Assembly: GCA_902775895.1 (NCBI GenBank)
Contig: CACYNO010000010.1
Location: 1-49,990 of the forward strand
Length of the DNA stretch: 49,990 nucleotides
Direction: 5' to 3'
Source of the DNA: an uncultured Lachnospiraceae bacterium
GTDB taxonomy: Bacteria > Bacillota > Clostridia > Lachnospirales > Lachnospiraceae
The position numbers and the translations under genes were made by a program. The notes under the pieces are model-generated. The model was not told the origin of the DNA, did no database searches, and was given only the letters and a program-made list of their open reading frames with translations. Below, one piece after another: positions 1 to 49,990 of this stretch (position 1 is its first letter; each line of letters starts with the position of its first letter).

Positions 1-291
1 TGCAGGGTATACCTTCACGCCATTACGAAGCACATCAATAATGCCACGTTTAGCAATCTCACCGGAGAGCCTGTTCAAAAACTGACGCTTCTTTGCATCC
101 GACTTAAACACGCCCAGCTTGTCCATTTCCTTTGGCTGCGTATCTTCAAGGAATCGGAACAGGCGTGTCTCATCGACTGCATACTCTTTGTTGTAGTCGG
201 CATTGGTTCCTTCTTCATAACCGTTTTGCTCAACAAGCCACTTCACGATTAAGGATTCCAAGCCGCTTTCTTTGGTATTTGTAAAAGCCAT
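1..291 (-). CDS. hsdR: Type I restriction enzyme subunit R, N-terminal part (runs off left edge)
   Basis: The first 97 codons of a protein starting MAFTNTKESGLESLIVKWL are read here; the frame stays open to the window edge. HsdR is the ATP-dependent translocase and endonuclease subunit of type I restriction systems. No catalytic motif is visible in this part, so the call rests on the N-terminal style and above all on position: it is the last gene of an hsdM-hsdS-hsdR order. The ATG lies two bases past the hsdS stop, and the Shine-Dalgarno AGGAGG is inside the last hsdS codons, so translation is probably coupled. The rest of the gene would decide whether the system is intact. Confidence 0.8.
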   Translation of the reverse strand, partial: MAFTNTKESGLESLIVKWLVEQNGYEEGTNADYNKEYAVDETRLFRFLEDTQPKEMDKLGVFKSDAKKRQFLNRLSGEIAKRGIIDVLRNGVKVYPA

Positions 292-293
292 AA

Positions 294-1691
294 TCATTCC
301 TCCTGTTCCTCGGTATTTTCATCATCTTCCACACCCTCGGCATCACCGTCCGCATCGTCATCCACATATTCATACTCAGGAATTTCAATGCCACGAACAT
401 CAATCTTTCCTGTGACGGCATCAGCAACAAGACGAACTTTCAAATCCTGCAGATTTGTAATCTTTTCCTCTAGCTTTTTAATTGCGCCCTCAATTTTCGC
501 ACAAATATCATCGAGATATTGAACGATTACTGTTTGCTCCTCCGTATCAGGATAAGCAATTTTGAGTTGCTCTATTACTCGCATACCTATATTTTGCTGT
601 GTACCATAAGACCACCCATCTTGGACTTCTTGTTGATAAGGTAGCGCTTGTAGTGCATAGAACAAAAATTTTGGAAGCATAATACTTTTGTTGCATCTAA
701 ACACAGCAAGTGGCGACCATATTGTAAAAACTCTATCCGTATCAACGATTGCCACACGCCCTGTTGTTGCTCCAGATTTAATCATATATACATCATCTAT
801 TTGAGGAATATATTTCTTGCAGCATTCATCATAAAACTCTTGCGATATATAACCACGAATATGGTTAAAATCAATTCGTCCGTTTCCTTGTGAAACGGCC
901 TCAGCCGACACAAATGGAATTCCCTCATCAAATAGTTCCGGTGTCGTATGCGGACCGTCTGTTAAAGGTTGAGTCAGTACTCGTAAAGTTTTAGTAATCT
1001 GCCATCCATCTGGTACATCGGGATAATACTTGTTGCCCGTAGAAATTGTCGCCTCATCCCTTAAGCCTTTTGTTACAGCTGACGAAATAATGTTGTTTTT
1101 CAGGTGATTGAATTCATGTATCTCCTTTTTTTGAATTCGAATCAGCCTATTAATCTCAGACACCTTCCAATCCAAGAACCGCACTATCTGATCCTGTTCG
1201 GCGCGGGGAGGGACGATGATCCGTGTACGTTTCAGCGTAGCCCAGTAAATATTTCTCTGAATAGAACCAACACTCTTAGAGTTAACAAGATACTGATCAA
1301 CCATTATTCGAGAACGAAGCAGATAATTAGCATATTTACTATTAAGCAGTTCGCTCATTGATAAAACGATATATGCCGGGCTGACAATTCCAGTATGAAA
1401 TGAAATACCGACAGAACCGCGCCAAGCCTGCTGATTATTAAGGACAAAATCGCCATTGTCTACTCGCTGATATTTTGAGAGATCCTGACTCGTGACATTT
1501 GTTCTTTTTTCCGCCTTGTCTGAAAACGGAATAACTCCAGAATCTAAATATACAGAAAGCAGTTGCAAATCCACACAATTACAAGTAGATTTCTCTTTTG
1601 CGACCGCAAAAATAGGTAGCACTTCCCAGTGGCTGGGAAATGATTTATTCCAAAGGGAAGCATAAGTTGTATAGCTATCGTATACCTTCAT
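294..1691 (-). CDS. hsdS: Type I restriction-modification specificity subunit S
   Basis: This 465-residue protein is the DNA-recognition subunit that directs HsdM and HsdR to a bipartite target. It has the usual two-half layout: a first target-recognition domain from about residue 15 (PSHWEVLPI), ending in a PPRAEQDQIVRFLD conserved segment and a helical spacer near residue 165-205; then a second domain starting near PDGWQITK, ending in PDTEEQTVIVQYLDD and a second helix. Each helix follows the same E-Q-x-x-I-V-x-[FY]-L-D pattern. The start overlaps the hsdM stop by 4 bp (ATGA), with GGAGGGA upstream. The C-terminus is unusually acidic (EYEYVDDDADGDAEGVEDDE). Specificity cannot be predicted from sequence alone. 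Confidence 0.93.
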   Translation of the reverse strand: MKVYDSYTTYASLWNKSFPSHWEVLPIFAVAKEKSTCNCVDLQLLSVYLDSGVIPFSDKAEKRTNVTSQDLSKYQRVDNGDFVLNNQQAWRGSVGISFHTGIVSPAYIVLSMSELLNSKYANYLLRSRIMVDQYLVNSKSVGSIQRNIYWATLKRTRIIVPPRAEQDQIVRFLDWKVSEINRLIRIQKKEIHEFNHLKNNIISSAVTKGLRDEATISTGNKYYPDVPDGWQITKTLRVLTQPLTDGPHTTPELFDEGIPFVSAEAVSQGNGRIDFNHIRGYISQEFYDECCKKYIPQIDDVYMIKSGATTGRVAIVDTDRVFTIWSPLAVFRCNKSIMLPKFLFYALQALPYQQEVQDGWSYGTQQNIGMRVIEQLKIAYPDTEEQTVIVQYLDDICAKIEGAIKKLEEKITNLQDLKVRLVADAVTGKIDVRGIEIPEYEYVDDDADGDAEGVEDDENTEEQEE

Positions 1692-3694
1692 CGTACTCCC
1701 TCCATTATCTCCGCCAACACGCCATCGGCTTCCTTTTCCAGTTCATTGAGCGTTGCCAAAATATCGCTCATTTCACGCAGCTCCACAGGCTTGTAGAAAT
1801 ACTTGGTAAAGCTGATTTCATAGCCCACAGTAGTTTTCTTTTCATCCACATAGGCATCCGGTGCGTATGATAGCACTTCATTTTTTATGAAAGCATCGAT
1901 ACCGCCCTCATAGGTGAAGGGCACATTTTCCGTGTCACGCAGGTCGACATCTGCCTCGCCTTCAATAGGTTTAGCCGTGGAATCTTTCTCCGTAATAAAC
2001 GGTCGGATTTTGTTAAGCTGGCCCTTCTTCAACCTTGTGGCGGTGGCAAAGGCCGTCCAATCATCAAGAGGTGTGCTTGCAGGGACAGAGACGATTGCTT
2101 TTTCTACGGTTGCAAGTTCATCAGCCTTTTTGAAGGTATCAGAAGGAATCGCTCTGTCCGGATATACGCGTAGGCGCAGCGGGCGTTCAACGGTAATGTT
2201 CCAATACGCGAATTCGTCATTATCAAAAATCATGCTGACTTCGCTTTCTTGCATTTCCATAAAGATACGAATTATCTCCTTGCGGATTTCAGGAGTAAAC
2301 TCGCAATTCTTATTACCCATGTTTTTGCGGAGTGGTGATTTCATTGCCGTAGCATCAATCAGCTGAATCTTACCCTTGCGGCGCTCCTCTTTCTTGTTAG
2401 AAAGAATCCAGATGTATGTTCCGATTCCTGTGTTGTAGAACATATTCTCCGGCACAGCAATAATTGCCTCCACAAGGTCATTCTCTATCATATAGCGGCG
2501 CGCATTGCTTTCTCCACTTCCAGCATCTCCGGTAAAAATTGATGAACCGTTATGAACCTCCGCAATACGGCTACCAAGTTCGGTGTCCTTCTTCATTTTT
2601 GCAACATTATTAAGCAAGAACAGAAGCTGACCATCACTGGTACGCGGGATCATCGGCATGATATCTCCACCCTCAAGATAGGTATTGAAGCGCGTATCGA
2701 GAATTTCCTTCTTGCCACCCATTTTTTCCGCATCGGTTTTCCAACTCTTTCCGTAAGGAGGATTTGAGAGCATGAAGTCAAACTGGCGGGATGCGTGCAG
2801 ATCGTCAGAAAGTGTGGAGCCGTACATGATATGCTCGGCCTCCTCGCCGTCACCTTTCAGCAACATATCCGCCGTACAGATAGCATAGGTTTCCGGATTG
2901 ATTTCCTGTCCGAACAGATGGATAGCTACTTCCTTACCGCGCTTGTGTGCAAGCGTCAGCAAACGCTCCTGCGCCACAGTGAGCATGCCGCCGGTTCCAC
3001 AGGCTCCGTCATAGCAGGAATATGATGCGTCCTTTATCTGATCAGCAATAGGCATGAACACAAGATCTGCCATAAGCTCAACAACATCACGAGGTGTCCA
3101 GTGTTCTCCAGCTTCCTCGTTATTCTCTTCATTAAACTTGCGGATCAGTTCCTCAAAAATGGTTCCCATTCCGTGGTTATCGAGTCCAGGATGCTTCAGG
3201 ATCTTCTTGTCTGCATCCTTATATACCGGGTTAGGACTGAGGTTGATATCTGATGAAGTAAACTTCTCAATAACTGCACCAAGGATATCTGCATCCACCA
3301 TCGTATCGATCTGATTACGGAATTTGAATTTATCCAGTATTACCTGAACATTCGGCGAAAAGCCATCAAGATATGCTGTGAAATCCGCCTTAAGTGTCTG
3401 TGCTTTTGAGCGGCTTGTCAGATCCTTCAACAAGAACGGAGAAGCATTACAAAAAGCCTGTCCTGCAGCATTGCACAGGGCTGGCCATTGATTATCGATT
3501 TTAGCAGCATCAAGCTGTTTTTTCATTTGAAGCACTGTCTGTTTTGTCTCTTCCAGTAATGCATCCAGGCGACGGATAACCGTCATAGGGAGGATAACGT
3601 CACGATACTTACCGCGTACATATACATCACGCAGGCAGTCATCTGCGATTCCCCAAATAAAGCTCACTATTGCATTATGAATCTGATTCTCCAT
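1688..3694 (-). CDS. hsdM: Type I restriction-modification DNA methyltransferase subunit M
   Basis: This 668-residue N6-adenine methyltransferase modifies host DNA as part of the HsdM2S complex. The N-terminal helical domain (about residues 1-150) precedes the SAM motif I (YDGACGTGGML, near residue 230) and the catalytic motif IV NPPYGKSW (near 310). After that come VPENMFYNTGIGTYIWIL, typical of HsdM, and a C-terminal helical tail. It is longer than the classical ~520-residue HsdM and resembles the longer Firmicutes/Bacteroidetes subtype. It is the first gene of the hsd operon, with GAGG in front of the ATG and hsdS overlapping its stop codon. No frameshift is seen. Confidence 0.95.
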   Translation of the reverse strand: MENQIHNAIVSFIWGIADDCLRDVYVRGKYRDVILPMTVIRRLDALLEETKQTVLQMKKQLDAAKIDNQWPALCNAAGQAFCNASPFLLKDLTSRSKAQTLKADFTAYLDGFSPNVQVILDKFKFRNQIDTMVDADILGAVIEKFTSSDINLSPNPVYKDADKKILKHPGLDNHGMGTIFEELIRKFNEENNEEAGEHWTPRDVVELMADLVFMPIADQIKDASYSCYDGACGTGGMLTVAQERLLTLAHKRGKEVAIHLFGQEINPETYAICTADMLLKGDGEEAEHIMYGSTLSDDLHASRQFDFMLSNPPYGKSWKTDAEKMGGKKEILDTRFNTYLEGGDIMPMIPRTSDGQLLFLLNNVAKMKKDTELGSRIAEVHNGSSIFTGDAGSGESNARRYMIENDLVEAIIAVPENMFYNTGIGTYIWILSNKKEERRKGKIQLIDATAMKSPLRKNMGNKNCEFTPEIRKEIIRIFMEMQESEVSMIFDNDEFAYWNITVERPLRLRVYPDRAIPSDTFKKADELATVEKAIVSVPASTPLDDWTAFATATRLKKGQLNKIRPFITEKDSTAKPIEGEADVDLRDTENVPFTYEGGIDAFIKNEVLSYAPDAYVDEKKTTVGYEISFTKYFYKPVELREMSDILATLNELEKEADGVLAEIMEGVR

Positions 3695-3751
3695 TAATCA
3701 ATCCTCTTTTTTCCTATACATATTCTCAAAACATTTTCTTCTTTTTAAAAA

Positions 3752-5248
3752 TTATAAAATATCTGCAAAATATTTACCATCAACACAGGAAAAGACTACC
3801 GTTTCCGGAAAAAAATTTTCCCCTCTATTTGCAAATCCCACAACTGTCATTGCCCAATCACTATAAGCCTCCGGTAATCTATAACATATCGGTTCCCCGT
3901 TTTCAGAGATAGTAACCAGTGGTAGTAGTTCTTTGCTTAAGCCTACAGAGAGAACTTCATATATATTTTTCCCTGCCTTTATTGGTAACATCTTTTGTCT
4001 ATTAATATCTTTATATACCTTTGCACCCCTTTGATTCAAAAAGTAGTCTTCATAATCATTTGTAACAAACTCGATAGGTAATTTATTTCCCATATCTTCG
4101 TAATGCTTTTTTAACTGTTCGCACACATATGTATTATAATACTCCGGTTGCATTTCTATTTTGAACTCTTCCGTATCCTTACCTTTGGAAAATCTATCCA
4201 TAAAACTAAGCAGTGATAAAAACGCAATTAAATCATCTGTATATAATCCGGCATATGTTCTATACCAATAATCGTTATAAATGAATATTATGTCATGCAA
4301 TCTTTTATACAATTCTAATTGTCTTTGGTTCAATGAAAACCATTCAATCCCTAATAGTTTCTTATCTATTTTTTCATTTTTATAATTGCCTATCAACTGT
4401 TCGTTTAATGACTGCATCAGTTTTGATATCAGACCTGCAAACATATCTGCCATGCGTATTCCAAAGTAATCCTTTGAATCGCCTTCACATACATACTCTA
4501 TCCCAGTATCCCTTGCTGCATTTAATGTTTTATGCTCGTCTCCATCCATATCTGTCGTTAAACTGTAATCTGTAATCCCCATTTCAACTAATAATTTCTT
4601 AAAACCATCAAACGCAGGATAATAATTCCAATCAAAACGTTCTGGTGCTTCTGCCTCTCCTAACAAGAGTAGTATCTGCTTGAACATTTCATTTTCACGC
4701 CCTTTTAACGGGATGTAATTTTTGTTTTTTTCTATTCTATCCTCCAAAAAAACTTTAAGCTCATTTATAAAATCATTCGGAGATTTATAGATTGCTTCAA
4801 TAACTTTTTGCGGACGATATACAAGAATCGCCTTTGTTATAGAATATTTCATTAGATCAATATCCGCAAAAAAAGAATTATTATAATTCCTGAATATCTG
4901 ATGTATTACATATTCTATTTTGTTCGAAACCGAAAAATAAATTATAATTTTTTCATCAAATATAGAAAGAAAATCCTCATAAAATCCTATAGTGTTTTTG
5001 TTTAATGATGAAAAACCCGATTTAAAATCCTTTTTTTTCATGGTTTGGCTTTTTAACTCGCCATCTTTCATCCTACGAAAATACTTTTCTTCAAACCCCT
5101 TATACTTTTCAAATATATATTTTTCATCCGTTTCCCGCCACCCTACAATCACGGTAATGAAGTTATCATAAAAATTATCAGCTGTTATCGTTTGATAATT
5201 GATTATATGACTATGCTCGGTTTCGTCATAATAAAAATTATATTTCAT
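3752..5248 (-). CDS. DUF3800-like protein (putative RNase H-fold nuclease), island-associated
   Basis: This 498-residue protein opens with an acidic motif, YYDETEHS (D8, E9), as in DUF3800 proteins that begin with a D-E-[ST/A] strand. It later has a GIRMADMFAGLI segment resembling the second signature of that family ([LI]-x-x-A-D-x-x-A-G) near residue 275. An RNase H-like fold is suggested for the family; nuclease activity here is inference. The C-terminal ~200 residues I do not recognise. The gene is clearly AT-richer than the dap and fab genes, consistent with transfer. It has a good AAGGTGAT ribosome site, lies 57 bp upstream of hsdM on the same strand, and follows an AAA ATPase gene, so it may belong to a defence island. 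Confidence 0.55.
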   Translation of the reverse strand: MKYNFYYDETEHSHIINYQTITADNFYDNFITVIVGWRETDEKYIFEKYKGFEEKYFRRMKDGELKSQTMKKKDFKSGFSSLNKNTIGFYEDFLSIFDEKIIIYFSVSNKIEYVIHQIFRNYNNSFFADIDLMKYSITKAILVYRPQKVIEAIYKSPNDFINELKVFLEDRIEKNKNYIPLKGRENEMFKQILLLLGEAEAPERFDWNYYPAFDGFKKLLVEMGITDYSLTTDMDGDEHKTLNAARDTGIEYVCEGDSKDYFGIRMADMFAGLISKLMQSLNEQLIGNYKNEKIDKKLLGIEWFSLNQRQLELYKRLHDIIFIYNDYWYRTYAGLYTDDLIAFLSLLSFMDRFSKGKDTEEFKIEMQPEYYNTYVCEQLKKHYEDMGNKLPIEFVTNDYEDYFLNQRGAKVYKDINRQKMLPIKAGKNIYEVLSVGLSKELLPLVTISENGEPICYRLPEAYSDWAMTVVGFANRGENFFPETVVFSCVDGKYFADIL

Positions 5249-5411
5249 ATTATCACCTTAATTCGAGTAATACATTTTTGAATCTTGTTATTGCTGAATC
5301 TTACCTACACAGTTGCTTTATCATTAATTATCATGGTTTCCCGTCTGCGTCAGTTGTTCGAAGAATTCGAATAACTGCTTCTACGTCTTTTTCCTCCATC
5401 CTTTACAAGTA

Positions 5412-6446
5412 TCAGTCCACCACCCTCTCCATCGCATACTCCCTAAACCCCGGCAATGTAAGTTCAAGATGGCCATATTTCTCGCTTTTTACCAACCCTT
5501 TTTTCAGCAATCGGTCTCTATATACGGAAAATTTTCCTGATGACATATCTGCAATCTTTGACACATCACCTGTTCTGCCGGATTCACTTTTTGCCAATGC
5601 AATGATAACCTCGCGGTCATTATCAGACATTTCCGACCATATCTTATCATATACATACTCGCCCAAATAGGCTTCAAATTCATCCATTACATTTTCATAA
5701 GAGCTCTTATTTTTGTAGCAAAGATATCCCAGAACCTGAAATGCATAAGGATAACCTTTTACGATCTCTGCCATCTGTGACGCTTCTTCTTCCGATACGC
5801 CCAGAGCCTTTTGATACTGCTTTGTGACCAACTTATAATTCAAAGGCTCCATGGCAAACTTCGGTGCCCTGTAAAGAAAGGTTAGAGTCTTTTCGTTTTG
5901 CAATTCGTATATATTTTCATACAGACCGGTCATGAGCATAAAAACATTATAATTTTTCCTCATGTATATCTGAAACTGACTTGCAAATTCGCGAACATAC
6001 TGATTGGACACCGCCTCATCCAGTGCTACCATGATCTTTTTACCTTTACGAGTAAGCTGGTCAAGCATTCTGTCCAATGCCACTACGATATCCGTTATCG
6101 GCGGTTCTGAATCCAGCTCTATACCAAACCCCAAAAAGGAAAGATTGATCTTTGCATCTTTGAATATCTGAAACAGATCCTTTCTGTTGCTTAATTCTGC
6201 TGCCCATGTTTTTAGCATATCTCTCTCAGGATTTAATTCCGTAACTATCCAGTTTTTATCTTTTTTTATCTCAGAGGAAATTTCTGTCATCATAACGGTC
6301 TTTCCTGAACCTCTCACTCCCGTCAGCATACACACTTGAAATTCGGGATTTTCAGAAGTAAAAGCCTCTAATATCTCATTCTTTTGTTTTTCTCGACTTA
6401 TTAAATTCATCGGCTCTTTTCCGAAAGATAATGAAAACGGATTCAT
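5412..6446 (-). CDS. AAA ATPase with C-terminal winged helix
   Basis: This 344-residue protein has a Walker A motif GVRGSGKT (residues 43-50), a Walker B motif KIMVALDEA (about 137-145), an arginine/sensor region, and a C-terminal winged-helix-like segment (about 290-340, DVSKIADMSSGKFSVYRDRL). It resembles the ORC1/Cdc6-like and archaeal-type ATPases common as accessory genes in clostridia; their function is mostly unknown. The ATG is preceded by GAGGTGAT at good spacing. An in-frame Met at residue 13 is a weaker alternative. Just upstream is an array of ten 10-bp phased repeats that could be its own binding site. A 22-codon open frame (MEEKDVEAVIRIL...) follows the stop but is too short to call. 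Confidence 0.75.
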   Translation of the reverse strand: MNPFSLSFGKEPMNLISREKQKNEILEAFTSENPEFQVCMLTGVRGSGKTVMMTEISSEIKKDKNWIVTELNPERDMLKTWAAELSNRKDLFQIFKDAKINLSFLGFGIELDSEPPITDIVVALDRMLDQLTRKGKKIMVALDEAVSNQYVREFASQFQIYMRKNYNVFMLMTGLYENIYELQNEKTLTFLYRAPKFAMEPLNYKLVTKQYQKALGVSEEEASQMAEIVKGYPYAFQVLGYLCYKNKSSYENVMDEFEAYLGEYVYDKIWSEMSDNDREVIIALAKSESGRTGDVSKIADMSSGKFSVYRDRLLKKGLVKSEKYGHLELTLPGFREYAMERVVD

Positions 6447-6480
6447 ATATTGATCACCTCGTCATCTGCTGTTCATTTTT

Positions 6481-6600
6481 ATAACTTTTATAACTTTTTA
6501 TAACCTTTTATAACTTTTGTTTTATTTTATAACCTTTTATAACTTTTCACAACTCTTTACAACTTTCTTTTTCTTTTACAACTCTTTACAACTTTTTTAT
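6481..6600. repeat. Helically phased T[AC]AACTTTT repeat array
   Basis: Ten copies of a [TC]AAC core begin at 6482, 6491, 6501, 6511, then 6530, 6540, 6550, 6560, then 6579 and 6589. Spacing is 9-10 bp within groups and 19 bp between groups, so every copy lies on nearly the same face of the helix. The first six cores are TAAC and the last four CAAC, each followed by [TC]TTT or TCTT. The array lies upstream of the AAA ATPase gene and just past the dapB terminator. It may be a multi-site protein-binding region or phased A-tract bent DNA. Confidence 0.8.
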
Positions 6601-6677
6601 TCAGTTTGATTTTATTAAAATTCAACTGAATAAAATGCATCACTTTTTTTACCTATTTTCAGGCTTTTGAAAACACC

Positions 6678-6703
6678 AAAAAAGGAGCACCCTCCGGTAC
6701 TCC
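6678..6703 (-). terminator. Rho-independent terminator of dapA-dapB
   Basis: Read on the minus strand, the arms GGAGTACC and GGTGCTCC close a 4-base loop and are followed at once by six T residues. It begins 7 bases past the dapB stop codon and separates dapB from the AAA ATPase region. Confidence 0.88.
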
Positions 6704-6709
6704 TCTTCC

Positions 6710-7474
6710 TTATATCCTCGACGCAATTACATCCTGCATATCGTAAAGCCCCTTATCCTTCCCCGCAAGAAAGACTGCAGCCTCCACCGCACCCTTGGCA
6801 AATACAGCCTTTGAGTATGCCGTGTGCTTGATGGTGATCACCTCATCCTCTCCTGCAAAGATGACTTCGTGCTCTCCCACGATGGTTCCGCCTCTTACCG
6901 CCGAGATACCTATTTCATTTTTATCTCTTTTTTCTCTTGTCTTACTTCTGTCATATACATAATAATGTTCTACACCGGCTGTAGCCTTCAACACATCTGC
7001 CAAAGCAAGGGCTGTTCCGCTTGGGGCATCCACTTTGCGATTGTGATGCTTTTCGACTATCTCCATGTCAAAGCCTGCGGGAGCCAGTACATTGGTAGCA
7101 CTCTCAAGGAGCTTAAACAAGGTATTGATACCAAGAGACATATTTGCCGCACGAAGCATAGCCGTACCGGAAGCAACCTCCGTAACTCTTTGCACCTGCT
7201 CATCCGAAAGACCTGTAGTGCAGATTACCGCAGGCATATGAGTCCTCTCACAGTAGTCAAGCAAATGATCAATAGCATTCGCAGATGAGAAGTCAATGAT
7301 GACATCCGCCTCCACATCACAATCATCCAGATCCTTAAATACGGGATAATGGCTAAGCTTCTCTCCGTTCAAATCTATACCTGCAACGATCTCCACGTTA
7401 TCATTCTCATCCGCAATACGTGTAATGGTACGCCCCATGTGACCGTTGCATCCGTTCATAATTATCTTTGTCAT
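6710..7474 (-). CDS. dapB: 4-hydroxy-tetrahydrodipicolinate reductase
   Basis: DapB (254 residues) reduces the DapA product with NAD(P)H to tetrahydrodipicolinate, in the branch to lysine and meso-diaminopimelate for peptidoglycan. The N-terminal Rossmann motif is NGCNGHMGRTI (residues 7-17), and the substrate/catalytic signature EKHHNRKVDAPSGTA lies near residues 140-155. Length is normal for the shorter Firmicutes form. It follows dapA by 15 bp on the same strand, so both are under the lysine riboswitch, and ends at a clear terminator. Confidence 0.97.
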   Translation of the reverse strand: MTKIIMNGCNGHMGRTITRIADENDNVEIVAGIDLNGEKLSHYPVFKDLDDCDVEADVIIDFSSANAIDHLLDYCERTHMPAVICTTGLSDEQVQRVTEVASGTAMLRAANMSLGINTLFKLLESATNVLAPAGFDMEIVEKHHNRKVDAPSGTALALADVLKATAGVEHYYVYDRSKTREKRDKNEIGISAVRGGTIVGEHEVIFAGEDEVITIKHTAYSKAVFAKGAVEAAVFLAGKDKGLYDMQDVIASRI

Positions 7475-7489
7475 AAAGTCACCTCTGAT

Positions 7490-8374
7490 TTATAAAATTC
7501 CGTAATCCTTCATAGCCTTCTTTAACTTCTCTTCCTTCTCTGCAGAAAGGGGTGAAAGAGGCATGCGCATCTTTGCAGAACATTTACCCATAAGCGCCAT
7601 TGCGTGCTTAACAGGTATGGGGTTTACATCTGAGAAAAGGGCATCTACCAAAGGAAGGGCTTCAAACTGGAGCTGCTTTGCCTTCTCGACATTTCCCGCC
7701 ATATACTCTGCGCAGATATCATGGGTCTGCTTCGGAGCCACATTTGATAATACGGATATTACTCCGATGCCTCCTATGGACATAAGGGGTACGATAAGAC
7801 CGTCCTCTCCCGAATACAGGTCTATCTTTCCATTCGCAAGGGCCATAAGGTGGCTCTCCTGTGCAAGGTTGCCCGTAGCAGCTTTTATGGCTACGATATT
7901 TTCCACATCCTCTGCAAGTCTTACAGCAGTCTCCGGCTGGATATTGCACCCTGTCCTGCTTGGTACGTTATAAAGAATAATAGGAAGCTTTACAGACTCT
8001 GCAATAGCCTTGTAGTGCTGATAAAGTCCTTCCTGTGATGCTTTATTGTAATAAGGAGTAACCACAAGAAGTGCATCAGCTCCAAGCTTTTCTGCTTCTG
8101 TGGAAAGGTGAATCGCCTCACTTGTGGAATTTGACCCTGTTCCTGCGATTACGGGTACTCTTCCCGCCGTTTTCTCTACGGCGTACTTTATTACATCCAA
8201 ATGCTCCTCGTGTGAAAGAGTTGAAGACTCTCCCGTTGTACCGCATGAGATGATGGCATCCGTTCCGTTCTCGATCTGAAAATCTATCAACTCTCCGTAA
8301 GCCTCAAAGTCCACATCTCCGTTTTCCTTCATGGGTGTTACTATAGCTACACCCGCTCCTTTAAAAATTGCCAT
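7490..8374 (-). CDS. dapA: 4-hydroxy-tetrahydrodipicolinate synthase
   Basis: DapA (294 residues) condenses pyruvate with aspartate semialdehyde, the committed step to diaminopimelate and lysine. It has the TIM-barrel signatures of the family: GTTGESSTLSHEEH near residue 45, the catalytic tyrosine in ILYNVPSRTG near 133, and the Schiff-base lysine in VAIKAATGN near 161. Length is standard. Transcription comes from a strong promoter about 280 bp upstream, through a lysine aptamer and terminator, so expression should fall when lysine is plentiful. Confidence 0.98.
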   Translation of the reverse strand: MAIFKGAGVAIVTPMKENGDVDFEAYGELIDFQIENGTDAIISCGTTGESSTLSHEEHLDVIKYAVEKTAGRVPVIAGTGSNSTSEAIHLSTEAEKLGADALLVVTPYYNKASQEGLYQHYKAIAESVKLPIILYNVPSRTGCNIQPETAVRLAEDVENIVAIKAATGNLAQESHLMALANGKIDLYSGEDGLIVPLMSIGGIGVISVLSNVAPKQTHDICAEYMAGNVEKAKQLQFEALPLVDALFSDVNPIPVKHAMALMGKCSAKMRMPLSPLSAEKEEKLKKAMKDYGIL

Positions 8375-8430
8375 AACTTACCTCCCTAAGAAATCTTTGT
8401 ATTTTGTTTTCAAAGAAGTAGTTTTGGGGA

Positions 8431-8457
8431 AAATAAAACCTGTCCGAAAAGGACAGG
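8431..8457 (-). terminator. Terminator of the lysine riboswitch expression platform
   Basis: On the minus strand CCTGTCC-TTTTC-GGACAGG is followed by TTTTATTT. It lies between the lysine aptamer and the dapA start codon, about 57 bases short of the ATG, where a ligand-controlled transcription terminator is expected. Confidence 0.88.
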
Positions 8458-8464
8458 CAGACTA

Positions 8465-8648
8465 ATCACAACTGATAGTAGCCCTCCATCTTACCCGATG
8501 ACAGTCGCAAGCCTCTTTGACTTGCGCCCAGCAAAAAGATCCTCATACAAGACCTTTTCACTTCGGCGTTCCCGCCTTTCATCCGCCCTCTCTCGTGTAT
8601 GAACGTCAGACGAACTACTCATCGGTCACGCGACCTCTACTTTCTTTA
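8465..8648 (-). ncRNA. Lysine riboswitch (L box)
   Basis: Read on the minus strand the leader shows the L-box landmarks in order: AGTAGAGGTCGCG at the 5' side of P1; GATGAGTAG; GATGAAAGGCGGGAACGCC with the GAAG continuation; TTTGCTGGG; TGTCATCGGG; and ATGGAGGGCTACT closing P1. It lies between the dapA promoter and a terminator hairpin. In this RNA class bound lysine favours the terminator. The call rests on recognised conserved segments, not on a covariance search; edges are approximate. Confidence 0.93.
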
Positions 8649-8655
8649 TGAAGAG

Positions 8656-8684
8656 AATATAACACTTTACGGGGACAGCGTCAA
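8656..8684 (-). promoter_or_regulatory. dapA promoter (TTGACG-17-TATATT)
   Basis: On the minus strand the -35 box TTGACG (8679-8684) and -10 box TATATT (8656-8661) are separated by 17 bases. Transcription would begin near 8649, directly at the 5' edge of the lysine aptamer, which supports both calls. Confidence 0.85.
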
Positions 8685-8755
8685 ACGGTGCGCCTGATTC
8701 TTTGGGCTATCAGCAATATACAACGGATAAACGGTAAAATATCCGGCTCCCGGGA

Positions 8756-8792
8756 TTGACATCAGGCTTGTGATGTTATATAAATATATTTA
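8756..8792 (+). promoter_or_regulatory. bioY promoter with overlapping palindrome
   Basis: A -35 box TTGACA (8756-8761) and a -10 box TATAAA (8779-8784) are 17 bases apart. A perfect 12-bp palindrome TAAATATATTTA (8781-8792) overlaps the -10 region and could be a repressor site; which protein would bind is unknown. The adjacent biotin ligase has no DNA-binding domain. Confidence 0.7.
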
Positions 8793-8814
8793 ACTAAATT
8801 TATGGAGATATAAT

Positions 8815-9357
8815 ATGCGTTTTACCACAAAAGACCTTGTAACCACGGCAGTAATGACAGCCATACTTTGTATATTAGGTCCTGTCAGCATCCCCATAGG
8901 TCCCGTACCCGTATCCCTTACCACTTTCGTGATCTTTCTGGGATTGTATATACTGGGATGTAAAAGATGTACTGTGTCCGTTCTGGTATATATACTTCTC
9001 GGTGCATCCGGTCTTCCTGTCTTTTCGGGCTTTCAGGGCGGGGTTTCCAAGATCACAGGTCCCACCGGCGGATATATCCTGGGCTTTATCCCCATGGTCC
9101 TTGCAGCGGGTCTGATCATCGATAAGATAAGAAGCCGCCCGGCTTTATGCCCGGTGGTAACTATTATCTCCTCCTGGATAGTTTACATCCCGGGGAGTCT
9201 CTGGCTTTCATACAGTACCGGTATACCCTTCGGCGCAGCAATGCTTGCGGGAGTTGTTCCCTTTATAGTCTTTGACATAATAAAAGCGCTCCTTGCCTTT
9301 GCCGTAGGCATGAGCGTGTACCGCAGATTAATGAGAGCCGGAGACCTTATCTCTTAA
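8815..9357 (+). CDS. bioY: Biotin transporter substrate-binding protein BioY
   Basis: BioY (180 residues) is the integral-membrane substrate-capture (S) component of an ECF-type biotin transporter. The sequence shows about six hydrophobic segments and the family signatures PVPVSLTTFVIFLGLYILG and YILLGASGLPVFSGFQGG, followed by GPTGGYILGF. No EcfA/EcfT genes are in the window, so it may use shared energising subunits or act alone. GGAG precedes the ATG. Its stop codon overlaps that of the convergent biotin ligase gene by 4 bp, tying biotin uptake to biotin attachment next to the acetyl-CoA carboxylase genes. Confidence 0.95.
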   Translation: MRFTTKDLVTTAVMTAILCILGPVSIPIGPVPVSLTTFVIFLGLYILGCKRCTVSVLVYILLGASGLPVFSGFQGGVSKITGPTGGYILGFIPMVLAAGLIIDKIRSRPALCPVVTIISSWIVYIPGSLWLSYSTGIPFGAAMLAGVVPFIVFDIIKALLAFAVGMSVYRRLMRAGDLIS

Positions 9358-9989
9358 TACGGCCACTTTTCCGGAGGAATTTTAAGGCGTTTCAGATACT
9401 TCTCTGAAATGTCTTTTTTTTCCGGGTATTGCAGCACCGCCTGCATACGGTTTGTCAGTTCCACCGTCAATTCCTTTTTGGGAATGACTTCTTTTGTATC
9501 AAATATCCCTCCGGCTCTTTCTTTTATATCCTCCGGCAGTACCTCTTTTTCAAGATAAAGATTTATCCCTATCCCCACTACTACCCATTCAAAACCTTTC
9601 TCTGCCGGTCTCGCCTCCGTCAGTATGCCGCATATTTTTCTGTCATTTAATAACAGATCATTTATCCATTTTATCTCCGGTGATCTGCCGGTTACTTTTT
9701 CAATAGCTTCGCATGCCGCCACCGCAGCCCCCATGGTGTATATATCACCGTCTTTGATATCGCTTTTTTCAGGCTTGAATATGTAGCTGGCATATATACC
9801 GCCTGAAGGAGAGTAAAAGCTTTTCCCCATGCGCCCCACTCCCTCTGTCTGCCTGTCGGCGATCACCACAGTCATATCTTTGGTATCGGGCCTTGCAGCT
9901 AATTCTTTGGCTGTTTTATTGGTCGATCCTAAAACATCATAATAAAATAAAACGGGCTTATCACCCGTTGATCTCTTTGTCCAAGTCAT
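9354..9989 (-). CDS. birA: Biotin-[acetyl-CoA-carboxylase] ligase without DNA-binding domain
   Basis: This 211-residue enzyme makes biotinyl-AMP and transfers biotin to the lysine of AccB. The adenylation loop appears as GVGRMGKSFYSPSGGIY, and the second signature as KWINDLLLNDRKICGIL (KWPND in most relatives). The N-terminal winged helix of bifunctional BirA is missing, so it should not act as a repressor. It is the last gene of the fatty-acid operon. Its start overlaps the end of the MarR-type regulator by 29 bp, suggesting coupled translation, and its stop overlaps the bioY stop. Confidence 0.93.
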   Translation of the reverse strand: MTWTKRSTGDKPVLFYYDVLGSTNKTAKELAARPDTKDMTVVIADRQTEGVGRMGKSFYSPSGGIYASYIFKPEKSDIKDGDIYTMGAAVAACEAIEKVTGRSPEIKWINDLLLNDRKICGILTEARPAEKGFEWVVVGIGINLYLEKEVLPEDIKERAGGIFDTKEVIPKKELTVELTNRMQAVLQYPEKKDISEKYLKRLKIPPEKWPY

Positions 9990-10413
9990 TTTTCATTTCC
10001 ATAAGCATCACTTCAAGAGTGTGATAAAAATTCTTCCACTCCGTCTTTGTCATGCGCTCCTCAATACGTGCCATAACATCATCCACATATGATGTACTCA
10101 CATTATAATAGTTCATATATTTATCAGTCACCTGAAGATAAAATTCTCTTTTATCTTCTTCAGACTGAATACGCTCAAGGTATCCCTTTTTTACAAGGTT
10201 ATTTACCTTGTACGCCGCATTGGGAGACGACATGTGCAGAAAACTTGCAAATTCATTTACGGTAGGCCTGTTAAGCGCGTAGATCACTTCCATGCAAAAG
10301 GTCTCAACCGTAGTCAGAGTCGCTTCCCTCTCTTCAAAATTTCTGAAAACTTCCCTGTAAAAGTGCATCTTAAATAACGTATAAACCTCTTCGAAAAGTT
10401 CTTTTGTAGTCAT
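9961..10413 (-). CDS. fabT: MarR-family regulator, FabT-like
   Basis: This 150-residue protein has a winged-helix core (about residues 40-100) with NEFASFLHMSSPNAAYKVNNLVKKGYLERIQ, typical of MarR recognition helix and wing. The start chosen is the MTTKELFEEV methionine, which has GAGGACAGG upstream; a longer in-frame start 45 bases earlier lacks support. It sits inside the acp-acc-fab operon, as FabT does in other Firmicutes (there at the operon head), so control of fatty-acid synthesis is likely. The palindrome at the acpP promoter is a candidate operator. The name fabT is by context; effector binding cannot be read. Confidence 0.8.
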   Translation of the reverse strand: MTTKELFEEVYTLFKMHFYREVFRNFEEREATLTTVETFCMEVIYALNRPTVNEFASFLHMSSPNAAYKVNNLVKKGYLERIQSEEDKREFYLQVTDKYMNYYNVSTSYVDDVMARIEERMTKTEWKNFYHTLEVMLMEMKNDLDKEING

Positions 10414-10477
10414 GGTCCTGTCCTCGATAATTATTTTTACAGGTAGATAATAACACACTATCGATCATTTTTCATTT

Positions 10478-10903
10478 TTATCCCACCACAAAGGTAAGCT
10501 CTGCTTCAACCGCAATCTCTCCGTCGACTTTAGCTGTCGCCCTGCCTGATCCGATAGGCCCTCTGGACCTTATTATCTCACAGGATAACTCCAGCACATC
10601 ACCCGGAACTACCTGTCGTTTAAATCTCGCCTCTTTTATCCCACCGAAAAAGACCAGCTTTCCCTTATTTTCTTCTTTGGTAAGGATGGCCACGGCTCCC
10701 GTTTGGGCAAGGGCTTCTATGATAAGCACACCGGGCATAACATGATATTCGGGAAAATGACCAAGAAACTGCATCTCATTTGCAGAAACGCATTTCACAG
10801 CCTCGGCACTCTTCCCCGGAGTGCAGTCCGTGATCTTATCTATAAGCAAAAAAGGATACCTGTGGGGTAATATTTTTTGTATCTCATTGGAATTTAATTT
10901 CAT
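10478..10903 (-). CDS. fabZ: 3-hydroxyacyl-ACP dehydratase FabZ
   Basis: FabZ (141 residues) dehydrates 3-hydroxyacyl-ACP to trans-2-enoyl-ACP. The hot-dog fold signature is clear: catalytic histidine in [11 protein letters not shown] (residues 12-22) and catalytic glutamate in [15 protein letters not shown] (about 56-70). Length is typical. The start lies 3 bases past the fabF stop, and the regulator gene follows. No FabA or FabN isomerase is visible in the window, so how unsaturated chains are made is not settled here. Confidence 0.97.
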
Positions 10904-10906
10904 ATC

Positions 10907-12139
10907 TTATACCTTTTTGAACAAAAGCGTTGCATTGTGTCCGCCGAATCCAAATGAATTGGAAATGGCACATCTTATATCCGCTTCTTTTCCTTTGCCC
11001 GGAGTGTAATCTAAGTCGCACTCTTCATCCGGCACTTGAAGACCTGCCGTAGGCGGAACAAACCCTTCTTCTATAGCCTTTGCGGTAAGCACCGCCTCCA
11101 CCGCCGCACTGGCTCCTAGTAAATGTCCCGTCATGGATTTTGTAGAGCTTATTTTTAATTTATAAGCATGTTCGCCAAAGGCTTTTTTTATCGCCTTGGT
11201 CTCACACTCATCGTTCATCTTTGTGGAGGTTCCGTGTGCATTTACGTAGTCTACATCTTCCGGAGCAAGTCCGGCGTCCTCTATGGCTTCTTTTATACAG
11301 CGTGACGACTGGGTAACCTCGGGATTGAGAGCCGTCATATGATAAGCATCACAGGTTACTCCGTAACCTCCTATCTCAGCATAAATATGAGCACCACGTT
11401 TTACTGCATGCTCGTATTCCTCAAGGATAAGCACCGCTGCTCCCTCTCCCATAACAAATCCGTTTCTTTCTTTGTCAAAAGGAATGGATGCACGGACCGG
11501 ATCATCAGACTTAGAAAGTGCCTTCAATGCGGAGAACCCTCCCATGCACAAAGGCGTCACCGAAGCCTCGCTTCCTCCGGCAAACATCACATCACCGTAT
11601 CCGTCACGAATATATCTGAAGGCATCACCTATGCCGTTTGCAGCCGATGCACACGCCGTCACCGCACAGGTACACATTCCGTGTAGTCCGTACTTAATAG
11701 CGATATTTCCCGCCGCCATATTGGAGATAGCTTTCGGGATATAATACGGAGAAACCTTGTCAAAGCCCTTTGCAAGACCTCTGTCATGCTCCTCCTCTAT
11801 GGTCTTGATCCCGCCTATTCCGCTGGACAGTATCACTCCCCAACGGTCTCTTTCCTCCTCTGACTTTTCCAGACCGGAATCAGCGTAAGCCTGCGCCGCC
11901 GCACACATGGCATAAACGGTAAAATTGTCCATTTTTCTTGCCTCTGACTGATCCAGATATTTTTCCGTATCCAGATTCTTTATCTCACCTGCAAGCACGG
12001 CTTTGCGATCTGTTGCATCATATTTTGTAATGGGACCTATTCCGGGACGACCGTTTTTTGCGTTATCCCATGCCTCTTCCAAAGTGTTACCTATGGGAGA
12101 TATTATTCCCATGCCCGTTATGACCACTCTTCTTTTCAT
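10907..12139 (-). CDS. fabF: 3-oxoacyl-ACP synthase II
   Basis: FabF (410 residues) extends acyl-ACP by condensation with malonyl-ACP. The catalytic Cys-His-His triad is present in TACASAANGIGDAF (near residue 163), NAHGTSTKMND (near 303) and STKSMTGHLLGASAA (near 340). The C-terminal NSFGFGGHNATLLF is standard. The start overlaps the fabG stop by 4 bp (ATGA). The initiating synthase FabH is not encoded here and would have to be elsewhere. Confidence 0.98.
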   Translation of the reverse strand: MKRRVVITGMGIISPIGNTLEEAWDNAKNGRPGIGPITKYDATDRKAVLAGEIKNLDTEKYLDQSEARKMDNFTVYAMCAAAQAYADSGLEKSEEERDRWGVILSSGIGGIKTIEEEHDRGLAKGFDKVSPYYIPKAISNMAAGNIAIKYGLHGMCTCAVTACASAANGIGDAFRYIRDGYGDVMFAGGSEASVTPLCMGGFSALKALSKSDDPVRASIPFDKERNGFVMGEGAAVLILEEYEHAVKRGAHIYAEIGGYGVTCDAYHMTALNPEVTQSSRCIKEAIEDAGLAPEDVDYVNAHGTSTKMNDECETKAIKKAFGEHAYKLKISSTKSMTGHLLGASAAVEAVLTAKAIEEGFVPPTAGLQVPDEECDLDYTPGKGKEADIRCAISNSFGFGGHNATLLFKKV

Positions 12140-12879
12140 ACTGCCATACCTCCATCGACAGAAAGTACCTGTCCTGTTATATAACCGCTTTTCTTACCTG
12201 CAAAAAAGCATACTGCCTCTGCTATGTCTTCCGCTTTCCCCATGGATCCACAAGGAATAGATGAAAGCATCCTCTCCCGCGCTTCCTGCTTCATGCCTCC
12301 CGTCATGTCAGTCTCGATCATCCCGGGCGCCACTGCATTCACCGTGATCCCTTTAGATGCCAGTTCCTTTGCAAGAGACTTTGTCATTCCTATGACTCCG
12401 GCTTTGCTCGCAGAATAATTTACCTGACCTGCATTTCCGCGTATGCCGACAACACTGCTTATGCTGATGATACGTCCGTACCGGGACTTAAGCATAAGCT
12501 TTGATACATGTTTCATGCAGTTAAAAACACCTTTCAGGTTAATGGCTATCACGTCATCAAAATCCTGTTCACTCATCCTTAAGATGATATTGTCTTTTGT
12601 AATCCCTGCATTGTTTACCAGTATGTCTATCCCTCCGAAATGACCGGCAGCTTCTTTTACCATCTCTTCTACCTGTTTCTCGTCAGACACGTCACACTTT
12701 ATGCATAACGCCTTCACACCGAAGCTTTCACAGTCTTGGGCGGTTTTTTTTGCCGCCTCTTCGCTCCCCGCATAATTTATGACCACGTCAGCACCGCAGG
12801 ATGCCAGCTTCAACGCAACGGCACGCCCTATGCCTTTGCCTGCTCCCGTGACAAGAGCAGTTTGACCTTTAAGATCCAT
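12136..12879 (-). CDS. fabG: 3-oxoacyl-ACP reductase
   Basis: FabG (247 residues) is the NADPH-dependent reductase of the elongation cycle. It shows the SDR cofactor motif GAGKGIGRAVA (residues 12-22), NNAGI (about 89), the catalytic Ser-Tyr-Lys in SISSVVG and YSASKAG (near 140-160), and the terminal YITGQVLSVDGGM. Length and motifs are normal. It begins 13 bp past the fabD stop. Confidence 0.98.
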   Translation of the reverse strand: MDLKGQTALVTGAGKGIGRAVALKLASCGADVVINYAGSEEAAKKTAQDCESFGVKALCIKCDVSDEKQVEEMVKEAAGHFGGIDILVNNAGITKDNIILRMSEQDFDDVIAINLKGVFNCMKHVSKLMLKSRYGRIISISSVVGIRGNAGQVNYSASKAGVIGMTKSLAKELASKGITVNAVAPGMIETDMTGGMKQEARERMLSSIPCGSMGKAEDIAEAVCFFAGKKSGYITGQVLSVDGGMAV

Positions 12880-12892
12880 TTTTATCCTCCCT

Positions 12893-13831
12893 TTAACTTC
12901 CCGCCTTTTCTTTTAATCCTTCAACACCTTCAGCATCTTCCACACTGACACACTCCATGTCCGGCGCTGTTTTTCTTATAAACCCGGATATCACTTTACC
13001 CGGTCCTATCTCTATAACTCTTTCTACGCCCCTGTTTTCAAGATACTCTATTGTCTGCCTCATCTTTACCGGAGACTTTACCTGCATTTCAAGAAGCCCC
13101 GGGATGTTATCTTCATCTCTTCTCTCGCATCCCGTTACATTAAAGACAACGGGGATCTGCATCTCATGGAAGGCAACTTCGCTCTTAAAATAACCTTTAA
13201 GCTTTTCCGCTGCAGGCTCCATAAATTTTGTATGAAATGCAGAACTTACTTTAAGAGGAATGCATTTTAAATCCTTATCTTTTAATATCCTTGCGGCTTC
13301 CTCTGCTGCCTGCTTTTCACCGGAGATAACCACCTGACCCCTGCTGTTATAATTTGCCGGAGCAACATATTCTCCCGTACTTTCACACGCCTGCCTGCAC
13401 GCCTCTTCAATACTTTCTTCCTCTCCGCCTAGAACCGCGATCATTTTCGCATCAAGACCTTCACCTGCTTCCTTCATAACCCGTCCTCTGAAGGCCGTTA
13501 TTTTTATAAGTGTCTCAAGATCAAATACTCCTGACGCTGCCAGCGCACCGTATTCTCCCAGACTGAGGCCTGCGGTAAAGTCCACTTTTATCCCTGCTTC
13601 CTTAAATAAAGCAAATACCCCGTATCCGAAGGCCGCCATTACCGGCTGTATTATCTCGGTTCTTGCAAGTTCTTTTTCATCTGCATTAAACATTTTTTCT
13701 TTCAGGTTAAGATCCGTACATTCATCTGCCTTATCAATAATTTCCTTAAAGGTCTGAAATCTGTCATATAGGTCTTTTCCCATTCCCGGGTACTGGCTTC
13801 CCTGCCCCGCAAATACAACTGCCGTCTTCAT
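12893..13831 (-). CDS. fabD: Malonyl-CoA:ACP transacylase
   Basis: FabD (312 residues) moves malonyl from CoA to ACP. The N-terminal FAGQGSQYPGMGKDLY is typical, and the catalytic serine lies in GLSLGEYGAL (usually GHSLGEY; here Leu replaces the flanking His). The catalytic histidine is in SSAFHTKFM near residue 200. The start overlaps the fabK stop by 4 bp. The GLS variant occurs in some family members and need not mean loss of activity. Confidence 0.97.
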   Translation of the reverse strand: MKTAVVFAGQGSQYPGMGKDLYDRFQTFKEIIDKADECTDLNLKEKMFNADEKELARTEIIQPVMAAFGYGVFALFKEAGIKVDFTAGLSLGEYGALAASGVFDLETLIKITAFRGRVMKEAGEGLDAKMIAVLGGEEESIEEACRQACESTGEYVAPANYNSRGQVVISGEKQAAEEAARILKDKDLKCIPLKVSSAFHTKFMEPAAEKLKGYFKSEVAFHEMQIPVVFNVTGCERRDEDNIPGLLEMQVKSPVKMRQTIEYLENRGVERVIEIGPGKVISGFIRKTAPDMECVSVEDAEGVEGLKEKAGS

Positions 13832-14736
13832 TGTCCTATCCCCTCGTTTATCTCTTCTATTATGTCCTTAACCGGTCGTATCTCTTTTATCTGGCCGCAC
13901 ACCTGACCTGCCATAAGGGAACCTTCCTCCGTGTCTCCTTCAAGAACGGCTTTTCTGAGAGCGCCCAAGGTAAACCTTTCCAGCTCCTCCTTATCTGCTC
14001 CCTTCTTTTCCATCTCTATGTATGTCTTTGCCATTTTGTTTTTAACGGAACGTACGGGAGTTCCTGCGATACGCCCCATTACTATGGTGGCATTATCACC
14101 GGCTTTAAGGATCTTTTCTTTATAAGCCTCATGTATTGGACATTCCTCTGAAGCAAGAAGAGCGGTTCCTATCTGCACCCCGCAGGCACCCAGGATAAAT
14201 GCTGCTTTTGCCTGTATTGCACTCGCTATTCCTCCCGCCGCTATTACGGGGATATTGACCTCTTCCGTCATCTGGGGCACAAGCGTCATTGTGGTCATCT
14301 CCCCCACATGACCTCCGGCTTCGGTCCCTTCTGCGATCACAGCATCCGCACCGCAGCGCTCCATTCGTCTTCCCAATACGGTGGAAGCGCACACGGGTAT
14401 CACAGTAATCCCCGCCGATTTCCATTTTTCCATGTAAATGCCCGGACTTCCCGCACCTGTGGTAAGTACCTTTACTCCCTCTTTTATCACCAACTCCGCC
14501 AGATCTTCTATATGTGAACTCATTAGCATGAGATTTACCCCAAAGGGTTTGTCTGTCTTTTCTTTACATATCCTAATCTCTTTTTCAAGACGTTCCGCAT
14601 TCATGCCTCCTGCGGCTATGATCCCCAGTGCTCCTGCGTTTGAGCAGGCTGCCGCAAACTCACCCGTGGCAATATTTGCCATGCCTCCCTGTATGATGGG
14701 ATATTTTGTTTTTGTTATTTCATTTATATATCGCAT
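13828..14736 (-). CDS. fabK: FMN-dependent enoyl-ACP reductase FabK
   Basis: FabK (302 residues) carries out the last reduction of each elongation cycle with FMN and NAD(P)H. It has the TIM-barrel signatures of the nitronate monooxygenase/FabK group: YPIIQGGMANIATGEFAAACSNAG at the N-terminus (read as two blocks), GTEAGGHVGEM near residue 145 and PVIAAGGIAS near 170. FabK in this operon replaces FabI. Its start abuts the accDA stop directly. Confidence 0.96.
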   Translation of the reverse strand: MRYINEITKTKYPIIQGGMANIATGEFAAACSNAGALGIIAAGGMNAERLEKEIRICKEKTDKPFGVNLMLMSSHIEDLAELVIKEGVKVLTTGAGSPGIYMEKWKSAGITVIPVCASTVLGRRMERCGADAVIAEGTEAGGHVGEMTTMTLVPQMTEEVNIPVIAAGGIASAIQAKAAFILGACGVQIGTALLASEECPIHEAYKEKILKAGDNATIVMGRIAGTPVRSVKNKMAKTYIEMEKKGADKEELERFTLGALRKAVLEGDTEEGSLMAGQVCGQIKEIRPVKDIIEEINEGIGQ

Positions 14737-16377
14737 TTATGCTTCCTTTTCTTTTTTCTCCAGAGGACTATGCTCTTTTTCAAAATGACGGTATTTTTCA
14801 TACCTTGCATTTACCAGGTCTTCTCTCTTCAAAGTGTTAAGTTTGGTAATTTCACGGTAAATGATTTTTTTTAGCTCCGCGCAGAACTCTTTTAAGTTTC
14901 CGGAATTAAGACATCCTTCCGGTTCTTTTATAACCATGTCCGCTATTTTGTCGGCGTAAAGATCCCGGGCCGTCATCCTCATTATCTCGCAGGCTTCTGC
15001 TGCCCGGTCTCCGTCTTTCCACAAAATGGTGGCAAAACCTTCCGGTGAAAGAATGGAATACACGGCATTTTCCAAAACAAGAACCTTATCTGCAACACCT
15101 ATGGCAAGCGCTCCACCACTACTGCCTTCACCGGTAACCACACTTATCACCGGCACTCGCAAAGAGCTCATGGCGGCAAGGTTTTCTGCTATTGCCGTGC
15201 TTTGTCCGTTTTCTTCGGCTTCCATTCCGGGATATGCCCCCGGCGTATCTATAAATGTAATGACCGGGCGTCCGAACTTCTCAGCCTGCTTCATAAGGCG
15301 CAGTGCTTTACGGTATCCGGAAGGATTAGGCATGCCGAAGTTGTAACGTATATTTTCTTTTGTGTCCTTTCCTTTTCGCTGTGCTATGACAGTAACCGGA
15401 TGTCCGTCTAAAAACGCAACACCTCCCATAACGGAAAGGTCTTCTTTTCCCAATCGGTCCCCTGCAAGCTCCGTAAATTCATCAAAGATATTTTCTACTA
15501 TCTCTGTGTTTCTTGGTCTGTCTTTATCCCTTGCTCTCAGTACCCTCTCGTATGCACTTATATTTTCTGTAACGGGTAAAGAATCGTCTGCTTTATCCGT
15601 ATCGCATACACCGGGTACTGTCCCGTCATTATATTCCGGCAAGCTGTGAAGTTTTAAAATGCTCTTTATTACCCCGGGCATTTCCTCACGGGAAACTATC
15701 TTGTCAACAAAACCATGCTCAAGCTGAAACTCTGCTCTCTGAAATCCTTCAGGAAGTTTGTGTCCTATGGTCTTCTCAATAACCCTTGGTCCCGCAAAAC
15801 CTATAAGTGCTCCCGGCTCGGCCAGGATTATATCCCCGAGGCTTGCAAAGCTGGCACTAACTCCTCCCGTGGTGGGATGTGTAAGGACTGATATGAACAA
15901 ACCTCCGTGTTCTTTAAACCTGTTTATCGCTGCAGAAGTCTTTGCCATCTGCAAAAGAGAAAACATCCCCTCCTGCATACGGGCTCCTCCGCTGGCGCTG
16001 TAAATGATAAGTGGCAGTTTATCTTCATCCGCTTTCTCAATGATCCTTGTCAGCTTCTCTCCAACTACGGTTCCCATACTGCCCATTAAAAAATCCTTAT
16101 CCAAAAGGGCACAAGCCACTTCCATTCCTCCGGCTTTTCCTGTGCCGCAAATAAGGGCATCTTTTCTTTTTACATTTACTGTGGACAGCTTTTCTTTGTA
16201 TCCCGGAAACCTGAGAGGATCCGAAGTCTCAAGTTCCGTATAGTATTCCTTGAATGTACCGGGGTCCAGCAACTCCTCAAGTCTGTCTGACTCCTTGCCG
16301 CCACCTCCCATTTCCTCTCTATAACTTTTATAGGACAGTAGCGTCTTACGTTTATTTGCAAAAGGCTTATTCTTCAT
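14737..16377 (-). CDS. accDA: Fused acetyl-CoA carboxylase carboxyltransferase (beta-alpha)
   Basis: One 546-residue chain contains both halves of the carboxyltransferase that moves CO2 from carboxybiotin to acetyl-CoA. The AccD-like half (about 1-250) has IIYSASGGARMQEGMFSL and THPTTGGVSASFA. The AccA-like half (about 270-546) has VTVIAQRKGKDTKENI, FIDTPGAYPGMEAEE and GEGSSGGALAIGVADKV. The N-terminal Cys4 zinc ribbon of AccD is absent, replaced by a short basic leader. The start chosen overlaps the accC end by 11 bp and has only a weak ribosome site. Fusion with no frameshift appears genuine. Confidence 0.95.
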   Translation of the reverse strand: MKNKPFANKRKTLLSYKSYREEMGGGGKESDRLEELLDPGTFKEYYTELETSDPLRFPGYKEKLSTVNVKRKDALICGTGKAGGMEVACALLDKDFLMGSMGTVVGEKLTRIIEKADEDKLPLIIYSASGGARMQEGMFSLLQMAKTSAAINRFKEHGGLFISVLTHPTTGGVSASFASLGDIILAEPGALIGFAGPRVIEKTIGHKLPEGFQRAEFQLEHGFVDKIVSREEMPGVIKSILKLHSLPEYNDGTVPGVCDTDKADDSLPVTENISAYERVLRARDKDRPRNTEIVENIFDEFTELAGDRLGKEDLSVMGGVAFLDGHPVTVIAQRKGKDTKENIRYNFGMPNPSGYRKALRLMKQAEKFGRPVITFIDTPGAYPGMEAEENGQSTAIAENLAAMSSLRVPVISVVTGEGSSGGALAIGVADKVLVLENAVYSILSPEGFATILWKDGDRAAEACEIMRMTARDLYADKIADMVIKEPEGCLNSGNLKEFCAELKKIIYREITKLNTLKREDLVNARYEKYRHFEKEHSPLEKKEKEA

Positions 16378-17761
16378 CTTTTTTTATCTTTCTTCTGCTT
16401 TCTTTATCCCATTTCAAGATCAGGTCGCCGTGTTTTTTTAAAAAGGACGTGTTATAGCTTCCCGTTATAAAACCGGGACTAAACATTATCAGATACAGAA
16501 AATTCAGATTGGTCTTTATACCTTCCACCGTCATCTCTTCAAGAGCCGCTCTCATTTTCTTTATAGCCTTCATACGTCCCGGAGCATGTACTATCACCTT
16601 CGCTATCATGGAATCATAATAGGGACTCACCCTGCCTCCCGTGTGCAAGGCGTTTTCGCAACGTACTCCGAAGCCTCCCGGAAGATGTAAAAAAGATATA
16701 TCCCCCGGCGAAGGAGTAAATCCCGCTTCCGGATCTTCTGCATTTATACGGCACTCTATGGCATGACCTCTGATTCTGATTTCCGACTGTTTAAAGGACA
16801 GTTCCTTGCCTGCGGCAATGCGTATCTGCTCACGCATAAGATCTATACCCGTTACCATTTCGGTAATGCAGTGTTCCACCTGTATACGGGTGTTCATCTC
16901 TATAAAATAGAAATTCCCCTTTTGATCCACCACAAACTCCACTGTGCCGGCACTGTAGTAGCCCACTGCCTTTGCCGCCTTAAGAGCCGCTTCATGTATA
17001 GCTTTTCTTTGGGAAGGCGTTAGGCTTCTTGCCGGTGTCTCTTCGATCAGCTTCTGGTTTCTGCGCTGCATGGAACAGTCACGCTCTCCCAAATGTACTA
17101 TGTTGCCATGGCTGTCTCCCATTATCTGTACTTCTATATGTCTGGGATTTATTATCAGCTTTTCCAGGTAGAGTGCTCCGTTTCCGAATGCCGCCTGTGC
17201 CTCAGCGTAAGCCTCGTCAAAAGCTCTTTTCATCTCCGACTTTTCAGTAACTATCCTCATGCCTCTTCCGCCGCCACCGGCAGATGCTTTAAGGAGTACG
17301 GGATAACCAACCTTTTCTGCTATCTTTTCTGCTTCTTCAGGGGATGACAATTCCCCGTCTGATCCGGGGACTGTGGGAACTCTTTTCTTTTTCATCAGCT
17401 CCCTTGCGGACTGCTTGTCTCCCATTTTCCTGATGATATCAGAAGATGGACCGATAAATATCACTCCATCTTCTTCGCACATACCGGCAAAATCGGCATT
17501 TTCCGATAAAAATCCGTAACCGGGATGAACTGCATCACACTTATAAGCTTTGGCCGCGTCAAGTATTGCCTGTTTGTTCAGATAACTTTTTGAGGCTTCA
17601 GCAGGACCGATACACACGGACCTTGTGGCAAAGTTTGCAGGCATGGAGGATTTGTCCTCTTCTGATACGGCAAGAACCGTCTCTATACCCATTTCCCTGC
17701 AGCAACGGATGATACGCATGGCTATCTCGCCTCTGGATGCTATTAAAATTCGTTTAAACAT
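16367..17761 (-). CDS. accC: Biotin carboxylase subunit of acetyl-CoA carboxylase
   Basis: AccC (464 residues) carboxylates biotin on AccB using ATP and bicarbonate. The sequence shows the biotin-carboxylase N domain (RILIASRGEIAMRIIR), the ATP-grasp glycine loop ASAGGGGRGMRIV near residue 165, HIEVQIMGD and ERDCSMQRRNQKLIEE, and the catalytic FIEMNTRIQVEHCITEM near 287-303. Length is as expected. It sits one base downstream of the accB stop. The C-terminus is a short lysine-rich tail. Confidence 0.98.
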   Translation of the reverse strand: MFKRILIASRGEIAMRIIRCCREMGIETVLAVSEEDKSSMPANFATRSVCIGPAEASKSYLNKQAILDAAKAYKCDAVHPGYGFLSENADFAGMCEEDGVIFIGPSSDIIRKMGDKQSARELMKKKRVPTVPGSDGELSSPEEAEKIAEKVGYPVLLKASAGGGGRGMRIVTEKSEMKRAFDEAYAEAQAAFGNGALYLEKLIINPRHIEVQIMGDSHGNIVHLGERDCSMQRRNQKLIEETPARSLTPSQRKAIHEAALKAAKAVGYYSAGTVEFVVDQKGNFYFIEMNTRIQVEHCITEMVTGIDLMREQIRIAAGKELSFKQSEIRIRGHAIECRINAEDPEAGFTPSPGDISFLHLPGGFGVRCENALHTGGRVSPYYDSMIAKVIVHAPGRMKAIKKMRAALEEMTVEGIKTNLNFLYLIMFSPGFITGSYNTSFLKKHGDLILKWDKESRRKIKKDEE

Positions 17762-17762
17762 G

Positions 17763-18215
17763 TTACTCCTCAGTGATGGTCATAAGTACATCTCCGTACT
17801 GTGCAAATGCAGCATTCTCAGCATTTATTTCCTTTATCACACCGGATACGGGTGCGGTTATCTCGTTCATCATCTTCATGGCTTCAATGATCCCCACCAC
17901 ATCTCCTTTTCTGACTGTCTGCCCTTTTTTTACAAAAGGAGCGGCATCAGGACTCGGTGCTCTGTAAAACACCCCGGCCAGAGGTGCTTTTACGGGTGTC
18001 CCCTCCTGCTCTTTTGCGGGTGCAGCTTCCGATGATGCAGCCTCCTGCGACACACCGGTACCGCCTTGCTTGGCAGCGGATGCGGCAGGCATCTCTCCCC
18101 CGGGTGTTTTTTCAAATTCGATGGAAATGTTTTCCTGTGTAAAGTTCATTCTGGAAAGGGATGAAGCTTCAAAACGCTCCATCAGCTCCAAAATATCTTC
18201 TTTTTTTATCTCCAT
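17763..18215 (-). CDS. accB: Biotin carboxyl carrier protein
   Basis: AccB (150 residues) carries the biotin that shuttles carboxyl groups. The C-terminal biotinyl domain (about 74-150) contains IEAMKMMNEI, with K114 as the biotin acceptor, and begins with the APLAGVFYRAPSPDAAPFV segment including the thumb-like insertion of ACC-type BCCPs. An Ala/Pro/Glu-rich linker (about 38-73) joins it to the N-terminal part. Its modifying enzyme BirA is encoded at the far end of the same operon. 13 bp separate it from acpP. Confidence 0.97.
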   Translation of the reverse strand: MEIKKEDILELMERFEASSLSRMNFTQENISIEFEKTPGGEMPAASAAKQGGTGVSQEAASSEAAPAKEQEGTPVKAPLAGVFYRAPSPDAAPFVKKGQTVRKGDVVGIIEAMKMMNEITAPVSGVIKEINAENAAFAQYGDVLMTITEE

Positions 18216-18228
18216 TTACAACCTCGTA

Positions 18229-18459
18229 TTATTTGTGTGAGTCTATATAGTCCACGATATTTTTTACTGTCTTTAAGGTCTCCGCATCCTCATCACTTAC
18301 CGTTGCACCGAATTCTTCTTCGATGGCCGCCACAAGCTCAAAGGCTTCAATTGAGTCAAATCCCAGATCAGTAAAGAGATTGGATTCAAGAGTGATCTTG
18401 TCCTCTTCTATGTGCATAACGTCGTTAATGAGTTCTCTTACCTTTTCAAATGTTGTCAT
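18229..18459 (-). CDS. acpP: Acyl carrier protein
   Basis: This 76-residue acidic helical protein carries growing acyl chains on phosphopantetheine. The attachment serine is S36 in LGFDSIEAFEL (DSLD in most bacteria; here DSIE, a conservative variant). It is the first gene of the fatty-acid operon, with AAGGAG in front of the ATG and a strong promoter about 70 bp upstream that carries a palindromic operator. Being first in the operon fits the high ACP demand. Confidence 0.97.
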   Translation of the reverse strand: MTTFEKVRELINDVMHIEEDKITLESNLFTDLGFDSIEAFELVAAIEEEFGATVSDEDAETLKTVKNIVDYIDSHK

Positions 18460-18500
18460 TTCAGTTCTCCTTGTCTTAATTAATTTAGGTTTATTTATTT

Positions 18501-18555
18501 ATCTAAATTTATTTAGATTTATCGGAAGTATAAACTCTCAGTGACCATATGTCAA
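18501..18555 (-). promoter_or_regulatory. acpP/fab operon promoter with palindromic operator
   Basis: On the minus strand TTGACA (18550-18555) and TATACT (18527-18532) are 17 bases apart, a near-consensus promoter. Transcription would start near 18520. Immediately after lies the inverted repeat ATCTAAAT-AA-ATTTAGAT (18501-18518), perfect in both 8-base arms. Its position at the start of the transcript is suited to a repressor, and the MarR-type regulator of the same operon is the obvious candidate. Confidence 0.85.
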
Positions 18556-18593
18556 GTTGCCTGATAAAAAATATGGCCCTGCTCTTTCCTGCC

Positions 18594-18622
18594 TTGCCTG
18601 TTTTTTAAAAAGCCTATATAAT
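18594..18622 (+). promoter_or_regulatory. mscS promoter, probably making a leaderless mRNA
   Basis: TTGCCT (18594-18599) and TATAAT (18617-18622) are separated by 17 bases. The ATG of the channel gene begins 7 bases after the -10 box, which is where transcription would start. No Shine-Dalgarno sequence lies upstream of that ATG. Confidence 0.7.
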
Positions 18623-18628
18623 CAAAAA

Positions 18629-19414
18629 ATGGATAAATTACAGGCATTTTTTACATCTAAATATTTCATTGCAAGCCTTATCATCATCGGGATTGCAGTT
18701 TTTTTGTGGTTTTTCACGTCATACTCACGAAAAAAATGGAACTGGCTTTCCGGGAAGGAAAAAGAGGCGAAAACCACTTCTTCCATCCTGTTTGACATTT
18801 TCAAGATCATAATACCGATAATCATCGTCCTTGCAATCCTTGAAGCAAACGGCATCAACATAAGCGGCCTTATCACAGGTCTCGGTATAGCCGGTGCCGT
18901 TGTGGGTCTTGCGCTCCAGGATATCTTAAAAGACGTGATCATGGGATTCCGACTGGTGAGCGATAAGTTTTTCAAAGTGGGTGATATTGTAAGATACGGG
19001 GATTATGAAGGAAAGATAGTTGACTTTAACCTGAGAGTAACAAGACTGGAGCTTACTATCAACAAAGAGCTTATCACCATCTGTAACAGAAACATTTCCC
19101 AGATATCCATCGCTCCGAAGCTTTGCTCCATCAGAGTAAATCTTTCATACAATGACGACCATATAGCCGTAGGAAAGGTTCTTACCAAAGCCGCGGAAAG
19201 GATAGCGAAGCTTGAAGGCATTGAGCGTGCACGCTTTGCGGGGACCGAGGAATTTCTTGATTCTTCCATTTCCTACGCTGTGTTCTTTTGGTGCGAGGAT
19301 CCCGCCAACCGGTACGAGCTTCACCGTCAGGCAATGCTGGTCATACAGAACACATTAAAAGAGGCAGGAATTCAGATTCCTTATCAACAGATCGACATAC
19401 ATACCGATCATTAA
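18629..19414 (+). CDS. mscS: Small-conductance mechanosensitive channel (MscS family)
   Basis: This 261-residue membrane protein should open under membrane tension to relieve osmotic shock. Three hydrophobic segments (about 13-33, 50-70 and 75-100) precede the MscS beta domain; the third, GLGIAGAVVGLALQDILKD, is the Gly/Ala-rich pore helix. GDIVRYGDYEGKIVDFNLRVT follows as in the family. The start chosen is the ATG of MDKLQAFF; a TTG 72 bases upstream is in frame but lies upstream of the promoter. It is transcribed divergently from acpP. Confidence 0.92.
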   Translation: MDKLQAFFTSKYFIASLIIIGIAVFLWFFTSYSRKKWNWLSGKEKEAKTTSSILFDIFKIIIPIIIVLAILEANGINISGLITGLGIAGAVVGLALQDILKDVIMGFRLVSDKFFKVGDIVRYGDYEGKIVDFNLRVTRLELTINKELITICNRNISQISIAPKLCSIRVNLSYNDDHIAVGKVLTKAAERIAKLEGIERARFAGTEEFLDSSISYAVFFWCEDPANRYELHRQAMLVIQNTLKEAGIQIPYQQIDIHTDH

Positions 19415-19437
19415 ATATTTTTTTGGAAGGATGTATC

Positions 19438-20325
19438 ATGTACATTGCAGATAACTGGTCCGATTATGAGATCCTGGACACCTCCGGCGGGGAGAAGCTG
19501 GAGCGCTGGGGGGACTATATCCTCGCCCGTCCGGATCCCCAGGTCATCTGGAAAACGGATAAGAAAAATAAAAACTGGAAAAATCTAAACGCCCACTACC
19601 ACAGAAGCGATAGAGGTGGCGGCGACTGGGAGTTCTTTGATCTGCCCGAGCAGTGGAGCATAAATTATGACCTGCGAAGCGTGGGGAAAACCCTAAGCTT
19701 TAACCTGAAGCCTTTTTCTTTTAAACATACGGGACTTTTCCCCGAGCAGGCGGTTAACTGGGAGTGGATGGCAGGTCTTATCGCAAATTCCGGACGCCCC
19801 GTGAAGGTCCTGAACCTTTTTGCATACACGGGCGGTGCCACACTTGCATGTGCTGCTGCCGGCGCCTCCGTCGCCCACGTGGACGCCTCAAAGGGCATGG
19901 TCACCTGGGCAAAGGAAAATGCCGTATCCAGCGGCCTTGCCGACAAGCCCATACGCTGGCTGGTGGATGACTGCGTCAAATTTGTGGAGCGTGAGATCAG
20001 ACGCGAAAATTCCTACGACATAATAATAATGGATCCCCCGTCATACGGCAGGGGACCCAAGGGCGAGATCTGGAAGATCGAGGATAATATCTTTGATCTT
20101 ATAAATCTGTGTGCAAAAGTACTCACCAATGAGCCTCTTGCGTTTCTTATCAATTCATACACCACCGGCCTTCAGCCAGGAGTCCTGAAATATATGCTGC
20201 AGCTTGTCCTTGGAAAGTTCCGCGGTACCATCGAGGCCGACGAGGTGGGGCTTCCCGTAGCAGGCGGGCAATTCGTGCTGCCCTGCGGGGCAAGCGGACG
20301 GTTTTGCGGGGGCATGGCAAGGTGA
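19438..20325 (+). CDS. Class I SAM-dependent methyltransferase, RlmI/RlmK-like
   Basis: This 295-residue protein resembles the catalytic domain of 23S rRNA cytosine-5 methyltransferases of the RlmI/RlmK group. It has a SAM-binding loop VLNLFAYTGGATLACAAAGA (about 124-143), the acidic HVDASKGMV strand, and a DPPSYGRGPKGEIW catalytic motif near 200. The PUA domain of RlmI is absent. The start at MYIADNWSDY has GGAAGGATG upstream; an upstream in-frame extension overlaps mscS and is rejected. Target RNA is not known. Local GC is higher than in the neighbours. Confidence 0.85.
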   Translation: MYIADNWSDYEILDTSGGEKLERWGDYILARPDPQVIWKTDKKNKNWKNLNAHYHRSDRGGGDWEFFDLPEQWSINYDLRSVGKTLSFNLKPFSFKHTGLFPEQAVNWEWMAGLIANSGRPVKVLNLFAYTGGATLACAAAGASVAHVDASKGMVTWAKENAVSSGLADKPIRWLVDDCVKFVEREIRRENSYDIIIMDPPSYGRGPKGEIWKIEDNIFDLINLCAKVLTNEPLAFLINSYTTGLQPGVLKYMLQLVLGKFRGTIEADEVGLPVAGGQFVLPCGASGRFCGGMAR

Positions 20326-20417
20326 CGGCAAACATGAAAAAACTTTACAAGGTGGCTTACGCCTTTTGCTACCAGCTTATCATCTGCCATCAAACCATTT
20401 GCAAACAAAGTATGCAG

Positions 20418-20671
20418 TTCGGTTTAAAAAGCAGCTCTGTGTCTGTCTTTCCAAACATTAGAAGACAGTCCGAAGAATACAGAGCGATAATCCGGTATAC
20501 GAATGAAAAGCATTCTGTTTGAAAAACTGCGACAGGAATCGTTCCTGTCGCAGTTTTGAGTTTATGCTTTTTATTCGTGCTTATACCGGATTATCGGTCT
20601 GGATATTCTTCAGGGCTGTATTCTACGGTTTGGAAAGGCAGATCACAGAGTTGCCCTTATTAAACCGTGAA
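20418..20671. repeat. Long-hairpin repeat, copy A
   Basis: Two imperfect inverted arms of about 100 bases (20418-20512 and 20566-20671) share blocks such as CTTTCCAAAC, GAAGAAT and GATAATCCGGTAT. The tip holds a second, perfect hairpin, AAAACTGCGACAGGA with its complement (20523-20556). Copies B and C near 25.0 and 26.05 kb share the outer arms but not the tip. It fills most of the 356-bp gap between the methyltransferase and the convergent SPFH gene. No protein is credibly encoded. Confidence 0.85.
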
Positions 20672-20681
20672 CATTCCCCCC

Positions 20682-22058
20682 TTACTGCCTCGGCTTTCCG
20701 CAATTAGAACAGAAATTACCTGAATTCTCCGTACCGCACTCACATGTCCACACACCAGTCGGTGCCGGCTTGGGCTGACCGCAGTTTGAGCAGAAGTTGC
20801 CTGAATTCTCAGCGCCACATGAGCATGTCCATACGCCTGCTCCCGGAGCCACCGGAGGAGGTACTGCTGCCCCGCCTCCCTGTGGCTGACCCTCGGGTCC
20901 GCCCTGTGGTGGAGGAGTCTGTCCGTCAGGTCCCGCGGGCGCTCCCTCCGGAGGAGGAGTCTGATTAGGCTTATTGGCATTCATGGCTGCCTGGTTTGCC
21001 TGCATCTGTGCAGATGTGGCATCAATGTCAGTCTGCTGTCCCGTACCGGTGGCACCTGCCATGTTAAACATATTGGTTGCCTGCTGCCCGCCGACGTTCT
21101 GCGCCATGCCCATGCCTGCAAATCCCATAAACGCACCGTTTTCGTTGTTTGCAGCATCCTGCATAGCCTGAGCCTGGGAACCAACAAGGGTTGCCGCAGC
21201 CATCTGCGGATCTCTGTTGATGGCATTTCTCTGAGCATCCTTGATTATCTTCTCATCCTCTTCACGAAGTGTGACTGAAGATACACCGAAGGTCTCGATC
21301 TCAATACCCCTGTGCTCTTTCCACTCAGCGGTAAGCTCCTCGTCAAGTGCCTGTGCAAGTTCCTTGGTATGTGCCGGAACCTCGCTGTATCTGATACCCA
21401 TTGCGGAGATCTTAGCCAGTGCCGGCTGAAGCGCCGTAAGGAGCTCCGTCTTTAACTGGGAATCGATGGACTCTCGTCTGTACTCATCAGACACGTTTGC
21501 ACATACATTGGTATAGAAAAGAATGGGATCAATGATCCTGAAGGAGTACTCTCCGTGACATTTCAGTCCGGCATCAAGATCCAGATTGATATTCCTGTCC
21601 ACAACACGGAACGGAACGGGATTTGTCGTACCGTATTTATTTCCCAGGATTTCTTTTGTGTTTACATAATAAACTCTCTGGTCATGGGCAGTATCACCAC
21701 CGAAGGTGAAACGTCTTCCGATCTTTTTGAAGGTTTCCTTTATACCCTGTCCGAGACTTCCGCAAAAAATTGACGGCTCCGTAGAAGCATCATAGGTAAA
21801 ATCGCCCGGCTCGGCGCAGATCTCAGCCACCTTACCCTGGTCGACCAGTATCACGCACTGTCCGTCATTTACTGAAATAACAGATCCGGTAGTGATGATA
21901 TTCTCCTCGCCCCTTGTATTGGATGAACGCTTTGATGTACGTTTCTGACCCTTTGCCACAAGCACGTCCGTGCTGAGCGATTCGCAGTAGAAGAACTCTT
22001 TCCACTGATCTGCCAAAACTCCGCCAACAGAGCCTGCTAAAGCTTTAATCAATCCCAT
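20682..22058 (-). CDS. SPFH-domain protein with two C-terminal zinc ribbons (YdjI-like)
   Basis: This 458-residue protein has an SPFH/Band-7-like N-terminal region (about 40-290, including YVNTKEILGNKYGTTNP and VSSVTLREEDEKIIKDAQR), a low-complexity Met/Gln/Asn and then Pro/Gly-rich linker (about 320-405), and two near-identical zinc ribbons, WTCSCGAENSGNFCSNCG and WTCECGTENSGNFCSNCG. It resembles the virion-core-protein-like family that includes B. subtilis YdjI, which acts with a PspA homologue in membrane stress; that role here is inference. No PspA homologue is adjacent. Confidence 0.85.
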   Translation of the reverse strand: MGLIKALAGSVGGVLADQWKEFFYCESLSTDVLVAKGQKRTSKRSSNTRGEENIITTGSVISVNDGQCVILVDQGKVAEICAEPGDFTYDASTEPSIFCGSLGQGIKETFKKIGRRFTFGGDTAHDQRVYYVNTKEILGNKYGTTNPVPFRVVDRNINLDLDAGLKCHGEYSFRIIDPILFYTNVCANVSDEYRRESIDSQLKTELLTALQPALAKISAMGIRYSEVPAHTKELAQALDEELTAEWKEHRGIEIETFGVSSVTLREEDEKIIKDAQRNAINRDPQMAAATLVGSQAQAMQDAANNENGAFMGFAGMGMAQNVGGQQATNMFNMAGATGTGQQTDIDATSAQMQANQAAMNANKPNQTPPPEGAPAGPDGQTPPPQGGPEGQPQGGGAAVPPPVAPGAGVWTCSCGAENSGNFCSNCGQPKPAPTGVWTCECGTENSGNFCSNCGKPRQ

Positions 22059-22150
22059 GTCTTATTCCTCCTGACTTTTAATAAAACACATACCTTAAAT
22101 CTGGTTTACCGTTACATTTTAACACGATTTTAACCAAACGTATCAACTTT

Positions 22151-23203
22151 TTATTTTTTTAATGAAGAATGATCGCCTCTGACCATAGCTATCTTATATC
22201 CCGTACTGTCAATCCTTTTGGAAAGAGCCTCCAGACATTCCGCAGCTTCTTCCCCGGTGCTTATCTTTCCGTCATAGAGCATATATTTTTTCCTTACGCT
22301 TACCGGCGAGAGGTTCGGCATGACCACGTTTGCACCCGCCAGTATCCCCAGTTCACGCCCTGTCGGCACAAGGGTTCCCAAAGCCGTGGTGGCGGGAAGG
22401 AGCACCTCCGGCAGCATCAGCCGCACAATGGACAAAAGATGCAGGGTATCCTCGAGACTTCCTGCAGGCTCGTTTTTAAAAGGCGTCTCATTATGGGGAA
22501 TAAAAGGCCCCATCCCCACCATATGCGGCCTGAATTCACTGATAAAGATCAGGTCACTCACCAGATTGTCCACGGTCTGGCCCGGGGAGCCTATCATCAT
22601 CCCGCACCCCACCTGAAAACCTATACTTTTAAGATCATTCAGGCATCTGAGCCTGGTCTCTATACTCATCTTTCCGTTATGTAAAAACGAATAATGCTCA
22701 GGGGTAACGGTCTCATGACGCAAAAGGAATCTGTCAGCCCCGGCATCAAAATATCTCTGATATGTCTCCCTGTCCCGCTCACCTACCGAAAGAGTAACCG
22801 CACTGTCGGGGAAAGCCTCTTTTATCCCGGATATGATCTCACACATATACTCGTCGGTAAAATGCATATCCTCACCGCCCTGCATCACAAATGTGCGAAA
22901 TCCCAGTTCATGACCAAGTGCGGCACATTCCATGATCTCCTCCCGGGTCAGACGGTATCTTAAGGCATTTTTATTTGACGCCCTGATCCCGCAGTAAGTG
23001 CAGTCGTTCCTGCAGTAGTTGGTAAACTCTATCAGTCCGCGGACGTACACGTCTTTCCCGTAGATATCCTCCCTGACTTTTCGTGCTGTTTCATAAAGGA
23101 ATTCCTCATCCTCTTTTGTCAGGGAAGTCAGGAGCTGTTTCAAATCCTCTTTATCAGGTATTCTGTTTTCTTTTAATTCTGTTATCAGTTCTTTGTTGTT
23201 CAT
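22151..23203 (-). CDS. hydE: [FeFe] hydrogenase H-cluster maturase HydE
   Basis: HydE (350 residues) is a radical-SAM enzyme of [FeFe] hydrogenase H-cluster assembly. The 4Fe-4S/SAM motif is C64-RND-C68-TY-C71 (CX3CX2C) within FTNYCRNDCTYCGIRAS. Further family marks are FVMQGGED, GVERDRETYQ-like SVGERDRETYQ, and the C-terminal VVMPNLSPVSVRKKYMLYDGK. BioB is a relative, but the PNLSP/RKKY region and length favour HydE. HydF and HydG are not in the window. The gene has no ribosome site and its promoter ends 10 bases before the ATG. Confidence 0.92.
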   Translation of the reverse strand: MNNKELITELKENRIPDKEDLKQLLTSLTKEDEEFLYETARKVREDIYGKDVYVRGLIEFTNYCRNDCTYCGIRASNKNALRYRLTREEIMECAALGHELGFRTFVMQGGEDMHFTDEYMCEIISGIKEAFPDSAVTLSVGERDRETYQRYFDAGADRFLLRHETVTPEHYSFLHNGKMSIETRLRCLNDLKSIGFQVGCGMMIGSPGQTVDNLVSDLIFISEFRPHMVGMGPFIPHNETPFKNEPAGSLEDTLHLLSIVRLMLPEVLLPATTALGTLVPTGRELGILAGANVVMPNLSPVSVRKKYMLYDGKISTGEEAAECLEALSKRIDSTGYKIAMVRGDHSSLKK

Positions 23204-23213
23204 GATAAAAACG

Positions 23214-23242
23214 ATGATACCTTATATCCGGATTTGTTTCAA
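23214..23242 (-). promoter_or_regulatory. hydE promoter with a very short leader
   Basis: On the minus strand TTGAAA (23237-23242) and TATCAT (23214-23219) are 17 bases apart. Only ten bases separate the -10 box from the hydE ATG, leaving a predicted leader of about 2-4 bases. Confidence 0.6.
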
Positions 23243-23343
23243 GAAAATCTGGTACCATAAAAAAATAATGTTTTGGTGCTTCTAATAGGACCCATAAAAT
23301 TGTATTATATCGGTGGAGATTTCATTATTATACATTACTACTT

Positions 23344-23378
23344 AAGAAAACAGCGCCGTTCATCGGCGCTGTTTTCTT
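23344..23378 (-). terminator. Terminator overlapping the end of the FAD dehydrogenase gene
   Basis: A perfect 15-bp stem, AAGAAAACAGCGCCG with its complement, closes a 5-base loop (23359-23363). The last sense codons (K-Q-R-R) and part of the stop codon lie inside it. T-rich sequence follows on either strand, so it could work in both directions. Confidence 0.85.
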
Positions 23379-24772
23379 ATTTGATCCGCTACATACAGCC
23401 CCATAGCCGAGCTCATGGACAGCCCCCTTGTCCATGATGAGGAATCACCTATGGCAAAAAGGCCTTTGATATTCGTCTCGCAGCGCTCATCTATAAGGAC
23501 TTTGTTTGAATAAAATTTCACTTCTATACCGTACAAAAGCGTAGCATCATCTGCAAGCCCCGGGGCAACTTTGTCCATAGCCTCTATCATCTCGATAATG
23601 GCATCCATGATGCGCTTTGGTATGACCAGTGTCAGGTCTCCGGGAGCGGCGTCGGTGCATGTTGGCGCAGCTCCGGCTTCCGCAAGGCGCTCCGGAGTAC
23701 TGCGTCTGTGTTTTTTAATATCACCATAAGACTGAACAAGAACCGTATCTCCCGCAAGCATATTCGCGGCTCTGGCAAAAATGGCACCATACTCTAAAGG
23801 CTCCTTAAAAGGCTCGGTAAAATTCTTGGACACAAGAAGTGCAAAATTCGTATAATCCGTTTTCAGATCTGCCCCCTTGTATGCATGACCGTTCACCGTA
23901 GTCACAGTAACTCCTCCCGGCAGGTGATAATTTTCCAAAGCCACTTCACCCGACGGGTTCTGACAAAAGGTTCTTACCTTATCATTTGACTCTTTCGTAT
24001 AGTAGATAAGCTTTGACTCATACATGGCTTCGTTTAACTCCTGCATTACTGAGTCCGGACACTCTACCCGAACTCCCAGATCCACTGTCCCCGGAGTCGT
24101 CTTGATCGCGTGCTTTTCGCATACGTTCTTAAACCACTTTGCTCCTTCACGTCCCGCGCCTATTATTACCGTATCTGAGTAAAATTCTTCTCCGTCTTTA
24201 CTTATGACACCTTTAACCTTTTCTCCATTGTCCGTGAGTATATCTTCAACCGCAGTCTTAAACAGGATTTTTACCCCCTTCTCCAAAAGGTATGCCTCAA
24301 GCTTGGAATATATCTCATAGCTTGCCTCCGTCCCCAGATGTCTTATGGGGCTTTCCACAAGCTTCATCCCTGCCGCCTCGGCTTTCTCTCTGATCCTTTT
24401 CACTGCCTCCGGGTTATCCGTACCGTAAAGACGGGTATCCGCTCCGAACTTCAGGTAGATATCATCCATCTTCCCGATAAGCTCTTTTACTAAAGGCTCC
24501 CCTATCAGCTTATCCAGATTTCCCCCTGTTTCTGAGGATGCAAGTGTCAGTTTCCCGTCTGAAAAGGCTCCCGCCCCGGCAAAGCCCGTGGTTATATTGC
24601 AGGGCTTGCAATGGACGCACACTCCAGTCTTTCTCTTGGGACAAATCCTGTGCGCCATATCATTCCCCTTTTCAAGCATAAGGATATTCAGGGAAGGATT
24701 TTTATTGATAAGCTCATACGCGCAGAATATCCCGCTTGGACCCGCGCCCACGATTATGACATCATACTCCAT
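23360..24772 (-). CDS. FAD-dependent dehydrogenase (COG2509-like)
   Basis: This 470-residue flavoprotein begins with a dinucleotide-binding motif, VIIVGAGPSGIF (residues 5-16), followed by a cysteine-rich loop R-x-C-P-K-R-K-T-G-x-C-x-x-C-x-P-C (near 42-60) and GFAGAGAFSDGKL, which mark the COG2509 'uncharacterised FAD-dependent dehydrogenase' family. The C-terminal FAIGDSSSWTRGLSMSSAMG is a second FAD contact. The substrate is not known. The start at MEYDVIIV, with AAAGGA upstream, is chosen; the longer frame has an unlikely N-terminus that runs toward hairpin repeat B. Confidence 0.85.
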   Translation of the reverse strand: MEYDVIIVGAGPSGIFCAYELINKNPSLNILMLEKGNDMAHRICPKRKTGVCVHCKPCNITTGFAGAGAFSDGKLTLASSETGGNLDKLIGEPLVKELIGKMDDIYLKFGADTRLYGTDNPEAVKRIREKAEAAGMKLVESPIRHLGTEASYEIYSKLEAYLLEKGVKILFKTAVEDILTDNGEKVKGVISKDGEEFYSDTVIIGAGREGAKWFKNVCEKHAIKTTPGTVDLGVRVECPDSVMQELNEAMYESKLIYYTKESNDKVRTFCQNPSGEVALENYHLPGGVTVTTVNGHAYKGADLKTDYTNFALLVSKNFTEPFKEPLEYGAIFARAANMLAGDTVLVQSYGDIKKHRRSTPERLAEAGAAPTCTDAAPGDLTLVIPKRIMDAIIEMIEAMDKVAPGLADDATLLYGIEVKFYSNKVLIDERCETNIKGLFAIGDSSSWTRGLSMSSAMGLYVADQIRKQRR

Positions 24773-24893
24773 ACTATTTTCCTTTCGGTTTCGCTTTTCC
24801 GACTGCTTATTACACTTAATTATATTATCCAATCCCCCGGTGCATTTCAAGATTTTTATCGAGATAGACATTTTGCCCTGTGTCAACAAAATA

Positions 24894-25083
24894 ACAGCTC
24901 CATGTCTGTTTTTCCGAACATTAGAAGGCGGTCCAAAGAATTAAGAACGGGTAAATCGTTTACGGACAAAAAGCATTGTTGCGAAGCAACTTTTATGCTT
25001 TTTGTCCGTGTTCAAACGATTTAGTCGTTCTTTAAATTCTTTAGGGCCGGATTCTACAGTTTGGAAAAACAGATCATGGAGCT
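24894..25083. repeat. Long-hairpin repeat, copy B
   Basis: Arms 24896-24975 and 24995-25083 pair over about 80 bases; shared family blocks are TTTTTCC[GA]AAC, ACATTAGAA against CTGTAGAAT, and AAAGAATT. The distal arm part (ACGGACAAAAAGCAT) differs from copies A and C but still pairs with its partner. The tip is a small GTTGC-GAA-GCAAC hairpin. It occupies most of the 376-bp gap between the FAD dehydrogenase and rpmA. Confidence 0.88.
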
Positions 25084-25108
25084 TTAATTTAAAAAGGTCA
25101 AAACACAT

Positions 25109-25134
25109 AAAAAAATCGGCGCCTATGCACCGAT
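25109..25134 (-). terminator. Terminator of rplU-rpmA
   Basis: On the minus strand ATCGGTGC-ATAG-GCGCCGAT is followed by a run of T residues. It begins 15 bases past the rpmA stop. Confidence 0.9.
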
Positions 25135-25148
25135 CTTCAACATATTGA

Positions 25149-25433
25149 TCAAGCTTCCTTCGGATAAACCGAAACCTGCTTTTTATCTTTACCTCTTCTC
25201 TCAAAACGAACAGTTCCGTCCACGAGAGCAAAAAGTGTATCATCTTTTCCGCGTCCTACGTTCACTCCGGGTAAGATCCTTGTTCCGCGCTGTCTGTAGA
25301 GAATGTTGCCGGCAAGTACAAACTGTCCGTCAGCTCTCTTAGCACCAAGTCTCTTAGATTCTGAGTCACGTCCGTTCTTTGTGGAACCTACACCCTTTTT
25401 ATGAGCGAATAACTGAAGGTTAAAAAATAACAT
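25149..25433 (-). CDS. rpmA: 50S ribosomal protein L27, with cleavable N-terminal extension
   Basis: L27 (94 residues) sits at the peptidyl-transferase centre, where its mature N-terminus contacts tRNA. It starts [20 protein letters not shown]: the nine residues before AHKKG are the Firmicutes-type extension removed by the cysteine protease Prp. In many Firmicutes prp lies between rplU and rpmA; here only 31 bp separate the two genes, so prp must be elsewhere. [23 protein letters not shown] is the L27 signature. Confidence 0.98.
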
Positions 25434-25464
25434 GGTCTTCTCCTCCTTTACATCTTTCTAAAAA

Positions 25465-25776
25465 TTAACCGTTGATCTTCTCAATCTTAACCTTTGTATA
25501 TGGCTGTCTGTGACCGTTCTTCTTGTGATAGCCCTTCTTAGCCTTATACTTGTAAACGATAATTTTCTTTGCGCGTCCTTCTTTAACAACTGTAGCTGAA
25601 ACGCTTGCTCCGCTTACAGTAGGTGTTCCCACCTTGCTCGCTTTGCCGTCGTTAACGAAAAGAACCTGATCAAATGTAACGGAATCCCCTTCATTTAATC
25701 CTAACTTTTCTACAAAAATCTCATCGCCTTCAGCGACTGTGTACTGTTTTCCACCTGTTGCAATAATAGCGTACAT
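25465..25776 (-). CDS. rplU: 50S ribosomal protein L21
   Basis: L21 (103 residues) binds 23S rRNA. It starts [18 protein letters not shown] and ends with [20 protein letters not shown], the family C-terminal signature. GGAGG precedes the chosen ATG; an upstream in-frame start would translate the leader RNA and is rejected. It is followed by rpmA. Expression is probably feedback-controlled through the structured leader upstream. Confidence 0.98.
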
Positions 25777-25858
25777 AATATCCTCCTGACTATTTATTCG
25801 CCGGTTTTGGGGAGAGCCGTTATGGCTCTGCTTCATGCCCGTACCCGAGCGGCATGCC
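25777..25858 (-). ncRNA. Ribosomal protein L21 leader
   Basis: The leader between the rplU promoter and its ribosome site can fold into two hairpins on the minus strand: CATGCC against GGCATG around a GCTCGGGTAC loop region, and AGAGCC-ATAAC-GGCTCT. This matches in layout the L21 leader of Firmicutes as I recall it. A covariance search would be needed to confirm membership. Confidence 0.65.
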
Positions 25859-25863
25859 CTAAT

Positions 25864-25892
25864 ATATTAAAGTAAAAACATAGAGTTGTCAA
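25864..25892 (-). promoter_or_regulatory. rplU-rpmA promoter
   Basis: On the minus strand TTGACA (25887-25892) and TAATAT (25864-25869) are 17 bases apart, a near-consensus promoter. Transcription would start near 25857, at the head of the L21 leader. Confidence 0.85.
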
Positions 25893-25938
25893 TATTTTTT
25901 TATACAGATACAAGGCAGTTTCCGGTGTCGGGTTAATA

Positions 25939-26160
25939 AACAGCTTCGTGTTTGCCTTTCCGAACATTAGAAAACGGTCCGAAGAATTCAGAATGACTTA
26001 ATCGTTTACAAAGGTCAAGCAACGCTGCATGATAACTTTCTGTAATAAAAACTTTGATGCAGCTTCATTGCTTGACCTTTGTGTTTAAACGATTCAGTCG
26101 TTCTGTAAATTCTTCAGGGCCGGATTCTACAGTTTGGAAAGGTAAATCACGGAAGCTGTA
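25939..26160. repeat. Long-hairpin repeat, copy C
   Basis: Arms 25940-26022 and 26068-26159 pair over about 85-90 bases. Blocks shared with A and B are CTTTCCGAAC, ACATTAGAA against CTGTAGAAT, and GAAGAATT. The distal arm CAAAGGTCAAGCAA pairs with its own partner but is unlike the other copies. The tip (26023-26067) has a GCTGCAT / ATGCAGC stem. It lies between the rplU promoter and the Nudix promoter. Confidence 0.88.
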
Positions 26161-26198
26161 ATCAGCCCGGCCGGAAAATCCCCGTCCCGCGCATTTAC

Positions 26199-26227
26199 TT
26201 GCCCGGGACAACAACGCATAGTATTAT
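26199..26227 (+). promoter_or_regulatory. Nudix gene promoter
   Basis: TTGCCC (26199-26204) and TATTAT (26222-26227) are 17 bases apart, 24 bases upstream of the Nudix ATG with its AAGGAG site. Confidence 0.65.
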
Positions 26228-26251
26228 ATAAAGAAAAAAAGGAGAACCGGC

Positions 26252-26923
26252 ATGAGCAAAAAAAACGAAATATATAACAAGATATTCGAAGGCGACGGAT
26301 CCCTCAACGAAGACGGGGTAAGTCTGGAGGATTTTGTTAAAAACTATGATCCGGGCATGTATGAAAACCCTTCTCCCACGGTGGACACTGCCGTTTTCTC
26401 CTATAAGGACATTTCCGGAAAAATTATCAGCGGATTAAAATTACTCCTGGTAAAGAGGCGCAACCACCCCTCTATAGGATTCTGGGCGCTGCCCGGCGGT
26501 TTTGTAGAATTAAACGAAGGGATATGCGAAGCCGCAGCAAGAGAGTTAATGGAAGAGACGGGGGTTACAGATATCACTCCCGTACAGGTAAAGGCCTTCG
26601 GAAGCCCCGAAAGAGACCCGCGGACCACCATAATAACCACCCTCTTTACCGCAATGGTAAAAGAAGATTTAATATGCCCCAAAGCCGGGGATGACGCGGC
26701 GGATGCGGCTTTTTTTGATATTGAAGTTAAAGAAGAAAATGATCTGATCTTCCTGACTTTGGAAAACAAAGAAAAAGATCTTAAGCTTTCTGCCAAACTA
26801 AAAAAACACCGCACTCAGTCCGGTGTTTTAAGCAGTGAATATTTTGAACTTCTGGGGTCGGACCGGATTGCAATGGATCATGCGATCCTGATCATCGAGG
26901 CATTCAGATTCATTAACAGGTAA
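26252..26923 (+). CDS. Nudix hydrolase
   Basis: This 223-residue protein contains a complete Nudix box, G-x5-E-x7-R-E-L-x-E-E-x-G-V, in GGFVELNEGICEAAAREL followed by MEETGV (about residues 90-113). Enzymes with this motif hydrolyse nucleoside diphosphates linked to another group; NRHPSIGFWALPGG and the long C-terminal part are reminiscent of ADP-ribose or NrtR-type Nudix proteins, but the last 60 residues do not show a convincing winged helix. It stands alone with its own promoter and an AAGGAG ribosome site. Confidence 0.9.
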   Translation: MSKKNEIYNKIFEGDGSLNEDGVSLEDFVKNYDPGMYENPSPTVDTAVFSYKDISGKIISGLKLLLVKRRNHPSIGFWALPGGFVELNEGICEAAARELMEETGVTDITPVQVKAFGSPERDPRTTIITTLFTAMVKEDLICPKAGDDAADAAFFDIEVKEENDLIFLTLENKEKDLKLSAKLKKHRTQSGVLSSEYFELLGSDRIAMDHAILIIEAFRFINR

Positions 26924-26930
26924 AACATAT

Positions 26931-26977
26931 CCCCGGGCACTCCGACCGGTCTTGCCGGGTTTACCCGGTTCCCGGGG
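26931..26977. terminator. GC-rich hairpin between convergent nudix and cca genes
   Basis: An outer CCCCGGG / CCCGGGG pair encloses an inner CCGGG-TTTA-CCCGG stem, between two genes that converge. No T-run follows on either strand, so an intrinsic terminator role is only possible. Confidence 0.4.
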
Positions 26978-27008
26978 GTGTTTGCGGTTAAGAGCATTAA
27001 CCTTTGTC

Positions 27009-28256
27009 TCAAAAACCCGTATCCAGCATATCCAGGAGAGTCTCCTTGTCGTTTAGTTTCGGATTTTCCAAAACTATGTGCATCAGCCACTCAAGGGTCT
27101 CTCCTATTTTTTTGCCACTGTATCCGCGCTCCAGCAGATCGTCTCCCGTCACATCCAGTTTCCTGAGGCTTATGCAGTCTCCCCTCTCAATTATTTCGTC
27201 ATAGTATCTTCGTATGGTCTTTAAATGATTACGGCTGCCACGCATGTTCAGTCCTGTTACTTCTTCCTTTGTAAAAATCTCTGCTTCAGAAAAAACAAAA
27301 AGATTTTCCATCAGTGCCGGACCGTATTTGTACATTGCCTCTCTTACAGCAAATTCATTTTCTCCCAACTTCTCCTCTTCACCGGAATATCTTATTATCC
27401 TGGTGACCATGTCCGTCGTGTTGTTATCTATCTTCAGGGTCTTCATAGTCTCCCTGGCTTTTCCCGAGCCCAGGGGACTAAGAAGTGCCGCATACCTCAT
27501 CACAGGAGTACTGGGCATATAACGAAGCATTGAACGTACCTTTTCCGCATCTTTTGAACCAAGTACAGCGTTTATACCAGGCAGGATCTCGGAAAACAGC
27601 CCTGTCATACGATATTCGGAAACGCACTCAGGATGATCTGAAAGGATGGTCTTTGCAAGCTCTGCCTGGATACGTTCCATACTGACATTCTTTATGCCGT
27701 CCGCCATGACCTTAATGGCCTGATATGTGTTGATATCTATATTAAAACCAAGCTGTGCGGAAAATCTTATGGCGCGCATCATCCTGAGAGCATCCTCTGA
27801 AAATCTCTCAAAGGGATCTCCAACTGCTCTTATGATATGCCTTTGAAGGTCCGGAATTCCGTCAAAGTCATCCCTTATCCCTTTATCGTCATTATAAGCA
27901 ATGGCGTTTATGGTGAAGTCTCGTCTCTTTAAATCTTCCCTTAAGCTTCTTGTAAACTTCACGTTATCAGGATGCCTTCCGTCCGCATAGTCTCCGTCTA
28001 TCCTGTAAGTAGTCACCTCATAGCCGTTGCCGTTTACAAGTACCGTCACGGTCCCGTGCTTTATACCCGTGTCGATGGTCTTTATAAATATGATCTTTAC
28101 CTCTTCCGGTTTTGCGGATGTGGTGATATCCCAGTCCTCAGGCTCACGACCCAGGAGCGTATCCCTTACGCATCCCCCCACAACAAAGGCTTCATGACCC
28201 GCATGCTGTAATCTTGAAATTATTGACGCCACATCCTTGGGCATTTCAATCTTCAT
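27009..28256 (-). CDS. cca: CCA tRNA nucleotidyltransferase
   Basis: This 415-residue enzyme adds or repairs the 3' CCA end of tRNA. The class II nucleotidyltransferase head is clear: AFVVGGCVRDTLLGREPEDWDI (read in two blocks, about residues 23-44), with the metal-binding D-x-D, followed by RRDFTINAIAYN and DALRMMRAIRFSAQLGF. The C-terminal region has no obvious HD phosphohydrolase motif. The ATG chosen has GAGGG upstream and overlaps the barstar gene by 11 bp; a TTG 21 bases earlier is an alternative. It is the last gene of a barnase-barstar-cca run. Confidence 0.95.
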   Translation of the reverse strand: MKIEMPKDVASIISRLQHAGHEAFVVGGCVRDTLLGREPEDWDITTSAKPEEVKIIFIKTIDTGIKHGTVTVLVNGNGYEVTTYRIDGDYADGRHPDNVKFTRSLREDLKRRDFTINAIAYNDDKGIRDDFDGIPDLQRHIIRAVGDPFERFSEDALRMMRAIRFSAQLGFNIDINTYQAIKVMADGIKNVSMERIQAELAKTILSDHPECVSEYRMTGLFSEILPGINAVLGSKDAEKVRSMLRYMPSTPVMRYAALLSPLGSGKARETMKTLKIDNNTTDMVTRIIRYSGEEEKLGENEFAVREAMYKYGPALMENLFVFSEAEIFTKEEVTGLNMRGSRNHLKTIRRYYDEIIERGDCISLRKLDVTGDDLLERGYSGKKIGETLEWLMHIVLENPKLNDKETLLDMLDTGF

Positions 28257-28527
28257 CCTGTATGATCCCTCTTTCAACTTCTACTTCTAAAGATTCATTT
28301 TCTTCCGCTGCATCCCAAAAAACATTCACTATGGAATTGTCCGTGTGATCCGTCATATCACAGTTTATGATCTTCACCTTTACCTGCTCGCTGATATCCG
28401 TAAGACAATCATAGAGAGCATCCAGATTTCTGCCGTAGTAGCCCGGAAAATCCATCTCTCTTTCGATATACCGGTGAGCACCTTTTACCGTCATAAATTT
28501 TTTGAAGTCCAATATTATTTCTTTCAT
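28246..28527 (-). CDS. Barstar-family ribonuclease inhibitor
   Basis: This 93-residue acidic protein closely follows the barstar pattern: short N-terminal strand (KEIILDF), then FPGYYGRNLDALYDCLTDI, where barstar has PEYYGENLDALWDCLT, the helix that plugs the barnase active site. It should bind and neutralise the barnase encoded 32 bp upstream before export. An in-frame ATG 12 bases earlier is possible, but the chosen one has better ribosome spacing. Its end overlaps the cca start. Confidence 0.93.
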   Translation of the reverse strand: MKEIILDFKKFMTVKGAHRYIEREMDFPGYYGRNLDALYDCLTDISEQVKVKIINCDMTDHTDNSIVNVFWDAAEENESLEVEVERGIIQDED

Positions 28528-28559
28528 GATAACATCCATTCCTGATCACTTTATGTTTG

Positions 28560-29057
28560 TCAATAAAGCTGCGTATAGGATTTATAATGATCCTGAGTGT
28601 AAAAGATCAGACCGTCGTTGGAATATACCAGCCTTTTAGCATTCCTTGTCCCGCCGTTATAGTCAATATCACACTCGCGATATTTTCTTCCTGATGCCTT
28701 TGGCAACTTTCCTTCATAGTTGCTGAAGGTGTCCCCGCCTATGCTTTTACCGGGAGCCACTTCCCACAGGTTTCCTTCCTGTGCGTTCCACCCCAGCTTT
28801 TTCGCCTTGCTCTTGGTTATATAATTATCCGGAAGATGTCCGTAGGTGTGTATATACGCCGCCACCTCAGACATGGAAGTATATGAGCCGTCCTCATCCG
28901 GAGTAAAATCCGAACCGCTTTCCGTCTTCCCGCTTACAGTCTGAAAGCTTGCTGTCTCTGTGGGCTTTTCATTTCCCGGAAACGAACACCCGGCAATACC
29001 GCTTATACACAAAAATATGAGCATGACAGCAGCAAGACCGGCAAAGATTTTTCTCAT
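28560..29057 (-). CDS. Barnase-family ribonuclease with lipoprotein signal
   Basis: This 165-residue protein carries a signal peptide ending in a lipobox (I-A-G-C24), a Ser/Thr/Glu-rich linker (about 25-58) and a barnase domain (about 60-165). The domain matches barnase in LPDNYITKSKAKKLGW, VAPGKSIGGDTFSNYEGKLP, YRECDIDY and DHYKSYTQLY. By comparison with barnase K27, E73, R83, R87 and H102, the active residues K82, E128, R138, R142 and H157 are all present. The lipobox suggests it is tethered to the outer face of the membrane rather than freely secreted. Its inhibitor is the next gene. Confidence 0.94.
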   Translation of the reverse strand: MRKIFAGLAAVMLIFLCISGIAGCSFPGNEKPTETASFQTVSGKTESGSDFTPDEDGSYTSMSEVAAYIHTYGHLPDNYITKSKAKKLGWNAQEGNLWEVAPGKSIGGDTFSNYEGKLPKASGRKYRECDIDYNGGTRNAKRLVYSNDGLIFYTQDHYKSYTQLY

Positions 29058-29124
29058 AATGTACTATCCTCCGTATTTCAAACCAATTTTACTATTGAGG
29101 CATAGCTATGACAAGTGTACGCAT

Positions 29125-29260
29125 ATTGTTTTTATGCCGTCAGGGTATGTTTTTGCCGGCCTTACGCTTGCGTATCTGCTTATACATCCTGAACTTATCT
29201 CAGTTCAGCAAGCGTACAGACGGCAAAAGCATATCCCTGACGGTGTTATGAAAAACAATC
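29125..29260. repeat. Long imperfect inverted repeat upstream of barnase
   Basis: Arms 29125-29171 and 29208-29259 share the paired blocks ATTGTTTTT, CCGTCAGGG, TTTTGCCG and TACGCTTGC; between them lies a smaller CTGAAC / GTTCAG hairpin. It is a single-copy element here and differs in sequence from the A/B/C family. It lies between the GT-C gene and barnase, both on the minus strand, and lacks a T-run after the stem. Confidence 0.75.
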
Positions 29261-29263
29261 TTA

Positions 29264-30430
29264 TCACATAATAAGATGCGCCTGGGCATACCACATTGCT
29301 ATAGTTATCACACCGCCGGCATAAAGCAATATGGTAAAGAACACCTGCGCCCCATGGGACTTCATACTCTTGATCAGAAGATACATACCCATCCATACAA
29401 CAAATGACCCGGAAATAAACCTGGGGGTACTCATGATATGGGATGTCAGCGGCAGCAAAAGACTTATGATACCCCAGACCGCCTCTCTCCTTAATCCCTT
29501 TACGAACATCCATACATAAAGAACAAATGCTGCTATGCATATCCACGCACTTATGGTGTAGTGTATCTCTCCTGTACTGAAAAGGTAATGCTTAAGCACC
29601 CCTATCACCGGTAAAAAGTCCTCATTTCTCCATGCAACCTGTACATGAATGAACCCGAACGCATCCCCCAGGAAAAAGTAAAGATAGAGCATATAGCAGA
29701 AAAGACCTACCGGTACCAGCAACAGACTGAAAAGCCTTGCCGGTCTTGCAAACACATTTCCCACAAAGCAGAAAATATTCCCGCTCCCTTTTTCTTTTCT
29801 GTAAGACGAATACATTGCCATGATCAACGGTATAATAAGGAGAACTCCAACGCTTCTCGTGGCTCCCGCAAGGGCTGCAAACATACCCGCCAAAGGAAAT
29901 AATTCTTTCTGAGCTGCATAAAAAAACAGAACCAGAAGAAGAACGAACAGACTCTCCGTATAGACCGCTGAAAAATAAACGGTGAAAGGTCCCAGCATCA
30001 AAAACCAGGCCAGGAGACTTCCGTTTTTCGAAAGTCCGGTAAAGAGAACACCCCTCTCTCCTTTAACTATCCCTCTGTCCCTTATTAGCTTCACCGCAAA
30101 AAACGCTGCGATGACAAGGCAGACATTTGATACGATGATCCCGCACCAAAAAGGAGAAAGGTTTCCGCCCGAGATCATCCTTACACCCCGGCACGCTAAC
30201 GGAAACAGTGGGAAGAAAGCCCAGTTAGCCTGACCGTTTGATTTATTGGTATAGTGATATCCATTTTCAATAATGTCACTGTAATGCTCCGTATCCCACC
30301 TTCCGAATACGGCTTCAAAACCGGAATTATCATTGCAGACAGCACAATATATAAAATAAACAGCAGCGAAGATACCACGGGTGATCAAAAATATTATCAA
30401 TATATTGGCTATAAGTTTTTTATTGCTCAT
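29264..30430 (-). CDS. PIG-V-like GT-C membrane glycosyltransferase
   Basis: This 388-residue protein has about nine hydrophobic segments. The first extracellular loop contains FGRWDTEHYSDIIENGYHY, an acidic W-D motif with a nearby D/E typical of polyprenyl-phosphate sugar-dependent GT-C enzymes, and NWAFFPLFPL resembles PIG-V type mannosyltransferases. Acceptor and donor cannot be read. manA, which makes fructose/mannose-6-phosphate interconversion possible, is just upstream, which fits a mannose-using enzyme weakly. The ATG lies 31 bp past the preceding small gene. Confidence 0.7.
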   Translation of the reverse strand: MSNKKLIANILIIFLITRGIFAAVYFIYCAVCNDNSGFEAVFGRWDTEHYSDIIENGYHYTNKSNGQANWAFFPLFPLACRGVRMISGGNLSPFWCGIIVSNVCLVIAAFFAVKLIRDRGIVKGERGVLFTGLSKNGSLLAWFLMLGPFTVYFSAVYTESLFVLLLVLFFYAAQKELFPLAGMFAALAGATRSVGVLLIIPLIMAMYSSYRKEKGSGNIFCFVGNVFARPARLFSLLLVPVGLFCYMLYLYFFLGDAFGFIHVQVAWRNEDFLPVIGVLKHYLFSTGEIHYTISAWICIAAFVLYVWMFVKGLRREAVWGIISLLLPLTSHIMSTPRFISGSFVVWMGMYLLIKSMKSHGAQVFFTILLYAGGVITIAMWYAQAHLIM

Positions 30431-30460
30431 AGTTGATCTCCGTTACAAAAATTAAACCGG

Positions 30461-30613
30461 TCAGTGACCGGGATTTTTCCATTTCTTTACAGTATGGTCT
30501 ATATAAAACGCGCGATACTCATCCGAAACCTTGGGATTTTTCCCCAGATACAAGGTTATGGCAAAAAAAGCCACAAGCCCCGCACACACAAGATATAATA
30601 AAAATTTCTTCAT
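30461..30613 (-). CDS. Small single-span membrane peptide (50 aa)
   Basis: A 50-codon frame starts MKKFLLYLVCAGLVAFFAIT, one membrane span, and continues with GKNPKVSDEYRAFYIDHTV to a basic C-terminus. AAGGA lies at suitable distance upstream of the ATG. It fits between manA (4 bp from its stop) and the GT-C gene, on the same strand, with tight spacing. I do not recognise a family. It could assist the neighbouring membrane enzyme, but that is only inference from position. Confidence 0.65.
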   Translation of the reverse strand: MKKFLLYLVCAGLVAFFAITLYLGKNPKVSDEYRAFYIDHTVKKWKNPGH

Positions 30614-30617
30614 ACCA

Positions 30618-31604
30618 CTATATCCTTACCGTCAAAAACTCTGATTTACCCTCAACGCTCACGATCCGCTCTCCGGCGTTTACAAAAAAGGTATCTCCTG
30701 CTTTAAAGGCATGTTCTGCTCCCGTATCGCCGGTCTTTAAGATTCCTTCACCTTTTATAAAGACCATAGCAACAAATGAAGCTTTGCTCACAGGCACTTC
30801 AAACACATCTTCATTCTTTATCAGATCCACGGTAAAGTAGATGCTTTCAACCAGCCTGTTTTCCTTTTTTTCTCTGCCTGATGATTTCGTCGGCCCTATC
30901 TTTGCAAGTGTTACGTTCAGATCTATGTCCGTAGACTCCAGGGCTTTGTCTATGTGAAGCTCTCTCGGCTCTCCGTTCTTGTCTGTCCTGCCGTAATCAT
31001 CTATGCGGTATGTAAGGTTTGAATTCTGCTGTATCTCGCATATTATCACGCCTTTGCCTATGGCATGGATAATTCCGGCTTTTACAAATAATGCATCTCC
31101 GGGCTGTACGGGAACTTTATTTAATATTTCTTTAAGAGTATTATTTTCTATCCTTTCCTTCAGCTCCTGTTTCGTAACGGGACGTGAAAGGCCATAATAA
31201 AGATAGGCACCCGGCTGTGCATCCACCACATACCACATCTCATTCTTTCCGTATTCTCCTTCTACCTGAAGGGCGTACAGATCATCGGGATGAACCTGAA
31301 TGGAAAGAAGCTTTGCCGCATCTATGAACTTTATCAGTATCGGAAATTTCTCATATCTGTACACATTGGTTCCCAACGCAGATCTTCCTACAATGTCAAG
31401 GTACTCCGTAAAGTCCTTTCCGGCATACTCCCCGTCTGCGATCTTGCTTACTCCCTCACTATGAGCTGACAGTTCCCAGCTCTCGGCAATATCACGGCTT
31501 GACTCTTTACCGAACATTGCTTTGAGATTATTGCCGCCCCAGAGGTAGTCTTTGTATAAGGGTTTCAGTTTAATGACCGGTTCCTTACAGCCACTCTCTC
31601 TCAC
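30618..31604 (-). CDS. manA: Mannose-6-phosphate isomerase, class I
   Basis: This 328-residue zinc enzyme interconverts fructose-6-phosphate and mannose-6-phosphate. The signatures are LKPLYKDYLWGGNNLK at the N-terminus, the metal site QVHPDDLYA with NEMWYVV (about 98-122), and a histidine in FVKAGIIHAIGKG near 178. Length matches the short Firmicutes form. The start is a GTG with GAAGG upstream. It follows pfk by 24 bp. It could supply mannose-6-P for envelope glycans, perhaps with the GT-C gene downstream. Confidence 0.95.
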   Translation of the reverse strand: MRESGCKEPVIKLKPLYKDYLWGGNNLKAMFGKESSRDIAESWELSAHSEGVSKIADGEYAGKDFTEYLDIVGRSALGTNVYRYEKFPILIKFIDAAKLLSIQVHPDDLYALQVEGEYGKNEMWYVVDAQPGAYLYYGLSRPVTKQELKERIENNTLKEILNKVPVQPGDALFVKAGIIHAIGKGVIICEIQQNSNLTYRIDDYGRTDKNGEPRELHIDKALESTDIDLNVTLAKIGPTKSSGREKKENRLVESIYFTVDLIKNEDVFEVPVSKASFVAMVFIKGEGILKTGDTGAEHAFKAGDTFFVNAGERIVSVEGKSEFLTVRI

Positions 31605-31628
31605 TTTTTTTACACCTTCTTTTTTTTA

Positions 31629-32852
31629 TTAATATCTGTCGTATAAATAATCCGGCAGACCTTCCTTATAATCAACCTTCGTCTCTCCCTCTGTAAGAGG
31701 TCTCAAATAATGGATCATGTCAGCCGTCACGGTAAAGTTGTCCTCATCTATCCATTCAGGCGGAACATCCTTTACCCTGTTTGCAACCTTCGTAACATCC
31801 ACATATCCGTATTCCACGATATAAGGATCATTTCCCTTTCTTGTAAGGGTAGCCATGATACCGCTTTTCCCTTCAGAAGCATATCTGAAAGCGTTCTCTC
31901 CCAAATTATAGCTTTCATTAATGTCTGTCTCCGATGAAATATGGCCTGCGGATCTTTGTGCTGAACCCAGGTCTATGCTCCTGACTTTGCATCCAATCGC
32001 TTCCTTTATAAGACCTGCCAAGGCGCTTGCCGTGCCACTCAGCTGGGGATGTCCGAATTTATCAACGTAACCTGTACTTGCGGAAATATAATTTCCGTCT
32101 TTATCTTTCAGACCTTCGGATACTGCAACTACGGCAAAACCCGCCTTCTGCACTTCCTCATTTACCCTGTCGATAAATTTTTCTTTATCAAAAGGCACCT
32201 CCGGAAGACATATAACAGGTTCCGACGGAAAGTTCTCAGGCGGAGCCAGTACTGCCGCAGCTGTAAGCCATCCTGAATCCCTTCCCATGATCTCCACCAC
32301 TGCCACATATTCCAGCGGGTAAAGCCCCGTATCCATCATCACTTCCCTGAAAGTGGTCGCTACATATTTCACGGCGGAACCAAAGCCCGGTGCATGATCG
32401 ATCTCAACAAGATCATTGTCTATAGTCTTTGGAACTCCCACAACTTTTACTGAAAGCCCCCGGCTTTCGGTGAAAGTTTTTATGCGGGCCACCGTATCCA
32501 TGGAATCATTCCCGCCTATGTAAAAGAACATGCCGATATTATATTTTTTAAATATCTCCGTAAGCCTCGTATAATCGCTGTCATCTTCTTCAGGTTTTTT
32601 AAGCTTATACCGGCATGTCTTCAGATACATGTCAGGTGTAAACCTCAGGCGTCTTAAGGCATCTTCATCTCCTTCAAACCTTTCGGTGAGGCTTATTATG
32701 TTTTCCTCAAGTATTCCCTGTACCCCGTTAACTCCGCCGAATATCTCTCCTGTGTTATCCGACTTTAAAGCGGCACTTATTATACCTGCAAGGGCAGCAT
32801 TTATTGCAGCCGTAGGTCCTCCTGACTGTGCGATAAGTATGTTATTATTCAT
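31629..32852 (-). CDS. pfp: Phosphofructokinase, PPi-dependent type
   Basis: This 407-residue enzyme phosphorylates fructose-6-phosphate. It has AQSGGPTAAINAAL at the N-terminus, YIGGNDSMDTV (near residue 105) and PKTIDNDLVEIDHAPGFG (near 140). The Lys in PKTIDNDL (Gly in ATP enzymes) and the acidic residue at the GGNDS site favour pyrophosphate as phosphoryl donor; this is inferred from those residues. Use of PPi would make the step reversible. It is between metF and manA on the minus strand. Confidence 0.9.
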   Translation of the reverse strand: MNNNILIAQSGGPTAAINAALAGIISAALKSDNTGEIFGGVNGVQGILEENIISLTERFEGDEDALRRLRFTPDMYLKTCRYKLKKPEEDDSDYTRLTEIFKKYNIGMFFYIGGNDSMDTVARIKTFTESRGLSVKVVGVPKTIDNDLVEIDHAPGFGSAVKYVATTFREVMMDTGLYPLEYVAVVEIMGRDSGWLTAAAVLAPPENFPSEPVICLPEVPFDKEKFIDRVNEEVQKAGFAVVAVSEGLKDKDGNYISASTGYVDKFGHPQLSGTASALAGLIKEAIGCKVRSIDLGSAQRSAGHISSETDINESYNLGENAFRYASEGKSGIMATLTRKGNDPYIVEYGYVDVTKVANRVKDVPPEWIDEDNFTVTADMIHYLRPLTEGETKVDYKEGLPDYLYDRY

Positions 32853-32868
32853 TCATGCCTCCAATATA

Positions 32869-33735
32869 TCATCCCAATATCTCAGAAACGTTATTTCTTA
32901 TGGCTTCGGCTATATCCGGCTTATTCATGGAATAAACGTGTATATGCTTTATGCCGTTTGCGTAAAGGTCAATGATCTGATCCGTGGCATATGCGATCCC
33001 GGCCTGTCTCATGGCCGCATCATTGTGCCCGAACCTGTCCACGAGATTTTTAAATCTCTCGGGTACATTTGTCCCTGAAAGTTCTATGGCTCTCTTTATC
33101 TGGGCAGGCTTGGTAACGGGCATGATCCCCGGTATCACCGGAACTTTGATCTCCTTTTCCCTTACCCTGTATAAGAAATTATAGAAAATGTTGTTGTCAA
33201 AAAACATCTGGGTGGTGAGATATTCACATCCCGCATCCACTTTTTTCTTAAGGTTCGTGATATTTACATCTTTGCTGTCATCCTCGGGGTAGCCTTCAGG
33301 ATAACAGGCTCCGCCCACACAAAAGTCACCGTACTCTTTTATATCTGCCGTAAGTTCTGATGCATTTTTAAAATCCGTAAACGGCTCCCCGTCAAAATCT
33401 TTCGGTCTGTCGCCCCTTAGTGCCAGCACATTCTCGATACCGGCAGATTTCATCTCATCAAGAACCTTATGGATAGATTCTTTGGTGGCACCCACACATG
33501 TAAGATGGGCGATTGTTGGAACTCCGAAGAGCCTCTGTATCTCTCCCGCAAGCTTAACCGTGTTATCCCGGGTAGAGCCTCCTGCGCCGTATGTTACACT
33601 CATGTAGTCAGGATGCTTTGCCGCCATTTCAAGCACGGCTCTCTCCACAATGGCAAAATCAGTATCTTTCTTTGGCGGGAACACTTCATATGAAAGTGTA
33701 TTTTTTCCCTGAGCGAAAATATCCCTTATCTTCAA
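32869..33735 (-). CDS. metF: Methylenetetrahydrofolate reductase
   Basis: MetF (288 residues) is a flavin TIM-barrel enzyme making 5-methyl-THF for methionine synthesis and one-carbon flow. It has SYEVFPPKKDTDF (14-26), VTYGAGGSTRDN (near 45), HLTCVGATKES, NVLALRGDRP and the LTTQMFFDNNIFYNFL segment near 170. No MetV-like partner is adjacent. It lies 16 bp downstream of a G3E GTPase gene. Confidence 0.97.
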   Translation of the reverse strand: MKIRDIFAQGKNTLSYEVFPPKKDTDFAIVERAVLEMAAKHPDYMSVTYGAGGSTRDNTVKLAGEIQRLFGVPTIAHLTCVGATKESIHKVLDEMKSAGIENVLALRGDRPKDFDGEPFTDFKNASELTADIKEYGDFCVGGACYPEGYPEDDSKDVNITNLKKKVDAGCEYLTTQMFFDNNIFYNFLYRVREKEIKVPVIPGIMPVTKPAQIKRAIELSGTNVPERFKNLVDRFGHNDAAMRQAGIAYATDQIIDLYANGIKHIHVYSMNKPDIAEAIRNNVSEILG

Positions 33736-33751
33736 AGTTTCATCCTCTTTT

Positions 33752-34708
33752 TTAAAAATAAACTATCTCCTGTTTTGGAGGTTCTGTCTTCTTTGCTTCT
33801 ATTATCTTTAATACAGGTCCTACATCATTGTATTCGTTTCTTCTTTCGTATCCTACACGTACGGTAAGCTCCAACCATTCATCTTTTTCAAAAACATAGT
33901 CTTTACCGCACTCAGCGATAAATCCAACAGTTGCTATGTCATTTTCACAACAGGTCATTGCTTTTCTTGATGCCACAAATATGCTTTTGTCCATGTTCTT
34001 CAGCCTGAACACCTGCGCTTTGAAATGAAAAACTTTTCCGTCATAGGCATCGTGACGCTCCCTTGCATCCACAAACCAGATACCGAAATCCTCATCTGCA
34101 ACATCAATGCTCTCGGCATCCATGTCATAAGGCAGCACCTCGTTCACGCCTGTGATGATCTCCCTGTTCTTATCCTCAAATATAACGTCTATGGCAGGAT
34201 TAAGGACCTTCATGCTCCTGCGGAATGACCCCAGATCCATAGTCTCTAAGTCGCATCGGTTAAAGATCACACTTTCCGCCGTCTTTACCGTCTCTGCCAT
34301 GATGGACTGCATATTGCTCCACTGCAGTTTGAATGTCTCAGCGTTCATAAGGGTTATGGTCTGATAGATCGCCCATCCTTCAGGAAGACCCGTCTCGGCA
34401 ATGCGCGCCGGATCCCACATACCGTTGTATTCCATGATGACTGCCCAGGGGCTGTATTTTTCTTCCAGCTCCTCAAGTTTTTCTTTGGTGAATTCCTCAT
34501 CGGTAAGTATCTCAAGGTCAACCCCGTGTTCTTTCAGAAGCTGTCTGTCATACTCCACCTCTCCCTCTTCCAGGGCGATGATCAGTTTTTTCTGGGCGTC
34601 ATCAAACTGACCACCCTCCACTAACTCGGATATAAAGGTGGTCTTTCCGCTCTCTAACTGTCCGTTTATCAAAAAGATTGGTATTAAATATTCATCCTGT
34701 TCCGGCAT
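33752..34708 (-). CDS. G3E GTPase with TIGR03943/DUF1980-like C-terminal domain
   Basis: The first half of this 318-residue protein is a P-loop GTPase of the G3E (COG0523) group: NGQLESGKTTFI (residues 15-26) and NRCDL (150-154) as the guanine-binding N-x-x-D. It lacks the CxCC metal motif. The second half (about 200-305) resembles the small OB-like domain of TIGR03943/DUF1980 proteins, with MTCCENDIATVGF (C253, C254). It stands directly after a CxCC-type G3E GTPase with a long His-rich insert, so the pair may handle one metal together. Metal and partner are not known. Confidence 0.8.
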   Translation of the reverse strand: MPEQDEYLIPIFLINGQLESGKTTFISELVEGGQFDDAQKKLIIALEEGEVEYDRQLLKEHGVDLEILTDEEFTKEKLEELEEKYSPWAVIMEYNGMWDPARIAETGLPEGWAIYQTITLMNAETFKLQWSNMQSIMAETVKTAESVIFNRCDLETMDLGSFRRSMKVLNPAIDVIFEDKNREIITGVNEVLPYDMDAESIDVADEDFGIWFVDARERHDAYDGKVFHFKAQVFRLKNMDKSIFVASRKAMTCCENDIATVGFIAECGKDYVFEKDEWLELTVRVGYERRNEYNDVGPVLKIIEAKKTEPPKQEIVYF

Positions 34709-34726
34709 AACTGCAAAACGCTCCTT

Positions 34727-36019
34727 TTACACACCGAATAATTCTTTTATCTTATCAACGTTTATATCTGTACCTATTACGACTATCTTACCGGTAGTCT
34801 CGGGGACTCCGTCTCTTATCTCCACTTCTCCCGGCGTCACATCAAAGAACATCCAGTTGCCGGCGCTGTCAGGCAGCATCCCCTTTACACGCAGTACCGT
34901 TCCGCAAACAGCCTCATCAGCCAATGTCTCCAGCGCATTCTGAAGCGCATCTTTTTCTATCGTAACAGGAGTCTCGATTCCCCAGCTTGTGAACACCTCG
35001 TCCGCATGGTGGTGATCATGGTCATGTCCGTGGTCGTGTCCGCAGCCGCAGCTGTCGCCGTGGTCATGATGGTGCTCATGCTCATGATCGTGATCATGGT
35101 CATGGTCGTGATCGTGGTCGTGATGATGCTCATGCTCATGGTCGTGATCGTGGTCATGATGATGTTCATGGTCGTGATCATGGTCATGATCGTGGTCATG
35201 GTCATGATGGTGCTCATGCTCATGGTCGTGATCGTGGTCATGATGATGTTCATGGTCGTGCTCATGGTCATGATGGTGCTCATGCTCATGGTCATGGTCA
35301 TGCTCCCCTGCTTCGTGGGTATTACCCTCATCATCATGATAATGGAAGTTTCCGTCACCGTGATCATGATAATGACGCTCGGGATGCCTCATCTCGTCAA
35401 GAAGCATCTCAATCAGATCACCACCGCCTTCCATCTGGATAAGTATCTTGTTTCCGTCAAGCTTATCCCATTCCGTGGTGATAATGGAGCAATGCTCATT
35501 AAGTCCCTGTACGATCTCAGCCGCATCCATTACTTTTGAGTCGTCAGTCAGCTGTGTACGGCTAAGGATAACGGTACCGGCGGACTGTATCTGATTATTG
35601 AAAAATTCGCCGAAGTTTCTGTTGTACATCTTGGCTTTTCCCGCATCCACAACTGTAGATGCACTGTTAAGAACAATGTTTTTATTTTTCAAGTTCTGTA
35701 CTGACTTTATCACATCTGAAAGTTTGCCCACACCTGAAGGCTCGATAATGATCCTGTCGGGCTCATAGGTATCAATAACTTCCGCCAGAGCCTTCTCGAA
35801 ATCTCCTACTAAGGAACAGCAGATACATCCTGAATTGATCTCTTTTATCTCGATACCGGCATCACTGAGGAACTCCTGGTCCACTCCTATCTCCCCGAAT
35901 TCGTTTTCAATAAGGACCACCTTTTCTCCGGGAAGTGCCTCCGCCAAAAGCTTCTTAATAAGTGTAGTCTTACCTGCTCCCAGAAAACCTGAGATAATGT
36001 CTATCTTTACTTCCTTCAT
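34727..36019 (-). CDS. CobW/COG0523 G3E GTPase with very long His/Asp-rich insert
   Basis: This 430-residue protein is a metal-trafficking GTPase candidate. It has Walker A GFLGAGKTTLIKKL (11-24), the CxCC metal motif GCICCSL (C65, C67, C68) and a Walker B/EPSG region (IIIEPSGVGKL). From about residue 200 to 340 comes a His/Asp/Glu tract built of HDHDH and HEHEHHH units, ending in GDSCGCGHDHG. The CobW C-terminal domain follows (about 345-430). The start at MKEVKIDI has AAGGA at good distance; earlier in-frame codons are weaker. Zinc, nickel or cobalt are all possible ligands. Confidence 0.9.
   Translation of the reverse strand: MKEVKIDIISGFLGAGKTTLIKKLLAEALPGEKVVLIENEFGEIGVDQEFLSDAGIEIKEINSGCICCSLVGDFEKALAEVIDTYEPDRIIIEPSGVGKLSDVIKSVQNLKNKNIVLNSASTVVDAGKAKMYNRNFGEFFNNQIQSAGTVILSRTQLTDDSKVMDAAEIVQGLNEHCSIITTEWDKLDGNKILIQMEGGGDLIEMLLDEMRHPERHYHDHGDGNFHYHDDEGNTHEAGEHDHDHEHEHHHDHEHDHEHHHDHDHDHEHEHHHDHDHDHDHDHDHEHHHDHDHDHEHEHHHDHDHDHDHDHDHEHEHHHDHGDSCGCGHDHGHDHDHHHADEVFTSWGIETPVTIEKDALQNALETLADEAVCGTVLRVKGMLPDSAGNWMFFDVTPGEVEIRDGVPETTGKIVVIGTDINVDKIKELFGV
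34995..35370 (-). repeat. Tandem His-Asp/His-Glu codon repeat in the G3E GTPase gene
   Basis: Within the GTPase gene the plus-strand sequence is a patchwork of CATGATCGTGGTCATG-type units, in blocks of 42-60 bp that recur with small changes. This gives the H-D-H-D / H-E-H-E tract. Such DNA is prone to slippage and unequal exchange, so length may vary among strains. Confidence 0.85.
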
Positions 36020-36072
36020 ATGCATGTCCTTCCTTTCATTCAATTAAGTCTATTAGAGTATTTTATCATTTT

Positions 36073-37365
36073 TTATCCATTTTGGTAAATATTTTCCAAA
36101 ACGTTAAAATAGTCACCGAATGTCTTTGAACAGCACTCATAGTTATCTATCACAATACCGCCCGCCATAAGGCCGGTCAGTGAAAATGCCATTGCTATCC
36201 TGTGGTCGTTATATGTTTCAACGATACCGGGACTTACTTCCCCGGGATATATCTTCAGACCGTCTTCATATTCCTCGGTCTTTATTCCCAGTTTCGAAAG
36301 CTCCGTGCATATTGCACTTATCCTGTCTGATTCCTGCTTTCTGATGTGTCCCACATTTCTTATGGTTACAGGAGAGGAACAAAATGGAGCTATAGCCGCC
36401 AATGTCATGGTCTGGTCTGAAAAGTCCCTCATATCCACGTCTATCCCGGAAAGTTCTCCGCCTTCAGGACCTTTAAGCAGAATCCCGCACCCAGTTTCTT
36501 CATAAGAACAGCCCATCCGTTCCAGTACATCCAAAAACCTTATGTCACCCTGAAGTGAGTCTTTTTTTACTCCTTCCACCGTGACTCTTCCCCCGGACAC
36601 GGCTGCTGCCGCATAAAAATAACAGGCTGCAGATACATCGGGTTCTATATTGTATTCCCCCGGGATATATCTTTCTCCCTTCGGTATCCTGAACCCACCC
36701 TGTTCCGCTTTTACCTCAACCCCAAAGCTCTTCATCACCTCACGGGTCATCCTTACGTAGGCGCCTTCAGCCCTTGTCCCTTCCACATGTATCACCATGT
36801 CTCTTCCCGTCTTATCGGTGACAAGCGGTGCAGATAAAAGAAGCGCACTTAAAAACTGGGTGCTGATATCAGAATCAACACATACTTCAGAGTGCAAACT
36901 GTCCCCTGCTCCTATATAGACAGGAAGGTGATCCTCCGCCTCCGTATACTCGATAAAAGAACCCATATGGGAAAGTGCATCAAAAAGGGGCTTCATGGGC
37001 CTTTTTTTCATCTGGTCCGAAGCATTTATCATATAAGTGCCGTGACTTAAACCCAGTGCGGCAGTAAGGAATCTGGCTGCCGTTCCTGCGCTCTCTACAT
37101 TTATGGACGCATGGTCTTTAGGGATCATCCCGCCTGTTCCGTTTACCGATACGGTATTTCCCCGGATCAGGGTCTTTATTCCAAGCTTTTCCAGGGAATC
37201 GATAAATGCAACGGTATCGTCTGAAAAAAGAACGTTTTTCAAAAGACTTTTCCCGTCACAAAAGGCGCTTATAAAAAGCGCCCTGTTTGTTATGCTCTTT
37301 GAGCCGGGAACTGTTATCCGGGCATCAATCGGCTTATTTAGTTTTTTAACTCTGTATTGTCCCAT
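36073..37365 (-). CDS. aroA: 3-phosphoshikimate 1-carboxyvinyltransferase (EPSP synthase)
   Basis: AroA (430 residues) joins shikimate-3-phosphate and PEP in the chorismate pathway. It has VPGSKSITNRALFISA (about 21-36), the GTAARFLTA block near 88, and DFSDQTMTLAAIAPF and HIRKQESDR near 315-345. SMLG: the substrate-site sequence differs from the E. coli class at several places, so inhibitor response is not predicted. The chosen ATG begins 8 bases past the citrate synthase stop and lacks a good ribosome site, hinting at coupling; a TTG 15 bases earlier is the alternative. No other aro genes are near. Confidence 0.96.
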   Translation of the reverse strand: MGQYRVKKLNKPIDARITVPGSKSITNRALFISAFCDGKSLLKNVLFSDDTVAFIDSLEKLGIKTLIRGNTVSVNGTGGMIPKDHASINVESAGTAARFLTAALGLSHGTYMINASDQMKKRPMKPLFDALSHMGSFIEYTEAEDHLPVYIGAGDSLHSEVCVDSDISTQFLSALLLSAPLVTDKTGRDMVIHVEGTRAEGAYVRMTREVMKSFGVEVKAEQGGFRIPKGERYIPGEYNIEPDVSAACYFYAAAAVSGGRVTVEGVKKDSLQGDIRFLDVLERMGCSYEETGCGILLKGPEGGELSGIDVDMRDFSDQTMTLAAIAPFCSSPVTIRNVGHIRKQESDRISAICTELSKLGIKTEEYEDGLKIYPGEVSPGIVETYNDHRIAMAFSLTGLMAGGIVIDNYECCSKTFGDYFNVLENIYQNG

Positions 37366-37372
37366 ATCACTG

Positions 37373-38770
37373 TCAGTCAAACTTTATATGAACCGTCTTT
37401 CTGTCATCCATAGGTATGTATTCTTTCTGCTTACCCACATACTTGTAAGCCGGTCTGATGATCTTTCCTGCGTTCACCAGTTCCTCAAGTCTGTGTGAGC
37501 ACCAGCCCGATATCCTGGATACTGCAAATAAAGGCGTAAACAACTCTTCAGGAATACCGAGCATTGAGTAAACAAGACCGCTGTAGAAATCCACATTTGC
37601 ACACACCGGCTTGAAGATGTTTCTTTTTGACATGATAAGATCTGCTGCTTCCTCTTCCACCATCTCATAAAGAGCAAATTCTTCCTGTCTGCCTTTCTCC
37701 TCGGAAAGTCTGCGCGCGAAATCTTTTAAGATGACCTGTCTCGGATCGGAAAGAGTATATACCGCATGTCCCATACCGTAGATAAGACCTGTGCAGTCAA
37801 AAGCTTTCTTATCAAGGATGTCGTTCAGATAATTCCTTACCTCATCCCTGTTTGTCCAGTCTTTGATATTTGCCTCAATGTCTTCAAACATCTTCTGGAC
37901 CTTGATATTGGCACCGCCGTGCTTCGGCCCTTTAAGGGATGCTATAGCTGCTGCAATGGCAGAATAAGTATCTGTCCCTGAAGATGTGACCACATGAGTG
38001 GTAAATGTGGAATTGTTACCGCCGCCGTGTTCTGCATGAAGAACAAGGCAAATATCAAGGATCTCTGCTTCAAGCTCCGTAAATTCTCCGTTCTCCCTGA
38101 GCATGTGAAGGATGTTCTCCGCTGTTGAATAATCCTTTTTGGGAGACTTTATCATAAGAGAATCGTTCAAATGGAAATGTCTGTAAGCCTGATATCCGTA
38201 TGCTGCAAGAAGAGGCATCTTCCCGATAAGCTGAAGGGACTGACGAAGCACGTTGCTTATGGACGTACTTTCCGGAGACTCGTCGTACGAATAAAGATTC
38301 AGGATACTCTTCATCATGGAGTTCATGATATTCTCCGTGGTGGCCTTCATGATAACGTCTCTTACAAATGTACCTGATAACTCCTGCAGATCATTCAATA
38401 TCCTGACAAAACCTTCAAGTTGTGCACGGGACGGAAGTTCACCGAAGATAAGAAGATATGTCACCTCTTCGAATCTGTATCTGTGTCCCTCAAAATTCTC
38501 TACAAGATCACGCACTTCATACCCCTGGTAATAAAGACGTCCGTCAACGGGTATCTTTCTTCCTCGGACATTCTGTGTACCGCTCACCTCTGAGATCTCG
38601 GTAAGTCCCGTAAGCACACCATTACCGTTACTGTCTCGAAGCCCTCTTTTTACATCATATTCCACATAAAGATTAGGGTCTATCTTGTCCATCTTCATCG
38701 TCTGGCGGACAAGCTGGTCAAACTGCTCCTCATCTATCGTGGTGATCTTCATCATTTCTTCATTGTTCAT
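37373..38770 (-). CDS. gltA: Citrate synthase
   Basis: This 465-residue enzyme condenses oxaloacetate with acetyl-CoA. Catalytic regions are LHAEHGGGNNSTFTTHVV (near 265-283), GPKHGGANIKVQ and GLIYGMGHAVYTLSDPR (near 340-355), and CANVDFYSGLVYSMLG with the catalytic aspartate. An N-terminal extension of about 40 residues relative to E. coli enzymes is present. GGAGG precedes the chosen ATG; an upstream ATG would extend it by nine residues. With the aconitase-family hydratase 4 kb upstream it probably serves 2-oxoglutarate/glutamate synthesis in an anaerobe. Confidence 0.96.
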   Translation of the reverse strand: MNNEEMMKITTIDEEQFDQLVRQTMKMDKIDPNLYVEYDVKRGLRDSNGNGVLTGLTEISEVSGTQNVRGRKIPVDGRLYYQGYEVRDLVENFEGHRYRFEEVTYLLIFGELPSRAQLEGFVRILNDLQELSGTFVRDVIMKATTENIMNSMMKSILNLYSYDESPESTSISNVLRQSLQLIGKMPLLAAYGYQAYRHFHLNDSLMIKSPKKDYSTAENILHMLRENGEFTELEAEILDICLVLHAEHGGGNNSTFTTHVVTSSGTDTYSAIAAAIASLKGPKHGGANIKVQKMFEDIEANIKDWTNRDEVRNYLNDILDKKAFDCTGLIYGMGHAVYTLSDPRQVILKDFARRLSEEKGRQEEFALYEMVEEEAADLIMSKRNIFKPVCANVDFYSGLVYSMLGIPEELFTPLFAVSRISGWCSHRLEELVNAGKIIRPAYKYVGKQKEYIPMDDRKTVHIKFD

Positions 38771-38816
38771 ATATGAGCTTCCTCCGTTCATAGTCACCGT
38801 TTATTATGCCTGATTA

Positions 38817-39773
38817 TCACGTTTTTTGCAAATTTATGCCTTTACTTTTTCTCAGATCATCCGCAAATTCACTGATGCTTTTTAATCTGTGATTCACACC
38901 CGACTTCCCCAGAGGAGGCGTGAGCATCTCACCAAGGTCTTTAAGGCTTGCCTCCGGATACTCCTTGCGAAGGAGTGCAACTGACTTTAATTTATCATTT
39001 AAGGCTTCAAGCCCTGTTGTTTCTTTTATATATTCTATGTCTTTTATCTGCTTTACCGCGGTTTCAACCGTCTTATTTAAGTTCGCCGTCTCACAGTTAA
39101 CTTTTCTGTTAACGTCATTTCTCATATCTTTGAGTATCATCACATTATAAAAATCCATCTGGGCAACGTAAGCTCCCATCAGGTTTAAGGTGTCGGTGAT
39201 ATTGGCACCTTCCTTAAGGTAAACCACCATATTATTTTTTCTTCCTATGGCTTTTACGTCCAGATCAAATGATGACATGATGGAACATATCTTGTCTGCA
39301 TCATCTTTATTCTTACAGACTATCTCCAGATGATATGCCCCGTTTGGATCGTTCACGGAACCGGCACAAAGAAAAGCTCCTTTTAAGAAAGCTTTCCTGC
39401 AACAGTCATTTTTTAATATAAGTCCCGATGCAAAAATCCTTTCCGGCTTATCCTCAGGTGTCTTTTTCCATTTTACGGACATTAGGACACTGTCACTTAC
39501 GCTTTTTTCAAGTTCAAGGTTTTTTCCTGATGATGTTTCTGACACCGATCCTGTCAAAATATCCGGATCACTCTCTCCGGACACTTTAAAGGTCCGGGCG
39601 ATCAGCTCCCTCACAGCGCTTATCACATACTCGTTTTCAGACTTAAAAAAAAGCCTGCCATCCTCAACACCACCGCAAAATGCCGCAATAGCTGCTATCT
39701 CAGCTATGCGGCAGTGTCTGGGGATATCATTTCTTTTTGCCAGTTCTTCTTTAACCTTTGTCGAAAAAGACAT
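38817..39773 (-). CDS. whiA: DNA-binding protein WhiA
   Basis: WhiA (318 residues) is a DNA-binding protein of Gram-positive bacteria with a LAGLIDADG-like N-terminal fold and a C-terminal helix-turn-helix. The start MSFSTKVKEELAK is characteristic, CCRKAFLKGAFLCAGSVNDP is the central signature, and EYPEASLKDLGEMLTPPLGKSGVNHRL is the HTH. It is encoded next to murB and hprK as in other Firmicutes, where it influences division and chromosome segregation. Usual neighbours yvcJ/rapZ and yvcK are missing from this stretch. Confidence 0.97.
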   Translation of the reverse strand: MSFSTKVKEELAKRNDIPRHCRIAEIAAIAAFCGGVEDGRLFFKSENEYVISAVRELIARTFKVSGESDPDILTGSVSETSSGKNLELEKSVSDSVLMSVKWKKTPEDKPERIFASGLILKNDCCRKAFLKGAFLCAGSVNDPNGAYHLEIVCKNKDDADKICSIMSSFDLDVKAIGRKNNMVVYLKEGANITDTLNLMGAYVAQMDFYNVMILKDMRNDVNRKVNCETANLNKTVETAVKQIKDIEYIKETTGLEALNDKLKSVALLRKEYPEASLKDLGEMLTPPLGKSGVNHRLKSISEFADDLRKSKGINLQKT

Positions 39774-39774
39774 T

Positions 39775-40707
39775 TTAAAATCCTAACTTTCTTACCTCAA
39801 GTTCAAGTTTTACTCCGTTATACTCAAAGACTTTTTCTTTTATCTTATCCGTAAGGGCTATAACATCTTCCGCCGTAGCATTACCGGTGTTTACCACAAA
39901 ACCCGCGTGCTTTTCGGAGACCATTGCTCCTCCGACCTTAAGCCCCCTGAGTCCCGCATCATCTATCAGCTTTGCCGCATAATAACCCTCCGGACGTTTG
40001 AAAGTGCTTCCTGCGCTTGGGACATCCAAAGGCTGTTTGTTATTCCGCTTTTCGGTGAGTTCGTCGATCCGTTCCCTGATCCCGGTCTTGTCTCCCTTTT
40101 CAAGTCTGAGTACGACCTCAAGAACAATATAGTCCTTTTTACTTACCGCACTGGTCCTGTATCCGAATTCAAGTTCATCCTTTTCAAGGATGATCTCATT
40201 CCCTTGTCTGTCGCATACTGTCACGCTGTCTACGACGTCCTTTATCTCACCGCCGTAGGCTCCCGCGTTCATCATAACGGCACCGCCGATAGTTCCCGGT
40301 ATTCCCGTAGCAAATTCAAAACCGCAGGCTCCCGCCTCTGCGATCTTCATACCCAGCCTCCACATACGGGCTCCCGCCTGTGCAGACACCTTGAATCCTT
40401 GTCCATCTTCAACTATCTCCGTGTCCGAATAATCGTCAAGAAGCTGTACGATAACGCCGTCAAAACCTGCATCACTTACAAGGAGATTGCTGCCGTTCCC
40501 CATAACATAATAATCTATGCTGTTCTCATTAAAATACTTTATAAGCTTCAGGATCTGTTCTTTATTCTGAGGCTTACAAAATACCGGCACTTCCCCTCCT
40601 ATCTGAAATGTAGTGTGTTCTCTCATGGGTTCGCTCTCAAGCACATGATCTTCCCCGACTGTTTCTGTTACAAATTTTATTGTTTTATCTAAAAGATGAC
40701 TTTCCAT
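39775..40707 (-). CDS. murB: UDP-N-acetylenolpyruvoylglucosamine reductase
   Basis: MurB (310 residues) reduces the enolpyruvyl group to give UDP-MurNAc, the second committed step of peptidoglycan synthesis. FAD-binding regions are VMGNGSNLLVSDAGFDG and EFATGIPGTIGGAVMMNAGAYGGE (read as two blocks). The catalytic serine is in PSAGSTFKRPEG and the C-terminal KHAGFVVN block is present. Length fits the short type II form. It abuts whiA by one base and follows hprK by 11 bp. Confidence 0.97.
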   Translation of the reverse strand: MESHLLDKTIKFVTETVGEDHVLESEPMREHTTFQIGGEVPVFCKPQNKEQILKLIKYFNENSIDYYVMGNGSNLLVSDAGFDGVIVQLLDDYSDTEIVEDGQGFKVSAQAGARMWRLGMKIAEAGACGFEFATGIPGTIGGAVMMNAGAYGGEIKDVVDSVTVCDRQGNEIILEKDELEFGYRTSAVSKKDYIVLEVVLRLEKGDKTGIRERIDELTEKRNNKQPLDVPSAGSTFKRPEGYYAAKLIDDAGLRGLKVGGAMVSEKHAGFVVNTGNATAEDVIALTDKIKEKVFEYNGVKLELEVRKLGF

Positions 40708-40718
40708 CCTGTTCTCCG

Positions 40719-41660
40719 TTAATAATCTTCTTCCTGTTCTTTTACTTCTCTTAATCTCTTATACAACTCCTCAGCCGCATTATATCCCATCTTCTTTTGT
40801 CTGTGATTGATGGCCGCAGCTTCAAGTATAACCGCAAGGTTTCGTCCCGGTCTTACCGGCACCGTCCTGCAAACAACCTTGCAGCCCATTATATCCTCAA
40901 ACTCGTCTTCAAGACCAAGCCTCTCGTAACTTTTATCAGGCTTCCACTCCTCGATCTTAATGATAAGATCTATCTTTTCCGTTTCTTTTACACTCCGGAC
41001 TCCGAAAAGGGTCTTGATATCTATTATACCTATACCTCTTATCTCGATAAGGTGCTTGGTCATGGGAGGCGCCTGACCTATCAGCGTGTCCTTATTTATC
41101 CTTCTTATCTCCACCGCATCATCGGTAACGATACGGTGTCCTCTCTGGATCAGTTCAAGGGCGGTCTCGCTCTTACCAATCCCGCTCTCGCCCGTGATAA
41201 GCACTCCTTCTCCAAAGATATCCACCAGTACACCGTGAATTATGGTACACGGTGCGAGCATGATATTAAGCCATCTGAAAGCTTTACCCATAAACACGGA
41301 AGTTGTATCTTCAGTTATAAAAAGCGGCGTATTATACTTCTTTGCGATCTCTATTATATCTTCCTGGGGTTCTATACCCTTGCAGTAGATGATACAGGGT
41401 ATCCCTATCTCGAAGATGTTCAGATATTTTTTTATCCTTGTACCGGGACTGCATTCATTCAGATATTCTGATTCCACACGACCTATGACCTGAACCCTGT
41501 CATTATCAAAATGGTCAAAAAATCCCGCAAACTGCAATGCAGGTCTGTTTACATCAGGCACTCTGAGAACCGTATCCCCGTAATCCACATCCGACGTGAT
41601 CTCTTCCAGTTCCATCTCTTCCACAAAATCGGGAAGCTTTACGCCTTTAACATCTTTCAT
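40719..41660 (-). CDS. hprK: HPr kinase/phosphorylase
   Basis: HprK (313 residues) phosphorylates and dephosphorylates Ser46 of HPr, coupling sugar status to catabolite control in Firmicutes. The Walker A motif is GESGIGKS (157-164), preceded by HGVLVDIFGEGVLI with the catalytic histidine H142, and followed by DDAVEIRRI. The C-terminal CRTVPVRPGRNLAVILEAAAI block is the family signature. It heads the hprK-murB-whiA run, with AGGAGTATATG at its start. HPr itself is not in the window. Confidence 0.97.
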   Translation of the reverse strand: MKDVKGVKLPDFVEEMELEEITSDVDYGDTVLRVPDVNRPALQFAGFFDHFDNDRVQVIGRVESEYLNECSPGTRIKKYLNIFEIGIPCIIYCKGIEPQEDIIEIAKKYNTPLFITEDTTSVFMGKAFRWLNIMLAPCTIIHGVLVDIFGEGVLITGESGIGKSETALELIQRGHRIVTDDAVEIRRINKDTLIGQAPPMTKHLIEIRGIGIIDIKTLFGVRSVKETEKIDLIIKIEEWKPDKSYERLGLEDEFEDIMGCKVVCRTVPVRPGRNLAVILEAAAINHRQKKMGYNAAEELYKRLREVKEQEEDY

Positions 41661-41703
41661 ATACTCCTCCCCGGATACACTCCGAAAACCCGGATCAACT
41701 CTG

Positions 41704-42876
41704 TCAGGTAAGTCTTATTCTTTGTATGAATCTCTCATTAATAAAGAAATACCTGTCTTTAGCGCCGTTTGGCACGAGCTCGATCACCGGGATCTCCGTA
41801 TCCTGCTTGGTGACAAATTTTCCGCTTATATCCATTACCGCAAAGGAATTATCGTTTTTCATTATAATACTATTGTCATAAAAATGGTAATCGGAATAGA
41901 GAGTATCTGTTTCAACATCACTCATTACTTTCCCGGAAGGATCATAAACACATATTCTTCCGGAAGAATAAATAAGTGCAAATTTGTTATCTTCAAAAAT
42001 GACTTTGTTTACGGTTCCTTCCGTTTCTATACGTTTCTTTTCTTTTGAGTTCTCCGCAGAGTAAAATGTCACGCTGTCACCTGCAACGGCAACCACCGTA
42101 TCATTACCGAAAAATTCCACAACTCCCACCGGCTTTTCGCCGAAATTGTTGAACCTTCCGGTCTCTGCAGAATCCTTTTCACCCGAACCGAAGTCATAAA
42201 ACCTTATCCCCGTCTCCAGGAGATTCCCCGCAGCCCTCACATATGATACGGCAAGTTTCTTTCCGTCATCGCTTATTGCTATATCAACCGGATACCCCTC
42301 TCCCCTGATGGATGTCTTGATGGAATAGATATACTCTCCTGCTTTGTCGTACATATTTATGTAATTGTCATCGTTATCCTGCAGCACGGCCGCAACAAGA
42401 CCGGAGGATGAAACTTCCGTCTGAAGTATGGGAAACTGTGTATCAGCACGGGAAAGCATTCCGTTTTCATCGAATACTTCTATGGCATTTCCGTTGATAT
42501 CACCTATACAGATAATATTGTCCCGGGTCTTCACGGAAGGGTTGGTCATGGTATGTACCGTATTCCACACCTTTTCCCCGTCGATATTTACCCTTTCAAC
42601 TCCTCCTCCGGAGCATCTTATATATCCCTCTTTGTAATATGTATATTTTGCTCCGGCCTCGTCTTCTCTGGACTCCGAGGAAATAATGGTATATGAGGAG
42701 TATGACCTGTTTATCTGAATAAATGTTACGATAAGGGCGATCGCTACTGCAACGGCAGCGATCACCGCTATTATCGTTACTTTCTTTCTTGTGCGCTGCT
42801 TTCTTTTTTGACGCATCTGCTGCAGCTCGTCGTTGAACTCTCCGCTTCCGACGATGTTTTCATTATCTGAAGTCAT
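41704..42876 (-). CDS. DUF5711-family membrane-anchored beta-propeller protein
   Basis: This 390-residue protein has a lysine/arginine-rich cytoplasmic start (residues 20-32), one transmembrane segment (about 33-53, VTIIAVIAAVAVAIALIVTF), and an extracellular region of repeated beta-strand blades, each with a G-x-x-x-x-x-D or S-D-D-G turn (for example ISDDGKKLAVSYV and DSVTFYSA). It matches the DUF5711 layout known from Lachnospiraceae; function is not established. It lies between the hydratase and hprK genes, 19-43 bp from each, so it may be part of their transcript. Confidence 0.75.
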   Translation of the reverse strand: MTSDNENIVGSGEFNDELQQMRQKRKQRTRKKVTIIAVIAAVAVAIALIVTFIQINRSYSSYTIISSESREDEAGAKYTYYKEGYIRCSGGGVERVNIDGEKVWNTVHTMTNPSVKTRDNIICIGDINGNAIEVFDENGMLSRADTQFPILQTEVSSSGLVAAVLQDNDDNYINMYDKAGEYIYSIKTSIRGEGYPVDIAISDDGKKLAVSYVRAAGNLLETGIRFYDFGSGEKDSAETGRFNNFGEKPVGVVEFFGNDTVVAVAGDSVTFYSAENSKEKKRIETEGTVNKVIFEDNKFALIYSSGRICVYDPSGKVMSDVETDTLYSDYHFYDNSIIMKNDNSFAVMDISGKFVTKQDTEIPVIELVPNGAKDRYFFINERFIQRIRLT

Positions 42877-42894
42877 AACAATCCCTTAAAGGCA

Positions 42895-45171
42895 TTAATG
42901 ATTTTTGTAATAGTTTATAAGACATCCGTCCGAGATGATCTGTCTTTCATCTTCGGTAAGGAGTCCCGTTGTCATATCAAACTCTTTTAATTCTTTTGTG
43001 ACAACGTATGCTTTGGCGGATTCGCCACCGTCCTTTATGATCTGTGCGATACCGGGAATAAATATATAGTCACCGTTCTCGAAAGGCAGATCTCCCTTTT
43101 CAACGATAAACGGCACCATACCCCAGTTAATAAGGTTTGAACGGTATCTCTTGGTGGCATACTCTCTTGCTATATTGGCCCATCCGCCCAGTACCTTCTG
43201 GCATGACGCAGCCTGCTCCCTTGCAGAACCGTCCCCCGGTTTTTCCGCAAAGATAGTACTTCCTATACCTGTGTTTTCGGGAGTTGCACCGAATCTGTCC
43301 TTTATGATATCCATTACGATTCCTGTCTCAGGAAGTACCTCGGCTATATCTTTTCCTTCTTCCCTTGCTTTTTCCGCAAGCTGAACTTCTTTAGCCCTGC
43401 CAACGTATGCCGGATCTTTTCTTGAAAGAGCAAACTCCGCAAGAGCTAAAGGATTTGATCTGTAGGATGAAGTCTCTCCCGAAGGTATAAGCTCGTCCGT
43501 AGTAGTTACGGGATCATGTATCTCAGATACCACCTTGATAAGAAGGTTTTCAGGAAGACTTACCATCTGCGGCCAGTCTTTTATGTTTGGACCAAATCTA
43601 AGGGGTTCATCCGCCTTTGCCTCTCCCTTGCTGTCGAATATCCTGTTCTCATAGATCGTCTTGTCAAAGTGATAAACAGGTCTTGAATACTGAATATCTG
43701 CAAGCTCGGTGGCAGGTGTAAGGAATCCCTTGTTTGCTGCCGTAGCGGCAATGGATCTGGCATCCATAAGGGCAACTGATGATATCTGACCGTTCTGAAG
43801 CTTTGAGCCTTCACGGTTCGGGAAGTTTCTTGTTGTATGTCTTATGGAGAAGCTGTTGTTTGCAGGCGTATCTCCTGCTCCGAAGCATGGTCCGCAAAAA
43901 GCTGTCTTGATAACTGCACCCGTCTCCAAAAGATCAGCCATACGACCGTTCTTAAGCAGTTCCATATAGATCGGTGTACTTGCGGGATAAACAGAAAGGG
44001 TAAACTCGTCACTTCCTATGGATCTCCCTTTAAGTATATCCGCCGCATCACAGATGTTTTCATATCCGCCGCCTGCACATCCTGCGATTATACCCTGCTC
44101 TACATAGAGCTTTCCGTCTTTTATACTGTTCGTAAGATTCAGCTCAACTTTATCTCCCAGCAGTTCACGGCTGTCCTGCTCGCACTTGTGTAAGATATCC
44201 TCAAGGTTAGCGTTCAGCGCTTCTATCTCGTAGGTGTTGCTTGGGTGGAATGGCAGAGCGATCATGGGTTTTACAGTGGACAGATCCACATAGACTACGC
44301 CGTCATAATATGCTCCCTCTTCCGGTGCAAGATCTTTATGGTCTCCCGTCCTTCCGTGGATATCAAGGAACTCTTTTGTCTTTTCATCCGTCTGCCAGAT
44401 GGAAGAAAGACATGTTGTCTCCGTAGTCATAACATCCACGCCTATACGGAAATCCATGGAAAGATTCCCTACTCCGGGGCCTATAAACTCCATGACTTTA
44501 TTCTTCACGTATCCCTTGGCGAATACCTCTCCGATAATGGCAAGAGCCACATCCTGGGGTCCCACTCCTTTAACAGGCTCTCCTTCCAGATAAACGGCTA
44601 CCACTTCCGGTCTGGGGATATCATATGTTTTATTAAGAAGCTGCTTAACCAGCTCCGGTCCGCCTTCTCCCACTGCCATGGTGCCTATTGCCCCGTAGCG
44701 TGTATGTGAATCGGAGCCAAGTATCATTCCGCCTCCAACAGCCATCTCCTCACGGGCATACTGATGGATAACCGCCTGATGGGGAGGCACGTATATTCCG
44801 CCGTACTTCTTTGCCGCAGAAAGACCGAAAAGGTGATCATCCTCGTTTATGGTTCCTCCCACCGCACAAAGGGAGTTGTGGCAGTTTGTAAGAACGTAAG
44901 GTATGGGGAATCTCTCAAGTCCCGATGCACGGGCCGTCTGAATGATACCTACATAAGTAATATCGTGGGATATTATCTTATCGAACTTGATCTTCAGGCT
45001 TTCCATATTGCCTGATGTGTTATGGTCTTCAAGTATCCCGTAGGCAATGGTCCTTTCTCTGCCTTGTCCTTCGGATACTCCTGCACCGGCAATTGTACCC
45101 GAATTCTCAGGGGTATTCTCCACCATGACGCCGTTTATATAATATGCTCCGCATTCGCTTAATTTAACCAT
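42895..45171 (-). CDS. acn: Aconitase-family hydratase
   Basis: This 758-residue protein has the aconitase fold. The [4Fe-4S] ligands are seen in [17 protein letters not shown] (aligned with GSCTNSSYED) and [12 protein letters not shown] (aligned with ACGPCIG). Substrate-loop arginines lie in [17 protein letters not shown] and [34 protein letters not shown] is the N-terminal signature. It resembles the YbhJ-like 'hydratase' branch, so aconitase activity is likely but not certain; citrate synthase 4 kb away supports it. The start overlaps the HIT gene end by 8 bp. Confidence 0.85.
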
Positions 45172-45589
45172 TAGATATCTCCTTAGCTATATTTTTTCTG
45201 ATCTCGGAAAGCTTCTCCTCGTCCGGTGTTCCCGGATTCCAGCCCACGTTTACACCGTCATCCTTATATCTCGGTATAAGATGCATGTGAAAATGAAATA
45301 CGGTCTGTCCTGCCGCCTCACCGTTGTTTTGCACCACGTTCAATCCGTCGTAATCCATCACATTCTTCATCGCTCTTGCAATCTTTGCCGCAGTTTTGAA
45401 AATGTGGGATGCCAGTTCATCTTCCAGCTCATAGATATTGCTTACGTGTTCCTTCGGGATAATAAGCATATGTCCCGTGCTTGCAGGTGATGCATCAAAT
45501 ATCACTTTCACGGTATCATCTTCATATATCGGCTCCACGGGTATGTCTCCGTTTGCCAGTTTACAGAAAATACAGTCATCTTTTTTCAT
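45164..45589 (-). CDS. HIT-family (Hint-type) hydrolase
   Basis: This 141-residue protein has the histidine triad HFHMHLIPR (near 98-106), preceded by [14 protein letters not shown], and the N-terminal zinc-type pair CIFCK, as in the Hint branch. Members hydrolyse nucleoside phosphoramidates and adenylates. The ATG chosen follows AAAGGATGG at acceptable spacing; the longer frame would begin inside the promoter region. It heads the minus-strand run with the hydratase and is transcribed away from rpsF. Confidence 0.93.
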
Positions 45590-45668
45590 GTGTATACCCA
45601 TCCTTTCCGGGAAAATCATTACTGTTTATTGTATCATAAAATAGTAGTGTTGCCACGCCTTATATTCC

Positions 45669-45698
45669 TTGACTTTGTAAATCGATCCGTGATAGAAT
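45669..45698 (+). promoter_or_regulatory. rpsF-ssb-rpsR promoter
   Basis: TTGACT (45669-45674) and TAGAAT (45693-45698) are 18 bases apart. The ~100-base leader after it contains two hairpins, CCCTGC-CAAAT-GCAGGG (45725-45741) and TTCTCT-TATTTC-AGAGAA (45754-45771). Part of it may be an S6:S18-binding autoregulatory leader, as known in other bacteria; the consensus was not checked. Confidence 0.65.
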
Positions 45699-45805
45699 AC
45701 TCAACTGTGATAATCTTTAACTTTCCCTGCCAAATGCAGGGGATTATCCTTGTTTTCTCTTATTTCAGAGAAGACCATTCAGACCAAAAGGAGGTGTAAA
45801 GACAG

Positions 45806-46093
45806 ATGAACAATTACGAATTAACATTGATAGTCAGTGCAAGCGTTGATGATGAGGCAAGAAATGCATGCTTAGAGCAGGTAAAGGGCCTTATTGAGAA
45901 AAACGGCGGCAGCGTTACGGATCCGGGAACCCCGGAGAAGAAAAGACTTGCTTATGACATTCAGAAGATGAGCGAGGGATGGTACTGCTTCATTAAGTTC
46001 CAGGCCGGACCTGAGGCTCCTGCAGGAATCGAAAAGCAGCTTCGTATAACAAGTAATGTACTCCGTTTTCTTATTGTCAGAGAAGGGGAATGA
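45806..46093 (+). CDS. rpsF: 30S ribosomal protein S6
   Basis: S6 (95 residues) pairs with S18 on the small-subunit platform. It starts MNNYELTLIVSASVDDE, with LAYDIQKMSEGWYCFIKF and ITSNVLRFLIVRE as family marks. AAGGAGGTG precedes the ATG. It heads the conserved rpsF-ssb-rpsR operon; its stop lies 38 bp before the ssb ATG. Confidence 0.98.
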   Translation: MNNYELTLIVSASVDDEARNACLEQVKGLIEKNGGSVTDPGTPEKKRLAYDIQKMSEGWYCFIKFQAGPEAPAGIEKQLRITSNVLRFLIVREGE

Positions 46094-46131
46094 TCAACAC
46101 TTTCACTGCTGACGCTATAAGGAGAAAGACT

Positions 46132-46605
46132 ATGAACAATGTAGTATTAATGGGCAGACTTACACGTGACCCGATGCAGCGTATGGCTAACACGGCAAAC
46201 GGAGAGCTTGAGATTGCAAGATTTACTCTCGCCGTGGACAGAAGACGCAGAGCGAGCGGAGACAGTGGAGAACAGACAGCGGATTTTATCAGCTGCACAG
46301 CCTTCGGAAAGCAGGCTGAATTTGTTAACAAATATTTACATCAGGGAACAAAAGTATGTCTCAGCGGACGTATCCAGACGGGAAGCTATACCAATAAAGA
46401 CGGTCAGACGGTTTACACTACCGACGTGATCGTTGAGAGTATAGAATTTGCCGAAAGTAAAGCTGCGGCTGCAGGAGGACAGGCACCTGTCTACAACAAT
46501 GCACCGCAGGAGGACATGGGCGGCAACCTTTCCGGCGGATCCGAGAGCTCAGACTTTATGAATATCCCTGACAGTGTGGATGATGAAGGACTTCCATTCA
46601 AATAA
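46132..46605 (+). CDS. ssb: Single-stranded DNA-binding protein
   Basis: Ssb (157 residues) coats single-stranded DNA in replication and repair. The OB fold starts MNNVVLMGRLTRDPMQR and includes FTLAVDRRRR, FISCTAFGKQAEFVNKYL and GRIQTGSYTNKDGQTVYTT. A Gly/Gln/Asn-rich linker leads to the acidic tail DSVDDEGLPFK, the partner-docking tip ending in LPF. The start has AAGGAG upstream; an earlier in-frame start overlaps rpsF and is rejected. Mid-operon place between rpsF and rpsR is typical. Confidence 0.98.
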   Translation: MNNVVLMGRLTRDPMQRMANTANGELEIARFTLAVDRRRRASGDSGEQTADFISCTAFGKQAEFVNKYLHQGTKVCLSGRIQTGSYTNKDGQTVYTTDVIVESIEFAESKAAAAGGQAPVYNNAPQEDMGGNLSGGSESSDFMNIPDSVDDEGLPFK

Positions 46606-46620
46606 TTCAGGAGGATACAG

Positions 46621-46968
46621 ATGTCAGAAGAAGAAAATATCGTAGAAGAAGCTGTAACTGAGACTCAGGAAGCAGCTGCAAATGAAAACACATCTGCGCC
46701 TTCAGGCTCAGATGATTCACAGGACAGAGGAGATTCCCGCGCAAGAAGAAGACCTATGAGAAGAAGAAGAAAGGTCTGCGCATTCTGTGAAGACGAAAAG
46801 AAACCTATTGACTTCAAGGATGTTAACACCCTTAAGAAGTACGTTTCTGAGAGAGGAAAGATCTTACCGAGAAGAATCACCGGTAACTGCGCAAAGCACC
46901 AGAGAGCTATCACTCTCGCAGTAAAGCGCGCAAGACACGTCGCTCTTATGCCTTATACAGTAGAGTGA
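46621..46968 (+). CDS. rpsR: 30S ribosomal protein S18 with acidic N-terminal extension
   Basis: S18 is usually 75-80 residues; here it is 115. The last ~70 residues are standard ([41 protein letters not shown]), including a C-x-x-C plus C set, suggesting the zinc-binding form. The first ~40 residues are rich in Glu, Ser and Asp ([20 protein letters not shown]), followed by an Arg-rich stretch [12 protein letters not shown]. The start has CAGGAGG in front; no internal start with a ribosome site was seen that would give the short form. A terminator follows. Confidence 0.95.
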
Positions 46969-46980
46969 TCGCGATAACAA

Positions 46981-47342
46981 ATTTGGCGCGGAGCGCTAAT
47001 GAAAAAAAGCAGTCCCTGAGAGTTTACTCTCAATGGGACTGCTTTTTTGAAATTAGCATTGCGCGTCTTTGACGCGTGCGGATTGGACTCGCGTAGCGAG
47101 GGCAAGACGCTACTCGCGCAAAATCTGAAATATGAACGCGTGCGGATTGAACTCGCGTAGCGAGGACAAGACGCTCTCTGCGCCGGATATATTAACATTG
47201 CGCGTCTTTGACCCATGCAAAAAATCCTGCGAATTTTTATTGGCTCTGCTTAGCAGAGACAATCCGCTACTCGCGCAAAATCTGAATTATGAACGCGTGC
47301 GGATTGACCGCGTAGCGGGCAAGACGCTAAGACGCGCCAAAT
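46981..47342. repeat. Palindromic element with 10-bp terminal inverted repeats and internal repeats
   Basis: The 362-bp segment begins with ATTTGGCGCG and ends with its exact complement CGCGCCAAAT (47333-47342). Inside are a large hairpin (see the rpsR terminator) and about three copies of a GCGTGCGGATTG-stem-loop-GCAAGACGCT unit near 47072, 47137 and 47294, and a divergent fourth near 47240. Stem-loops are CTCGCGTAGCGAG (twice), CTCTGCTTAGCAGAG and CCGCGTAGCGG. No transposase. MITE-like or REP-like origin is inferred. It cuts the HEPN gene. Confidence 0.7.
47002..47048 (+). terminator. Terminator after rpsR
   Basis: AAAAAAGCAGTCCC pairs with GGGACTGCTTTTTT around an inner TGAGAG-TTTA-CTCTCA stem. 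It works in either direction and is part of the palindromic element that follows rpsR. Confidence 0.9.
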
Positions 47343-47410
47343 ATGTAATCACTCAGTTTAACCGCATTATCATAAATTTTCTTAATACGTTCATCATCAG
47401 ATCTAATCAT
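47327..47410 (-). pseudogene. HEPN (HepT-like) toxin gene remnant, 27 codons
   Basis: The ATG overlaps the stop of the upstream nucleotidyltransferase gene by 4 bp (ATGA), the classic MNT-HEPN arrangement. The 27 codons read MIRSDDERIKKIYDNAVKLS then DYIFGAS, matching the start of HepT/DUF86-type HEPN proteins (R-I-x-x-I ... K-L-x-x-Y-x-x-G). The frame stops where the terminal repeat of the palindromic element begins (codons F-G-A). The R-x4-6-H catalytic part is missing, so the toxin should be inactive. Remainder was not found on the far side. Confidence 0.7.
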
Positions 47411-47709
47411 GCCACCAACACCTTTTCATTCATGATCTGTCTGTAAAAATCGCTATTTTCATTTACCTCATTGATTTCAAAAACATCTATTTTTTTATCA
47501 AGAACTCTTCGCAATTCCTCAGCAAACGCAAATATATCTGTGAGCCTGAACTTATCACCACCGGACACCAGAAAGTCTATGTCACTATCGGGAGAGACTT
47601 CATTTCTCGCATAAGATCCGAATATATATACTTCATCAATATTATATTTTTGTGTAATCGGTCTAATAATATCCGCAATTTCGTCAATTTTTAAAATACT
47701 AGTGTTCAT
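47407..47709 (-). CDS. mntA: MNT-type nucleotidyltransferase antitoxin (orphaned)
   Basis: This 100-residue minimal nucleotidyltransferase has the motif VYIFGSYARNEVSPDSDIDFLV (read in two blocks: GSYARNE and PDSDIDFLV, near 30-50) with the D-x-D metal site. In MNT-HEPN pairs the MNT protein AMPylates and silences the HEPN RNase. The start at MNTSILKI has AAGGTGG upstream. Its toxin partner is truncated to 27 codons, so the antitoxin is orphaned here. Sequence composition is AT-rich compared with the ribosomal genes beside it. Confidence 0.85.
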   Translation of the reverse strand: MNTSILKIDEIADIIRPITQKYNIDEVYIFGSYARNEVSPDSDIDFLVSGGDKFRLTDIFAFAEELRRVLDKKIDVFEINEVNENSDFYRQIMNEKVLVA

Positions 47710-47905
47710 AAATACCACCTTTTGTCAAATTCAATAACGCCTCACTTTAATTGTATTGTAACATAACGTCAATAATTACATTGAATATTTTTGCATTAAT
47801 TTATATTTATCATCAGTTGCAAATTAATCCGAGAGTAAACAGCGGGACGGTACTTCTATAGAGAATTTTTTACAGATAAATGCAAAACTTTAATAATTAT
47901 AAAAA

Positions 47906-47940
47906 CCCCTGTACGCTAAGCTCGCTAAAGAGTACAGGGG
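47906..47940 (-). terminator. Terminator of the surface protein gene
   Basis: On the minus strand CCCCTGTAC and GTACAGGGG pair across a 17-base loop and are followed by TTTTTAT. It begins 16 bases past the stop codon. Confidence 0.88.
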
Positions 47941-47956
47941 AAAAATTATACGTTTT

Positions 47957-49747
47957 TTACTTTATCCAGCCTCTGCCGTCAGCCGTATACATCTTTCCTG
48001 CCACGCTGAACTTCTTGTTTGTCACAAGCCATCCGTTTCCTCCAAAGTAGGACTTGTGTGTCACTTTTTCTCCGTCTGCTTTGCCCAGCGTCACCATGCC
48101 GGTACGAAGCCAGCCGTTACCTCCAAAGTAGGACCAGTGTGGTGTCTTCTCTCCCTGTGACTTGTCCATCCACTGCCAGCTGGTACGCAGCCAGCCGTTG
48201 CTTCCAAAATAACTCCAGTGCTTCTTTGCGTTGCCGTCAGGATTGTTTGTACCTTTACCCATCTGCTGCCAGCCTGTACGAAGCCAGCCGTTTGGTCCGA
48301 AGTATGACCAGTGTGCGGTCTTTTCACCTTCGTTCTTGCCCATATTCCTCCAGCCGGTGTAGAGTTTGCCGTCCTTTCCGAAATATGACCAGTGCTCTGT
48401 CTTCTCCCCCTCGGCTTTACCCATCTTGTGCCATCCGGTGTAGGCTTTGCCGTCTTTGTAGTATTTCCAGCCGCCGTTTTCATTTTTCCAGCCGGTCTTA
48501 ATCGTAGAAGAATTATTATCTACTACAGTAACATTAATCGTTCTCTTACCACTTTCAAGTAATGTTAATTTAGCCGTTCCTGTATTTATTGCCTTTATCG
48601 TCTTTCCAGTTTTGTCAAATAATGCAATTTTAGAATTACTGCTCGACCAATTGAGTTGTTCATCCGTATCATATAGCTCAACTCCAAGACTTTGTCCCTT
48701 ACTCATAATTATATTCGGAATACTATTTTTTAAAAAAATGCTGCTTGACGTAATACCACTAGCATCTAAAGTTTTTAAATTATTATTATTTAAATTAACC
48801 CAAACACCTTTATTATTACCCATTTTTATGTTCGCAAGTGAGTCATTATTTTGTATATGCAATTCACCTTTTAACTTTGAGGTTTTACTCAGATCAAGAT
48901 CTTTTAATTTTTCGTTATATGTTATGTACACCGATTCTAAACTATTTCCCGATCCAACTTTTATAGATGTAATCTTACTGCAATCATTTACTCCCAAACT
49001 TTTTAATTTATTGTTACTGCTCACGTCCAATGATGTAAGCGCACTGCAATATTTCGCACTAAACTCTTCCAAATTTTTATAATCGGATAAATTCAAAGAT
49101 GTCACTCCGGGCAGATTCCCATAAGACTCACTACCTCCATCTAATTTAAGTTTCTTTAACTTCCCAGCTGTTGAAGCATCAAGATTAAATGCACCTGTAA
49201 ATCCCTGAATGTCCAGAGTTTCCATTTTGCTGCATTTACTAAGATCTAATTTGTTCATAGTAGCACCGGCGTAATTCACTTTTAATTCCTTAAGATTTTT
49301 ACATTTACTGAAATCAAAGCTACTGATCTTAAGATCTGTTTCCCCGTAAACAGTGAAGCTTTTCAAATTATCCATAACAGCTTTATTTAAAGATGAGTGC
49401 ATTGGCGCACTAAGTGTCTCAAGATTTGTAAAATATTCAATACCTTTAATGTTATCAACGAACGGAGCCCATGTTCCGTCGCTTAATATTATTATTGAGG
49501 TATCCAGGCTCGTAACACTTTTTATTTCATCACTGCTGAGTTTCTTATTTTTATCCTTATCAATTGTGTTCAGGACATATTCCCGAAAATATTTATTGGG
49601 AAAATTCGTCGCATTTATAGCCACATCCGTCGCTGCAAACACCTCAGCCTGCTGCAACACCCCCGTCACAGCCGCTCCGGAAAATAAACTCCCCGCACCA
49701 ATAAGTCCTGCCGCAGCAATCCCTAATAACCTCTTACTTTTCTTCAT
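47957..49747 (-). CDS. Surface protein with leucine-rich repeats, Ig-like domain and cell-wall-binding repeats
   Basis: This 596-residue protein starts with a signal peptide (MKKSKRLLGIAAAGLIGAG, cut near VFAA-TD). An EF-hand-like D-K-D-K-N-K-K-L stretch follows (near 55), then an atypical leucine-rich-repeat region (about 75-320), a bacterial Ig-like group 2 domain (about 335-405, WSSSNSKIALFD), and about six 20-30-residue repeats of the choline/cell-wall-binding type (HWSYFGPNGWLRTGWQ) to the end. It should be attached non-covalently to the envelope. The target is unknown. GAG-type site AAAGGAG precedes the chosen ATG. Its promoter carries a 14-T tract. Confidence 0.9.
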   Translation of the reverse strand: MKKSKRLLGIAAAGLIGAGSLFSGAAVTGVLQQAEVFAATDVAINATNFPNKYFREYVLNTIDKDKNKKLSSDEIKSVTSLDTSIIILSDGTWAPFVDNIKGIEYFTNLETLSAPMHSSLNKAVMDNLKSFTVYGETDLKISSFDFSKCKNLKELKVNYAGATMNKLDLSKCSKMETLDIQGFTGAFNLDASTAGKLKKLKLDGGSESYGNLPGVTSLNLSDYKNLEEFSAKYCSALTSLDVSSNNKLKSLGVNDCSKITSIKVGSGNSLESVYITYNEKLKDLDLSKTSKLKGELHIQNNDSLANIKMGNNKGVWVNLNNNNLKTLDASGITSSSIFLKNSIPNIIMSKGQSLGVELYDTDEQLNWSSSNSKIALFDKTGKTIKAINTGTAKLTLLESGKRTINVTVVDNNSSTIKTGWKNENGGWKYYKDGKAYTGWHKMGKAEGEKTEHWSYFGKDGKLYTGWRNMGKNEGEKTAHWSYFGPNGWLRTGWQQMGKGTNNPDGNAKKHWSYFGSNGWLRTSWQWMDKSQGEKTPHWSYFGGNGWLRTGMVTLGKADGEKVTHKSYFGGNGWLVTNKKFSVAGKMYTADGRGWIK

Positions 49748-49820
49748 TGTCACTATACTCCTTTCATCTGAAATCCTTACATTGTACAAATGCCTTTTTT
49801 GATATGACATTTTCACTATC

Positions 49821-49850
49821 ATATTATCACACGTTTTTTTTTTTTTTCAA
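49821..49850 (-). promoter_or_regulatory. Surface protein promoter with homopolymer in the spacer
   Basis: On the minus strand TTGAAA (49845-49850) and TAATAT (49821-49826) are 18 bases apart. The spacer is mostly an A run: 14 consecutive T on the plus strand (49834-49847), which includes half of the -35 box. Slippage in this tract would alter promoter spacing. Confidence 0.65.
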
Positions 49851-49894
49851 TATATATCTTTGCAAAAAAATTCCGGCAGAGAAACACCCTCTGA

Positions 49895-49990
49895 TGCTAC
49901 ACTAAAAGTGGACACGGAACGGTAGAAAAAAACTCTTAATGTATTAGAATATAAGAGAATGATCTACCAGGAAGGAGTCCACTATAATTA
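49895..49990 (+). mobile_element. Possible left end of an insertion sequence
   Basis: After the surface gene promoter the sequence TGCTACACTAAAAGTGGACA, a TAGAAT -10-like box and a strong ribosome site AGGAAGGAG appear, reading toward the right edge. AGTGGAC and GTCCACT form a short inverted repeat inside it. The layout suggests an IS3-like end with a transposase gene starting just past the window, but no coding sequence is seen. Confidence 0.4.

Follow-up and report, generated by a model that had tools for sequence, protein, structure and literature searches.

A dispersed family of long imperfect hairpin repeats, possibly mobile, in an uncultured Lachnospiraceae bacterium

REP and BIME elements are palindromes found near gene ends, and the RAYT (Y1) transposase binds a strand-specific REP hairpin that carries a conserved mismatch. 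Several other structured repeats are described in published work. YPAL (RU-2) of Yersinia is a mobile repeat of 168 bp found between genes, and its transcript would be extensively base-paired; the sites that it targets lie across or next to dyad symmetry, and both filled and empty sites are known (PMC2229807). ERIC (RU-1) of enterobacteria, with a length of 127 bp, forms one long hairpin, is dispersed between genes and has been proposed to influence mRNA stability (PMC2229807, PMC2267715). The BOX, RUP and SPRITE elements of pneumococcus are structured small repeats inserted into one another, of which SPRITE resembles a terminator (PMC3049150, PMC10969869).

The window analysed here, that is the whole stretch of 49,990 nucleotides, contains three long hairpins. 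A preliminary description of this DNA had reported three segments sharing outer arms, in each of which the left arm pairs with its own right arm; all three are present, and the covarying arm sequences that it quoted are correct. With short flanks, the segments have fold energies of -150.5 (A), -109.3 (B) and -124.6 (C) kcal/mol, corresponding to z of about -17.6, and for each none of 200 dinucleotide shuffles was equally stable. On the forward strand, copy A (20431..20653) is flanked by convergent genes, copy B (24894..25084) has tandem genes on either side and is antisense to both, and copy C (25940..26157) lies between the divergent rplU and a Nudix-like gene, as these are tentatively named from the sequence. 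These coordinates delimit the alignable elements, the pairing in A and C reaching somewhat further out.

The mismatch said to be shared by the three is a 2x2 internal loop, the 5' side of which is AU in A (20457..20458), B (24920..24921) and C (25966..25967); the 3' side is CA in B (25057..25058) and C (26130..26131), as in most copies of the family, and CG in A (20626..20627). Copy A has a bulged A in its right arm (20612), and a bulged A is also present in B (25043) and C (26116). On its 3' side copy B also has a bulge of 4 nt, GUUC (25010..25013), which the single-sequence fold places one base on, as UUCA. The tip class of copy A is marked by an apex resembling a terminator, here a hairpin with a 16-bp perfect stem and A and T tracts (20523..20557). 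Downstream of rpmA there is a terminator-like hairpin at 25111-25138; copy B lies 27 nt beyond it, beside the hairpin and not inside. No gene-like reading frame is common to A, B and C.

The family had been counted as three copies, which is wrong, because 39 distinct loci in its own genome (G000, 1.65 Mb) reach E<=1e-6. These loci, together with 2 weaker ones, were detected with a covariance model built from the copies, a search that had been proposed at the outset; in two relatives, G006 (the rumen MAG RUG10926) and G001, the same model matched 10 and 2 loci, respectively. The other 8 genomes of the genus gave no match to the model, nor did 199 further genomes, in which 11 candidates were scored per genome. 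In a collection of named genomes, a pattern that detects one tip class found RUG10926 alone, with 2 loci. The 39 loci are about 95-227 bp in length, full-length elements being 190-227 bp. The tips, previously called unrelated, fall into distinct classes common to several copies, and the term does not hold since each tip in the window resembles tips of other copies in the genome.

At the gathering score, Rfam models matched nothing over the elements, and only a lysine riboswitch elsewhere in the window; sub-threshold matches over the elements were mainly to microRNA models, well below their cut-offs. A literature search found no report of this hairpin-repeat family, and the patterns and query used gave no match that would indicate a phage, plasmid or viral origin among viral contigs, phages and plasmids. 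As far as these searches extend, the suggestion that no named family fits is borne out, and the copies are best read as a new family, known to date from three genomes within a single genus.

Pairing is well maintained: of the paired cells across 27 full copies, 96.1% hold, and compensatory double changes occur in 42 of 70 pairs, compared with 21.4 in shuffles, a count of the same copies that ignores their kinship. Covariation is well above both shuffled and slid controls. The two strands are not equivalent. G.U exceeds A.C in stem columns on one strand, by 26 to 2, which identifies that strand as the one that folds, and it is the better-folding one. The corresponding G.U:A.C counts of cells in the cores are 155:27 in G000 and 46:10 in G006; for changes private to one copy the ratio is 14:6 (p 0.12, not significant). 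Of 49 copies, 36 have the 2x2 loop, 38 the 4-nt bulge and 43 a bulged A. The covariation and the bias of G.U over A.C fit selection for single-strand folding, as in a structured RNA, with kinship ignored.

The strand-specific fold and the recurrent internal loops would also be expected if the family consisted of domesticated structured RNAs that act in trans, with every copy an independent sRNA gene. One orthologous copy is 94% identical between G000 and G006, compared with 69-85% for the matching DNA beside other loci, which favours this explanation. However, a shared internal promoter is not supported (within 6 kb, 15 sites matched the consensus, versus 8.6 +/- 3.2 in shuffles), the promoter-like matches in A and C are weak (9/12) and differently placed, and there is none in B on the forward strand. 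Tips in shared classes and a patchy presence in the genus also speak against it, making it the most improbable of the explanations considered.

The copies are found mostly at gene 3' ends, in convergent (25), tandem (22) and divergent (1) contexts. There is no consistent link to the mRNA of a neighbour, because the elements in tandem contexts are sense in 7 cases and antisense in 15. Strong locus-specific inverted repeats are present in the flanks of 20 of 49 copies, compared with 11 of 2352 swapped flanks, and are symmetric about the element in 17 of the 20; in a flank energy test of 30 copies, 0 of 20000 permutations equalled the observed value. The other 29 copies, including A, B and C of the window, are without a strong flanking repeat, and in the most recent pair (97%) the flank repeats are weak. 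Element-free hairpins also occur in the genome.

Such flanks could arise by self-correction at the DNA level, in which template switching or arm-to-arm conversion during replication keeps long quasi-palindromes complementary and extends them outward, the covariation and flank repeats being mutational by-products. The locus specificity of the flank repeats accords with this, as do the arms at the orthologous site C3:85270 / G006 C47, which differ beyond recognition yet pair, and a loose count of flank wobbles without strand bias (38:42 in G000, 10:8 in G006); a strict count shows some bias (16:5, p 0.027). Yet self-correction should erase mismatches and wobbles, whereas the loop, the bulge and the bulged A recur in most copies and G.U is kept over A.C, and it leaves the dispersal unexplained. 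It is considered quite unlikely.

Several observations fit mobility. Near-identical copies (97% and 95%) have no matching flanks, the 97% pair being located at C2:56616 and C2:154416. At one orthologous site the genes abut in G006 and G001, with neither element nor hairpin; at two others, G006 has a plain hairpin, G000 a copy and G001 a tower. For A, B and C no element-free orthologous site was obtained, the nearest relatives differing in gene order or in where their contigs end. A hairpin pre-existing the insertion is not demonstrated, because the G006 hairpins at both sites are unrelated in sequence to the G000 flanks and the abutting-gene site has no hairpin. In G001, a 620-nt hairpin consists of two nested units, the inner one at the apex of the outer tip; it is the only complete tower on a single contig, and TTA flanks one nested unit on either side. 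In G001, several contigs terminate within these hairpins. An assembly fold-back artefact is unlikely since the arms are imperfect (84% identical in C10/C18) and carry fixed loops and wobbles.

Like the MITEs ERIC, RUP, Correia and YPAL, the elements are short, non-coding, dispersed and multi-copy, with inverted-repeat ends and a strand that forms a long stem when folded. If the element were an ordinary MITE mobilised by a DDE transposase, its ends being the inverted repeats and its hairpin having no function in itself, the covariation would reflect a few master-copy subfamilies, and the distinct tip classes, near-identical pairs and patchy presence in the genus agree with this. Against it, no direct target duplication was found in any of 49 copies at the threshold used, which is blind to duplications of a few bases; the wobble pairs are strand-biased and the loops fixed, and the G006 copies have individual outer arms. 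This explanation is regarded as unlikely. Mobilisation by RAYT/IS200 is also unlikely, because PF01797 (Y1_Tnp) has no match in the three carriers G000, G001 and G006 (drafts 86-95% complete). PF01797 is present in 4 of 11 genomes of the genus, and its absence does not track the element, as it is also missing from 4 of 8 non-carriers. On contig C2, crude motif searching for a reverse transcriptase or tyrosine recombinase near the copies revealed nothing convincing.

The preferred reading, with a probability of roughly 45%, is that the copies are small non-autonomous mobile elements, each one long imperfect hairpin, similar to ERIC, YPAL and BOX and often settling in gene-end hairpin loops. The preliminary description had left a choice between a hairpin under selection and a non-autonomous element that keeps its ends; there is support for both, the covariation and G.U bias for the former and the indications of mobility for the latter. 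Comparison with the described systems shows likenesses and differences. As with YPAL, the repeat is small and intergenic, and a transcript of it would be highly paired; YPAL is described as having target duplications of 3-26 bp, whereas none was found here at the threshold used, and the passages describing it mention no nested towers such as those seen here (PMC2229807). ERIC shares the single long hairpin and intergenic dispersal, but is described as having TA ends and target duplications (PMC2229807); the present elements are longer, with recurrent internal loops and nested towers. BOX, RUP and SPRITE are likewise structured small repeats with mutual insertion, and the passages on them describe clusters and insertions, the ordered tip-in-tip nesting being a feature of this family (PMC3049150, PMC10969869). 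REP and BIME are similar in their position near gene ends and their strand-specific hairpin with a conserved mismatch, but REP sequences are 20-40 bp (PMC3733652), in contrast to 190-227 bp for full elements here.

If the elements are mobile in this way, new copies may often enter a gene-end hairpin at its apex, and both half-stems would therefore stay paired around the insert, the composite closing as a single hairpin. Such closure would leave a terminator functional and allow copies to build up into towers. In read-through transcripts a stem of 80-100 bp with fixed loops is predicted, and this stem probably acts on 3' ends through termination, protection or putative RNase III processing, and the fixed loops may be contacts of a putative mobilising or processing factor. 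A bolder and doubtful possibility is that the element targets the loop of another hairpin, its own fold, as RNA or ssDNA from a single defined strand and with its internal loops fixed, being the signal for movement. Nested tip-in-tip, the copies would then convert hairpins at gene ends into palindromes whose arms reach up to about 580 bp and which persist in SbcD-encoding cells, in a hairpin-to-hairpin transposition that does without a Y1 enzyme. The idea that long palindromes persist because SbcCD has been lost is not supported, since SbcD, the only component looked at, is encoded in all 11 genomes.

Bacteria commonly carry small structured repeats. Palindromes with arms of several hundred bp exist in SbcD-encoding genomes, and such long hairpins may explain broken assemblies, as with the G001 contigs. 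This family combines strand-resolved covariation and nested hairpins with orthologous sites that, among three related genomes, are element-free, filled or occupied by a tower, and therefore makes loop-targeted insertion directly testable.

The three hairpin segments of the preliminary description, A (20431-20653), B (24894-25084) and C (25940-26157), all on the + strand, are genuine folding units. They can be aligned with one another over their length, and their folding energies (-150.5, -109.3 and -124.6 kcal/mol, respectively; z about -17.6) are far below those of shuffled sequences, none of 200 shuffles being as stable as the native segment in each case. Nothing within A, B or C reached an Rfam gathering score; a relaxed threshold yielded mainly microRNA-precursor models, well below their cut-offs, as is expected of any long hairpin. 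Elsewhere in the window a lysine riboswitch (RF00168, 111.9 bits) is located at 8471-8647 on the - strand.

The proposed family size of three copies proved far too small. A blastn search of the source genome (G000; 1.65 Mb, 14 contigs) gave 53 matches, those on both strands being counted, and 27 full copies were aligned to derive a consensus fold and a covariance model. The model identified 39 distinct loci at E<=1e-6, with both-strand matches merged, plus two weaker ones; this may be a lower bound, as 150 of 770 candidates were scored. Contig C2, representing 14% of the genome, carries 15 of the 39 loci, and the 613-kb contig C1 carries five. Half copies retaining the right arm, with the left arm absent or nearly so, occur at C2:146898, C2:154324, C5:41180 and C11:22901. 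Within the genus, three of 11 genomes were positive, namely G000, G006 (rumen MAG RUG10926, 10 loci) and G001 (2 loci, and further towers, i.e. hairpin units nested tip-in-tip, at contig ends). The model found no locus in the remaining eight genomes of the genus (150 candidates scored per genome) or in 199 other genomes (11 candidates per genome).

Covariation of the arms, suggested from the three copies, was confirmed against shuffled and slid controls. Among the 27 copies, with kinship ignored, 96.1% of 1889 cells were paired (85.1% shuffled, 34-48% with slid partners), 42 of 70 pairs showed double changes (21.4 shuffled, 7-14 slid), and 236 cells carried a double change versus 70.1 in shuffles. 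The outer arms of many G006 copies differ from those of G000, and each pairs with itself. When 49 copies (39 from G000, 10 from G006) were folded singly, 36 had a 2x2 loop, AU/CA or CU/CA; the 3' side carried a 4-nt bulge in 38 copies and one bulged A in 43. Copies scored as lacking a feature include short or truncated ones and folds with a shifted or altered loop. In copy A the 2x2 loop is AU/CG. At C1:21152-21378 four additional bases face the recurrent 4-nt bulge, which is thereby closed by pairing.

A strand-symmetric alignment of left arms against reversed right arms showed G.U exceeding A.C in the cores of both G000 (155 to 27) and G006 (46 to 10), counts inflated by shared ancestry, and also per alignment column (26 to 2, p 3e-6); among private changes of single copies the excess (14 to 6, p 0.12) was not significant. 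The simplest reading is that RNA from the + strand of the element folds, while single-stranded DNA of that strand may be what folds instead. Candidate sites for a common internal promoter were weak and differently placed.

Gene context could be assigned to 48 of the 49 copies: 25 are convergent, 22 tandem (the element being antisense in 15 and sense in 7) and one, copy C, divergent. The p-value for convergent versus divergent contexts, 8e-7, is approximate, since two copy pairs occupy common intergenic spaces and any reading frame of 110 aa or more was taken as a gene. Confidence is high that the family exists, that its fold is kept and that it is positioned at gene ends. Contig C2 also includes an 8479-codon open reading frame (155652-181091), perhaps encoding a giant surface protein.

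Mobility of the family has good support. Two G000 copy pairs are 97% and 95% identical with unmatched flanks (scores of 1.0 and 2.0, and 8.5 and 3.0, against an all-pair mean of about 3 and 37 and 9.5 for an orthologous pair). Copies C2:192825 and C2:193315 lie together in a gap of about 0.8 kb flanked by convergent genes; in G006 and G001 these two genes abut. The site of C1:21152 is occupied in G006 by a long plain hairpin whose sequence is unrelated, and in G001 by a tower with halves on contigs C10 and C18; that of C3:68246 is occupied in G006 by a terminator-like hairpin of 17 bp, and in G001 by a tower with halves on C77 and C58. G006 carries a copy of its own at the site of C3:85270; the arms of this copy have diverged past recognition yet remain paired. 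C6:19948 and G006 C48:6127 share the left flank and are 94% identical in the core, versus 69-85% for matched DNA next to other compared loci.

Strong inverted repeats connect the 60-nt flanks of 20 of the 49 copies (16 in G000, 4 in G006), compared with 11 of 2352 swapped pairs, and 17 of the 20 are centred on the element within 3 nt; A, B and C are not among them. Direct repeats were found between the 60-nt flanks in 0 of 49 copies (swapped, 7 of 2352). For 30 G000 copies mean flank-pairing energy was -23.5 kcal/mol, against -13.4 after swapping (0 of 20000 permutations); in this test copy C beat 29 of 29 swaps and copy A every swap but one, and the flanks of B paired worse than most swaps. 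Copy B is 27 nt past the terminator-like hairpin that follows rpmA, outside the loop of that hairpin. Where flanks are inverted repeats, a hairpin may have been present at the site before insertion of the element, although the 29 copies lacking a strong flank repeat count against this.

Contig C2 has six simple stems without an element; among the matches listed, that at C2:95810 weakly matches the flank of C2:102949 (18 nt, one mismatch, E 0.041). Element-free GGGACGG..CCGTCCC palindromes occur at four places in G000 (C2:147037-147068, C2:211700-211732, C8:57981-58026 and C9:34881-34906), and the same class surrounds C2:193315 and C7:34850. As the palindrome at C2:147037 abuts the apex of half copy C2:146898, this class may be a mobile repeat in its own right.

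Nesting is complete on contig C14 of G001, where a two-unit tower of 620 nt (253 pairs, -321.6 kcal/mol) runs left arm 1, left arm 2, apex, right arm 2, right arm 1; in this one case the inner unit lies at the tip apex of the outer, with TTA on either side. The G001 contigs C10 and C18 (arms 84% identical across about 600 columns) appear to hold the two halves of one tower, and so do C77 and C58. In G000, C2:154416 is directly next to the right half of a second copy, a half that starts inside the tip. Insertion at the apex of another hairpin is given less than an even chance. The outer arms of the G001 towers (ends of C10, C18, C77 and C58) repeatedly contain a short ACCCTCTTTTCCGGACACCCGGGGAAGAGGGT-type hairpin, and a variant lies in G006 C1 downstream of rpmA, beside a reading frame resembling a transposase start.

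SbcD was found in all 11 genomes searched, so survival of the palindromes is not due to its loss. The three carrier genomes, drafts 86-95% complete, gave no match to the Y1 transposase of REP/RAYT systems (PF01797), and at the sensitivity used the family lacks the direct target duplication of MITEs. In behaviour it resembles ERIC, YPAL and BOX/RUP/SPRITE, which are small, structured and mobile repeats; YPAL is the closest of these, because its targets are reported to span or adjoin dyad symmetry (PMC2229807). The hairpin family is filed beside ERIC, YPAL, BOX/RUP/SPRITE, MITE and REP/RAYT, and inside none of them.
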